Positions 1 through 53,273 of a stretch of DNA of 53,273 nucleotides are shown piece after piece (position 1 is the first letter of the stretch; the number at the start of each line of letters is the position of its first letter). The translations under genes were made by a program, and so were the position numbers. Below the pieces are notes generated by a model. That model did no database searches, was not told where the DNA came from, and saw nothing but the letters and a program-made list of their open reading frames with translations. This DNA is from Oscillospiraceae bacterium (lineage in GTDB: Bacteria > Bacillota > Clostridia > Oscillospirales > Oscillospiraceae): assembly GCA_017937195.1 (NCBI GenBank), contig JAGBEA010000011.1, forward strand, positions 1 through 53,273. Direction: 5' to 3'.

Positions 1-1
1 C

Positions 2-3000
2 GGTACTTGGTCTCCTGCGATCGCGGATGTGACCGGCGATGCCACTTACACGGCGCAGTTTGACAAGACCGTCAACACCTACACCGTTACTTGGGTCAAC
101 TATGACGGCTCCGTGCTGGAAACCGACAACAACGTCCCCTACGGTGACGAGCCCAGCTATGACGGCGCAGCGCCCGTCAAGCCCGCCGATGCACAGTACA
201 CCTATGCGTGGAGTGGTTGGGACCCCGTGGTCTCCATTGTGACCGGCGATGTGACCTACACCGCACAGTTTGACAGCGAGGTCAACACCTACACCGTCAC
301 TTGGGTGGACGGCGACGGCAAGACCTTGAAGGCCGACACGCTTGACTACGGCGACACGCCTGCTTACTCCGGCGCTACGCCTACCAAGAAGGCAGATGCA
401 CAGTACACCTACACCTTCAACGGTACTTGGTCGCCTGCCATCAGCGCTGTCACCGGCGATGCCACCTACACCGCACAGTTCGACAGTACTATCAACAAGT
501 ACACCGTCACTTGGGTCAACTATGACGGCTCTATTCTGGAGACCGACACCGATGTCCCCTATGGAACGGATCCCAGCTATGACGGCGCGGCTCCTACGCA
601 GCCTGCCGATGGGATCTACACCTACGAGTGGATGGGCTGGGAGCCCACCGTTTCCAAGGTCACTGGCAATGTCATCTATGCGGCAAGCTACAACCGCCTG
701 CCCATCCCCTACACCGTCACTTGGGTGGACGGCGATGGCAAGACCCTGAAGACCGACACCCATTACTCCAGCCAGATTCCCTCTTATACCGGCGCTACGC
801 CCACCAAGAAGGCGGATGCTCAGTACACCTACACCTTCAACGGCACTTGGTCGCCCGCCATCGAGCCGGTCACCGGCGATGCCACCTACACGGCACAGTT
901 TGACAAGACCGTCAACACCTACACTGTCACTTGGGTGGATGGCGACGGCAAGACGCTGGGTGAGACCGTCTATGAGTACGGTGATACCCCCACCTACACC
1001 GGCGCTACGCCCACCAAGAAGGCGGATGCTCAGTACACCTATACTTGGGATGGCACTTGGTCTCCTGCGATCGCGGATGTGACCGGCGACGCCACCTACA
1101 CGGCGCAGTTTGACAGTGAGGTCAATTCCTACACCGTCACTTGGGTGGACGGTGATGGCAAGACCCTGAAGTCCGACACGCTTGAGTACGGTGATACCCC
1201 CGCTTACACCGGCGCTACGCCTACCAAGAAGGCAGATGCCCAGTACACCTACACCTTCAACGGTACTTGGTCGCCTGCCATCGTGGATGTGACCGGCGAT
1301 GCTACCTACACCGCACAGTTCGGCACCACCGTCAACACCTACACCGTCACTTGGGTCAACTATGACGGCTCTATTCTGGAGACTGACACCGATGTTCCCT
1401 ACGGCACTGACCCCAGCTATGACGGCGCAGCGCCTACGCAGCCTGCCGATGGCGTCTACACTTACGAGTGGATGGGCTGGGAGCCCACCGTTTCCAAGGT
1501 CACCGGCAATGTCATCTATGCGGCAAGCTACAACCGCCTGCCCATCCCCTACACCGTCACTTGGGTGGACGGCGATGGCAAGACCCTGAAGACCGACACC
1601 CATTACTCCAGCCAGATCCCCTCTTATACCGGCGCTACGCCCACCAAGAAGGCGGATGCTCAGTACACCTACACCTTCAACGGTACTTGGTCGCCTGCCA
1701 TCGAGCCGGTCACCGGCGATGCCACCTACACGGCGCAGTTTGACAAGACCGTCAACACCTACACCGTCACTTGGGTGGATGGTGATGCCAAGACACTGGG
1801 TGAGACCGTCTATGAGTACGGTGATACCCCCGCTTACACCGGCGCTACGCCCACCAAGAAGGCAGATGCTCAGTACACTTATACCTTCAACGGTACTTGG
1901 TCGCCTGCCATCAGCGCTGTCACCGGCGATGCCACCTACACCGCACAGTTCGACAGTACTATCAACAAGTACACGGTCACTTGGGTCAACTATGACGGCT
2001 CTATTCTGGAGACCGACAACAACGTCCCCTACGGTGACGAGCCCAGCTATGACGGCGCAACGCCCGTCAAACCTGCCGACGCACAGTATACCTATACCTG
2101 GAGCGGCTGGGATCCCGCGGTCTCCGATGTCACCGGCGATGTGACCTACACGGCACAGTTCGGTGCTACCGTCAACAAGTACACCGTCACTTGGGTGGAT
2201 GGTGATGGCAAGACGCTGGGTGAGACCGTCTATGACTACGGTGATACCCCCGCTTACACCGGCGCTACGCCTACCAAGAAGGCGGATGCTCAGTACACTT
2301 ATACCTTCAACGGTACTTGGTCGCCTGCCATCAGCGCTGTCACCGGCGATGCCACCTACACCGCGCAGTTTGACAAGACAGTCAACACCTACACCGTCAC
2401 TTGGGTCAACTATGACGGCTCTATTCTGGAGACCGACAACAACGTTCCCTACGGTGACGAGCCCAGCTATGACGGCGCAACGCCCGTCAAGCCTGCCACT
2501 GCCCAGTACACCTATACTTGGAGCGGCTGGGATCCCGCGGTCTCCGATGTCACCGGCGATGTGACCTACACGGCACAGTTCGGTGCTACCGTCAACAAGT
2601 ACACCGTCACTTGGGTGGATGGCGATGGCAAGACACTGAAGACTGACACGCTTGAGTACGGCGATACGCCTGCTTACACCGGTGCAACGCCCACCAAGTC
2701 CCCCGATACCCAGTACACTTACACTTGGGACGGCACTTGGTCGCCTGAGATTGAAACGGTCACCGAGGATGCCACCTACACCGCACAGTTCAAGATCGCA
2801 ACTGCCGATCTGACCATCGAGGCGGAGGGTGCGGACGCGTCTCACAGCTACATCTTCACCGTCACACAGATCGTCGCCGATCCTGCGCAGGAAGCGATCA
2901 CGATGAAGGTAGTGGTGGTTGGCAACAGCCATGTGACCATCAAGGGTCTGCCCGTTGCCACCTACGAGGTGAAGGAAGTCACCCAGTGGAGCTGGCGTCA

Positions 3001-3133
3001 GGCGGATGTCAGCGCACAGACGGTGCTTCTCGACACCAGCAAGACCGTTTCCTTCGACTTCGGCGAAGTGGAAAAGACCCAGTGGCTCAGCGGCTACAGC
3101 TACAACAGAGCTAAGAAAGGAGGCAGCATCTGA
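2..3133 (+). CDS. Repeat-rich secreted surface protein, 5' end missing
   Basis: The reading frame is already open at the left edge, so the signal peptide and start lie outside the window. About 1,043 residues are visible. Most are 70-residue units beginning YTVTW and ending near TYTAQF, resembling the InlB B-repeat / Listeria-Bacteroides repeat class of beta-rich surface modules. After the last unit comes a single domain from about base 2815, starting near TADLTIEAEG, which resembles the DUF7601/pilin-like beta domains of clostridial surface proteins. The C-terminus (KTQWLSGYSYNRAKK) has no sorting motif or membrane anchor. Its stop codon overlaps the next start (TGATG), so the two genes are translationally coupled. 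The likely role is adhesion or matrix structure outside the cell, which is an inference. The repeats are certain. The exact family name is less so. Confidence 0.85.
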   Translation, partial: GTWSPAIADVTGDATYTAQFDKTVNTYTVTWVNYDGSVLETDNNVPYGDEPSYDGAAPVKPADAQYTYAWSGWDPVVSIVTGDVTYTAQFDSEVNTYTVTWVDGDGKTLKADTLDYGDTPAYSGATPTKKADAQYTYTFNGTWSPAISAVTGDATYTAQFDSTINKYTVTWVNYDGSILETDTDVPYGTDPSYDGAAPTQPADGIYTYEWMGWEPTVSKVTGNVIYAASYNRLPIPYTVTWVDGDGKTLKTDTHYSSQIPSYTGATPTKKADAQYTYTFNGTWSPAIEPVTGDATYTAQFDKTVNTYTVTWVDGDGKTLGETVYEYGDTPTYTGATPTKKADAQYTYTWDGTWSPAIADVTGDATYTAQFDSEVNSYTVTWVDGDGKTLKSDTLEYGDTPAYTGATPTKKADAQYTYTFNGTWSPAIVDVTGDATYTAQFGTTVNTYTVTWVNYDGSILETDTDVPYGTDPSYDGAAPTQPADGVYTYEWMGWEPTVSKVTGNVIYAASYNRLPIPYTVTWVDGDGKTLKTDTHYSSQIPSYTGATPTKKADAQYTYTFNGTWSPAIEPVTGDATYTAQFDKTVNTYTVTWVDGDAKTLGETVYEYGDTPAYTGATPTKKADAQYTYTFNGTWSPAISAVTGDATYTAQFDSTINKYTVTWVNYDGSILETDNNVPYGDEPSYDGATPVKPADAQYTYTWSGWDPAVSDVTGDVTYTAQFGATVNKYTVTWVDGDGKTLGETVYDYGDTPAYTGATPTKKADAQYTYTFNGTWSPAISAVTGDATYTAQFDKTVNTYTVTWVNYDGSILETDNNVPYGDEPSYDGATPVKPATAQYTYTWSGWDPAVSDVTGDVTYTAQFGATVNKYTVTWVDGDGKTLKTDTLEYGDTPAYTGATPTKSPDTQYTYTWDGTWSPEIETVTEDATYTAQFKIATADLTIEAEGADASHSYIFTVTQIVADPAQEAITMKVVVVGNSHVTIKGLPVATYEVKEVTQWSWRQADVSAQTVLLDTSKTVSFDFGEVEKTQWLSGYSYNRAKKGGSI
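80..2809 (+). repeat. 13 tandem 210-bp coding repeats
   Basis: Thirteen units of exactly 210 bp (70 codons) start at 80, 290, 500 and so on to 2600, with no length drift. Two unit types are mixed: NYDG units (YTVTWVNYDGS..., GWxP) and DGDG units (YTVTWVDGDGK..., NGTWSPAI). By type the order is N D N D D D N D D N D N D. Units 3-5 and 7-9 are near-identical blocks 840 bp apart, and units 10-11 and 12-13 repeat at 420 bp, so recent block duplication is visible. A partial unit precedes base 80. Confidence 0.95.
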
Positions 3134-3672
3134 TGAAAAAAACCATTCGTGTTAAGCACTTGGCTTTGATTTTGAGTCTGGTGCTGATCCTCTCCATCGC
3201 TGTGGGCGGTACAATCGCCTATATCGCGATGAAAACCAATCCGGTGGTCAACCAGTTCGATGGCTCCTATGTCACCTCCCGTGTCAACGTGAGCGATGAC
3301 ACCATCGATGTGACCAACACCGGCGATGTCCGCGCCTATATCCGCGCCGCCATTCTGGTCAACTGGGAGAGCACCTCCAGCAAGGGTGTGTTCTCCGGCA
3401 GTGCACCGGCAAGCAGCGATTACACGCTGACGCTCAATCTCACCGATTGGCACTATGACAGCGCCACCGGATTCTACTACTACAAAACGGCAGTAGATCC
3501 GTTGGCTACCACCAACGATCTGGTTACTGACATTGCCGTCAATGTCACCCCTCCCGCCGGCTATTCGCTGTGCGTGGAGGTGGTGGCGGAGGCGATCCAA
3601 GCCGACGGTGACCACGATGTGACCGGCGAGAATGCCTACGCTGATGCGTGGGACATCTCCCTCTACGGTTAA
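3133..3672 (+). CDS. Protein with SipW-type signal peptide (TasA/camelysin-like)
   Basis: This 179-residue protein has an N-terminus MKKTIRVKHLALILSLVLIL followed by a GGTIAYIAMKT segment. That is the long hydrophobic signal with a Gly-Gly-Thr-x-Ala-Tyr stretch typical of proteins cleaved by the SipW signal peptidase, such as TasA and camelysin. The mature part is a predicted beta-rich domain (VNVSDDTIDVTNTGDVRAYIRA...) without catalytic motifs. The start codon overlaps the stop of the repeat protein (TGATG), with AAAGGAGG just upstream. The likely role is a fibre or matrix component deposited with its operon partners, by family analogy. A SipW peptidase is not in the window and may lie upstream. 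Confidence 0.75.
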   Translation: MKKTIRVKHLALILSLVLILSIAVGGTIAYIAMKTNPVVNQFDGSYVTSRVNVSDDTIDVTNTGDVRAYIRAAILVNWESTSSKGVFSGSAPASSDYTLTLNLTDWHYDSATGFYYYKTAVDPLATTNDLVTDIAVNVTPPAGYSLCVEVVAEAIQADGDHDVTGENAYADAWDISLYG

Positions 3673-3684
3673 GGAGGTGCTGTG

Positions 3685-4305
3685 ATGAAACGAATCCTTT
3701 CCCTCCTGCTGTGTCTGCTGGTGGCAGCCGGCTGCTGCACCGCAGCCTTTGCTGCAGACAGCGTATCCTATGACGGTGATGCCGACACTTTCGTCTTTGC
3801 CCCCGGCACGGACGAGTCCCCCTCCAATCTGTTTGAGGGATTCCAGAAGGTAATGCCCGGCGACTATCTGATGGATCAGGTGCTGATCAAAAACGACACC
3901 GATTCCGGTATCAAGATCACGGTGTATCTGCGCTCCACCGGTGCGCTGACGGATGAGGAGTTCCTCTCCCAGCTGCAGCTGACCGTGCAGCAGGCAGACC
4001 AGTCCGTCCTCTTCGATGCGCCCGCCAATGAGAGTGCCCAGCTGACCGATTGGGTGGAACTGGGTACCATCTATCCCGGCGGCAATATTACGCTCGATCT
4101 GACGCTGGCTGTGCCCATCACTATGGGCAACGAGTTCAAGAACAAGGCCGGCGCCATCGATTGGGAGTTCAAGGTGGAAGAGTTCCCCGTTGAGTCCCCC
4201 GACACCGGCGACACCGCCCCGCTGCTGCTGTTTGCCTCTATGGCGATCTCCAGCGCAGCACTGCTGGTATTTGTGCTTCTCAAAAAGCGCAGCGCAGCCA
4301 AGTAA
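3685..4305 (+). CDS. SPDTG-sorted cell-wall protein
   Basis: This 206-residue protein begins with a signal peptide (MKRILSLLLCLLVAAG, cleavage near AFAAD). A beta-rich ectodomain follows, then a C-terminal sorting signal: SPDTG, a hydrophobic helix, and the charged tail KKRSAAK. (S/N)PxTG motifs are recognised by class B-like sortases such as that of Clostridioides difficile, so this protein is probably attached covalently to peptidoglycan. The ATG at 3685 is preferred over a GTG three bases earlier because AAGGAGG ends 7 bases before it. It is the last gene of the three-gene surface operon, 12 bases after the SipW-type gene. It may anchor or cap the structure formed by its partners, which is an inference. 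No sortase gene is visible here. Confidence 0.8.
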   Translation: MKRILSLLLCLLVAAGCCTAAFAADSVSYDGDADTFVFAPGTDESPSNLFEGFQKVMPGDYLMDQVLIKNDTDSGIKITVYLRSTGALTDEEFLSQLQLTVQQADQSVLFDAPANESAQLTDWVELGTIYPGGNITLDLTLAVPITMGNEFKNKAGAIDWEFKVEEFPVESPDTGDTAPLLLFASMAISSAALLVFVLLKKRSAAK

Positions 4306-4311
4306 TCACAC

Positions 4312-4353
4312 AAAAAGCTCCGACCTGCCATTACGGCAGGCCGGAGCTTTTTT
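4312..4353. terminator. Bidirectional terminator, surface operon / dfx
   Basis: A long hairpin (AAAAAGCTCCG ... CGGAGCTTTTT with an inner CCTGCC/GGCAGG stem) lies between two convergent genes. It has A and T runs on both sides, so it can stop transcription from either direction. Confidence 0.9.
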
Positions 4354-4381
4354 ATAAGAGGAGAAAGGATTCTTGTGTCTT

Positions 4382-4756
4382 TTACAGTTCGGTTTTCCAC
4401 AGACCGTGGAGATTGCAGTAGGCGTAGACAGCCACGGGCTTCTCATCACCCAGAACGAAGGTGACCTCGGGAGCCTCACCGGGCTGCAGCACCTTGCGCT
4501 GACCGCCCTTCTCGGTCTCCAGATAGACCCACTGGATGAAATGCTCGGGGATCATGGGATGATCGACGCTGCCCACGTTCACGCGGACCACACCGTCACC
4601 AACGGTCACAGCGGGGATATGCTTCTCGCCGCTGGCCTCCACCGTGTTGGGTACCAGCTCTTCCATCTTCTGACCGCAGCACATCATGGGGACACCGGAT
4701 GCGTGGATCATACCGACCAGATTGCCGCAACGGCTGCAAACATAAAACTTACTCAT
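4382..4756 (-). CDS. dfx: Desulfoferrodoxin (superoxide reductase)
   Basis: This 124-residue cytoplasmic enzyme reduces superoxide to hydrogen peroxide without making oxygen, which is the usual strategy of anaerobes. The N-terminal desulforedoxin domain binds one iron with C7, C10, C26 and C27 (CSRC...CC). The catalytic domain shows the expected ligands for the His4-Cys iron: H46 (in EKH, with the active-site lysine), H66, H72, and C114/H117 (YCNLHG). The length is that of two-iron superoxide reductases. It is transcribed alone from a promoter carrying a Crp-type palindrome (4847-4859). Rubredoxin at 7726-7887 is the likely electron donor. No residues appear to be missing. Confidence 0.96.
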   Translation of the reverse strand: MSKFYVCSRCGNLVGMIHASGVPMMCCGQKMEELVPNTVEASGEKHIPAVTVGDGVVRVNVGSVDHPMIPEHFIQWVYLETEKGGQRKVLQPGEAPEVTFVLGDEKPVAVYAYCNLHGLWKTEL

Positions 4757-4819
4757 AGATTTTCCCTCCTGAATGTAATTATAATAAGTGTATTGGGTTC
4801 TGTGTTTTACTGTGTCTTT

Positions 4820-4859
4820 ATTATAGCATACATTTATGACTTTTCTGTGACTTTCTCAC
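4820..4859 (-). promoter_or_regulatory. dfx promoter with GTGA-N5-TCAC operator (site A)
   Basis: On the minus strand there is an extended -10, TGC-TATAAT (4828-4820), with no recognisable -35. The palindrome TGTGA-CTTTC-TCACA (core 4847-4859) is centred 28 bases upstream of the first -10 base. This puts it about 40 bases before the start of transcription, the class II activator position used by Crp/Fnr proteins. Confidence 0.75.
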
Positions 4860-4877
4860 AAAACTTGGAAAAATTTT

Positions 4878-5555
4878 TCAAAGCAGTTGAAAGTGCCGCC
4901 GGCTGCAGGCAATGACCCCCTCCTGACACAGCTTACTGATCTGCACTGACAGCCCGCTGCGCTCCACCTCCAGATAGTCTGCCAGCGCCTGCCGGTCGTA
5001 GGGGATGCTAAACTCGCGGCTGCCGCAGCTGAGGGCTTGCTGCTGCAGGTAAGCCAGCAGCTTTTCCCGGGTGGTGCGCTTGGACAGGATCTGCAGCTTC
5101 CGATGCAGCATCACATTCTTATCGGCGCTGATACGCAGCAGATTGAAGATCACGCGACTGTGGAACTGGCAGCCATTACAGCAGCACATAGACAGCTTGA
5201 CACTGTCCAGCAGCAGTACACAGCTGTCCTGCTCCGCTGTCACCGTCACCGGCAGCACCTGATGACGGGCAAAGGCAAACGCCTCGGCAAATAAGTCGCC
5301 GCCCAGCAGATGGGCTACAATACTGCGCTTGCCGTCATAGTCCTGCCGGCTCAGCTGCAGCATTCCATCCAGCACAATGCCGATGGCAGTGGCGGGGTCT
5401 CCCTCCCGAAAAACCGTCTGCCCCTTCCCGACCGCCATCATCCGCGCGCCCATACAATCCAGCAGCGACTCCATCTCCTGCATCTGCACCCCCTCAAAGA
5501 GAGGACACTCCTGCAAAATTTCCAAATATTTTTTGACGTTTTGTTGAATATTCAA
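4878..5555 (-). CDS. Crp/Fnr-family regulator 1 with Cys cluster
   Basis: This 225-residue regulator has an N-terminal cyclic-nucleotide-type sensor fold (about 15-125), a long dimerisation helix (about 132-160) and a C-terminal winged helix (about 163-225). A cysteine/histidine group, C124 C125 C126 C129 H132, lies between sensor and helix and could bind an Fe-S cluster, metal or nitrosyl. Families with this Cys-rich hinge are common in Clostridia. The recognition helix reads VERSGLSVQISKL, which lacks the Arg-Glu-x3-Arg triad of CRP, so a different operator is expected. The start is a TTG, supported by GGAAGGAG seven bases upstream. Its first four codons are the palindrome TTGAATATTCAA. The gene is divergent from a ferredoxin gene that it probably controls, in the manner of HcpR (inference). 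Confidence 0.85.
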   Translation of the reverse strand: MNIQQNVKKYLEILQECPLFEGVQMQEMESLLDCMGARMMAVGKGQTVFREGDPATAIGIVLDGMLQLSRQDYDGKRSIVAHLLGGDLFAEAFAFARHQVLPVTVTAEQDSCVLLLDSVKLSMCCCNGCQFHSRVIFNLLRISADKNVMLHRKLQILSKRTTREKLLAYLQQQALSCGSREFSIPYDRQALADYLEVERSGLSVQISKLCQEGVIACSRRHFQLL

Positions 5556-5584
5556 TATACAACTCCTTCCCGATGCCGTATACT
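5544..5584 (+). promoter_or_regulatory. Ferredoxin promoter with TTGAATATTCAA operator
   Basis: A perfect 12-base palindrome (5544-5555) is centred 29.5 bases upstream of the -10 box TATACT (5579-5584), with no -35 box. This is a class II activator layout. The palindrome also forms the first four codons of regulator 1 on the other strand, so binding could block or tune the regulator's own expression. Confidence 0.65.
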
Positions 5585-5632
5585 GGGCTCATCCAATAGA
5601 CAATACCACTCTTCTCAAGGAGGATTTTATGT

Positions 5633-6325
5633 ATGATCAGACGAATCATTAAGATCGACGAGGACAAGTGCACCGGCTGCGGTCTGTGTGCCAAGGCCTG
5701 CCACGAGGGCGCCATTGGTATGGTGGACGGCAAGGCAAAGCTGCTGCGTGAGGATTACTGCGACGGCTTGGGCGACTGTCTGCCCGCCTGCCCGGAGAAC
5801 GCCATCTCCTTCGAGGAGCGGGAAGCCCCTGCCTACGATGAGGAGGCCGTACGCCGCGCGCAGGCCGCCAAGACAGCGCCTCTGCCCTGCGGCTGCCCCG
5901 GCTCCCAGTCCAAGGTATTGCAGCCGCAAACGCCCGCTGCAGCCGCTCCTGCATCCAGTGCAAGCCAGCTGCGGCAGTGGCCGGTACAGATCAAGCTGGC
6001 GCCGGTCAACGCCCCGTACTTTGACGGTGCCAAGCTGCTGATCGCCGCCGACTGCACCGCCTATGCCTACGGCAATTTCCACCACGATTTCATCCGCGGT
6101 CACATTACGCTGATCGGCTGCCCCAAGCTGGACGGCGTGGATTACACCGAAAAGCTGACCGCTATCATCGCCAACAACAATATTCAGAGCGTTACCATCG
6201 TGCGGATGGAAGTGCCCTGCTGCGGCGGTATTGAGTCCGCTGCCAAGCGCGCCATTCAGCAAAGCGGCAAGTTCCTGCCGTGGCAGGTGGTCACCGTCTC
6301 CACCGACGGGCGGATCCTCGACTGA
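5633..6325 (+). CDS. Two-cluster 4Fe-4S ferredoxin with CCGG C-terminal domain
   Basis: This 230-residue cytoplasmic iron-sulfur protein has two N-terminal clusters, CTGCGLCAKAC and CDGLGDCLPACP (about residues 11-58). A Pro/Ala/Gln linker follows. The C-terminal domain (about 120-230) carries conserved-looking cysteines in ADCTAYAYG, GCPKLDG and EVPCCGGIE. Proteins of this shape accompany HcpR-type Crp/Fnr regulators and hybrid-cluster protein in anaerobes, which suggests a role in nitric oxide or redox stress. No hybrid-cluster protein is visible in the window. The start is ATG 5633 with AAGGAGG upstream. An overlapping ATG at 5629 stops after a few codons. The gene diverges from regulator 1 and ends at a terminator shared with trxB. 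Confidence 0.85.
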   Translation: MIRRIIKIDEDKCTGCGLCAKACHEGAIGMVDGKAKLLREDYCDGLGDCLPACPENAISFEEREAPAYDEEAVRRAQAAKTAPLPCGCPGSQSKVLQPQTPAAAAPASSASQLRQWPVQIKLAPVNAPYFDGAKLLIAADCTAYAYGNFHHDFIRGHITLIGCPKLDGVDYTEKLTAIIANNNIQSVTIVRMEVPCCGGIESAAKRAIQQSGKFLPWQVVTVSTDGRILD

Positions 6326-6330
6326 CAACG

Positions 6331-6366
6331 AAGAATGTCTGCCCCAAACGGCAGACATTCTTTTTT
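6331..6366. terminator. Bidirectional terminator, ferredoxin / trxB
   Basis: The hairpin AAGAATGTCTGCC ... GGCAGACATTCTT is followed by a T run and lies between convergent genes. Confidence 0.9.
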
Positions 6367-7285
6367 ATTCCTGCGCCAGATATTCCTCGGCATAGTGTAC
6401 CGCCACCGCGCCATCCGCCGTGGCAGTGACCACCTGACGCACCGTCTTGGTGCGCACATCGCCCACGGCGAACACGCCGGGCAGGTTGGTGCGGGTGGAC
6501 TCATCTGCCACCACATAGCCGCCGTCATCCAGCGTAAGCTGACCGCGCACCAGCGCCGTGGCAGGGGCTCTGCCCACGCTGACAAAGAGTCCGTCGCACT
6601 CTACCACCGACTCCTCACCGGTATGGACATCCCGCAGCTTCACACCCTGCAGCCGCCCGTCACGCAGCAGCTCCGTCACGGTGCTGTTCCAGCGGAATTC
6701 CACATTCTCCGCGCTCAGCAGCGGCTGATGGTACAGCTTGGTGGCGCGCAATGTATCGCGGCGGTGGACAACGATCACTTTCTTGGCCACGCGGCTTAAG
6801 AGCAGCGCATCTGCCGCCGCCGTATTGCCGCCGCCGACCACCACCACCGTCTTGCCGCGATAGAACATTCCATCGCAGGCAGCGCAATAGTGGACGCCGC
6901 GGCTGGTCAGCTCCTGCTCACCGTCCACGCCCAGCACTCTGGGCACGGCACCGGTGGACAGCACCACCGTCTTGGCGTAAAAATCGCCCTCGCTGGTGAC
7001 GATTTTCTTCACCTTTCCGGTCAATTCCAGTTCCAGCACCTCTGCCAGTTCCGTTTTTGCACCGAATCGCTCCGCACCGGCACGCATCTTCTCGCCCAGC
7101 GTGAAGCCGTCTACCCCGTCTTCAAAACCGGGATAGTTATCGATCTGGGTGGTCAGTGCCATCTGCCCACCGGCAGACAGCTTCTCCAGCACCACTGTGT
7201 CAAGACCTGCTCTTGCGGCATACAGCGCCGCCGTGTAGCCGCCGGGACCGCCGCCGACTACGATCATATCATAGATGCGCTCCAT
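6365..7285 (-). CDS. trxB: Thioredoxin reductase
   Basis: This 306-residue flavoenzyme passes electrons from NAD(P)H through FAD to a Cys pair and then to thioredoxin. Visible motifs are the FAD-binding GGGPGG (11-16), the redox pair CAAC (C134, C137), the nucleotide-binding GGGNTA (151-156), HRR at 174-176 (the pattern associated with NADPH), and a C-terminal AVGDVR FAD motif. The length matches the low-molecular-weight bacterial type. It sits 12 bases after a thioredoxin gene on the same strand, forming a trxA-trxB operon under the palindrome-bearing promoter at 7644-7684. It may reduce both thioredoxins in this cluster. Confidence 0.96.
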   Translation of the reverse strand: MERIYDMIVVGGGPGGYTAALYAARAGLDTVVLEKLSAGGQMALTTQIDNYPGFEDGVDGFTLGEKMRAGAERFGAKTELAEVLELELTGKVKKIVTSEGDFYAKTVVLSTGAVPRVLGVDGEQELTSRGVHYCAACDGMFYRGKTVVVVGGGNTAAADALLLSRVAKKVIVVHRRDTLRATKLYHQPLLSAENVEFRWNSTVTELLRDGRLQGVKLRDVHTGEESVVECDGLFVSVGRAPATALVRGQLTLDDGGYVVADESTRTNLPGVFAVGDVRTKTVRQVVTATADGAVAVHYAEEYLAQE

Positions 7286-7297
7286 TGCATTGCCTCC

Positions 7298-7615
7298 TTA
7301 CTCGCCCAACGTTTCTTTGATGAACTCCTCGATCTTTGCCTTGGACTCCGGCGCTACCACGCTGCCCAGCGCCTTGCCATTGCGGTACAGCACCAGCGTG
7401 GGGATCACCTCGATCTGCTCCTGCGCTGCCAGCTGCGGCTCATCGTCAATGTTCACCTGAGCCACAGAGAGAACATCTGCGTACTGCTCCGATACCTTTT
7501 CCAGTGCCGGTACGATCCGACGGCAGTATACGCACCACGGTGCCCAAAACTCCACCAGAACGGGTCGGTCACTTTGCCGCGCACTGCGGAAGATTTCTTG
7601 ATTCATAGCCTTCAT
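7298..7615 (-). CDS. Thioredoxin with variant WCVYC active site
   Basis: This 105-residue single-domain thioredoxin has the active site in FWAPWCVYCRR and the cis-proline loop in EVIPTLVLY. The canonical WCGPC is replaced by WCVYC. Changing the two residues between the cysteines usually shifts redox potential and partner choice, so this protein may prefer substrates other than those of the canonical thioredoxin at 8727-9032. It is co-transcribed with trxB 12 bases downstream, so the reductase is probably its physiological partner. The promoter carries operator site B. The fold and length are normal. The specific targets cannot be read from sequence. Confidence 0.93.
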   Translation of the reverse strand: MKAMNQEIFRSARQSDRPVLVEFWAPWCVYCRRIVPALEKVSEQYADVLSVAQVNIDDEPQLAAQEQIEVIPTLVLYRNGKALGSVVAPESKAKIEEFIKETLGE

Positions 7616-7643
7616 ATCGTTATCACCTTTCGTTTTTTTCTGT

Positions 7644-7684
7644 ATTATACCCTACTTTTGTGCCTATTTCCGTGATGTTGTCAC
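7644..7684 (-). promoter_or_regulatory. trxA-trxB promoter with GTGA-N5-TCAC operator (site B)
   Basis: The minus-strand -10 TATAAT (7649-7644) has the palindrome GTGATGTTGTCAC (7672-7684) centred exactly 29 bases upstream of it, and no clear -35. This is the same geometry as sites A, C and D. Confidence 0.75.
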
Positions 7685-7725
7685 ATACAGAAAACCGGCA
7701 CGGCAGATGCCGCACCGGTTTATCA

Positions 7726-7887
7726 TCAGTCGTCACGCTGGGCAAAATCGTTCTTGCCAACACCGCACAGCGGGCAGACAAAATCCTTGGGCAGGTCCTC
7801 CCACTTGGTACCGGGGGCAATGCCCTCCTCGGGGCAGCCCTTCTTCTCATCGTATTCCCAACCGCAAAGCAGGCAAACATATCTCAT
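7726..7887 (-). CDS. Rubredoxin
   Basis: This 53-residue one-iron electron carrier has two cysteine knuckles, CLLCG near the N-terminus and CPLCG near residue 38, which together bind Fe(SCys)4. The spacing and length are standard for rubredoxin. The start is the ATG at 7887, giving MRYVCLLCGW, with GGAGG nine bases upstream. An in-frame ATG five codons earlier is not needed. In anaerobes rubredoxin donates electrons to superoxide reductase and flavo-diiron proteins, both encoded nearby. It is transcribed alone, divergent from Crp/Fnr regulator 2, with operator site C in between. Confidence 0.96.
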   Translation of the reverse strand: MRYVCLLCGWEYDEKKGCPEEGIAPGTKWEDLPKDFVCPLCGVGKNDFAQRDD

Positions 7888-7926
7888 ATTCAATACCTCC
7901 ATATTTGTTATTTTTAGGATGGTCTG

Positions 7927-7967
7927 ATTATAGCAGATTATTCTCCTCTTTTCTGTGACTTTGTCAC
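7927..7967 (-). promoter_or_regulatory. Rubredoxin promoter with GTGA-N5-TCAC operator (site C)
   Basis: The minus-strand extended -10, TGC-TATAAT (7935-7927), has the perfect palindrome GTGACTTTGTCAC (7955-7967) centred 29 bases upstream and no -35. The same palindrome lies about 54 bases before the predicted start of the divergent regulator 2 transcript, so it may also provide autoregulation. Confidence 0.78.
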
Positions 7968-7979
7968 CCCACTTTCCCT

Positions 7980-8008
7980 TTGACATCTGCGGCAAAAATG
8001 CGTATAGT
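7980..8008 (+). promoter_or_regulatory. Promoter of Crp/Fnr regulator 2
   Basis: A strong sigma-A-type promoter, TTGACA (7980-7985), 17-base spacer and TATAGT (8003-8008), precedes the regulator's ribosome site. Unlike the target promoters it has a full -35, so the regulator should be expressed without help. Confidence 0.85.
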
Positions 8009-8029
8009 AGACTTATCGGAGGTGAGGAA

Positions 8030-8689
8030 ATGTCCTTTTCCAACTATTTTCCTATCTGGAATAAATTGACCCCCAATCAGCAGGAACGACTGCTTTCCTC
8101 GGCCACCTTGCACAAGGTGTCCAGTGGCACTGTGCTGCACGATGGCGGCCCCAACTGTCTGGGGTTGATCCTCGTCCGCAGCGGTCAGCTGCGCGCGTAT
8201 ATGCTCTCTGAGGAGGGTCGTGAGGTGACCATCTCCCGCTTCTTTGAGATGGACCTATGCCTTTTTTCTGCCTCCTGCGTGATGCCCAATATGCAGTTCG
8301 ATATTTTCATCGCCGCAGAAAAGGACAGCGAGGTGTGGATCGTTCCCGCCTGCCTCTATCAAAACCTGATGGACGAGTCTCTGGCACTGTCCAACTACTC
8401 CCACAATCTGATCACCAGCCATTTTTCCGAGCTGATGTGGCTGATGGAACAGATTATGTGGAAAAGCTTTGATAAGCGGCTGGCCGCCTTCTTGCTGGAG
8501 GAGAGCCTGCTGGATGAGACGGATTCGCTGAAGATCACCCACGAGAAGATCGCCAACCATATGGGCACCGCCCGCGAGGTGGTCACCCGTATGCTGCGCT
8601 ATTTCCAGAGTGAAAATCTGGTAAAGCTGACCCGCGGCACCATCGAGCTGACGGATCGCGAGGGCTTGGAAAATTTGAAAAACGAATGA
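8030..8689 (+). CDS. Crp/Fnr-family regulator 2 (likely redox regulon activator)
   Basis: This 219-residue regulator has a beta-roll sensor domain (about 10-120), a dimerisation helix (about 125-150) and a winged helix-turn-helix (about 160-219). Cysteines at DLCLFSASC (near residues 77-83) could sense oxidants. The recognition helix, GTAREVVTRML, keeps the Arg-Glu-x3-Arg pattern with which E. coli CRP reads GTGA. This matches the GTGA half-sites found in four neighbouring promoters. The start is ATG 8030 with GGAGGTGAGG upstream. In-frame codons further upstream overlap the promoter and are not used. It diverges from rubredoxin. The effector is unknown, and no cyclic-nucleotide ligand can be inferred. 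Confidence 0.88.
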   Translation: MSFSNYFPIWNKLTPNQQERLLSSATLHKVSSGTVLHDGGPNCLGLILVRSGQLRAYMLSEEGREVTISRFFEMDLCLFSASCVMPNMQFDIFIAAEKDSEVWIVPACLYQNLMDESLALSNYSHNLITSHFSELMWLMEQIMWKSFDKRLAAFLLEESLLDETDSLKITHEKIANHMGTAREVVTRMLRYFQSENLVKLTRGTIELTDREGLENLKNE

Positions 8690-8690
8690 A

Positions 8691-8719
8691 AAATGCCCGC
8701 CAAGGGCGGGCATTTTTTT
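8691..8719. terminator. Bidirectional terminator, regulator 2 / thioredoxin 2
   Basis: The hairpin AAATGCCCGCC-AA-GGGCGGGCATTT is followed by a T run and lies between convergent genes. Confidence 0.92.
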
Positions 8720-8726
8720 GATACAG

Positions 8727-9032
8727 TTACAGTGCGGCAAGGATCTGCGCTTTGGGCTGTGCACCCAGCAGTTCCCGCTCTACCTCGCCATCTTTGATGA
8801 CGAACATAGTGGGAATACTGATGATGCCGAACTCCTGCGCCAGCTCGGTCTCCTCGTCTACATTGACCTTGCAGACCTTGATGTCCTCCCGCTCAGCGGC
8901 GATAGCATCCAGGGTGGGGGTCAGCATACGGCACGGACCGCACCACGGTGCCCAGAAATCCAGCAGAACGGGTCTGTCGCTGTTGATGACCTCCTGCTCA
9001 AAGGTGTTCTTGGTGATATGCAATACTGCCAT
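8727..9032 (-). CDS. trxA: Thioredoxin (canonical WCGPC)
   Basis: This 101-residue thioredoxin has the classic active site WAPWCGPC and the cis-proline loop ISIPTMFV. It reduces protein disulfides and thiol peroxidases in the cytoplasm. It is monocistronic, read from a promoter with operator site D, and divergent from the flavo-diiron protein gene 116 bases away. The window therefore holds two thioredoxins with different active sites, both apparently controlled by the same palindrome type. Only one reductase is visible and probably serves both. Confidence 0.95.
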   Translation of the reverse strand: MAVLHITKNTFEQEVINSDRPVLLDFWAPWCGPCRMLTPTLDAIAAEREDIKVCKVNVDEETELAQEFGIISIPTMFVIKDGEVERELLGAQPKAQILAAL

Positions 9033-9079
9033 AGTTACGACTCCTTTCGTTTATACCGTTTGTTTTTCTTTCTGGGCAT

Positions 9080-9120
9080 ATGATACCCTATTTCCCACCG
9101 TATATCTGTGACAAAGTCAC
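9080..9120 (-). promoter_or_regulatory. trxA promoter with GTGA-N5-TCAC operator (site D), shared with fprA
   Basis: The minus-strand -10 TATCAT (9085-9080) has the perfect palindrome GTGACAAAGTCAC (9108-9120) centred 29 bases upstream. On the plus strand the same site ends only 28 bases before the fprA start codon. It would therefore overlap or abut the fprA core promoter, where its effect could be activation or repression. Confidence 0.72.
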
Positions 9121-9148
9121 TATTTTCATTTTATAAGGAGAAAACCCC

Positions 9149-10300
9149 ATGTTCATTACCAATGATATCCGTTATATTGGTGTAAATGATCATCAAATTG
9201 ATCTTTTTGAGGGTATTTACACTGTCCCCAACGGAATGTCCTATAATTCCTATGCCATTGTGGACGAGAAGATCGCCATTATGGACAGCGTGGATCGCAG
9301 CTTTGGCGAGGAGTGGCTGGCAAAGATCGATGCCGCGCTGGATGGCAGAACCCCCGACTATCTGGTGGTTCATCATATGGAGCCCGATCACTCCTCCAAC
9401 ATCTGCGCCTTTATGGAGCGCTATCCGCAGGCGGTGGTGGTGGCTTCCGCCCGCGCCTTTGTGATGATGCAGAATTTCTTTGGGCAGGACTTTGCTGACC
9501 GTCGCATCGTGGTGGGCGAGGGCGACTCCCTTGCACTGGGCAAGCACACCCTGACCTTCGTCACCGCCGCTATGGTGCACTGGCCCGAGGTGATGATGTC
9601 CTACGACAACTGTGACAAGGTGCTCTTCTCCGCCGATGCTTTCGGCAAGTTCGGTGCGCTGGATGTGGAGGACGAATGGGCGTGCGAGGCGCGCCGCTAC
9701 TACTTCGGCATCGTGGGTAAATACGGCGGCCCCACGCAGGCCGTGCTGAAAAAGATTACAACCTTGGACATTTCCGCCATCTGCCCCCTCCACGGTCCCG
9801 TGCTGAACGAGAACCTTGAGTATTATGTCAACCTCTACGATACTTGGTCGTCCTACGGCGTGGAGAGTGAGGGCATTGTGATCGCCTACACCTCCGTCTA
9901 CGGCAACACCAAGCTGGCAGTGGAGCTGCTGGCGGAAAAGCTGCGCGATAAAGGCTGCAAGGTAGTGGTCAATGATCTGGCACGCTGCGATATGGCGGAG
10001 GCGGTAGAAGACGCCTTCCGCTATGGCAAAATGGTGCTGGCCACCACCACCTACAACGGCACGGTTTTCCCCTTTATGGAGGATTTTATCCACCATCTGA
10101 CCGCCCGCGGCTACTGCAACCGCACCGTGGCGCTGATGGAAAACGGCTCCTGGGCACCCGCAGCTGCCAGAACTATGGCAAAAATGCTGGAAAACAGCAA
10201 GGATCTCACTTTTACGGACACCGTTGTCACCATCCGCTCGGCGCTGAATGACGAAAGCCGCGCACAGCTGGATGCAATGACCAACGAGCTGTTGGGTTGA
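9149..10300 (+). CDS. fprA: FprA-type flavo-diiron protein
   Basis: This 383-residue cytoplasmic enzyme reduces O2 to water or NO to N2O. The N-terminal metallo-beta-lactamase domain (about 1-245) carries the diiron ligands H76, E78, D80 and H81 (HHMEPDHS). Further likely ligands lie in AAMVHWPEV, FSADAFGKFG and CPLHGPV. The C-terminal flavodoxin domain (about 248-383) begins IAYTSVYGNTKLA, an FMN phosphate loop. The length is that of the class A enzymes that take electrons from rubredoxin. The ribosome site AAGGAG precedes the ATG. With superoxide reductase, rubredoxin and thioredoxins nearby, it completes an anaerobe's oxygen-defence set. It ends in a strong terminator. Confidence 0.95.
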   Translation: MFITNDIRYIGVNDHQIDLFEGIYTVPNGMSYNSYAIVDEKIAIMDSVDRSFGEEWLAKIDAALDGRTPDYLVVHHMEPDHSSNICAFMERYPQAVVVASARAFVMMQNFFGQDFADRRIVVGEGDSLALGKHTLTFVTAAMVHWPEVMMSYDNCDKVLFSADAFGKFGALDVEDEWACEARRYYFGIVGKYGGPTQAVLKKITTLDISAICPLHGPVLNENLEYYVNLYDTWSSYGVESEGIVIAYTSVYGNTKLAVELLAEKLRDKGCKVVVNDLARCDMAEAVEDAFRYGKMVLATTTYNGTVFPFMEDFIHHLTARGYCNRTVALMENGSWAPAAARTMAKMLENSKDLTFTDTVVTIRSALNDESRAQLDAMTNELLG

Positions 10301-10320
10301 CACATCACTCTATAAGCGCA

Positions 10321-10349
10321 AAAAAGCTGCCCAAATGGGCAGCTTTTTC
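10321..10349. terminator. Bidirectional terminator, fprA / araD
   Basis: The hairpin AAAAAGCTGCCC-AAAT-GGGCAGCTTTTT lies between convergent genes. Confidence 0.92.
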
Positions 10350-10359
10350 TGTTCTTCCA

Positions 10360-11079
10360 TTATTTCTGTCCGTAATAGGCGTTGGCGCCATGCTTGCGGT
10401 AGTAGTGCTTATCCTTAAGGTACTGGGGGGCTTCGGGTGCCTGATACACCTTGGCCTGCTTATGCTGCTGAGCAAACTGTTCGGTCAGCAGCGCCATATG
10501 GGCAGTTTCTTCCAGAATCAGTGCATTTTCCACTGCCTTTTTGCAGTTAGCACCCCAAGTGAAGGGACCGTGCTTACGCACCAACACGCCGGGCACTGCC
10601 ATAGGATCCAGCTTCTTCACGCGGAAGGTCTCCTCGATGACGATGCCGGTATTCTTCTCATAGGCCTCCTCCACCTCTTCCTTCGTCAGGTGGCGGGTGC
10701 AGGGCACTCTGCCATAGAAGGTGTCGGCGTGGGTAGTGCCGTAGCAGGGCAGGCTGCGCTCCGCCTGCGCCATAGCCGTTGCGTAACGGGAATGGGTATG
10801 CACCACCGAATTGACCTGGGGGAAGGCGCGGTACAGCTCCAGATGGGTCATCAGATCGGAAGAGGGACGCAGATCACCCTCCACCACGTTGCCCTGCAGA
10901 TCGGTGACCACCATCTGGTCGGCCGTCATATTGGCATAATCCACGCCACTGGGCTTGATGACCACATACTGGCGGTCGGGCGTAATGGCGGACACATTGC
11001 CCCAAGTGAGGATCACCAGACCGAAATCCACCAATTTCTGATTGGCTTCAAAGACTTCCTGCTTCAATGCTTCCAACAT
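10360..11079 (-). CDS. araD: L-ribulose-5-phosphate 4-epimerase
   Basis: This 239-residue class II aldolase-family enzyme converts L-ribulose 5-phosphate to D-xylulose 5-phosphate, feeding the pentose phosphate pathway. The zinc ligands are visible in VVHTHSRYATAMA and in VRKHGPFTWG. The phosphate-binding N-terminal segment TWGNVSAI and the KPSGVDY loop are also present. The length is typical. No araA or araB accompanies it. Instead it follows an ABC importer and a glycerol-1-phosphate dehydrogenase homologue (AraM in Bacillus subtilis, where araM also sits with araD). It has its own promoter just beyond the importer terminator, so it is an independent unit and may serve a pentulose- or polyol-phosphate pathway. 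Confidence 0.93.
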   Translation of the reverse strand: MLEALKQEVFEANQKLVDFGLVILTWGNVSAITPDRQYVVIKPSGVDYANMTADQMVVTDLQGNVVEGDLRPSSDLMTHLELYRAFPQVNSVVHTHSRYATAMAQAERSLPCYGTTHADTFYGRVPCTRHLTKEEVEEAYEKNTGIVIEETFRVKKLDPMAVPGVLVRKHGPFTWGANCKKAVENALILEETAHMALLTEQFAQQHKQAKVYQAPEAPQYLKDKHYYRKHGANAYYGQK

Positions 11080-11133
11080 TGTATTGTTCTCCTTTATCTC
11101 TTATGCGGCAAGCCGCTGTAATTGCTTAACAAC

Positions 11134-11162
11134 ACCATAACGCCAATATTTTCCCTTGTCAA
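11134..11162 (-). promoter_or_regulatory. araD promoter
   Basis: On the minus strand, TTGACA (11162-11157), a 17-base spacer and TATGGT (11139-11134) lie immediately after the terminator of the importer operon. Confidence 0.7.
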
Positions 11163-11168
11163 GCACAA

Positions 11169-11202
11169 AAAAAGATGACCGGCAAAAGCCGGTCATCTTT
11201 TA
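11169..11202 (-). terminator. Terminator of the AfuABC-like operon
   Basis: The hairpin AAAAGATGACCGGC / GCCGGTCATCTTTT is followed on the minus strand by a seven-T run. It lies between the substrate-binding protein gene and the araD promoter. Confidence 0.92.
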
Positions 11203-11239
11203 AGTCCTATGTAGAACTAAGGTTAGGTTTTAAGCTAAA

Positions 11240-12271
11240 TCAGCCGGAAACCTTGGCCCACAGATCGTTCCACTTCTCCAGGATCTTGGCCTTGTTCTCG
11301 GTCAGGAAAGCGACATCGCGAACAACCCACTTGATGTCGGAGGAGGGAGCCAGCCAAGCGTTGTCAGGGTTGGTGTAGCCAGCGTTGGTGTAACGCAGGG
11401 TGCCTTCCTGAGCAGCAGCCAGAGCGGTCTGACCCTCTGCGGAGCAGATGAAGTCGATCATAGCCTTAGCATTGTCGGGGTTGGGACCATTCTTGATCAG
11501 AGCGCAACCGAAAGCGGAAGCGGAGGTACCATTGGTGGGGTACTGCAGACGGATGTTGGTAGCGCCGTCCTTAACCAGGGTGACAGCACCATCTTCATAG
11601 GTCATACCAACGCAGTACTCGCCCTGCTGGACCTGCTTGAAGCAAGCGGAGGAGGAGCCAACGACGACCAGGTTGGGCATCAGCTTCTCGATGTAAGCCC
11701 AAGCAGCATCGCTGTCATTGCCGTAAACGGCCATGATGTTGGACAGGTTGTTCCAAGCGGAGGAGGAGGAGTTGGGGTCTGCGGTCAGGATCTGGCCCTT
11801 CAGGGCGGGATTCAGCAGGTCCTCGTAGGACTCAATCTTCAGGCCCAGCTTAGCCTCGATGTCCTTGTTGACGCAGAACACCACGGTGGACAGGTGGTCC
11901 ATGGAGTACAGACCGTTGGGGGAGGTGTAACCTTCCAGGTTCTGAGCATCATACTCGGAAACCCATGCTTCGAAGATAGCCTCGTTCTTCTTGCCGTCGG
12001 AGTCAGCCATGCCGCCCCAAACCAGGTCGCCAACAGGATTGGCAGCCTCGCCGGTGATACGGGTGACCAGCTCGCCAGCGGAGCCGTTAACGACTTCGAC
12101 CTCGATGTTGGGATACTTCTCACCGAAGCAATCCAGCAGGGCGTTCAGGTCGTTCTCGGTCATGGTGGAGTACAGGACCAGGTTACCGGACAGGTCGTCC
12201 TTCTTGTTGCCGCAAGCAACCAGAGCGAAGGTCAGAACCAGAGCCAGTACAAGTGCTACTACTTTTTTCAT
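11240..12271 (-). CDS. AfuA-like ABC substrate-binding lipoprotein
   Basis: This 343-residue extracellular lipoprotein has a signal peptide ending in the lipobox LVAC, so C20 is the lipidated residue. It belongs to the Fe(III)/AfuA/polyamine-type binding-protein class (YSTMTENDLNALLDCF, then a hinge and TSASAFGCALIKNGPNPDNAKA near residues 250-270). Members bind iron, phosphonates, or sugar phosphates such as hexose 6-phosphates for AfuA. The neighbourhood, with polyol-phosphate dehydrogenase, HAD phosphatase and DeoR regulators, favours a phosphorylated organic substrate over iron (inference). It is the last gene of an ATPase-permease-binding protein operon, 81 bases after the permease. That gap may hold processing signals giving extra binding-protein message. 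Confidence 0.85.
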   Translation of the reverse strand: MKKVVALVLALVLTFALVACGNKKDDLSGNLVLYSTMTENDLNALLDCFGEKYPNIEVEVVNGSAGELVTRITGEAANPVGDLVWGGMADSDGKKNEAIFEAWVSEYDAQNLEGYTSPNGLYSMDHLSTVVFCVNKDIEAKLGLKIESYEDLLNPALKGQILTADPNSSSSAWNNLSNIMAVYGNDSDAAWAYIEKLMPNLVVVGSSSACFKQVQQGEYCVGMTYEDGAVTLVKDGATNIRLQYPTNGTSASAFGCALIKNGPNPDNAKAMIDFICSAEGQTALAAAQEGTLRYTNAGYTNPDNAWLAPSSDIKWVVRDVAFLTENKAKILEKWNDLWAKVSG

Positions 12272-12352
12272 TCTTGTTTCTCCTTTTTATAGTTTTTTAC
12301 TTAACACGCGGCTATTCACCGCAGGTAAGCCATATTATGGCGTCCGGCTGTT

Positions 12353-14020
12353 TTACAGCTGGACATCCTCGCTCTTACTGACCCACAGGTACAGGATCAG
12401 AGACAAGGTGGTGACGACAGTCAGGATGGTGGCAAATGCAGCGGCGATACCATAGTTACCGCGGGTAATTGCCACATAGGTGGACATCGTCAGGGTGATA
12501 CTTCTGTTGTTGTACAGAATGATGGAGGAAGACAGCTCGGTCACGATAGCAACCCAGGACAGAATTGCACCGGACATAATGCCGTTAGCCATCATAGGAA
12601 CAGTGATCTTGATAAAGGTCTTTGCCTTGGAAGCGCCCAAGCTGATGGCCGCTTCTTCGATACTCATCGAAATTTGCATCAGTGTTGCTGTTGCCGAACG
12701 GATCGTGTACGGCAGACGGCGGATGACCAGTGCGATAACCATGATGGCAAAGGTACCGGTCAGAGCCAGAGGCTTCTTACCGAAGGCCAGCAGCAGTGCC
12801 AGACCGATAACTGCACCGGGCATAATGTAAGGCAGCATAGAGATGGTATCGATGGTGTTGTTCAGCATGCTGCGGCGGCGGACCACCAGATAAGCAATCA
12901 GAACAGCGATCACGATGATGATCACCAGAGCCAGAATACCCATGAATGCGGTGTTCTTGATGGAACGCAGCATCAGCTTCTTCATGGCCTGCTGGTAGTT
13001 GATCAGAGAGAAGCCGGGCTTAAAGACGGCACCGGAGCAGTTGCGGAAGGACAGATAGATGATGTACAGCTGGGGCAGGAATGCGATGGCGACCAGAATG
13101 TAGCAGTAAGCGTGCATCAGGAAGCCGGACAGACCCTTGGCATCCTTCTTCTCAACGGGGTGCAGCGCGTTCATAGAGAACTTATAGCGGTTGGTAGCCC
13201 ACTTCTGGAAGAAGAACACGATAGCGGTAACGATGATAGCGATAACAGCCAGAGCAGCTGCGAAGTTATAGTCGCTGCCAACTTCGCCCAGATACTGGTT
13301 GTAGATCAGGACGGGGAAGGTCTGGAAGCCTTCGCCCAGCAGCATGGGAGTACCGAAGTCTGCGAATGCCTGCATGAAGACCATCAGGGCAGCGGCCAGA
13401 ATGGTGGGCATAGACAGAGCCAGCACGATCTTGAACAGACGGCGCACACCGGTGCAGCCCATGTTGGCAGAAGCCTCCATCAGGGTGTTATCGATGTTCT
13501 TGAACGCACCGTTCATGTAGATAAAGACCAGGGGGAAGAACTTCAGGCACTGAACGATCAGAATGCCCTTGAAGCCATAAATGCTACCCAGCTCAAAATC
13601 GGCAAAACCGATGAGATGGAAGAAGCCTTCGATCAGACGGGTCAGGTCACCGTTACGGCCCAGCAGCATGATCCAGGAGTACGCACCGATGAAGGGGGCG
13701 GACATGGAGCACAGAATGGACAGCACGAACAGGATCTTTGCGCCCTTGATCTTATAGAAGGAATAGAAATAAGCGATGGGAATACCCAGAACCAGGGAGA
13801 AAGCGGTAACGGTCAGGGTGACCTTAACGCTGTTGACGATGGTGCCGGTATAATAGCTCTTGCTAAAGAACTTAGTGAACTGTGCGAAAGTCAGCTGACC
13901 TTCGGGGGAAATAACAGCCTGCTTCAGCAGACCGAACATGGGGTAGACCAGAAACAGCAGGAAGCTGGCAAGCAGCACCAGCGATACGATCAACCACGCA
14001 TCTCTCTTTTTCTTAACCAT
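12353..14020 (-). CDS. AfuB-like fused ABC permease
   Basis: This 555-residue inner-membrane protein is made of two fused permease halves of the binding-protein-dependent class, about twelve transmembrane helices in all. Each half has an EAA loop that contacts the ATPase: EASANMGCTGVRRLFKIVL in the first half and EEAAISLGASKAKTFIKITV in the second. Fused permeases of this length are typical of FbpB/AfuB/PhnU-like importers. It lies 16 bases after the ATPase gene on the same strand and precedes the binding protein. It probably forms the full channel as a single chain. Confidence 0.9.
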   Translation of the reverse strand: MVKKKRDAWLIVSLVLLASFLLFLVYPMFGLLKQAVISPEGQLTFAQFTKFFSKSYYTGTIVNSVKVTLTVTAFSLVLGIPIAYFYSFYKIKGAKILFVLSILCSMSAPFIGAYSWIMLLGRNGDLTRLIEGFFHLIGFADFELGSIYGFKGILIVQCLKFFPLVFIYMNGAFKNIDNTLMEASANMGCTGVRRLFKIVLALSMPTILAAALMVFMQAFADFGTPMLLGEGFQTFPVLIYNQYLGEVGSDYNFAAALAVIAIIVTAIVFFFQKWATNRYKFSMNALHPVEKKDAKGLSGFLMHAYCYILVAIAFLPQLYIIYLSFRNCSGAVFKPGFSLINYQQAMKKLMLRSIKNTAFMGILALVIIIVIAVLIAYLVVRRRSMLNNTIDTISMLPYIMPGAVIGLALLLAFGKKPLALTGTFAIMVIALVIRRLPYTIRSATATLMQISMSIEEAAISLGASKAKTFIKITVPMMANGIMSGAILSWVAIVTELSSSIILYNNRSITLTMSTYVAITRGNYGIAAAFATILTVVTTLSLILYLWVSKSEDVQL

Positions 14021-14036
14021 TGTGCACCTCTCTGAG

Positions 14037-15152
14037 TCAGTTGGCGCAGTCGTTGCAAACGCCGGTCAGCATATTGGCGGAACCGTCAGCAGTGAAGATG
14101 TTGATCTTCTCGGTATTCAGAGTCAGCTTGATCTGGGTGCCGGGCTCAATGATGCTGTCGATGGAGGACTCCTGAATGATCTCAGCTTCCTCGCCGGACT
14201 CCAGATGTACGAAATAGTGGGTCATCAGGCCCAGGAACACGCAGTCATCGACGATGGCGGGGATACCCTCGGCATTGGCGTCGCGGCTCAGCAGGAACTC
14301 CTCAGGACGGACGGACAGAACGATGTCCTGATCGGCCTTATACTGCTCCTGAACGTTGACCATCTCAGCCTTGTAACCGGTGGGGGCGACCACGAAGGTC
14401 TTGCCGTCCACCACTTCCAGCTTGCCGTTCAGAATGTTGGAGCGGCCGATGAAGGTGGAAACGAACAGGTTAGCGGGACGCTGATAGATGTTCTTGGGAG
14501 TACCGACGTGCTGGATAACACCGGCGCTCATAACAGCGATACGGTCGGAAACGGCCATAGCCTCTTCCTGATCGTGGGTAACGTACACGGTGGTGATGCC
14601 CACGTTGTGCTGGATGTTCTTGATGACGGTACGCATCTCGACACGCAGCTTAGCATCCAGGTTGGACAGAGGCTCGTCGAACAGCAGGACGTCGGGCTCA
14701 ATGCACAGAGAACGTGCCAGAGCGACACGCTGCTGCTGGCCACCGGACAGACGCTCGGGCAGACGGTCAGCGTACTCATCCACGTGCATCAGAGCCATGA
14801 ACTTGTCAGCCTGCTCCTTGACCTTCTCCTTGGGCAGCTTCTTGTTCTGCAGACCGAACTCCACGTTCTTGCGGACGGTCATGTGGGGGAAGATAGCATA
14901 GTTCTGGAACACCATACCGATGTTACGCTTAGCGGGGTCCAGATCGTTGATGCGCTTCTCGTTGAAGTAGAAGTCGCCGCCCTCGATGCTGTTAAAGCCG
15001 GCGATCATACGCAGCAGAGTGGTCTTACCGCAGCCGGAAGGACCCAGCAGGGTGAAGAACTCACCGGGTTTGATCTCCAGATTCAGATCGGGGATGATGG
15101 TGTTTTCGCCATACTTCTTCAGAGCATGGTTGATGGTAATGGTTACGCTCAC
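14037..15152 (-). CDS. AfuC-like ABC transporter ATPase
   Basis: This 371-residue ATPase energises import. Walker A is GPSGCGKTT (37-45), the signature is LSGGQQQR, and Walker B is LLFDEPLSNLD. The C-terminal third is a TOBE domain, usual for MalK/PotA/FbpC-type ATPases. I chose GTG 15152, because GAGGAG lies eight bases upstream. A TTG six codons earlier would place that ribosome site inside the gene. It is 48 bases downstream of the glycerol-1-phosphate dehydrogenase gene on the same strand, so dehydrogenase, ATPase, permease and binding protein probably form one operon driven from 16605-16577 and controlled by a DeoR regulator. Confidence 0.9.
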   Translation of the reverse strand: MSVTITINHALKKYGENTIIPDLNLEIKPGEFFTLLGPSGCGKTTLLRMIAGFNSIEGGDFYFNEKRINDLDPAKRNIGMVFQNYAIFPHMTVRKNVEFGLQNKKLPKEKVKEQADKFMALMHVDEYADRLPERLSGGQQQRVALARSLCIEPDVLLFDEPLSNLDAKLRVEMRTVIKNIQHNVGITTVYVTHDQEEAMAVSDRIAVMSAGVIQHVGTPKNIYQRPANLFVSTFIGRSNILNGKLEVVDGKTFVVAPTGYKAEMVNVQEQYKADQDIVLSVRPEEFLLSRDANAEGIPAIVDDCVFLGLMTHYFVHLESGEEAEIIQESSIDSIIEPGTQIKLTLNTEKINIFTADGSANMLTGVCNDCAN

Positions 15153-15200
15153 AACAGTTTCTCCTCTCAATTTGTATATGTCCGTATAAGTTTTATACTC

Positions 15201-16469
15201 TTACATCATATCCGCGCCCGTCAGACGGAGCATACGGCGCATGCGCATCAACGTCAGTCGGTTTCGGATCAGGGGGGATCGTTTGATGATCACCGGCAGA
15301 GCCTCCTCAGGAATGCCGATATCCTGCAGGCACCGCTTGGCGCCCAACTGCTCCAGCACTGCGTGGATCTCCTCAGCCGAGGGGATCTCGGAAATGATGG
15401 ATCGGATCGTCGGCCAGGCCTTCGCCAAAGCCTCCGGTGTCACCGCTGCAAGACAATCCTTGCTGTTCTCCTTTTGTGCCGCTTCGAAAAGCCGCTCGCC
15501 AAACACGGCAAGCAAAGTTTCATCCGGAATGGGCTCATAAGGCAGAACCAGTTCGGAAATGTCTTCGATCTCGGCCATACGATGGTAGACATCGCTGGCG
15601 ATGAGGGTGCCGACACCGACCTTCTCGCCGTGGAGCGCAGGGCTCTTCACGCCGATGGCGGCTGGCTCAACCTCAATAAAGTGGGAAACGTGGTGCTCTG
15701 CGCCCGATGCAGGACGGGATGTCCCGATCATCTGCATGGCCAAACCACTCATCAACAGGCCGTAAGTAATGGCCCGGTAAGCATCGATGCTGCCTTCCAG
15801 CAGGTCACCGCAGTGGGTCCACACCTGCTGCAGCGCCTCATTCATAATGGAATAGATCGTGGGGCAGACTTCCTCGCCCGTGACCTCGTGGCAGATCCGC
15901 CAGTCAGCCAGCGCAACGAACTTGCCCAGCATATCGCCGATACCGGTGGCCGTCAGGTACATCGGTGCCTCGGCAATGATATTCAGGTCTGCCACCACCA
16001 GTTCCGGCGCCGCGCAGGCCATGGTCAGCTTGTAGCCGTACCAGGTCATTGCCGCCACGTTGGAACAAAAGCCGTCACAGCTTGCCGCCGTCGGGACAGA
16101 CACAAAGGGCAGATTCCGCTCCTTGGCGCAGAAACGAACGATGTCGTGGACCGTACCGCCGCCAACGGCGATCAGGATCTCCACATCGGCGTCCATACGC
16201 TTCAGCAGCTCTGCCGTAGAAACCTCATCTGCATGGAGGCCCTCTGCCTCCATAATGACCTCCTGCTCTCCAGCGGGACGCTGCAGACCGGAAATCATAT
16301 ATGTATTTGTATCATACACTATACAGCGCTTTCCTGCAATACCTAATTGCGCCATATAGTCTTCAAAGCGATGCAGGGCGCCGGCTTCGATCACGCACAG
16401 CCGTGTCGCCATCTGGTGCTCTTTACCGCATTGACAAAGTCCACCGTATTTGGTGCTGTCGATGTTCAT
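15201..16469 (-). CDS. egsA: sn-glycerol-1-phosphate dehydrogenase, AraM/EgsA-like (paralogue 1)
   Basis: This 422-residue iron-alcohol-dehydrogenase-fold enzyme interconverts dihydroxyacetone phosphate and sn-glycerol 1-phosphate with NAD(P)H. It resembles B. subtilis AraM, including AVGGGTVHDIVRF (nucleotide binding), PTAASCDGF (metal-ligand Asp), SRPASGAEHHVSH (metal-ligand His) and LHGEKVGVG (second His). A CxCGKxH motif near the N-terminus is shared with paralogue 2. The start is ATG 16469 with AAAGGAAG upstream. Upstream in-frame codons overlap the promoter region. It heads the importer operon and diverges from a DeoR regulator. Its real substrate may be another polyol phosphate, since the family is not uniform. 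Confidence 0.88.
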   Translation of the reverse strand: MNIDSTKYGGLCQCGKEHQMATRLCVIEAGALHRFEDYMAQLGIAGKRCIVYDTNTYMISGLQRPAGEQEVIMEAEGLHADEVSTAELLKRMDADVEILIAVGGGTVHDIVRFCAKERNLPFVSVPTAASCDGFCSNVAAMTWYGYKLTMACAAPELVVADLNIIAEAPMYLTATGIGDMLGKFVALADWRICHEVTGEEVCPTIYSIMNEALQQVWTHCGDLLEGSIDAYRAITYGLLMSGLAMQMIGTSRPASGAEHHVSHFIEVEPAAIGVKSPALHGEKVGVGTLIASDVYHRMAEIEDISELVLPYEPIPDETLLAVFGERLFEAAQKENSKDCLAAVTPEALAKAWPTIRSIISEIPSAEEIHAVLEQLGAKRCLQDIGIPEEALPVIIKRSPLIRNRLTLMRMRRMLRLTGADMM

Positions 16470-16546
16470 GGGACTCGCTTCCTTTCTCGAAACACACCCA
16501 CCAATTCCGCCTTTCGGGCACGACAGAAGCACCTCTTTTGCAGGAA

Positions 16547-16574
16547 TTGACTTTTTATACAAATGCGATATAAT
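16547..16574 (+). promoter_or_regulatory. Promoter of DeoR regulator 1
   Basis: TTGACT (16547-16552), a 16-base spacer and TATAAT (16569-16574) read rightwards. Its -10 box ends two bases before the -10 box of the opposing leftward promoter, so both cannot be occupied together. Confidence 0.8.
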
Positions 16575-16576
16575 TT

Positions 16577-16605
16577 AGAATAATAATATTAATTGGATTT
16601 GTCAA
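16577..16605 (-). promoter_or_regulatory. Promoter of egsA-1 / importer operon
   Basis: On the minus strand, TTGACA (16605-16600), a 17-base spacer and TATTCT (16582-16577) face the rightward promoter. The AT-rich stretch TAATAATATTAATTGG (16581-16596) resembles one at the second module and may be a DeoR operator. Confidence 0.68.
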
Positions 16606-16661
16606 TCCCAATCGTCAAAAATGAGAAAAAATCATATTCGATCATTTCCAAGGAGTTTGCT

Positions 16662-17408
16662 ATGCTGAAGGAAGAGCGTTTTCAGAAATTACTGTCTATT
16701 TTAGAGGAAAACGAGTACGAAACCGTCAAAAATTTAAGTGAAAAGTTGCAGATCAGTATGCCCACTGTGCGGCGCGATCTGGCAGAACTGGCGGCGCAGA
16801 ACCGTTTGCTGCGCAGTCATGGCGGCGCTATGCGCGTTGATGCCAAGCAGATCACCGCCCCCGTGGATTTCCGCCGCAGCGTCAGTGCCAAGGAAAAAGC
16901 GGCCATCGCCAAGGCGGCGCTGTCCTTTGTGCGCAGTAATTCCGTGATTTTTATCGACGCTTCCACCACAGCTGCCCATATGATCGAGTATTTAGAGGGC
17001 TTTTGCGACCTGATCGTGGTGACCAACAGTCTGTCCGCCGCGGCACACCTAAAAAATATGGGCATCCACACCTACTGTCTGGGCGGAGAGGTGATCTCCA
17101 GTTCCGTGGCGGTAGGCGGACGCATCGCCGTAGAGGCCGCCAACAATTTCAATATCGACACCATGTTCTTTTCCTCCTACGGCATCAGCGACAGCGGTAT
17201 GATCGTGGACCCCTCCGAGGAGGAGACGGAGCTGCGGGTTCATCTGCTGCGCAATGTGGGCACCAGTGTGTTTTTATGCGACCACAGCAAGTTCGGCAAG
17301 ACCGCCGTACATAATCTGGCCTCCCTCAGCGAGGTGGATTATATGATCACCGACGGGCCTCTGCCCGAGAGCTACCCTGCCGTGCGCAAGGAAGTGGTGC
17401 AGGTGTGA
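16662..17408 (+). CDS. DeoR-family regulator 1
   Basis: This 248-residue repressor has an N-terminal DeoR winged helix (ERFQKLLSILEENEYETVKN, recognition helix around MPTVRRDLAEL). The C-terminal effector domain (about 75-235) is of the ribose-isomerase-like fold, with FIDASTTAAHMIEYL and VDPSEEETELR. Such domains sense sugar or polyol phosphates. The start is ATG 16662 with AAGGAG six bases upstream. The upstream in-frame ATG at 16593 lacks a ribosome site. It diverges from the egsA-1/importer operon, which it probably represses, and converges on its own paralogue with only three bases between the two stop codons. Confidence 0.9.
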   Translation: MLKEERFQKLLSILEENEYETVKNLSEKLQISMPTVRRDLAELAAQNRLLRSHGGAMRVDAKQITAPVDFRRSVSAKEKAAIAKAALSFVRSNSVIFIDASTTAAHMIEYLEGFCDLIVVTNSLSAAAHLKNMGIHTYCLGGEVISSSVAVGGRIAVEAANNFNIDTMFFSSYGISDSGMIVDPSEEETELRVHLLRNVGTSVFLCDHSKFGKTAVHNLASLSEVDYMITDGPLPESYPAVRKEVVQV

Positions 17409-17411
17409 TGC

Positions 17412-18155
17412 TCACACCACGATGATGCGGCGCCGCACCTCTGCATCACGGACATGGGGGCCTGCATTGGTCACCAGATAGTCCACCTGATGGAGCGGAG
17501 CGATGTTGAAGATGGAGCTGCGGCCGAATTTGCTGCCGTCGCACAGAAAGACGCTGACCGCCGCGTTCTTCAGCAGATACCGCCGCAGATTGGTCTCCTT
17601 TTCCGACGGATCGACGATAAAGCCCGCGTCATTGACGCCGTGGGCAGAGAACAGCAGCAGATCGATGGAGAACTCCCGCAGCATCTCCGTGGCCAGCCGT
17701 CCGCTGACCGCCAGCGAGTTGTCCACCAGCGCGCCGCCCACGCAGTAGGTGCGCAGACCCGCCTGCTTGAGATGCATAGCGGTGGCAAGCCCATTGGTGA
17801 GAATGGTAAGATCCTTAAACCGCGACAGATGCTCGATAAGCTGATTGGCAGTGGTGGAGGCATCGATGAAGATCACCGAGTGATCCCGCACCAGCTTGGC
17901 CGCCTCCGCCGCGATGGCCTTTTTCTGGGCAATATTGATGCCGCCGCGGAAATCCAGTGAGGTGGTGACCGTCTGTTCCCGCGTGCGCTGAAACCGTCCG
18001 TTCTCCTGCATCAGCAGATTCTGCCGCATCAGTTCTCGCAGATCGCGGTAGATGGTGGGGAGACTGACGAAAAATTCCTGACGGATCTGCTCCGCCGTTA
18101 CGGCGCCCTGCCGCTCCACAAATTCCAGAATGCGGCGCATCCGTTTCTCCTTCAT
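17412..18155 (-). CDS. DeoR-family regulator 2
   Basis: This 247-residue regulator is clearly paralogous to regulator 1. Both carry SVIFIDASTTA, a TYC(L/V)GG stretch, VDPSEEET/VDPSEKET and SVFLCDxSKFG. The DNA-binding helix (VSLPTIYRDLRELM) differs from that of regulator 1, so the two may read related but distinct operators. It diverges from the HAD phosphatase/egsA-2 operon across about 146 bases. It ends three bases from the end of regulator 1 with no terminator, so convergent transcripts would overlap. The ribosome site is GGCAGGTGAGA. The likely inducer is a sugar or polyol phosphate, by family. Confidence 0.9.
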   Translation of the reverse strand: MKEKRMRRILEFVERQGAVTAEQIRQEFFVSLPTIYRDLRELMRQNLLMQENGRFQRTREQTVTTSLDFRGGINIAQKKAIAAEAAKLVRDHSVIFIDASTTANQLIEHLSRFKDLTILTNGLATAMHLKQAGLRTYCVGGALVDNSLAVSGRLATEMLREFSIDLLLFSAHGVNDAGFIVDPSEKETNLRRYLLKNAAVSVFLCDGSKFGRSSIFNIAPLHQVDYLVTNAGPHVRDAEVRRRIIVV

Positions 18156-18209
18156 CCGTCTCTCACCTGCCGATCAAAAATGATTGTTTTTCTTTTTTTG
18201 CGATAGATA

Positions 18210-18238
18210 TTGACAAAACCGCTCATCACACTAATAAT
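18210..18238 (+). promoter_or_regulatory. Promoter of HAD phosphatase-egsA-2 operon
   Basis: TTGACA (18210-18215), a 17-base spacer and AATAAT (18233-18238) read rightwards, leaving a leader of about 55 bases. Confidence 0.8.
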
Positions 18239-18240
18239 AT

Positions 18241-18269
18241 AATATTGGTCATATAAATACAATAGTCAA
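18241..18269 (-). promoter_or_regulatory. Promoter of DeoR regulator 2
   Basis: On the minus strand, TTGACT (18269-18264), a 17-base spacer and AATATT (18246-18241) face the rightward promoter. The two -10 boxes are again separated by two bases, exactly as at 16574/16577. Confidence 0.68.
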
Positions 18270-18301
18270 CTCGAAAAAACTGAATTTTGGGAGAGAACAT
18301 A

Positions 18302-19021
18302 ATGGATAAGAAAATCAAACTTGTGGCATTCGATCTGGACGGCACCTTGACCCAGCACAAGACCCCGTTGGATGACACCAACCGCGCAGTTCTGGAACAG
18401 CTGAGCAAGCATTACAAGCTGGTGATGGTGGGCGCAGGCAACGCCATGCGTATCTTCAATCAGCTGGGCGGCTTCCCCATGGACGTGATGGGCAACTACG
18501 GTATGCAGCTGGGTCTGTACAATCCCGAGACCAAGACGCTGGATCTGGTGCGCAACGACACCGTCCCCTGCGACCGCGAGAGCGTGGACAAGCGCATCAC
18601 CATGCTGCGTGAGCGCTTCGGCTTCACCGAGTACGCCGGCGAGAACGTGGAGTTCCACGATTCCGGCTGCGTCACCTTCCCCATTCTGGGCACCAAAGCC
18701 AAGGCTGAGGACAAGCTGGCCTTTGACCCCGACCGCTCCAAGCGCCGCAAGATCTACGACATCGTGGTGGAGACCTTCCCCGAGTTTGTGGTGTTCGTGG
18801 GCGGCTCTTCCTCCTTCGATATGGCTCCCCGTCCCCGCGACAAGTACTACGCGCTGTCCAACTTCTGCAAGGAGCTGGGTCTGAGCCACGACGAGGTGGC
18901 CTATGCCGGTGACGACTACGGCCCCGGCGGCAATGACGAGAGCATCTACAAGTCCGATATCCGCTTCTACTGCGTGGATGACTACACCAAGCTGGGCGAG
19001 TACCTGAAGGAACTGCTGTAA
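18302..19021 (+). CDS. HAD-superfamily phosphatase (phosphomannomutase-like cap)
   Basis: This 239-residue hydrolase has the HAD catalytic motif FDLDGTLT (D12 nucleophile, D14 acid) and a C-terminal metal motif GDDYGPGGND. The region FDMAPRPRDKYYAL resembles the class IIB cap of eukaryotic-type phosphomannomutases and sugar phosphatases. It probably removes phosphate from a sugar- or polyol-phosphate metabolite, or mutates it. The start is ATG 18302 with GGGAGAG upstream. A TTG five codons earlier is weaker. It is the first gene of an operon with egsA-2, 37 bases downstream. The link to a second glycerol-1-phosphate dehydrogenase suggests it acts on a product or precursor of that enzyme. Confidence 0.85.
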   Translation: MDKKIKLVAFDLDGTLTQHKTPLDDTNRAVLEQLSKHYKLVMVGAGNAMRIFNQLGGFPMDVMGNYGMQLGLYNPETKTLDLVRNDTVPCDRESVDKRITMLRERFGFTEYAGENVEFHDSGCVTFPILGTKAKAEDKLAFDPDRSKRRKIYDIVVETFPEFVVFVGGSSSFDMAPRPRDKYYALSNFCKELGLSHDEVAYAGDDYGPGGNDESIYKSDIRFYCVDDYTKLGEYLKELL

Positions 19022-19058
19022 GCAATCAACTTTAATACATATAACGGAGGAAAGTACT

Positions 19059-20405
19059 ATGAAAATGTATGCTGAGCCCCATGGCCTGAACGATTATCTG
19101 GATACCCATTTCACCTGCGACTGCGGCAAGGATCACTATGCTTCCCTGAAGACCGTCAGCGTGCGCAAGGATGCGCTGCTGGATCTGCCCAAGATCGCCA
19201 AGGAGCAGGGCTTCTCCAGCCTGTATCTGGTCAGCGATGCCATCACCTATGACATCGCCGGCAAGCGCTGCATGGAGATCCTGGCTGATGCCGGCATCAA
19301 AGCTGAGATCATCCGCCTGACCCACATCAACTTCGACGAGGCCACTCTGGGCGAGCTGGTCATCAATATGCCCGCTGACTGCGACGTGGTGGTGGCTGTC
19401 GGTACCGGCGCCATCAACGATATGGTCCGCTTCTTCAGCTTCAAGATGGGCCGCCCCTTCTTCACCGTGGCCACCGCCGCTCCCATGGACGGCTTTGCCT
19501 CCTCCGTGGCAGCACTGAACGTCAACAACCTGAAGACCACCTATGAGACCCAGACTCCTCAGGCCATCATCGGCGACACCGAGATCCTCAAGGGCGCTCC
19601 CTACCGCATGATCGCGGCAGGTCTGGGCGATCTGCTGGGCAAGTTCACCTGCCTGTGCGACTGGAAGCTGGCCAAGGTCATCACCGGCGAGCATTACTGC
19701 GACAAGATCGTGGAGCTGGTGGAGAACTGCGTGCAGAACGTGCTGGACGGCGCTGCCAAGGCTAAGGAGCGCGATCCCGAGGTGCTGGGCGGCATCATGG
19801 AAGGTCTGGTTCTGACCGGCGTGGCTATGAGCCTGTACGGCAACTCCCGTCCCGCTTCCGGCTGTGAGCATCATATGTCCCACTACTGGGAGATGATGTT
19901 TGAGCAGCAGCACAAGCGCCCCGTGCCCCACGGCACTCAGGTCAGCGTGGGTACCGTTCTGGTGCTGAAGCTGGTGGAGGCCCTGCGCAACACCAAGGTG
20001 GACTTCGACGCCGCCCGCGCCGCTGCCAAGGCTTACGATCAGGCCGCTTGGGAAGAGAGCATCCGCGCCGCTTACGGTCCTGCCGCTCAGGGCGTGATCG
20101 ACATGGAAGCCAAGGCCAAGAAGAACGAGACCACCGCGCGTCTTGCCCGCATCGATGCGATGGAGGCCAACTGGAGTGAGCTGCTGGGCCTGCTGGAGGC
20201 TCTGCCTTCCTCCGAGACCGTTATCGAGCTGCTGAAGTCTCTGGAGTCCCCCTATCTGCCCGAGCAGATCGATGTGGATGTGGAGATGCTGCGCAACACC
20301 TTCCTGTACTGCAAGGAAGTCCGCGCCCGCTACACCATTTTGCAGATGATCTGGGATCTGGGTCTGCTGGAGACTCTGTCCGACAAGGTCATCGCCGAGC
20401 TGTAA
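19059..20405 (+). CDS. egsA: sn-glycerol-1-phosphate dehydrogenase, AraM/EgsA-like (paralogue 2)
   Basis: This 448-residue paralogue of the enzyme at 15201-16469 keeps the nucleotide loop (VAVGTGAINDMVRF) and the metal ligands in TAAPMDGFASS, SRPASGCEHHMSH and PHGTQVSVG. It also keeps the N-terminal CDCGKDH motif. It is about 26 residues longer than paralogue 1, mostly through changes in the C-terminal helical half. The ribosome site GGAGG precedes the ATG. The HAD phosphatase gene lies 37 bases upstream. Two divergent AraM-type enzymes a few kilobases apart suggest different substrates or different regulation rather than simple redundancy. A strong terminator follows. Confidence 0.9.
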   Translation: MKMYAEPHGLNDYLDTHFTCDCGKDHYASLKTVSVRKDALLDLPKIAKEQGFSSLYLVSDAITYDIAGKRCMEILADAGIKAEIIRLTHINFDEATLGELVINMPADCDVVVAVGTGAINDMVRFFSFKMGRPFFTVATAAPMDGFASSVAALNVNNLKTTYETQTPQAIIGDTEILKGAPYRMIAAGLGDLLGKFTCLCDWKLAKVITGEHYCDKIVELVENCVQNVLDGAAKAKERDPEVLGGIMEGLVLTGVAMSLYGNSRPASGCEHHMSHYWEMMFEQQHKRPVPHGTQVSVGTVLVLKLVEALRNTKVDFDAARAAAKAYDQAAWEESIRAAYGPAAQGVIDMEAKAKKNETTARLARIDAMEANWSELLGLLEALPSSETVIELLKSLESPYLPEQIDVDVEMLRNTFLYCKEVRARYTILQMIWDLGLLETLSDKVIAEL

Positions 20406-20421
20406 GCGATACCAATTGTAT

Positions 20422-20459
20422 AAAGAGAGTCTGTTCCGTCGGAACAGACTCTCTTTTTT
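20422..20459. terminator. Bidirectional terminator, egsA-2 / rpoN
   Basis: A long hairpin, AAAGAGAGTCTGTTCC-GTC-GGAACAGACTCTCTTT, is followed by a T run and lies between convergent genes. Confidence 0.95.
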
Positions 20460-20460
20460 C

Positions 20461-21792
20461 TTATCGTTTTCGCCGCGCCGAGGCGGCGGGAATACGCAGC
20501 TCCTCGCGGTATTTGGCGACGGTGCGCCGCGCCACCTCCACCCCCTGCTGCGCCAGCAATTGCCGCAGCTTTTCATCGCTGAGGGGTTTCGCGCGATCCT
20601 CGCCGCCGATCAGCTCCACCAGCCGCTTCTGCACCGCCTGACGGGACACACCTCCGCCGCACAGCGGGAAAAAGTAGCGCAAGGGGTATGTTCCCTGCCG
20701 GCACTGCAGATATTTGCCCCGCAGTGCACGGCTCACGGTGGAGGGATGCACCTCCAGCTCCTGCGCCAGCTCCCGCATACTCATGGGCTGCAGCTCGCCG
20801 CTTTTTCCAGTGAAATAGTCCGTTTGTCTTGCCAGTGCCGCCTCCGCGCAGCGCCGCAGCGTGTCGCCGCGCCGCTCCAGATTCTGCAGCACCTCCTGCG
20901 CGCTGTGCAGCTTTTTGCGCAGATAGGCAAGCGTCTCGGGGTCGGTGGTCTGGTTGATCAGTTGGGTATAGTAGCCGCTGATCGTCAGCCGCGGCAGATA
21001 GTACTCATTGAGCAGCACCTGCCACTTGCCGTCCAGCTCCGCCACAAAGAGATCGGGGCGTACATATTCCGTCTCGCCGCCGGATTGAAATGCCCGACCG
21101 GGATAGGGCTGCAGCGCGCTGATCTTCTGCTGCGCCTGCCGCACCTCCTGCTCACTGATGTGCAGTGCGCGGGCGATGGTGCCATAGTGATGCTTACCCA
21201 GCTGCGGCAGATACTGCCGCACAATGGTCAGCACCGTGCGGTCTTTCTCCCCTTGCCGCTTCAGCTGCAGTTCCAGACATTCGGCAAGCTCCCGTGCCGC
21301 CACGCCGGCAGGCTCCAGCGTCTGCAGGATGGTCAGCGCCTGCTGCACCATCTCGTGGGGCAGCCCCAGCTCCTGCAGACCGTCCCACTCCTCCGCCGGC
21401 AGATAGCCGTCATCATCCAGCAGCTGCACCATATATTGGCACAGCGCATCCATCTCATGGGGCAGACGCAAACGCGACAACTGATCGCGCAGAAAACTGT
21501 CCAGACTGTCCAGCCCGCTGTCCGTCTTTCCTTCCGCTGTGTCCACGCGGTGCGCCGTTGTACCGCTGGCGTCCAGCCAACTGATCCGGCGGCACAAATT
21601 GCGGTACTCCGCCTGCACTGCCGCAGGCTCCGCCCGCTCCAGCATAGGGTTCTCCTCCGCGGCGCGGTTGAGGTAGTCCAGCAGCTCCTGCGCGTTCATC
21701 TGCAAGATCTCCATAGACTGCAGCAGCTGCGGCGTCAGGTGCAGCTCCTGCCGAAGCTGCGTCTGCAGATCGTTCTTCAGATACTCCGGCAT
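20461..21792 (-). CDS. rpoN: RNA polymerase sigma-54 factor
   Basis: This 443-residue alternative sigma factor recognises -24/-12 promoters and needs an AAA+ activator. Region I is Gln/Leu-rich (LTPQLLQSMEILQMNAQEL, about residues 17-35). The core-binding and helix-turn-helix regions follow, including MRELAQELEVHPSTVSRALR. The C-terminus carries a perfect RpoN box, ARRTVAKYRE. The start is ATG 21792 with AAGGAGG upstream, giving MPEYLKNDLQ. No sigma-54 activator gene is visible in the window, and the promoters I can read here are all sigma-A-like. A possible extended -10 (TGC-TATACT, 21829-21821) lies upstream on the minus strand. Confidence 0.95.
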   Translation of the reverse strand: MPEYLKNDLQTQLRQELHLTPQLLQSMEILQMNAQELLDYLNRAAEENPMLERAEPAAVQAEYRNLCRRISWLDASGTTAHRVDTAEGKTDSGLDSLDSFLRDQLSRLRLPHEMDALCQYMVQLLDDDGYLPAEEWDGLQELGLPHEMVQQALTILQTLEPAGVAARELAECLELQLKRQGEKDRTVLTIVRQYLPQLGKHHYGTIARALHISEQEVRQAQQKISALQPYPGRAFQSGGETEYVRPDLFVAELDGKWQVLLNEYYLPRLTISGYYTQLINQTTDPETLAYLRKKLHSAQEVLQNLERRGDTLRRCAEAALARQTDYFTGKSGELQPMSMRELAQELEVHPSTVSRALRGKYLQCRQGTYPLRYFFPLCGGGVSRQAVQKRLVELIGGEDRAKPLSDEKLRQLLAQQGVEVARRTVAKYREELRIPAASARRKR

Positions 21793-21868
21793 ACCCCACC
21801 TCCTTTTCGCCGTTTTGTTCAGTATAGCACATCTGCGCCCACTTGCCCACAGTTTTTCTGCCAGACGG

Positions 21869-21898
21869 TTGCATATCCGGCGCAAAATATGATAATAT
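21869..21898 (+). promoter_or_regulatory. Candidate trkH promoter
   Basis: TTGCAT (21869-21874), an 18-base spacer and TAATAT (21893-21898) lie about 65 bases before trkH. The match is moderate. Confidence 0.45.
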
Positions 21899-21964
21899 AG
21901 GGAATCATCACCATTGCTTCCCTATTGAGGGGCATTATTCTATCTCAAACGAGGGATCTGTTCC

Positions 21965-23410
21965 ATGAATTATAAAATGGTCATTCACACCATCGCTCAG
22001 GTGGTATTGGTAGGCGCCGGTCTGCTGGCACTGCCGCTGCTGGTCAGCATCTATTATCACGAACCTGCAACCACATTTGCCTATCTGTGCGCCATCGCCA
22101 CCGCGCTGCTTCTGGGCGGCAGTATGGTGATCCTATCCCGCCCGCAAAACCGCGTGATCTTCGCCCGTGAGGGCTTCTGCATCGTTTCTGTCAGTTGGAT
22201 CATGCTGTCTGCTATCGGCGCGCTCCCCTTTACCATCAGCGGCGATATTCCTTCCTATGTGGACGCATTTTTCGAGACGGTCAGCGGCTTTACCACTACC
22301 GGTGCCTCGATCCTCACGAATGTGGAAGCTATGAGCCGCGGCAATCTGTTCTGGCGCAGCTTTACCCACTGGGTAGGCGGTATGGGTGTGCTGGTACTGG
22401 TGACCATTATCGCCTCCAAGCTGCCGGACCGCTCTATGAACATTCTGAGGGCTGAGATGCCCGGCCCCATCGTGGGCAAGCTGGTCCCCCGCGCAAAAGA
22501 CACCTCCCGCATCCTCTATATGATTTATCTGGGGATCACGGTTCTGGTCACGGTTCTGCTGGCGCTGGGCGGTATGCCCCTTTATGACAGTGTGGTCCAC
22601 GCCTTTGGTACTGCCGGCACCGGCGGCTTCGGCATCAAGGCAGACAGCCTCGCCAGCTACAGTCCCTATCTGCAATGGGTCATCACTTTCGGTATGCTGG
22701 CTTTCGGCGTCAACTTCAACATCTATTTCCTGATCATCCTGCGCCGGTTCGGGCAGGCGCTGAAAAGCACTGAGCTGTGGACGTATCTGGGCATCGTGGC
22801 TGCCAGCATCGCCGTCATTACATGGAATATCTCCTCTATGTACAGCTCTTTGGGCGAAAGCCTGCGCCATGCGGCGTTTCAGGTATCCTCCATCGTCACC
22901 ACCACCGGCTATGCTACAACGGATTTCAATCTCTGGCCCGGCCTTTCCAAAGCGATTTTGCTGTTGCTGATGTTTATGGGTGCCTGCGCCGGTTCTACCG
23001 GCGGCGGTTTGAAGGTCTCCCGCGTTGTGATCCTTGCCCAGATGCTGCGGCAGGAGGTACGCCGTATGATCCACCCCCGCTCCGTGTCCGTGGTGCGCTA
23101 TGAGGGTAAGATCGTAGATGAAGGGACCCAGCACGGCACCACCGCCTATTTCGCACTGTATTTTTTCTGTATCATTGCCGCTTTCCTGCTGATCTCTTTT
23201 GAGCCGTTCAGCTTTGAAACCAATTTCTCGGCGGCTGTCGCTTGCTTCAACAATATCGGTCCCGGCTTTGATATGGTTGGTGCCGCCGGCAGTTATGCCG
23301 CCTATTCCGACTTTTCCAAGATCGTGCTGGCCTTCACTATGCTGATGGGCCGTTTGGAGATCTTCCCCCTGCTTTTGACCTTTATCCCCTCGGCGTGGCA
23401 TCGCCGATAA
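21965..23410 (+). CDS. trkH: TrkH/KtrB-family potassium transporter
   Basis: This 481-residue membrane protein forms the ion-conducting subunit of a K+ uptake system. Four pore-type loops are visible: TVSGFTTTGASI, GTAGTGGFGIK, IVTTTGYATTD, and a last one near FNNIGPGFDM. Together they make the fourfold pseudo-repeat with selectivity-filter glycines. About ten transmembrane segments are present. The cytoplasmic NAD-binding partner (TrkA/KtrA) is not in the visible neighbourhood and must lie elsewhere or downstream of another promoter. A YitT-family gene follows 15 bases later on the same strand and may be co-transcribed. Confidence 0.92.
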   Translation: MNYKMVIHTIAQVVLVGAGLLALPLLVSIYYHEPATTFAYLCAIATALLLGGSMVILSRPQNRVIFAREGFCIVSVSWIMLSAIGALPFTISGDIPSYVDAFFETVSGFTTTGASILTNVEAMSRGNLFWRSFTHWVGGMGVLVLVTIIASKLPDRSMNILRAEMPGPIVGKLVPRAKDTSRILYMIYLGITVLVTVLLALGGMPLYDSVVHAFGTAGTGGFGIKADSLASYSPYLQWVITFGMLAFGVNFNIYFLIILRRFGQALKSTELWTYLGIVAASIAVITWNISSMYSSLGESLRHAAFQVSSIVTTTGYATTDFNLWPGLSKAILLLLMFMGACAGSTGGGLKVSRVVILAQMLRQEVRRMIHPRSVSVVRYEGKIVDEGTQHGTTAYFALYFFCIIAAFLLISFEPFSFETNFSAAVACFNNIGPGFDMVGAAGSYAAYSDFSKIVLAFTMLMGRLEIFPLLLTFIPSAWHRR

Positions 23411-23425
23411 ATCGAGGTGTTTTGC

Positions 23426-24058
23426 TTGTTCCGTACTCTGCGTCCCCTATACTGTGTCATCACGGTGGCAGCCAGCGCTGTGCTGGCCTTCGGTCTTTAC
23501 CACGTCCACGCATTAGCTGACGTGACCGAGGGCGGCGTGCTGGGCCTGACACTGCTGTTGGACCACTGGTTCTGTATCTCCCCCGCCGTTTCCGGCTTCA
23601 TCCTCAACGCCGCCTGCTATGTGTTCGGCTGGCGTACACTGGGGCGTGATTTCATCTGGTATTCCGCCCTCTCCTCCATCGCCTTCTCCGCCGCCTATGC
23701 CGTGTGCGAGCTGTATCCGCCGCTGTGGCCGCAGCTGTACGAGCTGCCGCTGCTGGCGTCCGTACTGGGCGCGATGTTCGTGGGCGTGGGCGCCGGCTTC
23801 TGCGTCCGCGTAGGCGGCGCTACCGGCGGCGACGATGCGCTGGCGATGGCCATCTCCCACCTGACGGGCTGGAAGCTGCAGTGGATCTATCTGGTCAGCG
23901 ACCTTTTGGTGCTGGGACTCAGCGCCACCTATATCCCCTTTGGGCGGCTGTGGTACTCGCTGCTGACGGTGATCCTCTCCGGACAGATCGTAGGTCTCGT
24001 CCAGCATATCCCCCTGCCGGAGAAAAAATCCCCCAAAAAAGAAGACGAAAAAGCATAA
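23426..24058 (+). CDS. YitT-family membrane protein
   Basis: This 210-residue membrane protein belongs to the YitT/DUF161 class, with five to six hydrophobic segments and the characteristic GGATGGDDALAMAI stretch near residue 130. The C-terminal DUF2179 domain found in many relatives is missing. The chain ends in a charged tail (KKSPKKEDEKA). I chose TTG 23426 because GAGGTG lies six bases upstream. A GTG at 23417 overlaps that ribosome site. The function is not established for the family. It follows trkH closely and ends in a terminator shared with the DHHW gene. Confidence 0.8.
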   Translation: MFRTLRPLYCVITVAASAVLAFGLYHVHALADVTEGGVLGLTLLLDHWFCISPAVSGFILNAACYVFGWRTLGRDFIWYSALSSIAFSAAYAVCELYPPLWPQLYELPLLASVLGAMFVGVGAGFCVRVGGATGGDDALAMAISHLTGWKLQWIYLVSDLLVLGLSATYIPFGRLWYSLLTVILSGQIVGLVQHIPLPEKKSPKKEDEKA

Positions 24059-24094
24059 AAAGACTTCCCTGCCCAAAAGCAGGGAAGTCTTTTT
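24057..24094. terminator. Bidirectional terminator, yitT-like / DHHW gene
   Basis: The hairpin AAAAAGACTTCCCTGC / GCAGGGAAGTCTTTTT lies between convergent genes. Confidence 0.93.
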
Positions 24095-24097
24095 GAT

Positions 24098-25186
24098 TTA
24101 CTTCAGTACGCCGCCTGCGTTATACAGCGCGGTGCTGTACAAAAACAGCACGTCTGCACCGTCGAAGGACACATAGTTCTCCAGCAGATCGGATGCGATA
24201 TACCGCAGATCCACCAGCGTCACCTTGGCATAGCCCTCCAGCAGGAGGGGCGCGATGCTGCTGCCGAAGCTGTCGCGGAATACCACCAGCTCACGGTCAT
24301 TCTGCGCCAAGGGGTTTTCCATGGTGATCACCGCCTCCGCGCCGGAGAGGTACACATCGTAGGGATCCACACCGGCGAAATCCTGCCACGTGTACATGGG
24401 CATGGTGGTCTTATGCTCCACGCTCTTGATCACCGCGCTGTCTGTCACGGTGCTGGTCAGCGCGGTCAGCGTCTCCGCCTCCACCTGCAGCGCCGACTGT
24501 CCGGCATACACGCCGTAGAAGCCGTCGCGGCTGACGGGGGTATACTGCTCCACACCGGCGGTCTGCGTGCCCATCGCGCGGCACAGCGCCTGCGCCACCG
24601 GCACGATCCGCTCCTGCCGCCAATGGCTGTCGGTGCGGTAGTAATCGTCAATGGTCAGCAGAGGGAAAATATCAATATACTGCGCCTGCAGACCCTGCAA
24701 ACGCTCCATCAGCGCCTCATAATCCATAGCCGGATAGCCGTTTTGCGCGGCAAGAAAATAGTTCTTATCGGGGATGGCGGCATAGTACGCCGCGCCGATC
24801 TCGGGGTGCTTGTTCAGCACGGAGTTGAGCTTGCTGACAGCCATATCCACCTGCGTTTCCTGCAGCGGATACTCCAGCTTCATCAGGTGGTCGCCTGCAG
24901 CATAGATGCCGTTGTTGTCCTGCATCCCCAGTACCTTGTACTGGAAATTGGCCTTCAAGGCGCGGAATTGCTCACGCAGCGGGAACTGATCCAGCAGATA
25001 CTGCTCCAGCTCGGAGAAATAGTCACCGCTGAACACGCCCTCTGCCGTCAAGGGCGGCAGCTGCTCCAGCTTGCGCCGCTCCGACGAGGACAGATCCTTG
25101 TCCGGCAGCAGGAGATGGGTAGAAAAGATGCCCAACAGCGTCAGCGCCAGCACGGCTACTACGGCAATTTTCTTCACTTTTTCCAT
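24098..25186 (-). CDS. DHHW-family (AlgJ/AlgX-like) exported protein
   Basis: This 362-residue protein has an N-terminal membrane anchor (VKKIAVVAVLALTLLGIF) and an extracellular SGNH/AlgX-like domain. The family motif appears as YYRTDSHW, a Ser replacing the first His of the usual DHHW signature. An RDSFGSS motif near residue 300 gives a candidate nucleophile serine. These proteins act with an MBOAT acyltransferase to O-acetylate cell-surface polysaccharide, as AlgI/AlgJ do. The MBOAT gene ends 11 bases upstream on the same strand, supporting that pairing. The modified polymer is not identifiable here. Confidence 0.85.
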   Translation of the reverse strand: MEKVKKIAVVAVLALTLLGIFSTHLLLPDKDLSSSERRKLEQLPPLTAEGVFSGDYFSELEQYLLDQFPLREQFRALKANFQYKVLGMQDNNGIYAAGDHLMKLEYPLQETQVDMAVSKLNSVLNKHPEIGAAYYAAIPDKNYFLAAQNGYPAMDYEALMERLQGLQAQYIDIFPLLTIDDYYRTDSHWRQERIVPVAQALCRAMGTQTAGVEQYTPVSRDGFYGVYAGQSALQVEAETLTALTSTVTDSAVIKSVEHKTTMPMYTWQDFAGVDPYDVYLSGAEAVITMENPLAQNDRELVVFRDSFGSSIAPLLLEGYAKVTLVDLRYIASDLLENYVSFDGADVLFLYSTALYNAGGVLK

Positions 25187-25197
25187 AGCAGCCTCCT

Positions 25198-26598
25198 TTA
25201 GAACCGGAAATAGAGGAAGGGGTTAAAGCTCCCGTCGACCAAGTACGCCGTGGCGATGACCAGCATTGCCAGCACATACAGCGGCTCCGCCGCCACGCTG
25301 ACGATGCCGCCTGCCTTGGTCTTGGCAAAGCGCTGCCACAGCTGCTTGCTCAGCGGCACAGCGCCGATCACCGCGCACACCAGCAGCACCGCGTAGCTGC
25401 GCAGGTAGTAGCCCGTTTCAAAGCTCCACAGCGGCAGCCCGCCCAAGCCGAACATGGCCTTGAGGTCACCGGCAAGCTGCGCCATATCCGCCGCGTTGAA
25501 GATCACAAAGCTGATCAGCAGCAGCGGCAGGGTGTACACCCGTTTCCAAAAGCCGTTCAGCTTCTTCAGTGCGCCGCCCCATACCAGCTTTTCCAGTACC
25601 AGCAGCACGCCGAAGTAGATACCCCACAGCAGGAAGTTCCACGCCGCGCCGTGCCACAGACCGGTGGCTGCCCACACAATGGCGGTGTTGAGGATCCAGC
25701 GTCCGCGGGACACGCGGTTGCCGCCCAGCGGGATATAGAGATAGTCGCGGAACCAGCCGCCCAGCGTCATATGCCAGCGCCGCCAGAACTCACTGATGGT
25801 GCCGGAGATGAAGGGATAGTCGAAGTTTTCCGGGAAATGGAAGCCAAACATCCGCCCCAAACCGATGGCCATATCGGAGTAGCCGGAGAAGTCGAAATAG
25901 ATCTGCAGTGCGAAGGCGGCGGCATAGATCCAGTAAAACGCCACCGACGACTCCGTCACAGTGCGGAACACCGCGCACAGCTCGCCCATCGCGTTGGCGA
26001 TCAGCACCTTCTTGCCCAGTCCGCAGGCGAAGCGCCGCGCGCCCAGGTACAGACTCTCCAGCGTGACACTGCGCTGATGCAGCTCGCGCTCCACATCCAG
26101 ATAGCGCACGATGGGGCCTGCCACCAACTGTGGGAACAGACACACGAAAGTGGCCATCGTAGCCAGATTGCGCTCCGCCTTGGCATCGCCCCGATACACA
26201 TCGATGGTGTAGCTCATGGTCTGGAAGGTGAAGAAGCTGATACCGATAGGCAGCTCAATTCCGGTGAGAGGGATTGCTGTACCCAAAAGTCCGTTCACCG
26301 CGCCGATGAGGAAATCGGTATACTTGAAAAAGCCCAGCATCCCCAGATTGATGGCGATGGATGAGCAGAGCGCGATTTTCGCCTTCTTGGTTCCGCGGTG
26401 TTTTTCAATGCAGAGGCTGTGGAAGAAGTCCGAAAGGCTGGACACGATCAGCAGCAGCACATACACCGGCTCGCCCACAAAGTAGAACAGCAGGCTGGAG
26501 ATCAGCAGCACGTGGTTGCGCCAATTCTTCGGCACCACATAGTACACCGCCAGCACCGGCAGAAACACATATAGAAAAGTAATGCTTGAAAACAGCAT
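25198..26598 (-). CDS. MBOAT-family O-acyltransferase (AlgI-like)
   Basis: This 466-residue polytopic membrane protein of the membrane-bound O-acyltransferase family passes acyl groups, usually acetyl, across the membrane to surface sugars. The catalytic His lies in GLWHGAAWNFLLWG (near residue 315). The conserved FWRRWHMTL motif is present near residue 270. It is first in a two-gene unit with the DHHW protein. The small lipoprotein gene at 26676-27149 lies just upstream on the same strand but is separated by a terminator. The ATG is preceded by GGAGAGAAG. Confidence 0.92.
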   Translation of the reverse strand: MLFSSITFLYVFLPVLAVYYVVPKNWRNHVLLISSLLFYFVGEPVYVLLLIVSSLSDFFHSLCIEKHRGTKKAKIALCSSIAINLGMLGFFKYTDFLIGAVNGLLGTAIPLTGIELPIGISFFTFQTMSYTIDVYRGDAKAERNLATMATFVCLFPQLVAGPIVRYLDVERELHQRSVTLESLYLGARRFACGLGKKVLIANAMGELCAVFRTVTESSVAFYWIYAAAFALQIYFDFSGYSDMAIGLGRMFGFHFPENFDYPFISGTISEFWRRWHMTLGGWFRDYLYIPLGGNRVSRGRWILNTAIVWAATGLWHGAAWNFLLWGIYFGVLLVLEKLVWGGALKKLNGFWKRVYTLPLLLISFVIFNAADMAQLAGDLKAMFGLGGLPLWSFETGYYLRSYAVLLVCAVIGAVPLSKQLWQRFAKTKAGGIVSVAAEPLYVLAMLVIATAYLVDGSFNPFLYFRF

Positions 26599-26626
26599 AA
26601 TCTTCTCTCCTCAAAGCGTTGTTATC

Positions 26627-26658
26627 AAAAACGGGTGCGGGATCACCGCACCCGTTTT
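26627..26658 (-). terminator. Terminator after small lipoprotein gene
   Basis: The hairpin AAAACGGGTGCGG / CCGCACCCGTTTT has a T run on the minus strand, between the lipoprotein gene and the MBOAT gene. Confidence 0.85.
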
Positions 26659-26675
26659 CAGTTTATGGAGTCAAA

Positions 26676-27149
26676 TTACTGCTCGAACTTCAGGGGGCTC
26701 ATGCAGAAGAAGACCTTGTTGCCCTCAACGGCAGTCACAGTCTCCTCGGCCTCCACGCAGATGTTCCAGCGGGGGTTGCAGTTGGTGGTCAGCTCGGTGA
26801 CGAAGGCGTTGGCATCGGCGCCGTCTTCCAGCTCGAACACGTAGCCCACAAAGGCGATGGAGCCGATCATAGGCATAAACACAGCACCGCTCTTGAAGCC
26901 CTTGACCTCATAGTTGTCAAAGCCGGTCAGCAGACCGGGCTCAATCTCCATAGAGCCACCGGCGAAGGGGATGATGTCGGTGTTGCCCACCAGCTTCTCA
27001 GCGATAACGGGGGCGGTGGCACCCTCCTTAGCCAGCTCCACGAACTCAGCCTTCAGGGCATTGGCGGGGGAAACATCGTTCTTCTTGCCGCAGGCGGCCA
27101 GGCTCAGCACCACAACGGCGCACAGAACCAGAGAAATAATCTTTTTCAT
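26676..27149 (-). CDS. Small lipoprotein, DUF4358-like
   Basis: This 157-residue exported lipoprotein has the signal MKKIISLVLCAVVVLSLAACG with lipobox Leu-Ala-Ala-Cys. The mature domain (about 30-157) contains GAVFMPMIGSIAFVGYVFEL and an EGNKVFFCMSP ending, resembling DUF4358 proteins. Those proteins often accompany MBOAT/DHHW acylation genes, as here. The ATG 27149 is supported by CAAGGAGA nine bases upstream. In-frame codons further upstream have no ribosome site. Its function is unknown, and an accessory role in envelope acylation is only suggested by position. It has its own promoter, and an 8-bp hairpin (27191-27215) lies in its leader. Confidence 0.75.
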   Translation of the reverse strand: MKKIISLVLCAVVVLSLAACGKKNDVSPANALKAEFVELAKEGATAPVIAEKLVGNTDIIPFAGGSMEIEPGLLTGFDNYEVKGFKSGAVFMPMIGSIAFVGYVFELEDGADANAFVTELTTNCNPRWNICVEAEETVTAVEGNKVFFCMSPLKFEQ

Positions 27150-27275
27150 TGTTGAATCTCCTTGTAAGTAATCACGGAGCCCCTCTTTCGGGTGCGTCCA
27201 ACCATTAGACGCACCGTATCGGCAAAAGGTTCCCCGCTTTTTCAAAAAATTTTCGCAAATTTGCCGTACTTATTT

Positions 27276-27304
27276 ATTATATGGTATCCCCGCCCCATTT
27301 GCAA
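27276..27304 (-). promoter_or_regulatory. Promoter of small lipoprotein gene
   Basis: On the minus strand, TTGCAA (27304-27299), a 17-base spacer and TATAAT (27281-27276). Confidence 0.7.
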
Positions 27305-27462
27305 GCACTATCTGTCCGCAGCGCTGTTAAGAATCCCCTCCGTTTATTTTCTCCGAATCCCGTCCATTTTAACACAATACCGCTGACACACCGCCGGTAT
27401 TTTTGGTCAGCCCTCCATTTTGTCACCGTTTTGTAATTTTTCTGTAGCTTTTTTGAAAGAAC

Positions 27463-27474
27463 TATGATATCATA
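27463..27474 (+). promoter_or_regulatory. Candidate NlpC/P60 promoter, palindromic extended -10
   Basis: The perfect palindrome TATGATATCATA contains an extended -10 (TG-A-TATCAT) about 40 bases before the gene. No good -35 is seen, so a regulator may use the palindrome. Confidence 0.45.
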
Positions 27475-27514
27475 ACGGCAATGACGATATACTATTTCCA
27501 AGGGAGGGTTTCAT

Positions 27515-28444
27515 ATGTCCCGCAAATTGGCTTGTTTACTGCTGGCACTGAGCACGCTGGTCTCGTCGCTGGTTCTTGTCCACGCCGACGAAACTGCACG
27601 CCGCGCCGCCGTATATGAAGCGGCTGCCGCCGCGCTGCAGGATGCCGGAATGATGCACACCGCCGCCACCGCTATCACTGACGGACGCGGTATGGCTCTG
27701 GCCGCAGAAATGGGGATGCTGACCCAGCGCAGCAATCTGTCGCTGTCCCAGCTGTCGGCGCAGGCACTGCTGGCATACCAACAGCAGCAGCTGGCAGCGG
27801 AGGAGGCTGCCCGCGCTGAGGCGATCCGCACGGCGTATATGTCCCTATATGATGCTATGATGATCCAGACCGCCAAGCTGCCCCTCTACACCGCCCCCTC
27901 CGCCGACGCCTCCACCGTGCGCACGCTGGCTGCCGGTAAGGTGGCGCGGCTGCTGGATGTGACGGAGGGCTGGTACTATATCTCCTTCAACGGCACCGCC
28001 GGCTATGTCACCGCCGCTGATTGCCGCGGCGTCACCTTTTCCGACTACGAAGGCACCCTTGCCACTATGGATCTGGTGGATGCGGTGATCGACTACGCCT
28101 ACACCTGGCTGGGCACCCCCTACGCATGGGGCGGCGCGTCCTACTCCGGCGCCGATTGCTCCGGCTTTATTATGGCGGTCTTTGACGAGTTCGGCTATTC
28201 CCTCAGCCACAGCGCTGTGGCGCAGTACAACCGCTGCACCCCCGTCTCCTCCGATGAGCGGCAGGCAGGCGATCTGGTTTTCTTCTCCTCCTACGACACC
28301 TCCGGCATCGACCATGTGGGTATCTATCTGGGCGGCGGACGGTTCATACACTCCAGCAGCAGCCGCGGCGTCACCGTCAACTATCTGTCGGATTACTACT
28401 GGCGCGACCACTATCTCTTCGCCGGTCGCCTGATCGACGAATAA
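27515..28444 (+). CDS. Secreted SH3-NlpC/P60 peptidoglycan endopeptidase
   Basis: This 309-residue exported cell-wall hydrolase has a signal peptide (about 1-25, cleavage near VHADE). An Ala/Gln-rich helical segment (about 30-115) follows, then an SH3b-like domain (about 120-172; LPLYTAPSADASTVRTL ... GYVTAADC). The C-terminal NlpC/P60 domain (about 185-309) has a catalytic Cys C215 in GADCSGF and His H267 in DHVGIYL, with H279 as the likely third polar residue. Such enzymes cut D-Glu/diamino-acid bonds in muropeptides during growth or division. The ribosome site GGGAGGG precedes the ATG. The gene is monocistronic, with a terminator immediately after it. Confidence 0.92.
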   Translation: MSRKLACLLLALSTLVSSLVLVHADETARRAAVYEAAAAALQDAGMMHTAATAITDGRGMALAAEMGMLTQRSNLSLSQLSAQALLAYQQQQLAAEEAARAEAIRTAYMSLYDAMMIQTAKLPLYTAPSADASTVRTLAAGKVARLLDVTEGWYYISFNGTAGYVTAADCRGVTFSDYEGTLATMDLVDAVIDYAYTWLGTPYAWGGASYSGADCSGFIMAVFDEFGYSLSHSAVAQYNRCTPVSSDERQAGDLVFFSSYDTSGIDHVGIYLGGGRFIHSSSSRGVTVNYLSDYYWRDHYLFAGRLIDE

Positions 28445-28448
28445 TTGG

Positions 28449-28482
28449 AAAGAAGCTGTCCTGCGGGACGGCTTCTTTTTTC
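28449..28482 (+). terminator. Terminator of NlpC/P60 gene
   Basis: The hairpin AAAGAAGCTGTCC-TGC-GGGACGGCTTCTTT is followed by a T run. Confidence 0.9.
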
Positions 28483-28603
28483 GTCTATACCGCATATTCA
28501 AATATTTATGCATTTATGCATTAAAAACTATGGTCTTTTTGCTGTAAATTCCCATCGTTACAGCGCCACAATCCGTCAAAGTCCACAAATTTACAAAATC
28601 TAT

Positions 28604-28654
28604 TGAAAATTTATGCATTCAAGTGTTGACATTTATGCACTTCGGGCGTATAGT
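28604..28654 (+). promoter_or_regulatory. Amino-acid ABC promoter with tandem ARG-box-like sites
   Basis: The strong promoter TTGACA (28626-28631), 17-base spacer and TATAGT (28649-28654) is overlapped by two TTTATGCA-containing sites 22 bases apart. TGAAAATTTATGCA (28604-28617) matches the ArgR/AhrC box pattern TGMATWWWWATKCA at 13 of 14 positions. The second site (28626-28639) keeps the right half only. Two further TTTATGCA copies lie at 28505-28520. Between 28483 and 28603 I see no gene. Confidence 0.6.
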
Positions 28655-28753
28655 AGGCATTGTTCCAAGGGAACACACAAAACAGTCTGTACCCTTCAAG
28701 AAGGTAAGGATATAGAACCAGGAAGATTTTTGAAAAAAGAAAGGAACACGATT

Positions 28754-29557
28754 ATGAAAAAGTTTATCTCTCTGATGCTGGCTCTGGTTATGGCTCTGGC
28801 TCTGGTAGCCTGCGGCTCCAAGGATGACGGTAAGGAAAAGCTGGTCATGGGTACCTCCGCTGACTATGCTCCCTATGAGTTTATGTATCCCAATGACAAG
28901 GGCGAAATGGTTTACGGCGGCATCGACATCTCCGTTGGTCAGGCCATCGCCGATCACATGGGCAAGGAACTGCAGATCGAGAACATGGGCTTTGACTTCC
29001 TGCTGACCAATATGCAGAACGGAAAGTGCGATATGGTTCTGGCTGCTATCGAAGTTACCGATGATCGTCTGCTGGTCGCTGACTTCTCCGATCCCTACTA
29101 CACCGACCTGCCCGCTATGATCCTGGTGAAAGCCGGCGATGCCACCACCTACAAGACCCTGAACGATTTCGCCGGCAAGAAGGTCGGTGCACAGACCGCT
29201 ACCACCAAGGAAACCATCGTCAAGGAAGATATGGCCGGTGCTGAGCTGGTGAGCCTGCAGGTTGTCACCGATATGATCAACCAGCTGGTCAACGGTAAGC
29301 TGGACGCTCTGGTGCTGGACGGCGCTGTTGCTATGCAGTATGTCCAGAACAACAAGGAGCTGGCTATTGCTGACGCTTCCAGCGAGCTGGGCGAGGCTCT
29401 GCCCTACTGCGTAGCCGTTGCCAAGGGCGACCCCAAGGGTCTGCTGCCTGAGATCAACGCCGCCATCGCTGACATGGTCGCCAACAAGAAGGTTGAGCAG
29501 TTCATCGCTGACGCCGACGCTCTGGCTGATGTGGCTGTTGAGGTCAGCGCCGAGTAA
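28754..29557 (+). CDS. Polar amino-acid ABC substrate-binding lipoprotein
   Basis: This 267-residue extracellular lipoprotein has the signal MKKFISLMLALVMALALVAC, so C20 is lipidated. The mature part is a family 3 binding protein (GTSADYAPYEFMY..., GGIDISVGQAIADHMGK, LAAIEVTDDR), the class that binds arginine, histidine, glutamine or cystine. ARG-box-like sites at the promoter favour arginine or another basic amino acid, which is an inference. The start is ATG 28754 with AAAGGAA upstream. It is followed by two hairpins and then by the permease and ATPase genes. Confidence 0.92.
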   Translation: MKKFISLMLALVMALALVACGSKDDGKEKLVMGTSADYAPYEFMYPNDKGEMVYGGIDISVGQAIADHMGKELQIENMGFDFLLTNMQNGKCDMVLAAIEVTDDRLLVADFSDPYYTDLPAMILVKAGDATTYKTLNDFAGKKVGAQTATTKETIVKEDMAGAELVSLQVVTDMINQLVNGKLDALVLDGAVAMQYVQNNKELAIADASSELGEALPYCVAVAKGDPKGLLPEINAAIADMVANKKVEQFIADADALADVAVEVSAE

Positions 29558-29580
29558 GTAACAAGTTGATTTTCGCGGAT

Positions 29581-29657
29581 GTGGAAAGCCGCCACAAGCG
29601 GCTTTCCACTTTCGCGCGTCTTTCCCGAATGCACAAGAGAGCGCAGAGCCTGCGCTC
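29581..29657 (+). other. Two intercistronic hairpins after the binding-protein gene
   Basis: The first is a 12-bp perfect stem, GTGGAAAGCCGC (29581-29592) / GCGGCTTTCCAC (29598-29609), followed by a short T-rich stretch. The second is an 8-bp stem, GAGCGCAG/CTGCGCTC (29639-29657). They lie between the binding protein and permease genes, where partial termination or protection from 3' decay commonly raises binding-protein levels. Confidence 0.7.
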
Positions 29658-29704
29658 CGTTGTCTGTTCAGGAATAAAATTTACATACAGAAAGGAAAAT
29701 ACTT

Positions 29705-30442
29705 ATGCCCGGATCCTGGTGGAGCAGTCTTTTTGCAGATATGTCTCCTACATCATTCTTTAACCTGTCCTTCCTGCCCAAGTACGGCAGTATGTTCATT
29801 CAGGGCGTGGAATTCACCCTGCTGCTGGCCGTGGTGTCCGTTTTGCTGGCCGTGATCCCCGCTCTGGTGCTGGCTCTGATGCGCCTGAGCAAGAACCGCG
29901 TCATCAAGGGCATCGCCGGTGCCTACATCGCCGTGTTCCGCTCCACCCCTCTGCTGGTGCAGCTGAGCATCGTGTTCTTCGGCATCTTCGGCAGCTTTAA
30001 CCCCCGTATCACCCTGTTCGGCTTTTTGACGCTGGACACCTTCATTCCCTGCGCCGTGGCACTGGCACTCAACAGCTCCGCCTATGTGGCAGAGATCTTC
30101 CGCGCCGGTATTCAGGCCGTTGACGGCGGTCAGACCGAGGCCGCCCGCTCTCTGGGTATGACCTCTTGGCAGGCGATGCGCCTTGTGGTGCTGCCCCAGG
30201 CCATCAAGAACGTTCTGCCGGCTCTGGCCAACGAGATCGTCACCATGGTGAAGGAATCCTCCATCTGTATGACGCTGGGTATCATGGATCTGATGTTCGC
30301 CGCCAAGACCACGGCCGGCGCCACCTGGATCACCCTTGGACCCTACACGCTGGCAGCCGCCATCTACTTTGCTATCAACTATCCTGCCAGCAAGGTGATC
30401 GAAGCTATCGAAAGGAGAATGCGCCGTGGCGACAAACGATAA
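29705..30442 (+). CDS. Polar amino-acid ABC permease
   Basis: This 245-residue HisM/ArtQ-type membrane permease has about five transmembrane helices. The conserved signature [21 protein letters not shown] includes the EAA-like loop that couples to the ATPase. The N-terminus carries the [20 protein letters not shown] helix usual for the family. The ribosome site is AAAGGAAA. The gene overlaps the ATPase gene by 17 bases, a sign of translational coupling. Confidence 0.93.
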
Positions 30443-31202
30443 GCTGATCCAGGTCGTAGACCTGAAGAAACACTACAATAAGGGCGCCATCAAGGCGCTG
30501 GACGGCGTCACCGTGGACATCAACCGCGGCGATGTGATGGTGGTCGTGGGCCCCTCCGGTTCCGGTAAGTCCACCTTCCTGCGCAGCCTCAACGTACTGG
30601 AAGAACCCACTGACGGCCAGATCATTTTCGACGGCGTAGACATCACCAAAAAGACCTACACCGACGAAAACGGCAAACAGCAGAAGCTGAACATCAACCT
30701 CCACCGTCAGCGTATGGGTATGGTGTTCCAGCACTTTAACCTCTTCCCCCACAAGACCATTATGGAGAATATGATCCTTGCCCCCATGCAGGTCAAGGGT
30801 ATGAAGAAGGCCGAGGCTACGGAGAAGGCGCAGCACCTGCTGGAGCGTGTCGGTCTGGGTGACCGCGGCGCCGCCTATCCCCTGCAGCTCTCCGGCGGAC
30901 AGAAGCAGCGTGTCGCCATCGTGCGTGCACTGATGATGGAGCCGGATGTGATGCTGTTTGACGAGCCCACCTCCGCCCTCGACCCTGAAATGGTGGGCGA
31001 GGTGCTGGAGGTTATGAAGGAGCTGGCCCGCGGCGGTATGACCATGGTAGTGGTCACCCACGAGATGGGCTTTGCCCGCGAGGTGGGCAACCGCGTCCTC
31101 TTTATGGACGAGGGCAAGCTGATGGAAGAAGGCACGCCCGACGAGGTGTTCAATCACCCCCAGTGCGAGCGTCTGAAGGACTTCCTTGCCAAGGTGCTGT
31201 AA
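30426..31202 (+). CDS. Polar amino-acid ABC ATPase
   Basis: This 258-residue GlnQ/ArtP-type ATPase has Walker [10 protein letters not shown] (42-50), the signature LSGGQKQR, and Walker [15 protein letters not shown]. It carries an unusual short insertion ([15 protein letters not shown], about 76-90) before the Q-loop. The start is a GTG at 30426 with AAAGGAG upstream, lying inside the end of the permease gene. It completes the binding protein-permease-ATPase operon. Confidence 0.94.
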
Positions 31203-31211
31203 GTAAAATGA

Positions 31212-31246
31212 AAGACCGGCTGTGAACACACAGCCGGTCTTTTTTG
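31212..31246. terminator. Bidirectional terminator, amino-acid ABC operon / metH
   Basis: The hairpin AAAGACCGGCTGTG-AACA-CACAGCCGGTCTTT is followed by a T run and lies between convergent operons. Confidence 0.94.
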
Positions 31247-31248
31247 CT

Positions 31249-33648
31249 TTATCCATCCACTTCTTCGGCGTAGCGCACCGTTTCCATGGCGTCCCTGGCG
31301 TATTTGTCCGCGCCGATGGCGTCGGCATAGTCCTGCGTCAGCACAGCACCGCCCACCACCACACGGCAATGGGGTGCTGCCTTACGCAGCTGGCGGATGG
31401 TCTCCTCCATAGCCGGCACCGTGGTGGTCATCAGCGCACTCAAGCCCACGATGGGCGCGTGCAGCCGCACCGCCGCCTCCACGATGGTCTCCGGCGCCAC
31501 ATCGCGCCCCAAGTCCGTCACCGCAAAGCCGTAGTTTTCCAGCAGCAGCCGCACGATGTTCTTACCGATATCGTGGATGTCACCCTGCACCGTTGCCAGC
31601 ACCACGCGGCAGCGGTCAGCGCCGCTCTTGCCGGTGCCGGTCATCGCCGCCTTGATGCGCTCAAAGGCACTTTTCGCCGCCTCGGCGCTCATCAAAAGCT
31701 GGGGCAGGTACACCGTTTTCGCCTCGAAGCCGCGCCCCACCGCGTCCAGCGCAGGGATAATCTCCTGCTGCACGATATCCAGCGGTGCCATCGTCTGCAG
31801 CAGCTGCGCTGTCAGCTGACCTGCCTGCTCATGCAGACCCTTGCCGATGGCGCGCTGCAGCGCCGATGCGCCCTCCTCCGTCTGTGCAGGGGCGGGGGCG
31901 CTCACCGCCGTGGCGGTCACGGTGCAGCGGGACATATAGCCGATATAGTCGGCGCAGTTCTCGTCCAGACCGTGGAGCGCACGGTGTGCGTACCATGTCT
32001 TCATCATATCGGCGGAATAGGGGTTCATAATGGCCGCCGACAGTCCCCGCTCCAGCGCTGCGGCGAAAAACGCGGCATTCACCGCATCGCGCTGCGGCAG
32101 ACCGAAGGACACATTGGAGATGCCCAGCGAGGTGCGGCAATCCAGCTGGCGGTCGATGCGCTCCAGTGCCTGCAGCGTGGTCACCGCTGCCGTAGGCTCA
32201 GCGCTGACGGTCATGGCCAGCGTGTCGAAGATAATGTCCTTTTTGGCGATGCCGTATTCCGCCGCGCGGCGCAAAATCTTCTCAGCGATGGAAACGCGAC
32301 CCTCCGCCGTGTCGGGGATGCCGCTTTCATCCAGCGTCAGCGCCACCACCACGCCGCCGTATTTCTTCACCAGCGGAAAGATGGCGTCCATACTCTCCGC
32401 CTTGCCGTTGACAGAGTTGACCAGTGCCTTGCCGTTATAGCGGCGCAGTGCCGCCTCCATCGCCACGGCATCCGCTGTGTCGATCTGCAGCGGCAGGTCG
32501 ATGATGGCCTGCACCTCGCGCACCGCCGAAACCAGCATTGCCCGCTCGTCGATCTCCGGCAGGCCCACATTGATGTCCAGCACCTGCACGCCCTGCTCCT
32601 GCTGGCGCAGCGCCTCGGTGAGGATATAGTCCATATCGCCGCTGCGCAGCGCTTCTTTGAACCGCTTTTTGCCGGTGGGATTGATGCGCTCGCCGATGAG
32701 AATGGGGTCGCGCCCAAAGGTCACCGCGTGGGTGTAGGAGCTGACCGCCGTCAAGCCCTTATCCGTTACGGGGACGGGGGACAGCGTCGCGGTTTTTCGC
32801 ACCAACGCGTCAATATAGGCAGGCGTAGTGCCGCAGCAGCCGCCGATCACGCGCACGCCGGATTCTACCAGCGATGCCACCTCCGCAGCAAATTCCTCCG
32901 GCCCTACATCGTACACCGTTTTGCCGTTTACGCTGCGGGGCAGCCCTGCGTTGGGCTTGAGGATCACCGGCACAGAGGCGCAGGCGAGCAGCTCCTCCAT
33001 CACGCCGCGCAGCTGCTTGGGACCCAGGGAGCAGTTGGCACCGATGGCATCGGCGCCCATCCCCTCCAGCATGGCAGCCATGGCAGCCGGCGATGCGCCG
33101 GTCATCAGCTTGCCGTCCGCGCCGTAGGCATTGGTCACCAGCACCGGCAGGTCGCTGTTCTCTTTGGCAGCCAGCAGCGCCGCCTTGGTTTCATAGCTGT
33201 CGTTCATAGTTTCGATGCAGATGAGGTCCGCGCCATACTTCACGCCAAGGCGTACCGTTTCGGCAAAAGCCGCCACCGCATCTTCAAAATCCAGATCGCC
33301 GTAGGGCTTCAGCAGCCGTCCCGTAGGACCGATATCCAGCGCCACGAACTTCTCCTGCGCGCCGTCACTGTGCTGCGCTGCCCAGCGGGCGTGGGAGATG
33401 GCGGCAGCCACGATCTCCTCCAGCTCCTCGCAATCAAAACGCAGGGAATTGGCGCCGAAGGTGTTGGTGTTCACCACATTGCTGCCGGCATCAAAATACG
33501 CCTTCTGCAGCCGGCGGATCACCTCACCGTGGGTAAGATTCCAGCGCTCCGGCTCCTCACCGGGGCGCAGACCCTCCGATTGCAGCAGCGAGCCCATGCC
33601 GCCGTCCAGCACCACGATATGCTCTTTCAGATAATCAGCAAATTTCAT
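31249..33648 (-). CDS. metH: B12-dependent methionine synthase, three-module short form
   Basis: This 799-residue enzyme moves a methyl group from methyltetrahydrofolate via cobalamin to homocysteine. The modules in order are: homocysteine-binding barrel (about 1-290, zinc cysteines in GANCSLGP and GGCCGTTP), folate-binding barrel (about 310-570), helical cap (about 585-665), and B12 domain (about 680-799) with GDIHDIGKNIV carrying the cobalt-ligand His. The C-terminal reactivation domain of full-length MetH is absent. It is supplied by the separate gene immediately upstream, whose stop overlaps this start (ATGA). The start is ATG 33648 with CAGGAGAG upstream. It is the last gene of the metF-activation-metH operon. 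Confidence 0.95.
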   Translation of the reverse strand: MKFADYLKEHIVVLDGGMGSLLQSEGLRPGEEPERWNLTHGEVIRRLQKAYFDAGSNVVNTNTFGANSLRFDCEELEEIVAAAISHARWAAQHSDGAQEKFVALDIGPTGRLLKPYGDLDFEDAVAAFAETVRLGVKYGADLICIETMNDSYETKAALLAAKENSDLPVLVTNAYGADGKLMTGASPAAMAAMLEGMGADAIGANCSLGPKQLRGVMEELLACASVPVILKPNAGLPRSVNGKTVYDVGPEEFAAEVASLVESGVRVIGGCCGTTPAYIDALVRKTATLSPVPVTDKGLTAVSSYTHAVTFGRDPILIGERINPTGKKRFKEALRSGDMDYILTEALRQQEQGVQVLDINVGLPEIDERAMLVSAVREVQAIIDLPLQIDTADAVAMEAALRRYNGKALVNSVNGKAESMDAIFPLVKKYGGVVVALTLDESGIPDTAEGRVSIAEKILRRAAEYGIAKKDIIFDTLAMTVSAEPTAAVTTLQALERIDRQLDCRTSLGISNVSFGLPQRDAVNAAFFAAALERGLSAAIMNPYSADMMKTWYAHRALHGLDENCADYIGYMSRCTVTATAVSAPAPAQTEEGASALQRAIGKGLHEQAGQLTAQLLQTMAPLDIVQQEIIPALDAVGRGFEAKTVYLPQLLMSAEAAKSAFERIKAAMTGTGKSGADRCRVVLATVQGDIHDIGKNIVRLLLENYGFAVTDLGRDVAPETIVEAAVRLHAPIVGLSALMTTTVPAMEETIRQLRKAAPHCRVVVGGAVLTQDYADAIGADKYARDAMETVRYAEEVDG

Positions 33649-34307
33649 ACTTCTCTCCTGAATGCGCAGTCCGCCTTGCCGCACTGACGGCAGGTGCTGC
33701 GCCCACAATTTTCATCTTCCCCGCCCAGACCAACAATAGCGGTCACCGACTTGCTGGGCGACATCAGCAGGCTCTCATTGAGGTATACACCGATCCGCTT
33801 TTCGCACTCCAGCATCCGGAACAGCTCACGCTGCGCCGTCAGCGGCAGATCGCCGTAGCCGGGAGAAAACCGCGGCTTCGTCCGCCCATACACCTGCGTT
33901 AAATCCTCACAAAACGCATCGCACAGTGCCTCGATTCGCTCACTGCCCAGTGCCTGCAGCATCAAGCCCTTGGCGGGGGACAGCCGACCGTAGCGGGCGA
34001 TGAGCCGATCCAGTTCCAAGCCGACGGTGGCGGCAAACACCACCGCCCTACGGCAGCCCTGCAAACGGCGGGCAAGCTTTTGGGAGATGAAACGGGCAGA
34101 ACCCAGCTCCACCGTGTCGCCCTCCACGCGCACCGACATCTCACGCCAACAGACCTGATAGCGCAGCGCATTCTGCGCCAGCGCCACACACTCCTGCGCC
34201 AGCGCCAGCACATCCTCCGCCATTTCGCGGCAGGCGGCATAGCGCAGCACCTCCTGCAGATCCACATCCGGCGCGGCGTATTGCTTTTGGTTGATTGCCT
34301 TCATCAT
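33645..34307 (-). CDS. Methionine synthase activation subunit
   Basis: This 220-residue protein corresponds to the AdoMet-binding reactivation domain of MetH, encoded separately. The key stretch RFSPGYGDLPL matches the SAM-binding region, and a Cys-rich end (CGRSTCRQCGKADC) follows. It would donate electrons and a methyl group from S-adenosylmethionine to restore oxidised cobalamin in the short MetH next door. The start overlaps the metF stop (ATGA), and its own stop overlaps the metH start, so all three are translationally coupled. The terminal cysteine cluster (four Cys) could bind zinc or an Fe-S cluster. Confidence 0.88.
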   Translation of the reverse strand: MMKAINQKQYAAPDVDLQEVLRYAACREMAEDVLALAQECVALAQNALRYQVCWREMSVRVEGDTVELGSARFISQKLARRLQGCRRAVVFAATVGLELDRLIARYGRLSPAKGLMLQALGSERIEALCDAFCEDLTQVYGRTKPRFSPGYGDLPLTAQRELFRMLECEKRIGVYLNESLLMSPSKSVTAIVGLGGEDENCGRSTCRQCGKADCAFRREV

Positions 34308-35176
34308 TTGCCCAAAATGTCCGACAGATTCTGCTGGATCTGCCGCGCCACATCCGGCTTATTCATAGAATACACGTGCACATTGGTCACATTGTTGGCA
34401 AAAAGATCGATGATCTGATCGGTGGCATAGGCGATGCCCGCCTGCTTCATAGCCGCCGGATCGCTGCCGAACTTATCCACCAGACTCTTGAAACGCTGGG
34501 GCATATGGGAGCCGGACAGCTTGATGGCACGCTCCACCTGCACGGCATTGGTGATGGGCATAATGCCTGCCACCACCGGCACAGTGATGCCCGCCTCACG
34601 GATCTTATAGAGGAAATTATAGAGCAGATTGTTATCAAAGAACATCTGGGTGGTCAAAAACTGACAGCCTGCCTCCACCTTCTCCTTGAGATGGCGGATA
34701 TCCGTCTTCTGATCGGCGCTCTCGGGATGTACCTCGGGATAGCAGGCGCCGCCCAGACAGAAGCCGTGCTCGCGCAGCTCTGCGATGAGATCCACCGCAT
34801 AGCGATACGCCCAGCCGCTGCGATCCTGCCCCTCCATCTCCGGCGTCAGGTCCCCCCGCAGCGCCATCACATTCTCAATGCCGGCAGCCTTCAGCTCTGC
34901 GATGCGCTGACGCACCGTTTCACGGGTGGAGGACACGCAGGTCAGGTGTGCCAGCGTTTCCACGCCGTGGCGCTCCTTGATATTGCGGGCGATGTCCAGC
35001 GTATAGGCGCTGGTGCCGCCGCCTGCGCCGTAGGTCACGCTCATAAAGGCAGGCTGCAGCTGCGCGATCTCCTCGGTGGCGGCGCGCACGCTCTCAAAGG
35101 CGGAATCCGTCTTGGGCGGAAACACCTCAAAGGACATAGACAGCGTATCTTTCTTCAAAATATCGATCACTTTCAC
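34304..35176 (-). CDS. metF: 5,10-methylenetetrahydrofolate reductase
   Basis: This 290-residue flavin enzyme makes 5-methyltetrahydrofolate, the methyl donor for MetH downstream. Visible motifs are SFEVFPPKTD at the barrel start, VTYGAGGG, ALRGD for substrate contact, and the QMFFDN segment. I chose GTG 35176 (MKVIDILKKD) because AAAGGGAG lies nine bases upstream. The predicted transcript starts near 35204, which excludes an in-frame ATG at 35212. It is the first gene of a tightly overlapping operon. The leader is only about 30 bases, so it has no room for a SAM riboswitch or T-box. Confidence 0.94.
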   Translation of the reverse strand: MKVIDILKKDTLSMSFEVFPPKTDSAFESVRAATEEIAQLQPAFMSVTYGAGGGTSAYTLDIARNIKERHGVETLAHLTCVSSTRETVRQRIAELKAAGIENVMALRGDLTPEMEGQDRSGWAYRYAVDLIAELREHGFCLGGACYPEVHPESADQKTDIRHLKEKVEAGCQFLTTQMFFDNNLLYNFLYKIREAGITVPVVAGIMPITNAVQVERAIKLSGSHMPQRFKSLVDKFGSDPAAMKQAGIAYATDQIIDLFANNVTNVHVYSMNKPDVARQIQQNLSDILGK

Positions 35177-35210
35177 GAAACAGCACTCCCTTTTCGCTTT
35201 GATTGACCCC

Positions 35211-35239
35211 ATTATAATGCAATTTCCCCGCCCTTACAA
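35211..35239 (-). promoter_or_regulatory. metF operon promoter
   Basis: On the minus strand, TTGTAA (35239-35234), a 17-base spacer and TATAAT (35216-35211). Confidence 0.72.
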
Positions 35240-35243
35240 GCGC

Positions 35244-35272
35244 AAAAAAGGACACGCAATGCGTGTCCTTTC
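35244..35272 (-). terminator. Terminator of zinc-ribbon membrane protein gene
   Basis: The hairpin AAGGACACGCA/TGCGTGTCCTT has T runs on both sides. It lies between the zinc-ribbon gene and the metF promoter. Confidence 0.88.
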
Positions 35273-35278
35273 CTTTTT

Positions 35279-35704
35279 TCAGCTTTTTCCGTGGATCTCG
35301 CCGCGGCACTTGGGGCAGGTGATGACGATCTTGCCCTTACCGCGGGGAACGCGGCACACGGTGCGGCAGTTGGGGCAGGTGAAATATTTATGCTCCTTGT
35401 CCTGCGTCTGCTGCTTGACCGCGCCAAAACGGCGCTTCAGCGGCCACCAGATCTTATTAAGGAACTTGGCATTCTCCGCCCGGCGCTTTTGCAGGTTGCG
35501 GGAGAACATACGGAAAATCATCCACACCGTCAGCACGGTGGACAGCGTATGGAGGATCACATACACCAAATCAACGGTCACAAAGGCGTTGACGATGTTC
35601 AGCGCCAGCGCCGTCAGGATCATCGCCATACACAAGTGATCCGCGCCGTTGCGCCCGTACATAAACCGCGCCAATCCGTTGCCTATTTTTTGAAAGAAAC
35701 TCAT
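35279..35704 (-). CDS. Membrane protein with C-terminal zinc ribbon
   Basis: This 141-residue protein has two transmembrane helices (about 20-70, LCMAMILTALALNIVNAF and VYVILHTLSTVLTVWMIF), then a basic cytoplasmic stretch. A C-terminal zinc ribbon has cysteine pairs CPNC and CPKC about 21 residues apart. Proteins of this type are common and uncharacterised in Clostridia. The start is ATG 35704, seven bases after GTGAGG. A TTG two codons earlier is possible. It is monocistronic, with a terminator directly after it and a candidate promoter (TTTACC-17-TAAAAT) in the upstream spacer. Confidence 0.75.
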   Translation of the reverse strand: MSFFQKIGNGLARFMYGRNGADHLCMAMILTALALNIVNAFVTVDLVYVILHTLSTVLTVWMIFRMFSRNLQKRRAENAKFLNKIWWPLKRRFGAVKQQTQDKEHKYFTCPNCRTVCRVPRGKGKIVITCPKCRGEIHGKS

Positions 35705-35842
35705 AAACAAGCCTCACTCCGAAAAATAACAGTAAAATAATGAGGCTATTTTACGCCAAAAAACCGCAAAGGTAAAGTCCCGCGGCATAAAATTCACAAA
35801 TTGTTCACTCGCGCCGATTTGCGCCGCCTTTTCCGGTATGGC

Positions 35843-35871
35843 TTGCAATTACCAGCGCAAACAGTTATAAT
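35843..35871 (+). promoter_or_regulatory. rpe promoter
   Basis: TTGCAA (35843-35848), a 17-base spacer and TATAAT (35866-35871). The predicted transcript starts near 35878, leaving about 208 leader bases before rpe. Confidence 0.72.
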
Positions 35872-35877
35872 GTATTA

Positions 35878-36085
35878 GTTAAAGTATGCACATTGGGAGC
35901 CGGCAGTCTGTGCCGCCGGCCCCCTATCTCAAAAGCGGCTCCGGGCGAGCGACCCGGGGACGAAAAAAGCGGCTGCGCCCTTCTCCGGTGGGGAGGCCGC
36001 CTCAGGTGCCGCTCATTGTTATCCTATGCCGTTTCGTCTGCCGCGGTGCGGCGGACAAGCCATTGTTTTGAAAGGAAGGTCTATT
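35878..36085 (+). other. GC-rich structured leader of rpe (unclassified RNA element)
   Basis: Within the 381-base gene-free stretch 35705-36085, the part after the rpe promoter folds into successive GC hairpins. These are GGAGCCG/CGGCTCC (35896-35942), CCGGG/CCCGG (35941-35957), GCGGC/GCCGC (35969-36000, with an inner CUCC/GGGGAG stem), and a 9-bp stem GTCTGCCGC/GCGGCGGAC (36036-36056) just before the ribosome site. No T run follows the last stem. The first two stems share bases and could be alternatives. It does not match any riboswitch class I can recall. It could be a regulatory leader or a small RNA read through into rpe. Confidence 0.4.
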
Positions 36086-36733
36086 ATGAACATCAAGATT
36101 TCCCCCTCCATTCTGGCAGCAGATTTTGCCAATCTTCAGCGTGATATCCAGCGCATCAGCGCTGCCGACTATGTCCACGTGGACGTGATGGATGGTCACT
36201 TCGTGCCCAACATTTCCATCGGTCTGCCTGTGGTGGAGTCTATCCGTCCCACCACCGATCTGCCTCTGGATGTCCATCTGATGATCGAGCGCCCCGTACT
36301 GTGGGTGGAGCGCTTCTGCGACGCCGGCGCCGACATCGTCACCTGCCATGTGGAAGCCGACACCGAGGAGAACATCCACGAGGCGCTGCGCCTGATCCAC
36401 GCCAAGGGCAAGAAGGCCGGCATCGTCCTCAAGCCCAAGACCCCCGCTTCCGCCGTTCTGCCCTTCATCAACGAGGTGGAGATGATCCTTGTGATGACGG
36501 TGGAGCCCGGTTTCGGCGGCCAGAAGTTTATGGCAGATATGATGCCCAAGGTACAGACCATCCGCGGCTACATCGACGCCATGAACCCCGCCTGCGATCT
36601 GGAGGTGGACGGCGGCGTGGATCTCAACACCGCTCCTCTGTGCATCAACAGCGGTGCCAACGTGCTGGTGGCAGGCTCCGCCGTCTACAAGGCCGAGGAC
36701 ATCCCCCAGCGTATCGCAGCCCTGCGCGGCTGA
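36086..36733 (+). CDS. rpe: Ribulose-phosphate 3-epimerase
   Basis: This 215-residue TIM-barrel enzyme interconverts D-ribulose 5-phosphate and D-xylulose 5-phosphate in the pentose phosphate pathway. Motifs are SPSILAADF at the start, HVDVMDGHFVPN with metal ligands, MTVEPGFGGQKF on the phosphate side, and EVDGGV with the catalytic Asp. ATG 36086 is preceded by AAAGGAAGG. An in-frame ATG 60 bases upstream lies inside a leader hairpin. The AraD product elsewhere in this window (xylulose 5-phosphate) would feed the same pool. Confidence 0.95.
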   Translation: MNIKISPSILAADFANLQRDIQRISAADYVHVDVMDGHFVPNISIGLPVVESIRPTTDLPLDVHLMIERPVLWVERFCDAGADIVTCHVEADTEENIHEALRLIHAKGKKAGIVLKPKTPASAVLPFINEVEMILVMTVEPGFGGQKFMADMMPKVQTIRGYIDAMNPACDLEVDGGVDLNTAPLCINSGANVLVAGSAVYKAEDIPQRIAALRG

Positions 36734-36821
36734 TTGCTCGGCAGGACGACAGCACACACGCCCACAACGGCAGGAGCAAGTCCCCCTCTAAGAGTTTACT
36801 AATATGCAGGAGGTTTCTTTT

Positions 36822-37097
36822 ATGGATCGCAATTTCCGGATACCATTTGTAATCATCCTTCTTTTCGTCGTTATGACAACGCTCTCTGGCTCTTACCCCG
36901 TTTCCATCGGTGTTTTTGTTCTGGTAGAAGGACTGCTTCTTCTGCTGGTAGGCAAAAAAGTAAACTGGAATTATGGCCGTATGTTGATTTGGGGGCTCCC
37001 GCTGGGAGTGGCCTTTTTAATGCTATTTGTTGGGCTTTTCTTCTTGAGCAACTACATACCGTGGTTAAACACCGCACTGTCCTGGTCGTTAGGTTGA
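36822..37097 (+). CDS. Small three-helix membrane protein
   Basis: This 91-residue hydrophobic protein has three predicted helices (about 5-20, 24-42 and 55-80) and no recognisable family motif. The ATG at 36822 follows GCAGGAGG at a good distance. An in-frame ATG at 36804 overlaps that ribosome site. It lies between rpe and recR on the same strand and may be co-transcribed with either. The codon pattern is slightly more AT-rich than its neighbours. Its function is unknown. Confidence 0.55.
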   Translation: MDRNFRIPFVIILLFVVMTTLSGSYPVSIGVFVLVEGLLLLLVGKKVNWNYGRMLIWGLPLGVAFLMLFVGLFFLSNYIPWLNTALSWSLG

Positions 37098-37137
37098 GTC
37101 TGCCTGCACACATCACACTATTTCGGAGGCTTCTTCT

Positions 37138-37737
37138 ATGGAATATTTTCCCGCTCCGCTGGAAAAACTGGTGGAACAATTTGCCAGACTCCCCGGTATC
37201 GGCGGCAAGTCCGCCCAGCGTCTGGCGTTCTATGTATTGAGCCTGCCCTCCCACGAGGCGCAGGAGTTTGCCGACGCCATTGTGGAGGCCAAGCGCGGCG
37301 TGACGCTGTGCCCCGTTTGCTGCAATCTGACGGCAGGGGGCTTATGCGGCGTGTGCGCCTCCCCCAAGCGGGATGAGAGCACCATCTGCGTGGTGGCCGA
37401 CCCCCGTGATGTGATCGCCATTGAGCGCTCCCGCGAGTTTAACGGCCGCTATCACGTGCTGCACGGCGTTCTCTCCCCTATGAACCACGTAGGTCCCGAC
37501 GACCTGCAGATCAAATCGCTGGTGGACCGCGTGGCGCAAGGCGGCATCAACGAGGTCATTATGGCCACCAATCCCGACACCGAAGGCGAGACCACAGCGC
37601 TGTATCTGTCCCGCCTGCTCAAGCCCTTCGGGGTGAAGGTGACCCGCCTTGCCTACGGTATTCCGGTGGGCGGTCATCTGGAATTTGCTGACGATGCTAC
37701 GCTGATGCGTGCCCTGGAGGGTCGCCGCGAGCTGTAA
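37138..37737 (+). CDS. recR: Recombination mediator protein RecR
   Basis: This 199-residue DNA-repair protein loads RecA at gaps together with RecF and RecO. An N-terminal helix-hairpin-helix (LPGIGGKSAQRLAFY, about 17-31) is followed by a zinc finger (CPVCCNLTAGGLCGVC). A Toprim domain (about 80-175) begins ICVVADPRDVIAIERS, and the chain ends in a RecR walker-like C-terminus (GVKVTRLAYGIPVGG). The length is typical. TCGGAGG precedes the ATG. The ribosome site of the following apbE gene overlaps its stop codon. dnaX, its common upstream neighbour, is not present here. Confidence 0.95.
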   Translation: MEYFPAPLEKLVEQFARLPGIGGKSAQRLAFYVLSLPSHEAQEFADAIVEAKRGVTLCPVCCNLTAGGLCGVCASPKRDESTICVVADPRDVIAIERSREFNGRYHVLHGVLSPMNHVGPDDLQIKSLVDRVAQGGINEVIMATNPDTEGETTALYLSRLLKPFGVKVTRLAYGIPVGGHLEFADDATLMRALEGRREL

Positions 37738-37747
37738 GGAGTCAACT

Positions 37748-38758
37748 ATGAAACGAACCCTTTCCCTGCTGCTGTGTGTGCTGCTGACGCTCTCCCTTGC
37801 AGGCTGCGCCCCCAAGGAGGAGACGCTGCAGATCTTCGCCATGGATACCGTAATGGATATGCTGGCTGTGGGCAGCGAGGCGCGCGAAGCGCTCAGCGCC
37901 TCGGCGCAGGAGATCAACCGTCTGGAGGCGCTGCTGTCCCGCACCCGTGAGAGCAGCGAGGTATCCGCCATCAACAGCGGCAAGACCGTCACCGTCAGCG
38001 ACGAGACGGCGGAGCTGCTGCAGCGGGCAGTGCAATATGCCGCGCTGACGGGCGGCACATTTGACATCACTGTGGAGCCGCTGGTTTCCGCGTGGGGTAT
38101 CCACACCGAGTCCCCCAAGGTGCTGAGCGCAGACGAGATCGCCGCGCTGCTGCCGCTGGTGGGCAGTGGACACCTGCATATGGACGGCAGGACCGTCACG
38201 CTGGATGAGGGCTGCTCCATCGATCTGGGCGCCATCGCCAAGGGCTACGCCTCCGATCGGGTGGCGCAGATCTTCCGCGACTACGGTGTGGAGGGCGGCT
38301 GGGTCAGCTTGGGCGGCAACGTGTACGCCCACGGCACCAAATCCGACGGCAAGCCCTGGAGCGTTGCCATCCGCGATCCGCAAAATACCGCCGGCGCCGC
38401 GGCACTGGTGGGTCTTTCCAACCAATTCGCCGTCACCTCCGGCGGCTATCAGCGCTATTTCACCGCTGAGGACGGCACCGTCTATCAGCATATCATCGAT
38501 CCCTCTACCGGTGCGCCGGCGATCAGCGATCTGCTGTCGGTCACCGTCATCTGCGGTAACGGCACTATGGCGGACGCCTATTCCACCGCCCTCTATGTGA
38601 TGGGGCTGGAGGGTGCCAAAGCCTTTTGGCAGCAGCACTCCGCCGACTTTGATATGGTGCTGATCACGCAGGACAATATTCTTTACTACACCCCCGGTCT
38701 GCAGGGCAAGCTGACAGTGGATGAAGGAGGCGCGTACGATGCAAAGCTCCTCTCCTAA
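37748..38758 (+). CDS. apbE: FAD:protein FMN transferase, lipoprotein type
   Basis: This 336-residue extracytoplasmic enzyme attaches FMN covalently to Thr of partner proteins. The signal peptide ends in the lipobox LAGC, so C20 is lipidated. The ApbE domain (about 30-330) shows MDTVMDM, a GAIAKGYASD flavin-binding loop, and the metal-binding DAYSTALYVMG near the C-terminus. The start is ATG 37748 with TAAGGAG upstream, overlapping the recR stop. The next gene, a NusG-II protein, overlaps its end by 20 bases, and a Gx transporter follows. This is the same trio as the FmnB/EetA/EetB core of the Listeria extracellular electron transfer locus. No flavinylation target is visible in the window. 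Confidence 0.93.
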   Translation: MKRTLSLLLCVLLTLSLAGCAPKEETLQIFAMDTVMDMLAVGSEAREALSASAQEINRLEALLSRTRESSEVSAINSGKTVTVSDETAELLQRAVQYAALTGGTFDITVEPLVSAWGIHTESPKVLSADEIAALLPLVGSGHLHMDGRTVTLDEGCSIDLGAIAKGYASDRVAQIFRDYGVEGGWVSLGGNVYAHGTKSDGKPWSVAIRDPQNTAGAAALVGLSNQFAVTSGGYQRYFTAEDGTVYQHIIDPSTGAPAISDLLSVTVICGNGTMADAYSTALYVMGLEGAKAFWQQHSADFDMVLITQDNILYYTPGLQGKLTVDEGGAYDAKLLS

Positions 38759-39137
38759 GCTGCGCCCCACGGCGTGGGACAGCTTGATCGTGCTGGCGGT
38801 GATTGTACTTGCCATCGGCACTGCCATTGTGTTTTACGGCGGTCTTGGCGGCGGCGACCACATCACCGTCACGATCACCCATCGCGGTGAAACGGTGGAA
38901 AAAGTGATGCTGGAGGCGCTGAACGAGGAAAAAACCGTCACCATTGACGGCACATATCAGCTGACCGTGGTTTTGAGCCGCGACGGCGTATGGGTGTCCG
39001 AATCCAACTGCCCCTCTCAGGATTGCCTGCACACCGGCACGGTATCCCGCGCCGGACAGAGCATCGTGTGTCTGCCCGAGCAGGTGGTGATCCGGTTGGA
39101 CGGCAAGAGCGACGGACCGGACATCATTTTAGGATAA
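38739..39137 (+). CDS. NusG domain II protein (EetA-like)
   Basis: This 132-residue membrane-anchored protein has one N-terminal helix (about 17-39, DSLIVLAVIVLAIGTAIVFY). The extracellular NusG-II domain has the family's cysteine pattern SNCPSQDC ... IVCLPEQV. It starts inside the end of apbE (GAAGGAGG upstream of ATG 38739), so it is translationally coupled to it. In Listeria the homologous EetA acts with EetB in moving electrons to extracellular flavin. In other anaerobes these proteins sit beside Rnf or FMN-binding proteins. The exact role here is inferred from neighbours. Confidence 0.82.
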   Translation: MQSSSPKLRPTAWDSLIVLAVIVLAIGTAIVFYGGLGGGDHITVTITHRGETVEKVMLEALNEEKTVTIDGTYQLTVVLSRDGVWVSESNCPSQDCLHTGTVSRAGQSIVCLPEQVVIRLDGKSDGPDIILG

Positions 39138-39169
39138 CTTTTCACTAACTTTTTCGGGAGGGTTTTGCT

Positions 39170-39685
39170 TTGCAACTGAAAACCCGACAACTTGCGCTGT
39201 GCGCCATACTGACCGCGCTGGCACTGGGCTTAAGCGTGATGGAGAACCTCTTTCCCGTCACCGCCGCCATCCCACTGCCGGGCGTGAAGCTGGGGCTTGC
39301 CAATATTGTGACGCTGTTCGCTCTGTATGAGCTGGGCGCTGCCCCTGCGCTGACCATTCTGGTGGCACGGTGCCTGCTGGGCTCGCTGTTCGCCGGCAAC
39401 GCCTCGGCGCTGCTGTTCTCGCTGATGGGCGGCGTACTGGCGATGCTGGTGATGATCGCCCTGAAACGCTGGCAGAAACTGAGCGTGTTCGGCGTATCCA
39501 TCGGCGGCGCGGCGGCACACAACATCGGCCAAATCGGCGCGGCGGTCATCACGCTGGGCGACACGGCGGTGCTGGGCTACCTCCCCATTCTGCTGGGCGT
39601 GTCCCTCATTACCGGCACGCTGACCGGCTTTATCACAGCGCTTTTGGTACGCGCTATGCAAAATCTACACTTGAGCCACTCTTAA
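39170..39685 (+). CDS. Gx transporter family membrane protein (EetB-like)
   Basis: This 171-residue protein has five to six transmembrane helices. It is often annotated as heptaprenyl diphosphate synthase component I, but the fold is that of an ECF-type substrate-binding subunit. The family stretch LPGVKLGLANIVTLFALY is clear near residue 37. The start is TTG 39170, with GGGAGGG seven bases upstream. It follows the NusG-II gene by 32 bases and completes the ApbE/NusG-II/Gx set. The quinone-synthesis or NADH-dehydrogenase genes that accompany it in Listeria are absent from the window. Confidence 0.85.
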   Translation: MQLKTRQLALCAILTALALGLSVMENLFPVTAAIPLPGVKLGLANIVTLFALYELGAAPALTILVARCLLGSLFAGNASALLFSLMGGVLAMLVMIALKRWQKLSVFGVSIGGAAAHNIGQIGAAVITLGDTAVLGYLPILLGVSLITGTLTGFITALLVRAMQNLHLSHS

Positions 39686-39699
39686 AGGAGGCGGAGATA

Positions 39700-40755
39700 A
39701 TGGATCGAAAAGATGAGATCATCCTGCAGCAGCTGGATGTGATCCGCGCCATGTCCGAAAACGGGCTGCGGCGGATGAACAGTGATTTCTGGGGCTCGCC
39801 CTTTGGCAATGTGACCGGCAGGGACACCAGCCCCGCACCCCAAAAAGAAGAAAAAACGAAGGCGGCGGATGCCAAGCCTGCCGAGCCGGTGGAAAAGGAG
39901 GAAGAGCTGCCTCCCCCCGAAAAGCTGGAGGATCTCTTGGCGGAGCTGGACACCTACATCGGCTTGGAGCTCATTAAGGACGAGGTGCGCAGCCTTGTGA
40001 ATATGGTGAAAGTCTACAAGCTGCGCAAGGAGCACGACCTGCCCACCGCCGATCTTTCGCTGCATATGGTGTTCTCCGGCAATCCCGGTACCGGCAAGAC
40101 CATGATCGCCCGACTGATGGCGCGTATCTACCGCACGCTGGGGATCCTCTCCAAGGGTCAGCTGGTGGAGGTGGACCGCAGCGGTCTGGTGGCAGGCTAT
40201 GTGGGTCAGACGGCGCTGAAGACGAAAAAGGTCATCGACAAGGCTATGGGCGGCGTGCTGTTCATCGACGAGGCTTACGCCCTCAACGGCAAGAGTGAGA
40301 ATGACTTCGGTCAGGAGGCCATCGACACCATTTTGAAGGCGATGGAGGATCACCGTGACGATTTCATCGTCATCGTGGCAGGCTACACGGAGCTGATGGA
40401 GGAGTTTGTCCAGTCCAACCCCGGTCTGGAATCCCGCTTCAACCGCTTCCTCCACTTCCCCGACTACACCACCGACGAGATGATGGGCATTTTCGATATG
40501 CGCTGCAAGGGCAGCTGCTATCAGCTCAGCGAGGACGCCCGCCCCCTGGTGCGCGACTACATCGCCGAGGAGAGCGCCGATGCCGAGGGCTTCGGCAACG
40601 GACGCGGCGTGCGCAACATCTTTGAAAACATCATCGTGGCACAGAACAACCGTCTTGCCAAGCTGGAGACCGTTACCCGTGAGGATCTGATGCTCCTCAC
40701 CGCCGACGATATTCTCCACGCCCGCGGCAAGATCGACGAAGAGGAAACAAAATGA
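39700..40755 (+). CDS. spoVK: SpoVK/CbxX-type AAA ATPase
   Basis: This 351-residue ATPase has an N-terminal charged/Pro-rich region (about 1-85) and then a single AAA module. Walker A is GNPGTGKT, Walker B is VLFIDEAYAL, and a sensor/arginine segment occurs in GLESRFNRFLHF. The pore-side motif VAGYVGQTALKT is typical of the CbxX/SpoVK family. Members remodel large complexes, and some act in sporulation, but the family also occurs in non-sporing bacteria. The start is ATG 39700 with AAAGGAGG upstream. It overlaps the downstream lipoprotein by ATGA, so the two products may cooperate. Confidence 0.85.
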   Translation: MDRKDEIILQQLDVIRAMSENGLRRMNSDFWGSPFGNVTGRDTSPAPQKEEKTKAADAKPAEPVEKEEELPPPEKLEDLLAELDTYIGLELIKDEVRSLVNMVKVYKLRKEHDLPTADLSLHMVFSGNPGTGKTMIARLMARIYRTLGILSKGQLVEVDRSGLVAGYVGQTALKTKKVIDKAMGGVLFIDEAYALNGKSENDFGQEAIDTILKAMEDHRDDFIVIVAGYTELMEEFVQSNPGLESRFNRFLHFPDYTTDEMMGIFDMRCKGSCYQLSEDARPLVRDYIAEESADAEGFGNGRGVRNIFENIIVAQNNRLAKLETVTREDLMLLTADDILHARGKIDEEETK

Positions 40756-41732
40756 GCAAGAGAATTTTCGCACTGGCGCTGGCGTTTTTGCTGGTGCTGA
40801 GTCTGTTTGGCTGCGGCAAGATCCGCACCCCCGACAACTACTATGTGGGGGAATATGAGGGCGGCTGGAGCGTTCTTTACAAGGACGAGGACGGCAATGT
40901 GGAGGAGATCGCCTCTATGGGCAGCTATGCCCAGCCGCTGGTACTGGTCAAGGGCCGCATCTACTATATGCACGACGGTGCGCTGGTGAGCGTGAACAGC
41001 GACGGTGAGGATCACAAGCGCCTGCCTATGAAGGGCACGGACAGCGGCTTCATCGCCTACATAGATGAAAACTACCTCTACTGCGTGAAAGACAGCGCCG
41101 CCAGCACCTGCTACAAGGCAGATCTGGAGCTGACGGGCTGCGAGGAGATCCCCATCCCCCGCAATTTCCGCCAGACCGACTATGTTGCGCTGCTCAAGTC
41201 CATCAAGACAACCGTAGCGGCAGCGGAGGAGCAGATCCGCGTCCGCAGCGCCTACATCACGCTGGACGGCAACGGCAGCCTCGTATCTATGGATCTGGAT
41301 GTACTGACCTTCCGCGGCTGGACGGGCAGCATGAAGGTATGGAGCAGCGGCAAGATCACCGTGCAGACGACCACCGCCGCGCCCGTGATCCAATACACCG
41401 ACCTGAATGTCCCGCTGTCGCTGTCGGACAGCACCACGGACATCGTGATACCGCTGGATGCGCTGATCACCGCGGTGGAAACGGCGGACAAGGCGGAGAT
41501 CGCCACCAAGCGGGGCAGCGGCGCGGAGGGCTTCGTGCTGGCGTACCTGCAGGACGACCACGACGGCAACATCGGCAGCGCCCCTTGGATGGGTGTCAGC
41601 GGCATTGATGCCTCCGCTGACAGTGCAGTTCCCCATTTTGTACTTTCGCAGATAGGCGGCTCTGCCCCCACCCTGACCGACAGCCACAAGAACATCTGCA
41701 CCGTTCTGGGCGTGCTGCGCTTCGACTTATAA
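40752..41732 (+). CDS. Uncharacterised lipoprotein
   Basis: This 326-residue exported protein has a signal ending in LFGC (lipobox Leu-Phe-Gly-Cys near residue 21). The first half reads like a short beta-propeller with display-type repeats (GGWSVLYKDEDGNVEEIAS, GRIYYMHDGALVSVNSDGED, ENYLYCVKDS), similar to DUF5050-type domains. The second half (about 170-326) is unassigned. The start overlaps the ATPase stop (ATGA). Function unknown. Translational coupling to an AAA ATPase is notable, since the two act on opposite sides of the membrane. Confidence 0.7.
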   Translation: MSKRIFALALAFLLVLSLFGCGKIRTPDNYYVGEYEGGWSVLYKDEDGNVEEIASMGSYAQPLVLVKGRIYYMHDGALVSVNSDGEDHKRLPMKGTDSGFIAYIDENYLYCVKDSAASTCYKADLELTGCEEIPIPRNFRQTDYVALLKSIKTTVAAAEEQIRVRSAYITLDGNGSLVSMDLDVLTFRGWTGSMKVWSSGKITVQTTTAAPVIQYTDLNVPLSLSDSTTDIVIPLDALITAVETADKAEIATKRGSGAEGFVLAYLQDDHDGNIGSAPWMGVSGIDASADSAVPHFVLSQIGGSAPTLTDSHKNICTVLGVLRFDL

Positions 41733-41736
41733 GAGC

Positions 41737-41770
41737 AAAAAAAGACGACCCAATCGGGTCGTCTTTTTTT
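41737..41770. terminator. Bidirectional terminator, lipoprotein / GNAT
   Basis: The hairpin AAAAAAAGACGACCC-AAT-CGGGTCGTCTTTTTTT lies between convergent operons. Confidence 0.95.
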
Positions 41771-41771
41771 G

Positions 41772-42263
41772 TTATTGGATTCCCTCGTACCACTCATAGG
41801 CAAAGCGGGGCGTGCCGTCATCGCACATATAGACCGTGCCGCTGAGGAGGAAGCCGTTCTTCGTCACCAAGTGCTGCATAATGCGGTTATCGGCGTGGGT
41901 ATCGATGCGCAGGTACGGGGATCGGGCGCGGCAGAACGCCAGCACCTCATCAAAAATGCCGCGCTGCGTACCGTCGCTGCCCACGCGGTGGATAGCGGCG
42001 TAGGCATCGCTTCTGCGCCACGCACCTTCAATATATCCGTAAGAGGGGTCTTCACCAAATACAAGGGCAAAGGCGGCGCAGATCACGCTGTCACGCTCCA
42101 CCACATAGAGCTGCTGCAGCGGAATATCGGCGCGCAGCATATCGTGGGGCGGATAGAAATCCGCCCACTGGGTAGGATTTCCACTGTCCGCCATAATCTT
42201 TCGCGCGGCGGCGTACACTTCAAAAATTCGGGGCAGGTCTGCCCATTCAGCTATCCGGATCAT
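41772..42263 (-). CDS. GNAT-family N-acetyltransferase
   Basis: This 163-residue acetyl-CoA-dependent transferase has the beta-bulge around VVERDSVICAAFALVFG, the acetyl-CoA loop region VGSDGTQRGIFDEVLAF, and a final RIDTHADNRIMQHLVTKNGF strand, as in many small-molecule acetyltransferases of Clostridia. The P-loop is not the classic RxxGxG/A, being GSDGTQRG. The substrate is unknown. It is the last gene of the mtaB-yfbR-ACT-PFL operon, one base after the PFL gene. Confidence 0.85.
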   Translation of the reverse strand: MIRIAEWADLPRIFEVYAAARKIMADSGNPTQWADFYPPHDMLRADIPLQQLYVVERDSVICAAFALVFGEDPSYGYIEGAWRRSDAYAAIHRVGSDGTQRGIFDEVLAFCRARSPYLRIDTHADNRIMQHLVTKNGFLLSGTVYMCDDGTPRFAYEWYEGIQ

Positions 42264-42264
42264 A

Positions 42265-43623
42265 TCAGTTCTTCAAGCTCTGCAGCGGGGCGGGGATGCG
42301 GCCGCCGCGGGCGATAAACTCGGCCGAGGACTCGCTGTGCACCGGCATCACCGGTGCGCTGCCCAGAAGGCCGCCCATCTCGATCATATCGCCCACCTGC
42401 TTGCCCTCCACGGGGATAATGCGCACGGCGGTGGTCTTGGAGTTGACCATACCGATGGCCGCCTCATCGGCGATGATGGCGCTGATGGTCTCGGCAGTGG
42501 TGTCGCCGGGGACGGCGATCATATCCAGACCCACGGAGCAAACGCAGGTCATAGCCTCCAGCTTGTCGATGGTCAGCGTGCCTTGCAGCGCCGCGGCGAT
42601 CATACCCTCGTCCTCGCTGACGGGGATGAATGCGCCGCTCAAGCCGCCCACGTGGCCGGACGCCATCACGCCACCCTTTTTCACCGCATCATTCAGCAGC
42701 GCCAGCGCGGCGGTGGTGCCGTGGGTGCCGCAGGTAGCAAGACCCATCTCCTCCAGAATACGCGCCACGCTGTCGCCCACCGCAGGGGTGGGTGCCAACG
42801 ACAAATCCACGATGCCAAAGGGGGTATCCAACCGACGGGAGGCTTCCGTTGCCACCATCTGACCCATGCGGGTGATCTGGAACGCCGTCTTTTTCACGGT
42901 CTCCGCCACCACATCAAAGGGCTGACCCTTGCACTTTTGCAGCGCGTGATACACCACGCCGGGACCGGACACGCCCACATTGATGACGCTGTCCGCCTCG
43001 CCCACGCCGTGGAACGCGCCTGCCATAAAGGGGTTATCCTCCACCGCGTTGCAGAACACCACCAGCTTGGCACAGCCTAAGCCGTCGCTCTCGCGGGTGA
43101 GGTAGGCGGTCTTTTTGATGATCTGACCCATCCGCGCCACCGCATCCATATTGATGCCGGCACGGGTAGAGCCCACATTCACGCTGGAGCACACCACATC
43201 GGTGAATGCCAGCGCCTCGGGGATGGACTCGATGAGGTATTCGTCACCCTTGGCAAAACCCTTCTGCACCAGTGCAGAGAAGCCGCCGATGAAGTTGACG
43301 CCGCATTCCTTGGCGGCGCGATCCATGGCCATAGCGAAGGGTACATAGTTTTTGGTATCGCAGCTGCCTGCCACCAGCGCCATGGGGGTGACGGAGATGC
43401 GCTTATTGACGATGGGGATACCGAATTCGCTGGCGATATTGTCACCGGTGCGCACCAGATTAGCGGCGCGGCGGCAGATCTTATCGTAGATCTTATCGCA
43501 GCAGCGGCGGGGATCTTCGCTGACACAGTCCAGCAGCGAGATGCCCATCGTAATGGTGCGGATATCCAGATGCTGCTTGTCGATCATCTGGATCGTATCC
43601 ATAATATTGGAGAGGTTCAGCAT
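42265..43623 (-). CDS. PFL family protein (UPF0210/DUF711)
   Basis: This 452-residue protein belongs to the UPF0210 family, whose fold resembles pyruvate formate-lyase. The family motifs are clear: [43 protein letters not shown] and [14 protein letters not shown]. The biochemical activity is not established. It is nearly always encoded directly after an ACT-domain protein, as here (11 bases). That pairing suggests amino-acid-responsive control of its activity. Confidence 0.93.
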
Positions 43624-43634
43624 GGTCTGTCACC

Positions 43635-43904
43635 TCAAATCTTATGCATCGCGTCGAAGATGTCCTCGCGCTGCACGCGGATGGAGAGACCTCTGCTCTC
43701 ACCAAAGTGCTTCAGCGCGGCATCCAGCTGATCAAAGGGGGTCTGGCACTGGGACAGATCCACCATCATCATCATGGTGAAAAAGCCCTGCATCACCGTC
43801 TGGCTGATGTCCAGCACATTGATATTCTCCGCCGCCAGCGTGTTGCAGACGCCGGCGATGATACCCACCTGATCCTTACCGACCACAGTTACGATTGCTT
43901 TCAT
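43635..43904 (-). CDS. ACT domain protein (UPF0237)
   Basis: This 89-residue single ACT domain (KAIVTVVGKDQVGIIAGVCN at the start, NVLDISQTVMQGFF after) resembles GcvR-type regulators that bind small ligands, often amino acids, as dimers. It is the usual partner of the PFL-family protein, 11 bases downstream. A basic C-terminal tail follows the domain. The ribosome site is GAGGAGGAA upstream of the ATG. Confidence 0.93.
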   Translation of the reverse strand: MKAIVTVVGKDQVGIIAGVCNTLAAENINVLDISQTVMQGFFTMMMMVDLSQCQTPFDQLDAALKHFGESRGLSIRVQREDIFDAMHKI

Positions 43905-43918
43905 TCCGATTCCTCCTC

Positions 43919-44491
43919 TTATTCCAGCTCGTCCAGCGTCAGACGGAAGCTGGACATAAAGTGTTCTTTGAAAAATGCTACCTCGGGCATACCGTACTCA
44001 TCCAGCGCCCGTTCGGTCTGCTCGGCAGCGGCGCGGAACTCCAGATTGCCGGCTTTCAGCTCCTCGATGCACTTGATCCACGCGGACAGCTTGTCCGCCG
44101 CCTTCACCAGCTGCTCCACCTCGCTGTCAGCGGGGGTCAGCAGTTCCTCATAGGTGGGGCGCAGCTTCTCCGGCAGCATACCCAGCAGCTTGTCGCACGC
44201 CACCTGCTCCACCTGCTTATAGGCATCGCGGATGGCGGGGTTATAGTACTTGATGGGTGTGGGCAGATCGCCGGTGAGGATCTCGGGGGCATCGTGGAAA
44301 AGCGCCGCGGCAGCCACCGCGCCGGCATCCACGCAGCCGTCAAAATACTCATTGCGGATCACCGCCAGCGCGTGTGCCAGCACCGCCACCTGATGGCTGT
44401 GCTCCTGAATGTTCTCGGTATAGCTGTTGCGCATCAGTGCCCAGCGGTTGATGAAGCGCATACGGCTGAGGTATGCGAAAAAGTGGTTCAT
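43919..44491 (-). CDS. yfbR: 5'-deoxynucleotidase, HD-domain (YfbR-like)
   Basis: This 190-residue metal-dependent phosphohydrolase acts on deoxyribonucleoside 5'-monophosphates. HD-domain metal ligands are seen in EHSHQVAVLAHAL (near residue 30), FHDAPEILTGDLPTP (near 68) and the Asp in KAADKLSAW. The N-terminus MNHFFAYLSRMRFINRWALM matches the YfbR family. The start overlaps the mtaB stop (ATGA), and it precedes the ACT gene by 14 bases. Confidence 0.92.
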   Translation of the reverse strand: MNHFFAYLSRMRFINRWALMRNSYTENIQEHSHQVAVLAHALAVIRNEYFDGCVDAGAVAAAALFHDAPEILTGDLPTPIKYYNPAIRDAYKQVEQVACDKLLGMLPEKLRPTYEELLTPADSEVEQLVKAADKLSAWIKCIEELKAGNLEFRAAAEQTERALDEYGMPEVAFFKEHFMSSFRLTLDELE

Positions 44492-45783
44492 ATCTGTTCC
44501 TCCTTGATAATGCCAAACAGCGTTTCGCCGTCGGTATGGGTGACGGTGACCTCCAGCGTGCGGTTGTGCAGGTTTTCGCCCTCTGCCGCCACCTCCATGT
44601 AGTTGGGTGCGTGACCGGTATACAGTCCGTTTCGCATCTGCTCAAAGAGCACCGGATAGGTCTTGCCCACGCAGCCGTCCAGATAGGCGCGGTGCATCTT
44701 CGCCGCCACGGCGGCGGCGCGGTGGGCGCGCTCCTCCCGCACGCTCATCTCTACCTGCTCCATTTTGGCAGCCGGTGTGCCGGGGCGGATGGAGTAGGGG
44801 AAGATATGCATAGCGGCAAAGCCGCATTGCTCGATAAACTGAAGCGTTTTTGCGAAATCCTCCTCCGTTTCACCGGGGAAGCCGGTGATGAGGTCGGTGG
44901 TGATGGCGGGGCGGTCAAAATATTGATTCAGCAGCGTGACCGACTCGTAAAACCGCGCCGTATCGTAGCGGCGGTGCATGGCCTGCAGCGTTTCATCGCA
45001 GCCGCTTTGCAGCGAGAGATGAAAATGGGGGCAGAGATTGGGCAGCTTTGATGCCCGACGGCAGAACTCCTCCGTGATGGTGCGGGGCTCGAGGCTGCCA
45101 AGGCGCACACGCATCTCCCCTGCCGCGGCGCACACCGCCTCCATCAAATCGATGAGGCTCTCGCCGGTCTTGAGATCCTTACCCCAAGAGGAGATCTCGA
45201 TGCCGGTGATGACGATCTCGCGGTAGCCCTCCGCCAGCAGCTCACGGGTCTGCCGCACCGCCTCGTGCAGCGGCTCGGAGCGGACGGGACCGCGGGCGTA
45301 GGGGATGATACAGTAGGTGCAGAAATTAACGCAGCCGTCCTCCACCTTCAGCATAGCGCGGGTGCGGCTTGCCATACCGCCGCCCTGGAGCACCTCAAAT
45401 TCGCGGCGGCGGAGCGCGTCATCCACATGGACGATACACTGCTGTGCGTGTACCGCCTGCTCCAAAAGGTCAATAAACTCCATACGCTGCCCCGTGCCGG
45501 AGATGAGGTCGATCCCCAGCGATTGCGCCTCGTCGGCATGGGTCTGGACATAGCAGCCACAGGCCGCCACCACCGCAGCACTGTTCCGCTTTTTGGCGCG
45601 GCGGATCATCTGCCGCGACTTCTTGTCGCTGACAGCGGTGACAGAGCAGGTATTGATAATATACGCATCCGCCTCGGATTCAAAATCCGTCAGCGTATGG
45701 CCGCGGCGCTGCAGCTCCGCTTCCATAGCGGCGGTTTCATATTGATTGACCTTGCAGCCAAGGGTATAAATCGCAACTCGCAT
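44488..45783 (-). CDS. mtaB: tRNA t6A37 methylthiotransferase
   Basis: This 431-residue radical-SAM enzyme converts t6A to ms2t6A at position 37 of tRNAs reading ANN codons. The N-terminal MTTase domain has three cluster cysteines (LGCKVN, INTCSVT, ACGCY). The radical-SAM motif is CVNFCTYC (CxxxCxxC). A TRAM domain closes the C-terminus (about 370-431). It is first in its operon, read from a promoter that overlaps an inverted repeat. It is divergent from a cysteine desulfurase, a possible sulfur source for its Fe-S clusters. Confidence 0.95.
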   Translation of the reverse strand: MRVAIYTLGCKVNQYETAAMEAELQRRGHTLTDFESEADAYIINTCSVTAVSDKKSRQMIRRAKKRNSAAVVAACGCYVQTHADEAQSLGIDLISGTGQRMEFIDLLEQAVHAQQCIVHVDDALRRREFEVLQGGGMASRTRAMLKVEDGCVNFCTYCIIPYARGPVRSEPLHEAVRQTRELLAEGYREIVITGIEISSWGKDLKTGESLIDLMEAVCAAAGEMRVRLGSLEPRTITEEFCRRASKLPNLCPHFHLSLQSGCDETLQAMHRRYDTARFYESVTLLNQYFDRPAITTDLITGFPGETEEDFAKTLQFIEQCGFAAMHIFPYSIRPGTPAAKMEQVEMSVREERAHRAAAVAAKMHRAYLDGCVGKTYPVLFEQMRNGLYTGHAPNYMEVAAEGENLHNRTLEVTVTHTDGETLFGIIKEEQI

Positions 45784-45814
45784 CGGTTTCTCCTTGCACT
45801 TTGCCGTGGGATTT

Positions 45815-45857
45815 ACTATAATAAATAATTGCGGTATCGGTCAAAGCCTGCCGATAC
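45815..45857 (-). promoter_or_regulatory. mtaB promoter overlapped by inverted repeat GTATCGG-N10-CCGATAC
   Basis: On the minus strand, TTGACC (45844-45839), an 18-base spacer and TATAGT (45820-45815). The inverted repeat (7-bp arms, 45834-45840 and 45851-45857) covers the -35 box in the spacer shared with the divergent cysteine desulfurase gene. A possible rightward -10 (TATAAG, 45869) follows. Confidence 0.55.
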
Positions 45858-45937
45858 TTATTTCCCATTATAAGTGATAGACGCGCCGGTGGCAAGTCCC
45901 CCGAGCGACGAAAATACACCGGAAAAGAGGTGCTTTT

Positions 45938-47071
45938 ATGCACTATTTGGATCACGCCGCCACCACGCCCATCCCCCACGAGGTGGCGCAGGCGATGCTG
46001 GCGGTACTGACAGAGCAATTTGGCAATCCCTCCGCCCAGTATCCGCTGGGGCAGGAGGCAAAGGCGCTGACGGAGCGCTGCCGCGCTATCATCGCAGGCG
46101 CTGTGGGCTGCAAGCCGGAGCGGCTTTTCTTCACCTCCTGCGGCACAGAGAGCAATAACTGGGCCATCCAAGCCGCCGTGTGGCACGGACGGCACACGGG
46201 ACGGCACATCATCACCACCGCGGTGGAGCACAGCGCCATTTTGCAGCCTTGCAAGTGGCTGGAGCAGCAGGGCTATGAGGTGACCTATCTCAAGCCCGAC
46301 CGCACCGGACACGTGACGGTGGAGCAGGTAGCTGCCGCCCTGCGGGAGGACACGGTGCTGGTGAGTATGATGCTGGTGAACAACGAGACCGGCTGCATCT
46401 TCCCCGTGAAGGAGACGGCGGCGCTGCTGCGCGAGAAAAAGAGCCGCGCACTGCTGCACTGCGACGCGGTGCAGGGCTTTTTGAAGGTGGATTGCGATCC
46501 CGTCGGCTGGGGCGTGGATCTGATGAGCTTCAGCGCCCACAAGATCGGCGGTCCCAAGGGCGTGGGCGCACTGTACATCGCCGAAACGCTGCGCAATCCC
46601 AAGCCGCTGCTCTCCGGCGGAGGGCAGGAGAGCGGTCTGCGCTCCGGCACGGAGGCCACCGCACAGATCGCCGGCTTTGCCAAGGCGGTGGAGCTGCGGA
46701 TGGAAAATCTGGACGAAAAGCTTGCCAAAATGGCGGCTTTGAAGGAATATTGCCGCCAAAAGCTGCTAACGATTGACACTATGGTCACCGTGGGCGAGGG
46801 TACTGCCCCCCACATCCTTTCCCTTTCGCTGCCGGGCTATCCCAGCGCCAACATCGTCACCGATCTGGGCAGCCAAGGCATCTGCATCAGTGCCGGCTCT
46901 GCCTGCCACAAGGGTAAAAGCAGCCACGTGGTGTCGGCGCTGGGTCTTTCGAAGCGCACCGCCGCCGGCGTGATCCGCATCTCCTTTGGTCCGGAGAGCA
47001 GTGAGGCGGATGTGGACGCGCTGTATGAGGCGCTGCGCGAACACAAGGAAAAGCGCTTCCCTATGCTATAA
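45938..47071 (+). CDS. Cysteine desulfurase (NifS/IscS type)
   Basis: This 377-residue PLP enzyme takes sulfur from cysteine for Fe-S cluster or tRNA thiolation. The PLP-binding Lys lies in SFSAHKIGGPKG, and the catalytic Cys lies in the mobile loop SAGSACHKGKSSHV. It starts with the family N-terminus YLDHAATTP. No IscU/NifU scaffold gene follows in the window. AAGAGGTG precedes the ATG. A MATE exporter gene starts 60 bases later on the same strand. Confidence 0.94.
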   Translation: MHYLDHAATTPIPHEVAQAMLAVLTEQFGNPSAQYPLGQEAKALTERCRAIIAGAVGCKPERLFFTSCGTESNNWAIQAAVWHGRHTGRHIITTAVEHSAILQPCKWLEQQGYEVTYLKPDRTGHVTVEQVAAALREDTVLVSMMLVNNETGCIFPVKETAALLREKKSRALLHCDAVQGFLKVDCDPVGWGVDLMSFSAHKIGGPKGVGALYIAETLRNPKPLLSGGGQESGLRSGTEATAQIAGFAKAVELRMENLDEKLAKMAALKEYCRQKLLTIDTMVTVGEGTAPHILSLSLPGYPSANIVTDLGSQGICISAGSACHKGKSSHVVSALGLSKRTAAGVIRISFGPESSEADVDALYEALREHKEKRFPML

Positions 47072-47131
47072 GCTCTTTTCAGCAAAATGACAAGCACTTC
47101 TCCAAGCAGTTCTCTTTTTTGAGGTAATCCT

Positions 47132-48523
47132 ATGTTGAAACATCTGAACCGTGGGCCCGCTTTTTACCGCTATCTCTGGCGGCTGAGCCTGCCCATCATC
47201 CTGCAAAATCTCATCACCTTCTCCCTCGGTCTCATCGATACCTTTATGGTCAGCCAACTGGGCAACGAGGAGATGGCGGCGGTGACCACCGCCAATGTGC
47301 CGGTCTTTCTGCTGCTGAGCCTTGTGTTCGGTCTGCAGAGCGGACTGGGCATTCTGGCCAGCCAGTACTGGGGCAAAAAGGATCTGAAGAACATCAGCCG
47401 CGCCATCGGCGTGGCCTCTATGATCGGCGCCGCTTTGGCACTGGTGCTGGCCATTGTGTTCTGGCTGTATCCCGTGCAGGTGATGGATCTTTTAAGCAAC
47501 AAGCACGAGCTGAGCGTGATGGGCGCGCCGTATCTGCGCTGGATCGGCTTTTCCTATGTGTTCAATATCCTCTCGTCCATCTATGTCAGCGCTCAGCGCA
47601 GTGTGGAAAACCCCAACTTCGGCATGAAGCTGTTTGGCTTTTCCACCCTTGTCAACACCGCCTTGAACTATTTGCTGATCTTCGGCAAGTGCGGACTTCC
47701 CGCACTGGGCGTGGAGGGCGCCGCCATCGCCACGCTATCGAGCCGCGTGGTGGAATTTGCCATCTGTGCGGTGTATGCCCTGCGCAGCAAGCGTTTGAAG
47801 ATCGACTGGCGCTGCTTCTTCCGCCCCGGCTGGGAGATGACCCGCCGCTTCACCAAATACTCCTCCCCCGTGGTACTCAATGAGCTGGCGTGGGGTACGG
47901 GCACTTCCCTTCTGACCGTGATTTTCGGCTACACCCACAACAGCGTGGAGATGCTGGCCGCCAACGCCGTAACGGGCAACCTCAACCGCTTGTTCCTTGT
48001 GGTGTGCTTCGGTCTGGGCGCCGCTACGGCGGTGATGGTGGGCAAAGCCATCGGCGAGGGGCAGAGCCGCGACGAGGTGATGTCGCTGAGCCAGTGCTTG
48101 CTGCTCTTTACGGTGATCGTCGGCGCAGGACTTGCCGCTGTCGCCTTGCTGCTGGTCCCCGTGCTGTTCCAGCCGGTGATTTTCCCCCTCTTCAAGCTGT
48201 TCGGTGAGTCGGCACAGATCGCCACCGCACTGGGTGTGGCAGGCTTTGCCACCATCCCCCTCCACGCTTACTCCATCTCCGCCATCACCGGCGTGCTGCG
48301 CTCCGGCGGCGACGTCACATGGTCGACGGTGCTGGACTTGGCGCCCCAATGGCTGTTGGCACTGCCGCTGACGGCGTTGTTTGCACTGGTGTGGCATACC
48401 GGTCCGTGGCTGATCGCCATCGCCACCCAAGCCGAGAGCCTTTTGAAGGTGCCGCTTTGTATGCTGCGCATCCGCTCCGGTAAATGGATCCACGATGTAA
48501 CGGTTTCCAAGGAGGATCTATGA
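47132..48523 (+). CDS. MATE-family efflux transporter
   Basis: This 463-residue membrane protein has twelve predicted helices in two six-helix halves. It exports drugs or metabolites in exchange for Na+ or H+. The first half opens with LSLPIILQNLITFSLGLID, typical of the family, and the second half has SPVVLNELAWGTGTSLL. Its stop overlaps the next start (ATGA), coupling it to the RlmA-like methyltransferase. The substrate is unknown. An RlmA neighbour hints at antibiotic tolerance but does not show it. Confidence 0.92.
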   Translation: MLKHLNRGPAFYRYLWRLSLPIILQNLITFSLGLIDTFMVSQLGNEEMAAVTTANVPVFLLLSLVFGLQSGLGILASQYWGKKDLKNISRAIGVASMIGAALALVLAIVFWLYPVQVMDLLSNKHELSVMGAPYLRWIGFSYVFNILSSIYVSAQRSVENPNFGMKLFGFSTLVNTALNYLLIFGKCGLPALGVEGAAIATLSSRVVEFAICAVYALRSKRLKIDWRCFFRPGWEMTRRFTKYSSPVVLNELAWGTGTSLLTVIFGYTHNSVEMLAANAVTGNLNRLFLVVCFGLGAATAVMVGKAIGEGQSRDEVMSLSQCLLLFTVIVGAGLAAVALLLVPVLFQPVIFPLFKLFGESAQIATALGVAGFATIPLHAYSISAITGVLRSGGDVTWSTVLDLAPQWLLALPLTALFALVWHTGPWLIAIATQAESLLKVPLCMLRIRSGKWIHDVTVSKEDL

Positions 48524-49341
48524 GTCTGTTTTGCTGTCCGCTGTGCCGCGCACCGCTGGTGCGCACCGATCGCGTTTACCGCTGCCGCGCCGGTCACAGC
48601 TACGATATTGCCGCCGAGGGTCACACCCATCTGCTGCCGGTGAACCAAAAGAACTCCAAAATGCCCGGTGATGACAAGGGGATGGCGGCGGCACGCAGCG
48701 CCTTTTTGAACAAGGACTACTACGCGCCGCTGCGCAATGCCCTGCAGACCCTGGCGGTGCAGCTGACCGGTGACGCTCCCTGCGTGCTGGATACCGGCTG
48801 CGGCGAGGGCTACTACACCAGCGGCATCTACCGCGCCCTCTGCGACGCCGGCAAGCAGGCGCAGATGGCGGGCACCGACATCTCCAAGTTCATCCTCAAG
48901 CGGGCTGCCAAGCGGGAAAAGAACATTGAATTTGCCGTGGCATCCTCCTATCATCTGCCGGTGGGCGACAGCTGCATCGACCTTTTGATCAACTGCTTCT
49001 CCCCCCTCGCGCTGGAGGAATTCCGCCGCGTGCTGAAATCCGGCGGACACTTCGTGTATGTGGTGCCGTCGGAGAGGCATCTGTGGCAGCTGAAAGAGGT
49101 ACTGTACGATGTGCCGCGCCCCAACGAGGTGAAACTGACCCCCTACGAGGGCTTCCGCTATGTGCAGGTGGCGCAGGTGCGCGACACCGTCCGCGTGGTG
49201 GGGCAGCAGGACATCCACGCGCTGTTCCAGATGACGCCCTACTACTGGAAAACGCCCAAAAGCGGAGCCGAGCGGCTTTCGCAGCTGCAGGAGCTGACCA
49301 CGGAGATCGCCTTTGATATCCACGTGTTCACAAAAGAATAA
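48520..49341 (+). CDS. rlmA: 23S rRNA guanine-N1 methyltransferase, RlmA-like
   Basis: This 273-residue methyltransferase has an N-terminal zinc finger (CCPLCRAPL ... CRAGHSYD) and a Rossmann SAM domain with motif I VLDTGCGEGYY (near residue 95). RlmA enzymes methylate G745 or G748 in 23S rRNA, and the Gram-positive form (RlmAII) influences macrolide sensitivity. I chose ATG 48520, with AAGGAGG upstream, overlapping the MATE stop. Which of the two guanines is modified cannot be read from the sequence. A terminator follows directly. Confidence 0.9.
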   Translation: MSLFCCPLCRAPLVRTDRVYRCRAGHSYDIAAEGHTHLLPVNQKNSKMPGDDKGMAAARSAFLNKDYYAPLRNALQTLAVQLTGDAPCVLDTGCGEGYYTSGIYRALCDAGKQAQMAGTDISKFILKRAAKREKNIEFAVASSYHLPVGDSCIDLLINCFSPLALEEFRRVLKSGGHFVYVVPSERHLWQLKEVLYDVPRPNEVKLTPYEGFRYVQVAQVRDTVRVVGQQDIHALFQMTPYYWKTPKSGAERLSQLQELTTEIAFDIHVFTKE

Positions 49342-49348
49342 AATGTCA

Positions 49349-49384
49349 GGCTGTCACTTCCAAAAAGTGACAGCCTCTTTTTGT
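49349..49384 (+). terminator. Terminator of desulfurase-MATE-rlmA unit
   Basis: The hairpin GGCTGTCACTT-CCAAAA-AGTGACAGCC is followed by a T-rich run. Confidence 0.9.
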
Positions 49385-49411
49385 GCATTTTGTAGAAATA
49401 CACAAAAAGCG

Positions 49412-49439
49412 TTGCGCTAAAATAATAATATAGTATAAT
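49412..49439 (+). promoter_or_regulatory. Promoter of giant surface protein gene
   Basis: A perfect TATAAT (49434-49439) has a weak -35 (TTGCGC, 49412-49417) 16 bases upstream in an AT-rich stretch. Confidence 0.5.
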
Positions 49440-49508
49440 GATATACAATATGGCAGAAGCGGCATTTAATGCCATAGGCTCTGCGGAAATACGGAAGGAG
49501 ATCACACG

Positions 49509-52500
49509 ATGAAACGAAAGATCCTATCCATCTTTATGACCCTCGTGCTGGTGCTGACTTTGGCGCCTGCACTGTGCGCGGAGGCGCAGGCCGCCGCGGT
49601 GGGCGCAATGCCGAGCGGTCAGTCCGGTGTCGCAGCCGGTGACACCGTCTATTTCGGCTCTGCCGACGGCGCGCCCATCGCCTGGCGCGTACTGGATACG
49701 AAAATCGACGCAGGAACAGACGGACTCTTCCTGCTGAGTGAAGCGCTGTTTGACGGCGGTGCCTTTGACAAGGCCGCCCCCTACAGCAACGCTTGGGACG
49801 GCAGCGACGCCCAAAGCTGGTGCGAAGACTTCGCAGGCGAGGCCTTTACCGCCGGCGAGCTGTGGGCTATCTTCGAGACCGACAAGGCTGCCGGCACCTC
49901 CGATGTCTATGACATCGAATGGAGCGACGCGGCGCTGAATGACGACAAGGTGTTCTTCCTCTCCGCCGCCGAGCTGGCAGAGTACATCAGCGCCGCCAAT
50001 GACGACAGCAAGCTGGTGGCAAAGCTGGACGGCGAGGCTGCCCCCTGGTGGCTGCGCTCGGCACGCAAGGACGGCACACTGGACGCCGGTGTGGTGACCG
50101 ATACCGGCAAGGTGGTCTACGGTCAGGCTTACCTGAACTGGGCTGCCCGCCCCGCTATGAATCTGTGGGACAGCTATGTGGTCTCCACCTCCCCCGCTGT
50201 GGGCGGCAAGGCTGACGCTGTGGACGGCACTCTCAGCACCATCGGCACGGAAAAGCCCGATGCGTGGAAGGTGACGGTATTTGACCCCTCCCGTCCTATG
50301 GTGACAGCCGCACCTGCCAATGGCGGCTCCGGCTTCACCGTTACGGTGAATGGCGGCAAGGTAGCGCTGAACTATTCCGGTGCGCTTTTGGGCGCTAATG
50401 AATATGTGTCCGTCTTGCTGATGGATGCCAACGACAACTTCACCCACTACGGACGCATCGCCAACAATACCGCCTCCGGCACGGCGGAGATCGAGATCCC
50501 CGCACTGCCCGCCGGCGACTACTCTCTGGCCATCTTTAACGAGCAGTGCAACGGCGACTATGCCACCGACTATACGGGTGCGCTTCTTTGTCTTCCTTTG
50601 ACCGTGATCCTCAATCCGCAGGATGCACCCGAGGCCACCTTCACCGCCACCGGTGACAGCACCGGCGTGCTGAGCGGTCTGGAGGTCGGTACGAAGTACA
50701 GCACCGATGGCGGCAGCACCTGGACGACGGCTGACGGCGATACCGCACAGCTGACCGGCGTGAGCGCTGCCAATGACATCAAGCTGTACATCCCCGGTGA
50801 CGGTACCTCCACCGACGACTCCGAGGAGCAGACCATCGATGTGACCCAGAGCGCTGCGCCCGAGGTCACCAAGACCGATTGCACCGACGCCGACAACAAT
50901 GACGGCACCATCTCCGGCGTGGACAGCACCATGGAGTATAAGAAGATGGGCGATGCCCAGTGGGCACCCATCACCGGCGAGAAGCTCTCCGCTTTGGAGC
51001 CGGGTACATATCTTGTGCGCGTGAAGGCCAGCGGCTCCGTTCTGGCCTCCAATGCCAAGTCCGTGGTCATCGACCAGCATTACTGCGATCCGGACAATGA
51101 TTGGAAGCGCAACGAGACCCACCACTGGCTGGAATGCGCGTGCGGCGAGGAGTTCGACCGCGGAGAGCACGAGTTTGGTGACTGGACCGTCACCAAGGAG
51201 GCCGAGGGCAAGAAGGACGGCGAGAAGCAGCGCGTCTGCGAGGTCTGCAAGTATGAGGACACGGAAGTGATCCCCGCTCCCGCCCCCGAAACCGGTGACC
51301 ACAATATGCTGTGGGTGCTGGCAGTTCTCCTCAGCGGCCTCGCACTGGCCGGTGCACTGATCTACGGCAGAAAGAGCAAGCTGCTGACCAAGATCTTCTC
51401 CCTGCTGCTGGCAGGTGTGATGGCGCTCTCGCTGGTGCTGCCCTACGCTGAAACGGCGCAGGCCGCCGCAGGCGACAGCTCCTACATCGGCTATGACGGC
51501 TACATCTGGAGCGGCAAGGACCGCACCGATGTGCAGCTGGTGGACCTCACGGCGGACAACGTGCCGGAGAACACCATCGGCCTTTATGAAAACGCCTACT
51601 ATCCCTGCCGCGTCATCGATCTGGCGAGAGAGCAGGTGGCGCTGACCTCCACCTATCTGCCCCTGACCGGTCAGACCGCCTATTCCGGCACCAAGCTGAC
51701 GGCACTGTCCGTTGCGACAACAGATGCCGGTACGCTGACCGTGGGCGTGGTGGATGTGGATACCCTCGTAGCCGCTCGAGCTGACGGCAGCGCCGTGAAG
51801 CTGCTGAATGCAGTGACTCTTGATGTGGTAAAGGGCATCAACGAGCTGACCTTCGATGAACCTATCGCCGTGGGTAACGGCCAGACCATCGTCCTCGGCT
51901 CCGGCGGTGACACCGCCAAGCTGGCCGCCTACGCCGGCATCGACCGCGATGACGATCTGGGCACCTTCGCCTCCCTCGGCGCAGAGGCCACCGGTATGGC
52001 GGATCTGACCGACGGCGTGAAGGACAAGCTGGCCATCAAGACCACCGTCACCGTCCGCGACCGCATCGAGCTGACAAAGGATATCCGCGGCGCGATGGCA
52101 GATGTGGCGATTCCCAATATGGAGACCGTCCATTTCCGCAGCGCACCCTTCGCATTCCTGGACAAGACCCTCTTCGCCGGCAAGACCATCAACGAGATCG
52201 AGCTGCCGGTACAGAGCGTCAGCGCCATCGATGGTAACCAGTACATCACCGCTTACATCATCGACTCCGCCTCGCTGAAGGCAGGTCAGGCGGTCACCGT
52301 GAAGGACACCATGCAGCTGAAGCTGCCGCTGAGCGCGCTGGAAGGCTGCACCGCCTCCGCCGTCAACAAGTGGATCACCATTGACGGTCTGAACATCGAG
52401 GTGGCCGAGGACGAGACCCTGGCCTTCTGCAAGAGCGGTGACACTGTCACTTGGGGCTTCCGCCGCGACAAGACCGACAACGAGAACCTCTTTGCTTACA

Positions 52501-53273
52501 ACCTGCTGACCAGCACCACCAACTCCAGCGTGAGAGATGTGCTGAGCATCGCGGTTTACACCTACGAGGACAACTATCCCGATCATCTGGCCATCCTGAA
52601 GGATGCCGAGGCGCAGGCTATGGAGGCCAAGGGCGCCAGCGATGTGGACAACACGCTGCCCTTCTTCGGTGAAGGCACCAAGGTGCTGGATCTGGCTTCC
52701 AAGCAGGGTGCGCTGATGAACACCTTCCTGCCCCTGACGGGACAGACCGCCTACTCCAATTCCCAGCTGACCAAGATGGTCATCTCCGCCGCTGAAGCCG
52801 GCACTATGACCGTGGGTGCCGCCGATGTCAGCGATGTAGTGGCAGCCCGTGCCGCCGGCACGCTGGTCACGCCTGAAAACGCACAGCAGGTGCAGCTGGT
52901 CAAGGGCATCAACGTACTGGTCTTCTCCACCCCCATCGCAGTGGGCGAGGGACAGACTGTGGTGCTGGGCAAGACCGGCGATACCGCCAAGCTGGAAGTG
53001 ATGGTGGGCTATGACGATGACGCCGAGGACGGCAAGTTCGCCACGCTGGGCGTCGCCTCCGACACCAAGTACGATGTAACCGACGGCGTTGCCGACAAGC
53101 TGGTGCTGCGCACCACCGTCAGCGTGAAAAAGCGCATCGAGCTGACTAAGGATGTCCACGGCGCTATGAGCGACCTGACCATCCCCCAGATGACCTCCGT
53201 GGCATTTGGCAGCGCACCCTTTGCATTCCTTGACAAGACCCTCTTCGCCGGTAAGACCATTACCGAGATCGAC
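49509..53273 (+). CDS. Giant surface protein with internal sorting signal and second signal peptide, 3' end missing
   Basis: At least 1,255 residues, open at the right edge. The start is ATG 49509 with GGAAGGAG eight bases upstream. In order: signal peptide (1-30, ending AEAQAAA), a DUF6273-like domain (about 40-220, with WRVL, WWLRSA and ARPAMNL), beta-rich modules (about 250-500), and a zinc-ribbon-like module (HYCDPDNDW ... CACG ... VCEVCKYE, about 520-585). Then come a sorting signal APETG (592-596), a helix (600-619) and the tail GRKSK. With no stop codon, a second signal-peptide-like helix follows (625-654, ending ETAQAAA). The frame then continues into two tandem copies of a domain of about 357 residues. 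It looks like two surface-protein genes joined in frame. The second part is unassigned to a family. Confidence 0.88.
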   Translation, partial: MKRKILSIFMTLVLVLTLAPALCAEAQAAAVGAMPSGQSGVAAGDTVYFGSADGAPIAWRVLDTKIDAGTDGLFLLSEALFDGGAFDKAAPYSNAWDGSDAQSWCEDFAGEAFTAGELWAIFETDKAAGTSDVYDIEWSDAALNDDKVFFLSAAELAEYISAANDDSKLVAKLDGEAAPWWLRSARKDGTLDAGVVTDTGKVVYGQAYLNWAARPAMNLWDSYVVSTSPAVGGKADAVDGTLSTIGTEKPDAWKVTVFDPSRPMVTAAPANGGSGFTVTVNGGKVALNYSGALLGANEYVSVLLMDANDNFTHYGRIANNTASGTAEIEIPALPAGDYSLAIFNEQCNGDYATDYTGALLCLPLTVILNPQDAPEATFTATGDSTGVLSGLEVGTKYSTDGGSTWTTADGDTAQLTGVSAANDIKLYIPGDGTSTDDSEEQTIDVTQSAAPEVTKTDCTDADNNDGTISGVDSTMEYKKMGDAQWAPITGEKLSALEPGTYLVRVKASGSVLASNAKSVVIDQHYCDPDNDWKRNETHHWLECACGEEFDRGEHEFGDWTVTKEAEGKKDGEKQRVCEVCKYEDTEVIPAPAPETGDHNMLWVLAVLLSGLALAGALIYGRKSKLLTKIFSLLLAGVMALSLVLPYAETAQAAAGDSSYIGYDGYIWSGKDRTDVQLVDLTADNVPENTIGLYENAYYPCRVIDLAREQVALTSTYLPLTGQTAYSGTKLTALSVATTDAGTLTVGVVDVDTLVAARADGSAVKLLNAVTLDVVKGINELTFDEPIAVGNGQTIVLGSGGDTAKLAAYAGIDRDDDLGTFASLGAEATGMADLTDGVKDKLAIKTTVTVRDRIELTKDIRGAMADVAIPNMETVHFRSAPFAFLDKTLFAGKTINEIELPVQSVSAIDGNQYITAYIIDSASLKAGQAVTVKDTMQLKLPLSALEGCTASAVNKWITIDGLNIEVAEDETLAFCKSGDTVTWGFRRDKTDNENLFAYNLLTSTTNSSVRDVLSIAVYTYEDNYPDHLAILKDAEAQAMEAKGASDVDNTLPFFGEGTKVLDLASKQGALMNTFLPLTGQTAYSNSQLTKMVISAAEAGTMTVGAADVSDVVAARAAGTLVTPENAQQVQLVKGINVLVFSTPIAVGEGQTVVLGKTGDTAKLEVMVGYDDDAEDGKFATLGVASDTKYDVTDGVADKLVLRTTVSVKKRIELTKDVHGAMSDLTIPQMTSVAFGSAPFAFLDKTLFAGKTITEID
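51591..53273 (+). repeat. 1,071-bp tandem domain repeat in the giant surface protein
   Basis: LPLTGQTAYS is encoded at 51657 and again at 52728. SAPFAFLDKTLFAGKTI recurs at about 52139 and 53210. Both spacings are 1,071 bp (357 codons). The second copy is cut by the window edge. Confidence 0.88.

Follow-up and report, generated by a model that had tools for sequence, protein, structure and literature searches.

Four promoters in a cluster of redox genes of an Oscillospiraceae bacterium carry the palindrome GTGA-N5-TCAC, and a Crp/Fnr-type regulator (regulator 2) is encoded among them. Are these palindromes more than chance, do they define a class of promoter beyond this cluster, and is regulator 2 the protein that reads them? 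We addressed these questions in the window (the whole stretch of 53,273 nucleotides that was analysed), in the rest of its genome and in relatives.

Palindromic sites in the window and its genome

The earlier note had reported four palindromes with centres 28, 29, 29 and 29 bases upstream of a -10 box. We recovered all four at the same coordinates (Table 1), and measuring from the minus-strand -10 boxes reproduced the spacings. Site 3 also lies 12 bp ahead of the -35 element of the divergent promoter of regulator 2.

Table 1. Sites, promoter elements and genes of the cluster (positions in the window).
Feature	Position	Strand	Remarks
Site 1, GTGAGAAAGTCAC (promoter orientation)	4847..4859	-	upstream of superoxide reductase; centre to -10, 28
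-10 of superoxide reductase promoter, TATAAT	4820..4825	-	
Site 2, GTGACAACATCAC-GGAA	7672..7684	-	upstream of trxA1-trxB; centre to -10, 29
-10 of trxA1-trxB, TATAAT	7644..7649	-	
Site 3, GTGACAAAGTCAC-AGAA	7955..7967	-	upstream of rubredoxin; centre to -10, 29
-10 of rubredoxin, TATAAT	7927..7932	-	
Site 4, GTGACTTTGTCAC-AGAT	9108..9120	-	upstream of trxA2 (second thioredoxin); centre to -10, 29
-10 of trxA2 (second thioredoxin), TATCAT	9080..9085	-	
Regulator 2 promoter, TTGACA-17-TATAGT	7980..8008	+	consensus -35, unlike target promoters
Regulator 2, Crp/Fnr-type, 219 aa	8030..8689	+	C43/C77/C83; R182-E183-x3-R187; HTH_Crp_2; PDB 3dv8 1e-82
Superoxide reductase (desulfoferrodoxin), putative target	4382..4756	-	Desulfoferrodox 5.3e-21
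Thioredoxin 1 (trxA1), putative target	7298..7615	-	PF00085 2.2e-26
Thioredoxin reductase (trxB), putative target	6365..7285	-	TIGR01292 361 bits, cutoff 343
Rubredoxin, putative target	7726..7893	-	PF00301 5.7e-22; start is an internal ATG of listed ORF 7726-8043
Thioredoxin 2 (trxA2), putative target	8727..9032	-	TIGR01068 117 bits, cutoff 97
Flavodiiron protein (FprA), divergent from trxA2	9149..10300	+	ODP 3.5e-16

Such sites could be chance palindromes of AT-rich intergenic DNA, and lone GTGA-N5-TCAC matches are indeed frequent within genes. The exact pattern, however, occurs six times in the window versus 0.61 expected, a number reached by none of 100 shuffles; the two matches besides the four sites (15052 and 52438) fall within long ORFs. 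With one mismatch allowed, the window holds 28 matches versus 19.9 expected, and five shuffles reach 28. This slight excess could be taken as favouring chance; since the excess is nearly gone once one mismatch is permitted, it is the exact palindrome that matters. The whole genome contains 32 palindromes, most of them within long, mechanically listed ORFs, versus 11 occurrences of the reversed pattern. A strict promoter pattern finds four matches there and none for its reversed control; site 1 has a G at the fifth base and so misses the strict pattern, of which it would otherwise make a fifth match. Keeping the spacing fixed and allowing two mismatches added only one position in this genome (C26:1154), which is control level (five matches versus four in the control). 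That position is an exact match lacking RGA, inside a possible ORF, and was excluded from the count. Chance, contradicted by the counts in the window and by those from 80 loci and 197 genomes given below, each with its controls, is ruled out as the origin of the sites by the spacer, reversed-pattern and shuffle controls; we give it a negligible probability. The palindromes are real and far above chance.

The regulon had been described as local. The sites of the cluster are real, but the same genome has a further site, on its contig C3, that heads an SDR-ccdA-tlpA operon.

Conservation of the promoters in relatives

We followed the sites through 197 genomes of the order and through 1.0 Mb made up of 80 loci that surround relatives of regulator 2; the two samples overlap. 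In the 80 loci the N5 spacer occurs 120 times, versus 3-32 times for nine other lengths (N2-N4, N6-N11); N6, with 16 occurrences, is not enriched. This strong preference bears out the earlier description of a CRP-like core with a 5-base centre. A TANNNT hexamer peaks sharply at 22 bases beyond the site; it is there in 87 of the 240 site orientations of the 80 loci, which puts the centre of the site at about -41. In the 197 genomes the strict pattern gave 108 matches versus three for the reversed control. Of the 76 genomes that encode regulator 2, 56 have the pattern, compared with 6 of the 121 that do not encode it (Fisher p 4e-25, which is not a true probability because the genomes are related). 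Among the 20 regulator-2 genomes without the strict pattern, six have a looser site in the stretch around regulator 2, as found by a scan run without a control, and 14 have no site within the stretch examined there. Of the 108 sites, 41 are at most 1 kb from regulator 2. In genomes with regulator 2, 44 of 102 sites have no copy of its gene within 10 kb on the same contig.

Across the order the motif is GTGAY-N3-RTCAC, with a 13-bp core. Adjoining the end of the site, in place of a -35 element, is the sequence C-R-G-A-A at -35 to -31, with G at -33 in 96%, A at -32 in 89% and A at -31 in 88% of 81 non-redundant sites. The claim that these promoters have no -35 is thus right only in part, the region being occupied by a conserved sequence. 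The earlier note had made its proposal depend on conservation of the sites in related genomes; they prove strongly conserved there, with the same -10 spacing, at the same kinds of gene and alongside regulator 2. The class II geometry it proposed likewise holds across relatives, with a fixed centre near -41 and a poor -35.

At 89 of the 103 sites examined, the first gene downstream matches one of a reference redox set, which comprises genes such as those for thioredoxin, ferredoxin, rhodanese, CoA-disulfide reductase and CcdA. Thioredoxins and small ferredoxins are the most frequent first genes, and the trxA2 type of thioredoxin is the commonest target across the order (35 of 103). In the window, trxB apparently shares an operon with trxA1. 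Membership of the flavodiiron gene in the regulon here is uncertain; a site precedes an FprA-like gene at two other loci, L065 and L072. The gene content points to thiol, disulfide, sulfane-sulfur and peroxide repair more than to NO.

Regulator 2 as the candidate activator

Regulator 2 ends in a Crp-type winged helix-turn-helix (PF13545, 60.1 bits, cutoff 27). A candidate N-terminal cNMP-binding beta-roll scores 24.1 bits with PF00027, below the cutoff of 27.5, but the match to the Crp/Fnr structure 3dv8 is full-length. The Arg-Glu-x3-Arg recognition helix proposed earlier was found as R182-E183-x3-R187. It is intact in 105 of 107 distinct relatives, with E183V in one and R187K in another (R182 is kept in 107, E183 in 106 and R187 in 106). 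A TGA indicated in two relatives was discounted: it falls at the end of the match, and residues 7-217 align by tblastn with no stop between them. Only three cysteines are widely conserved, C43, the first in the protein (105 of 107), C77 (96) and C83 (106). Seven relatives have Ser in place of C77, and since four of these retain sites (L065, L070, L072 and L076), C77 is not essential.

The sites might instead be read by another protein co-inherited with regulator 2, either regulator 1, which is located in the same window, or an unlinked one. Regulator-1-like genes lie a few kb from regulator 2 in some genomes (G040, G082, G144, G206 and G221). Unconditionally, the motif goes with regulator 1: it is present in 48 of the 110 genomes that have this gene and in 14 of the 87 that lack it (p 5e-5). 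A 13-bp core also departs from the 14-bp cores familiar from Crp/Fnr operators. The effect of regulator 1, however, is gone inside regulator-2 genomes (47 of 61 versus 9 of 15, p 0.20), whereas that of regulator 2 stays strong whether regulator 1 is present (47 of 61 versus 1 of 49) or absent (9 of 15 versus 5 of 72). On these stratified counts we rejected regulator 1 as the reader. Considering also the sites within 1 kb of regulator 2 and the fit of a GTGA half-site to its R-E-x3-R helix, we find any other reader improbable, the least probable of the alternatives apart from chance.

We therefore favour, with a probability of about 0.8, the reading that regulator 2 is a class II activator of a thiol/redox-repair regulon, acting through an odd 13-bp operator. 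The motif, its spacing and conservation, its co-occurrence with regulator 2 and the content of the targets are observed in the sequences; from them we infer that regulator 2 reads the sites and activates, and that C43 and C83 may be sensors of thiol redox state (or of persulfide). Regulator 2, dimeric by analogy, would bind GTGAY-N3-RTCAC centred at about -41 and recruit sigma-A RNA polymerase to promoters that have a -10 box and the degenerate -35, C-R-G-A-A. The regulon, in the cluster and elsewhere, would include thioredoxins, thioredoxin reductase, rubredoxin, superoxide reductase and rubrerythrin, and further ferredoxins, rhodanese, CoA-disulfide reductase and CcdA-TlpA. The promoter of regulator 2 itself matches TTGACA at five or more of six positions in 55 of 74 cases, versus 0 of 104 target promoters, in searches that were not identical. 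With a consensus sigma-A promoter, regulator 2 probably changes in activity rather than in amount.

Binding by regulator 2 could also serve mainly repression, or a dual role, with release by oxidation. The site overlaps the -35 region, and in 18 of 80 loci a site lies at most 260 bp upstream of the start of regulator 2 itself. Site 4 precedes the start codon of the divergent flavodiiron gene by 28 bp and could repress that gene. The observed arrangement, however, is the one that an activator needs: a fixed centre near -41 and, in all 104 of the 104 target promoters, a poor -35. For a repressor, a consensus -35 and varying site positions would be no obstacle. We regard repression as quite unlikely, though a little less so than a different reader.

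The signal may be a gas rather than a thiol, if regulator 2 belongs with CooA, HcpR or PgRsp as a sensor that uses haem or detects NO. CooA is the second PDB profile match (1.7e-16), and an oxygen response would be in keeping with superoxide reductase and rubredoxin. The haem ligands of CooA are Cys75 and His77, and in the profile alignment these positions are occupied by Leu78 and Ser80 of regulator 2 (Ser in 101 of 109), which led us to reject regulator 2 as a CooA. PgRsp of Porphyromonas gingivalis is, in the available part of its report, a haem-binding, redox-sensing Crp/Fnr regulator modelled on 3DV8 (PMC6955866). Against a gas response, the labelled first genes included none recognised as Hcp-like (hcp was not searched by name), and thioredoxins and small ferredoxins lead the list of targets. 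Gas sensing is thus unlikely, yet it is the strongest of these alternatives to activation in response to thiol state.

More tentatively, and at somewhat less than even odds, the promoters may belong to a widespread thiol/persulfide-stress response in gut Clostridia, in which a Crp/Fnr activator sensing through C43/C83 of its sensor domain would use the odd operator with a dimer geometry new to the superfamily and would be shared between bacterial orders as a compact module with its target promoters. A search with 3,480 bases of L085 returned no plasmid carrier for the shared module, and no mobile-element domain was seen in ten ORFs from L085, five of which have no Pfam match at all.

Comparison with known systems

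To our knowledge, little is known of thioredoxin-system control in strict gut anaerobes, and our literature search, with most subscription journals outside it, found no description of such a regulon. The present data define the promoter code precisely, narrow the regulator to one candidate and list targets in 62 genomes of one order; with a solved structure in the family (3DV8), the proposal can be tested with one purified protein.

FNR carries an N-terminal cysteine cluster for its 4Fe-4S centre; regulator 2, with C43 as its first cysteine, has no such cluster and was rejected as an FNR. At class II promoters of E. coli CRP the site is centred at -41.5. The system described here resembles that of CRP in its GTGA half-sites, R-E-x3-R helix and weak -35, and in having the site centred some 41 bases ahead of the start. 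It differs in its core (13-bp GTGA-N5-TCAC versus 14-bp GTGA-N6-TCAC) and in a regulon of thiol/redox repair rather than carbon use. A 13-bp core is not known to us from any Crp/Fnr-DNA complex. The odd spacing raises the question of how a Crp/Fnr dimer would read half-sites one base closer.

The structure 3DV8, a Crp/Fnr regulator of Eubacterium rectale, is a close relative with the same three cysteines and R-E-x3-R; the literature yielded the structure and its use as a modelling template, and no DNA site, regulon or signal. PgRsp, unlike regulator 2, belongs to the Bacteroidota and, as far as its report was available, has a different regulon. HcpR1 and HcpR2 are Crp/Fnr regulators of redox genes in anaerobes that were likewise predicted by comparative genomics; an HcpR is also described in C. 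difficile (PMC12915319, available part). The accessible part of the HcpR1/HcpR2 study gives hcp as the main target and wTGTGAnnnnnnTCACAw and GTAACnnnnGTTAC as the motifs, both with 14-bp cores (PMC1274295). It also gives Pro, Ser or Gln in HcpR2 where 106 of 107 relatives of regulator 2 have E183 (PMC1274295). With Glu at this second specificity position and the operator GTGAY-N3-RTCAC in place of GTAACnnnnGTTAC, regulator 2 was set apart from HcpR2.

Promoter architecture in the window and its genome

The earlier note placed four GTGA-N5-TCAC palindromes (sites 1-4) upstream of the genes for superoxide reductase, TrxA1-TrxB, rubredoxin and thioredoxin 2 (minus strand). All four lie exactly at the positions it claimed, and the distances from their centres to the -10 box are, as it counted them, 28, 29, 29 and 29 bases, the minus strand being read. 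Exact matches number 6 in the window versus 0.61 expected, those at 15052 and 52438 falling within long ORFs; with one mismatch permitted the excess is weak (28 versus 19.9 expected). The window's own genome has 32 palindromes, the majority within long mechanically listed ORFs, versus 11 matches to the reversed pattern. What sets real sites apart from other palindromes is the surrounding architecture. A strict promoter pattern, GTGAY-NNN-R-TCAC-RG-N18-20-TANNNT, has four matches in this genome and none in the reversed control: sites 2, 3 and 4 and a further site (see table) heading an operon for an SDR oxidoreductase, CcdA and a TlpA-like thioredoxin. The sole departure of site 1 from the pattern is the G in its fifth position. 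Searching at fixed spacing and permitting two mismatches gave 5 matches versus 4 in the control and gained one place (contig C26, position 1154). The predicted regulon of this genome comprises at least five promoters; four are indeed local, as the earlier note had it, but the fifth is on another contig, C3, and, both being contigs of a draft assembly, it may lie near to or far from the others on the chromosome.

The consensus was drawn from 81 non-redundant sites, selected for GTGA-N5-TCAC with TANNNT at offset 22, and reads GTGA-Y-N-W-N-R-TCAC-R-G-A-A, followed by 18 weakly conserved bases (among them a frequent G at -14, 72%) and the -10 box. The promoters had been described as lacking a -35 element, yet G at -33 (96%), A at -32 (89%) and A at -31 (88%) occupy the place of the -35 hexamer for a 17-bp spacer, which thus reads C-R-G-A-A-N and not TTGACA. 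The base that mirrors the G on the opposite flank is unconserved (C in 12%), which suggests that the G is contacted by polymerase. However, the base mirroring the -32 A is T or A in 98%, and some of the flank may therefore be operator sequence.

The gene for regulator 2, the Crp/Fnr-type protein encoded at 8030-8689, has a different kind of promoter. A candidate was found upstream of it in 74 of 81 regions (the window and 80 loci encoding relatives), with exact TTGACA in 40 of the 74 (0.5% in shuffles) and five of six matches in 15 more (4.9% in shuffles). In contrast, none of 104 target promoters had five or six TTGACA matches and four had four, in a comparison where the regulator 2 search was free to pick the best place, whereas in the target search the position was set by the site, which shares its final letters with the -35 hexamer when the spacer is 17 or 18. 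The G is missing from five of these 104 (L065, L082, L091, L099, L124), which probably match by chance or on the wrong strand. The architecture looks like that of class II activation. In 18 of the 80 loci regulator 2 has a site no more than 260 bp upstream, at varying distances from its promoter; in the window 12 bp separate the rubredoxin site from the TTGACA. Regulator 2 would be made constitutively and perhaps be autoregulated.

Which regulator reads the sites

As the earlier note had proposed checking, the sites recur with the same architecture in relatives. Regulator 2 was matched in 14 of 40 searched genomes, the window's own included, and a close relative (E below 1e-50) in 6 of 24 of the same genus (G001-G024), several of them incomplete assemblies; the regulon looks patchy even among these close relatives, consistent with loss or transfer. 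By eye, five of these six have a site of this architecture around regulator 2 (L048, L049, L050, L051 and L053, not L052). Named genomes gave at least 581 loci that encode relatives of regulator 2, and the best 80 of these (55-78% identical; 1,008,071 bases) contain 120 occurrences of GTGA-N5-TCAC, versus 3 to 32 for each of the nine other spacers from 2 to 11 (16 for the N6 of CRP). Out of 240 orientations, 87 have TANNNT starting 22 bases beyond the end of the site and at most 13 have it at any other offset, and 61 of the 80 loci have one or more sites followed by a -10 box at offset 20-24. The named loci and the other searched genomes overlap and are not independent, the regulators being identical in L122 and L049 and in L133 and L048.

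We searched 197 genomes of the order for regulator 2, the strict pattern and regulator 1, the second Crp/Fnr protein of the window; that the set was the same was judged by genome handles. The pattern had 108 matches versus 3 for the reversed control, and occurred in 56 of the 76 genomes that have regulator 2 versus 6 of the 121 that lack it (in the window's own family, 6 of 7 other genomes versus 1 of 8). Taken alone, regulator 1 is likewise associated with the pattern (48 of 110 genomes with it versus 14 of 87 without, p 5e-5, relatedness of the genomes making p values overstate the evidence). Its effect, however, is gone among regulator 2 genomes (47 of 61 versus 9 of 15, p 0.20), whereas that of regulator 2 persists both where regulator 1 is present (47 of 61 versus 1 of 49) and where it is absent (9 of 15 versus 5 of 72). 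Linkage to the regulator 2 gene is not a sufficient explanation: in genomes with regulator 2, 58 of the 102 sites are no more than 10 kb from that gene on the same contig, but 44 are not; contig breaks may conceal some linkage, although not for a site deep in a 754,434-base contig (G175:C18:689301).

The strict pattern was absent from 20 of the 76 regulator 2 genomes, some of which have distant paralogues or short contigs. A looser pattern, for which there was no control set, gave a site around regulator 2 in six (G033, G063, G082, G100, G135, G181) and none in the available stretch in the other 14. Six genomes have the pattern without regulator 2, of which two were examined: in G105 the site is upstream of a thioredoxin gene and regulator 2 was possibly missed through incomplete assembly, and in G191 there is no gene behind the site.

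Elsewhere in the window, regulator 1 is divergent from a ferredoxin-like gene at 5633-6325 (the pair spans 4878-6325), reminiscent of hcpR-frdX, and a palindrome, TTGAATATTCAA, lies at 5544-5555, on the start listed for regulator 1. A 1034-aa ORF at 29-3133, by eye built of repeats (YTVTWVDGDGKTL and similar), probably encodes a surface protein.

Predicted target genes and probable mobility

First genes were assigned at 103 of the 108 sites by BLAST against a reference set (window, C3 operon, 80 loci). Of the five sites left out, four belong to genomes that lack regulator 2 and one is at the edge of a contig; their omission slightly favours the regulon reading. A gene of the redox reference set came first at 89 sites, another gene at 12 and none at 2; the reference set came partly from linked loci and is biased to such genes, the sites themselves having been found by DNA pattern alone. 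Of seven of the 12 searched with Pfam, one had no match and the others were a ferritin, a peroxiredoxin, a ferredoxin-thioredoxin reductase beta chain, a PTPS-family protein, a 2-hydroxyacid dehydrogenase and a DUF3783 protein. The CoA-disulfide reductase, labelled from TIGR03385 (530 bits, below the cutoff of 579) and PRK13512 (409, cutoff 394), has a C-terminal rhodanese domain. By their content the predicted targets serve electron carriage and the handling of thiol/disulfide, sulfane sulfur and peroxide. Among the first genes, as labelled by BLAST against the reference set and by Pfam, none was recognisable as Hcp or as NO-specific.

Predicted features and first genes behind the sites
Feature	Location	Number of sites	Remark
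Fifth regulon promoter	G000:C3:38281-38321 (= L017:3982-4022)		other contig than window; strict pattern
Shared block	L085:5236-11557; L116:1726-8085; L087:5237-8715; L088:800-4230; parts of L102, L115		94-99% identical
Thioredoxin 2 type		35 of 103	first gene
Small 4Fe-4S ferredoxin		16 of 103	first gene
Thioredoxin 1 type		8 of 103	first gene
Thioredoxin reductase		6 of 103	first gene
CoA-disulfide-reductase-rhodanese		4 of 103	first gene
Rhodanese		4 of 103	first gene
CcdA		4 of 103	first gene
Rubrerythrin		3 of 103	first gene
SDR		3 of 103	first gene
Rhodanese lipoprotein		2 of 103	first gene
Rubredoxin		2 of 103	first gene
Superoxide reductase		2 of 103	first gene

Site 4, within the stretch 9086-9149, is also 28 bp ahead of the flavodiiron start codon; if the flavodiiron promoter lies upstream, this one site could serve to activate thioredoxin 2 while being an obstacle for the flavodiiron gene.

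Stretches spanning regulator 2 and target promoters share 95.7-99.3% identity across 3.4-6.4 kb among Anaeromassilibacillus (Acutalibacteraceae; L085), Faecalicatena (L087), Fusibacillus (Lachnospiraceae; L088) and Mogibacterium (Anaerovoracaceae; L116). The shared block encodes regulator 2 and targets of the thioredoxin-rhodanese-CoA-disulfide-reductase and rubrerythrin types. Contamination of draft assemblies is a possible source of such near-identity; occurring as it does in organisms of three orders, it suggests recent transfer of the block as a unit. A search with 3,480 bases of L085 gave no plasmid match, and ten of its ORFs no mobile-element domains.

Regulator 2 and known systems

By its helix-turn-helix regulator 2 is a Crp/Fnr protein, and its closest solved structure is 3DV8 (1e-82), on which PgRsp of P. 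gingivalis, a redox regulator that binds haem, was modelled (PMC6955866); our literature search found no other paper naming both 3DV8 and its species. Among 107 distinct relatives (109 loci with a long match), R182 is invariant, E183 is altered once (L189, 26% identity) and R187 once (L181, 44%), a conservation that agrees with a GTGA half-site. C43 is present in 105 and C83 in 106, the exceptions (L058, L184, L187) all being distant (30-33% identical). C77 is present in 96 and is Ser in seven, four of which retain sites (L065, L070, L072, L076). Because C43 and C83 are near-invariant and C77 is replaceable by Ser with sites retained, a C43-C83 thiol sensor would be our preferred mechanism. 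Among other modes of sensing, a CooA-like haem site is unsupported by the alignment, and the N-terminal cysteines of FNR are missing.

To our knowledge, odd-length cores are not known among Crp/Fnr operators, and a literature text search for the motif in several spellings found no paper. The HcpR1 (wTGTGAnnnnnnTCACAw) and HcpR2 (GTAACnnnnGTTAC) motifs have 14-bp cores (PMC1274295), in contrast to the 13 bp of the putative regulator 2 operator. The system is known in kind, a Crp/Fnr protein with class II sites; new, as far as we have seen, would be the spacing within the operator, the set of target genes and a function for the 3DV8 family.
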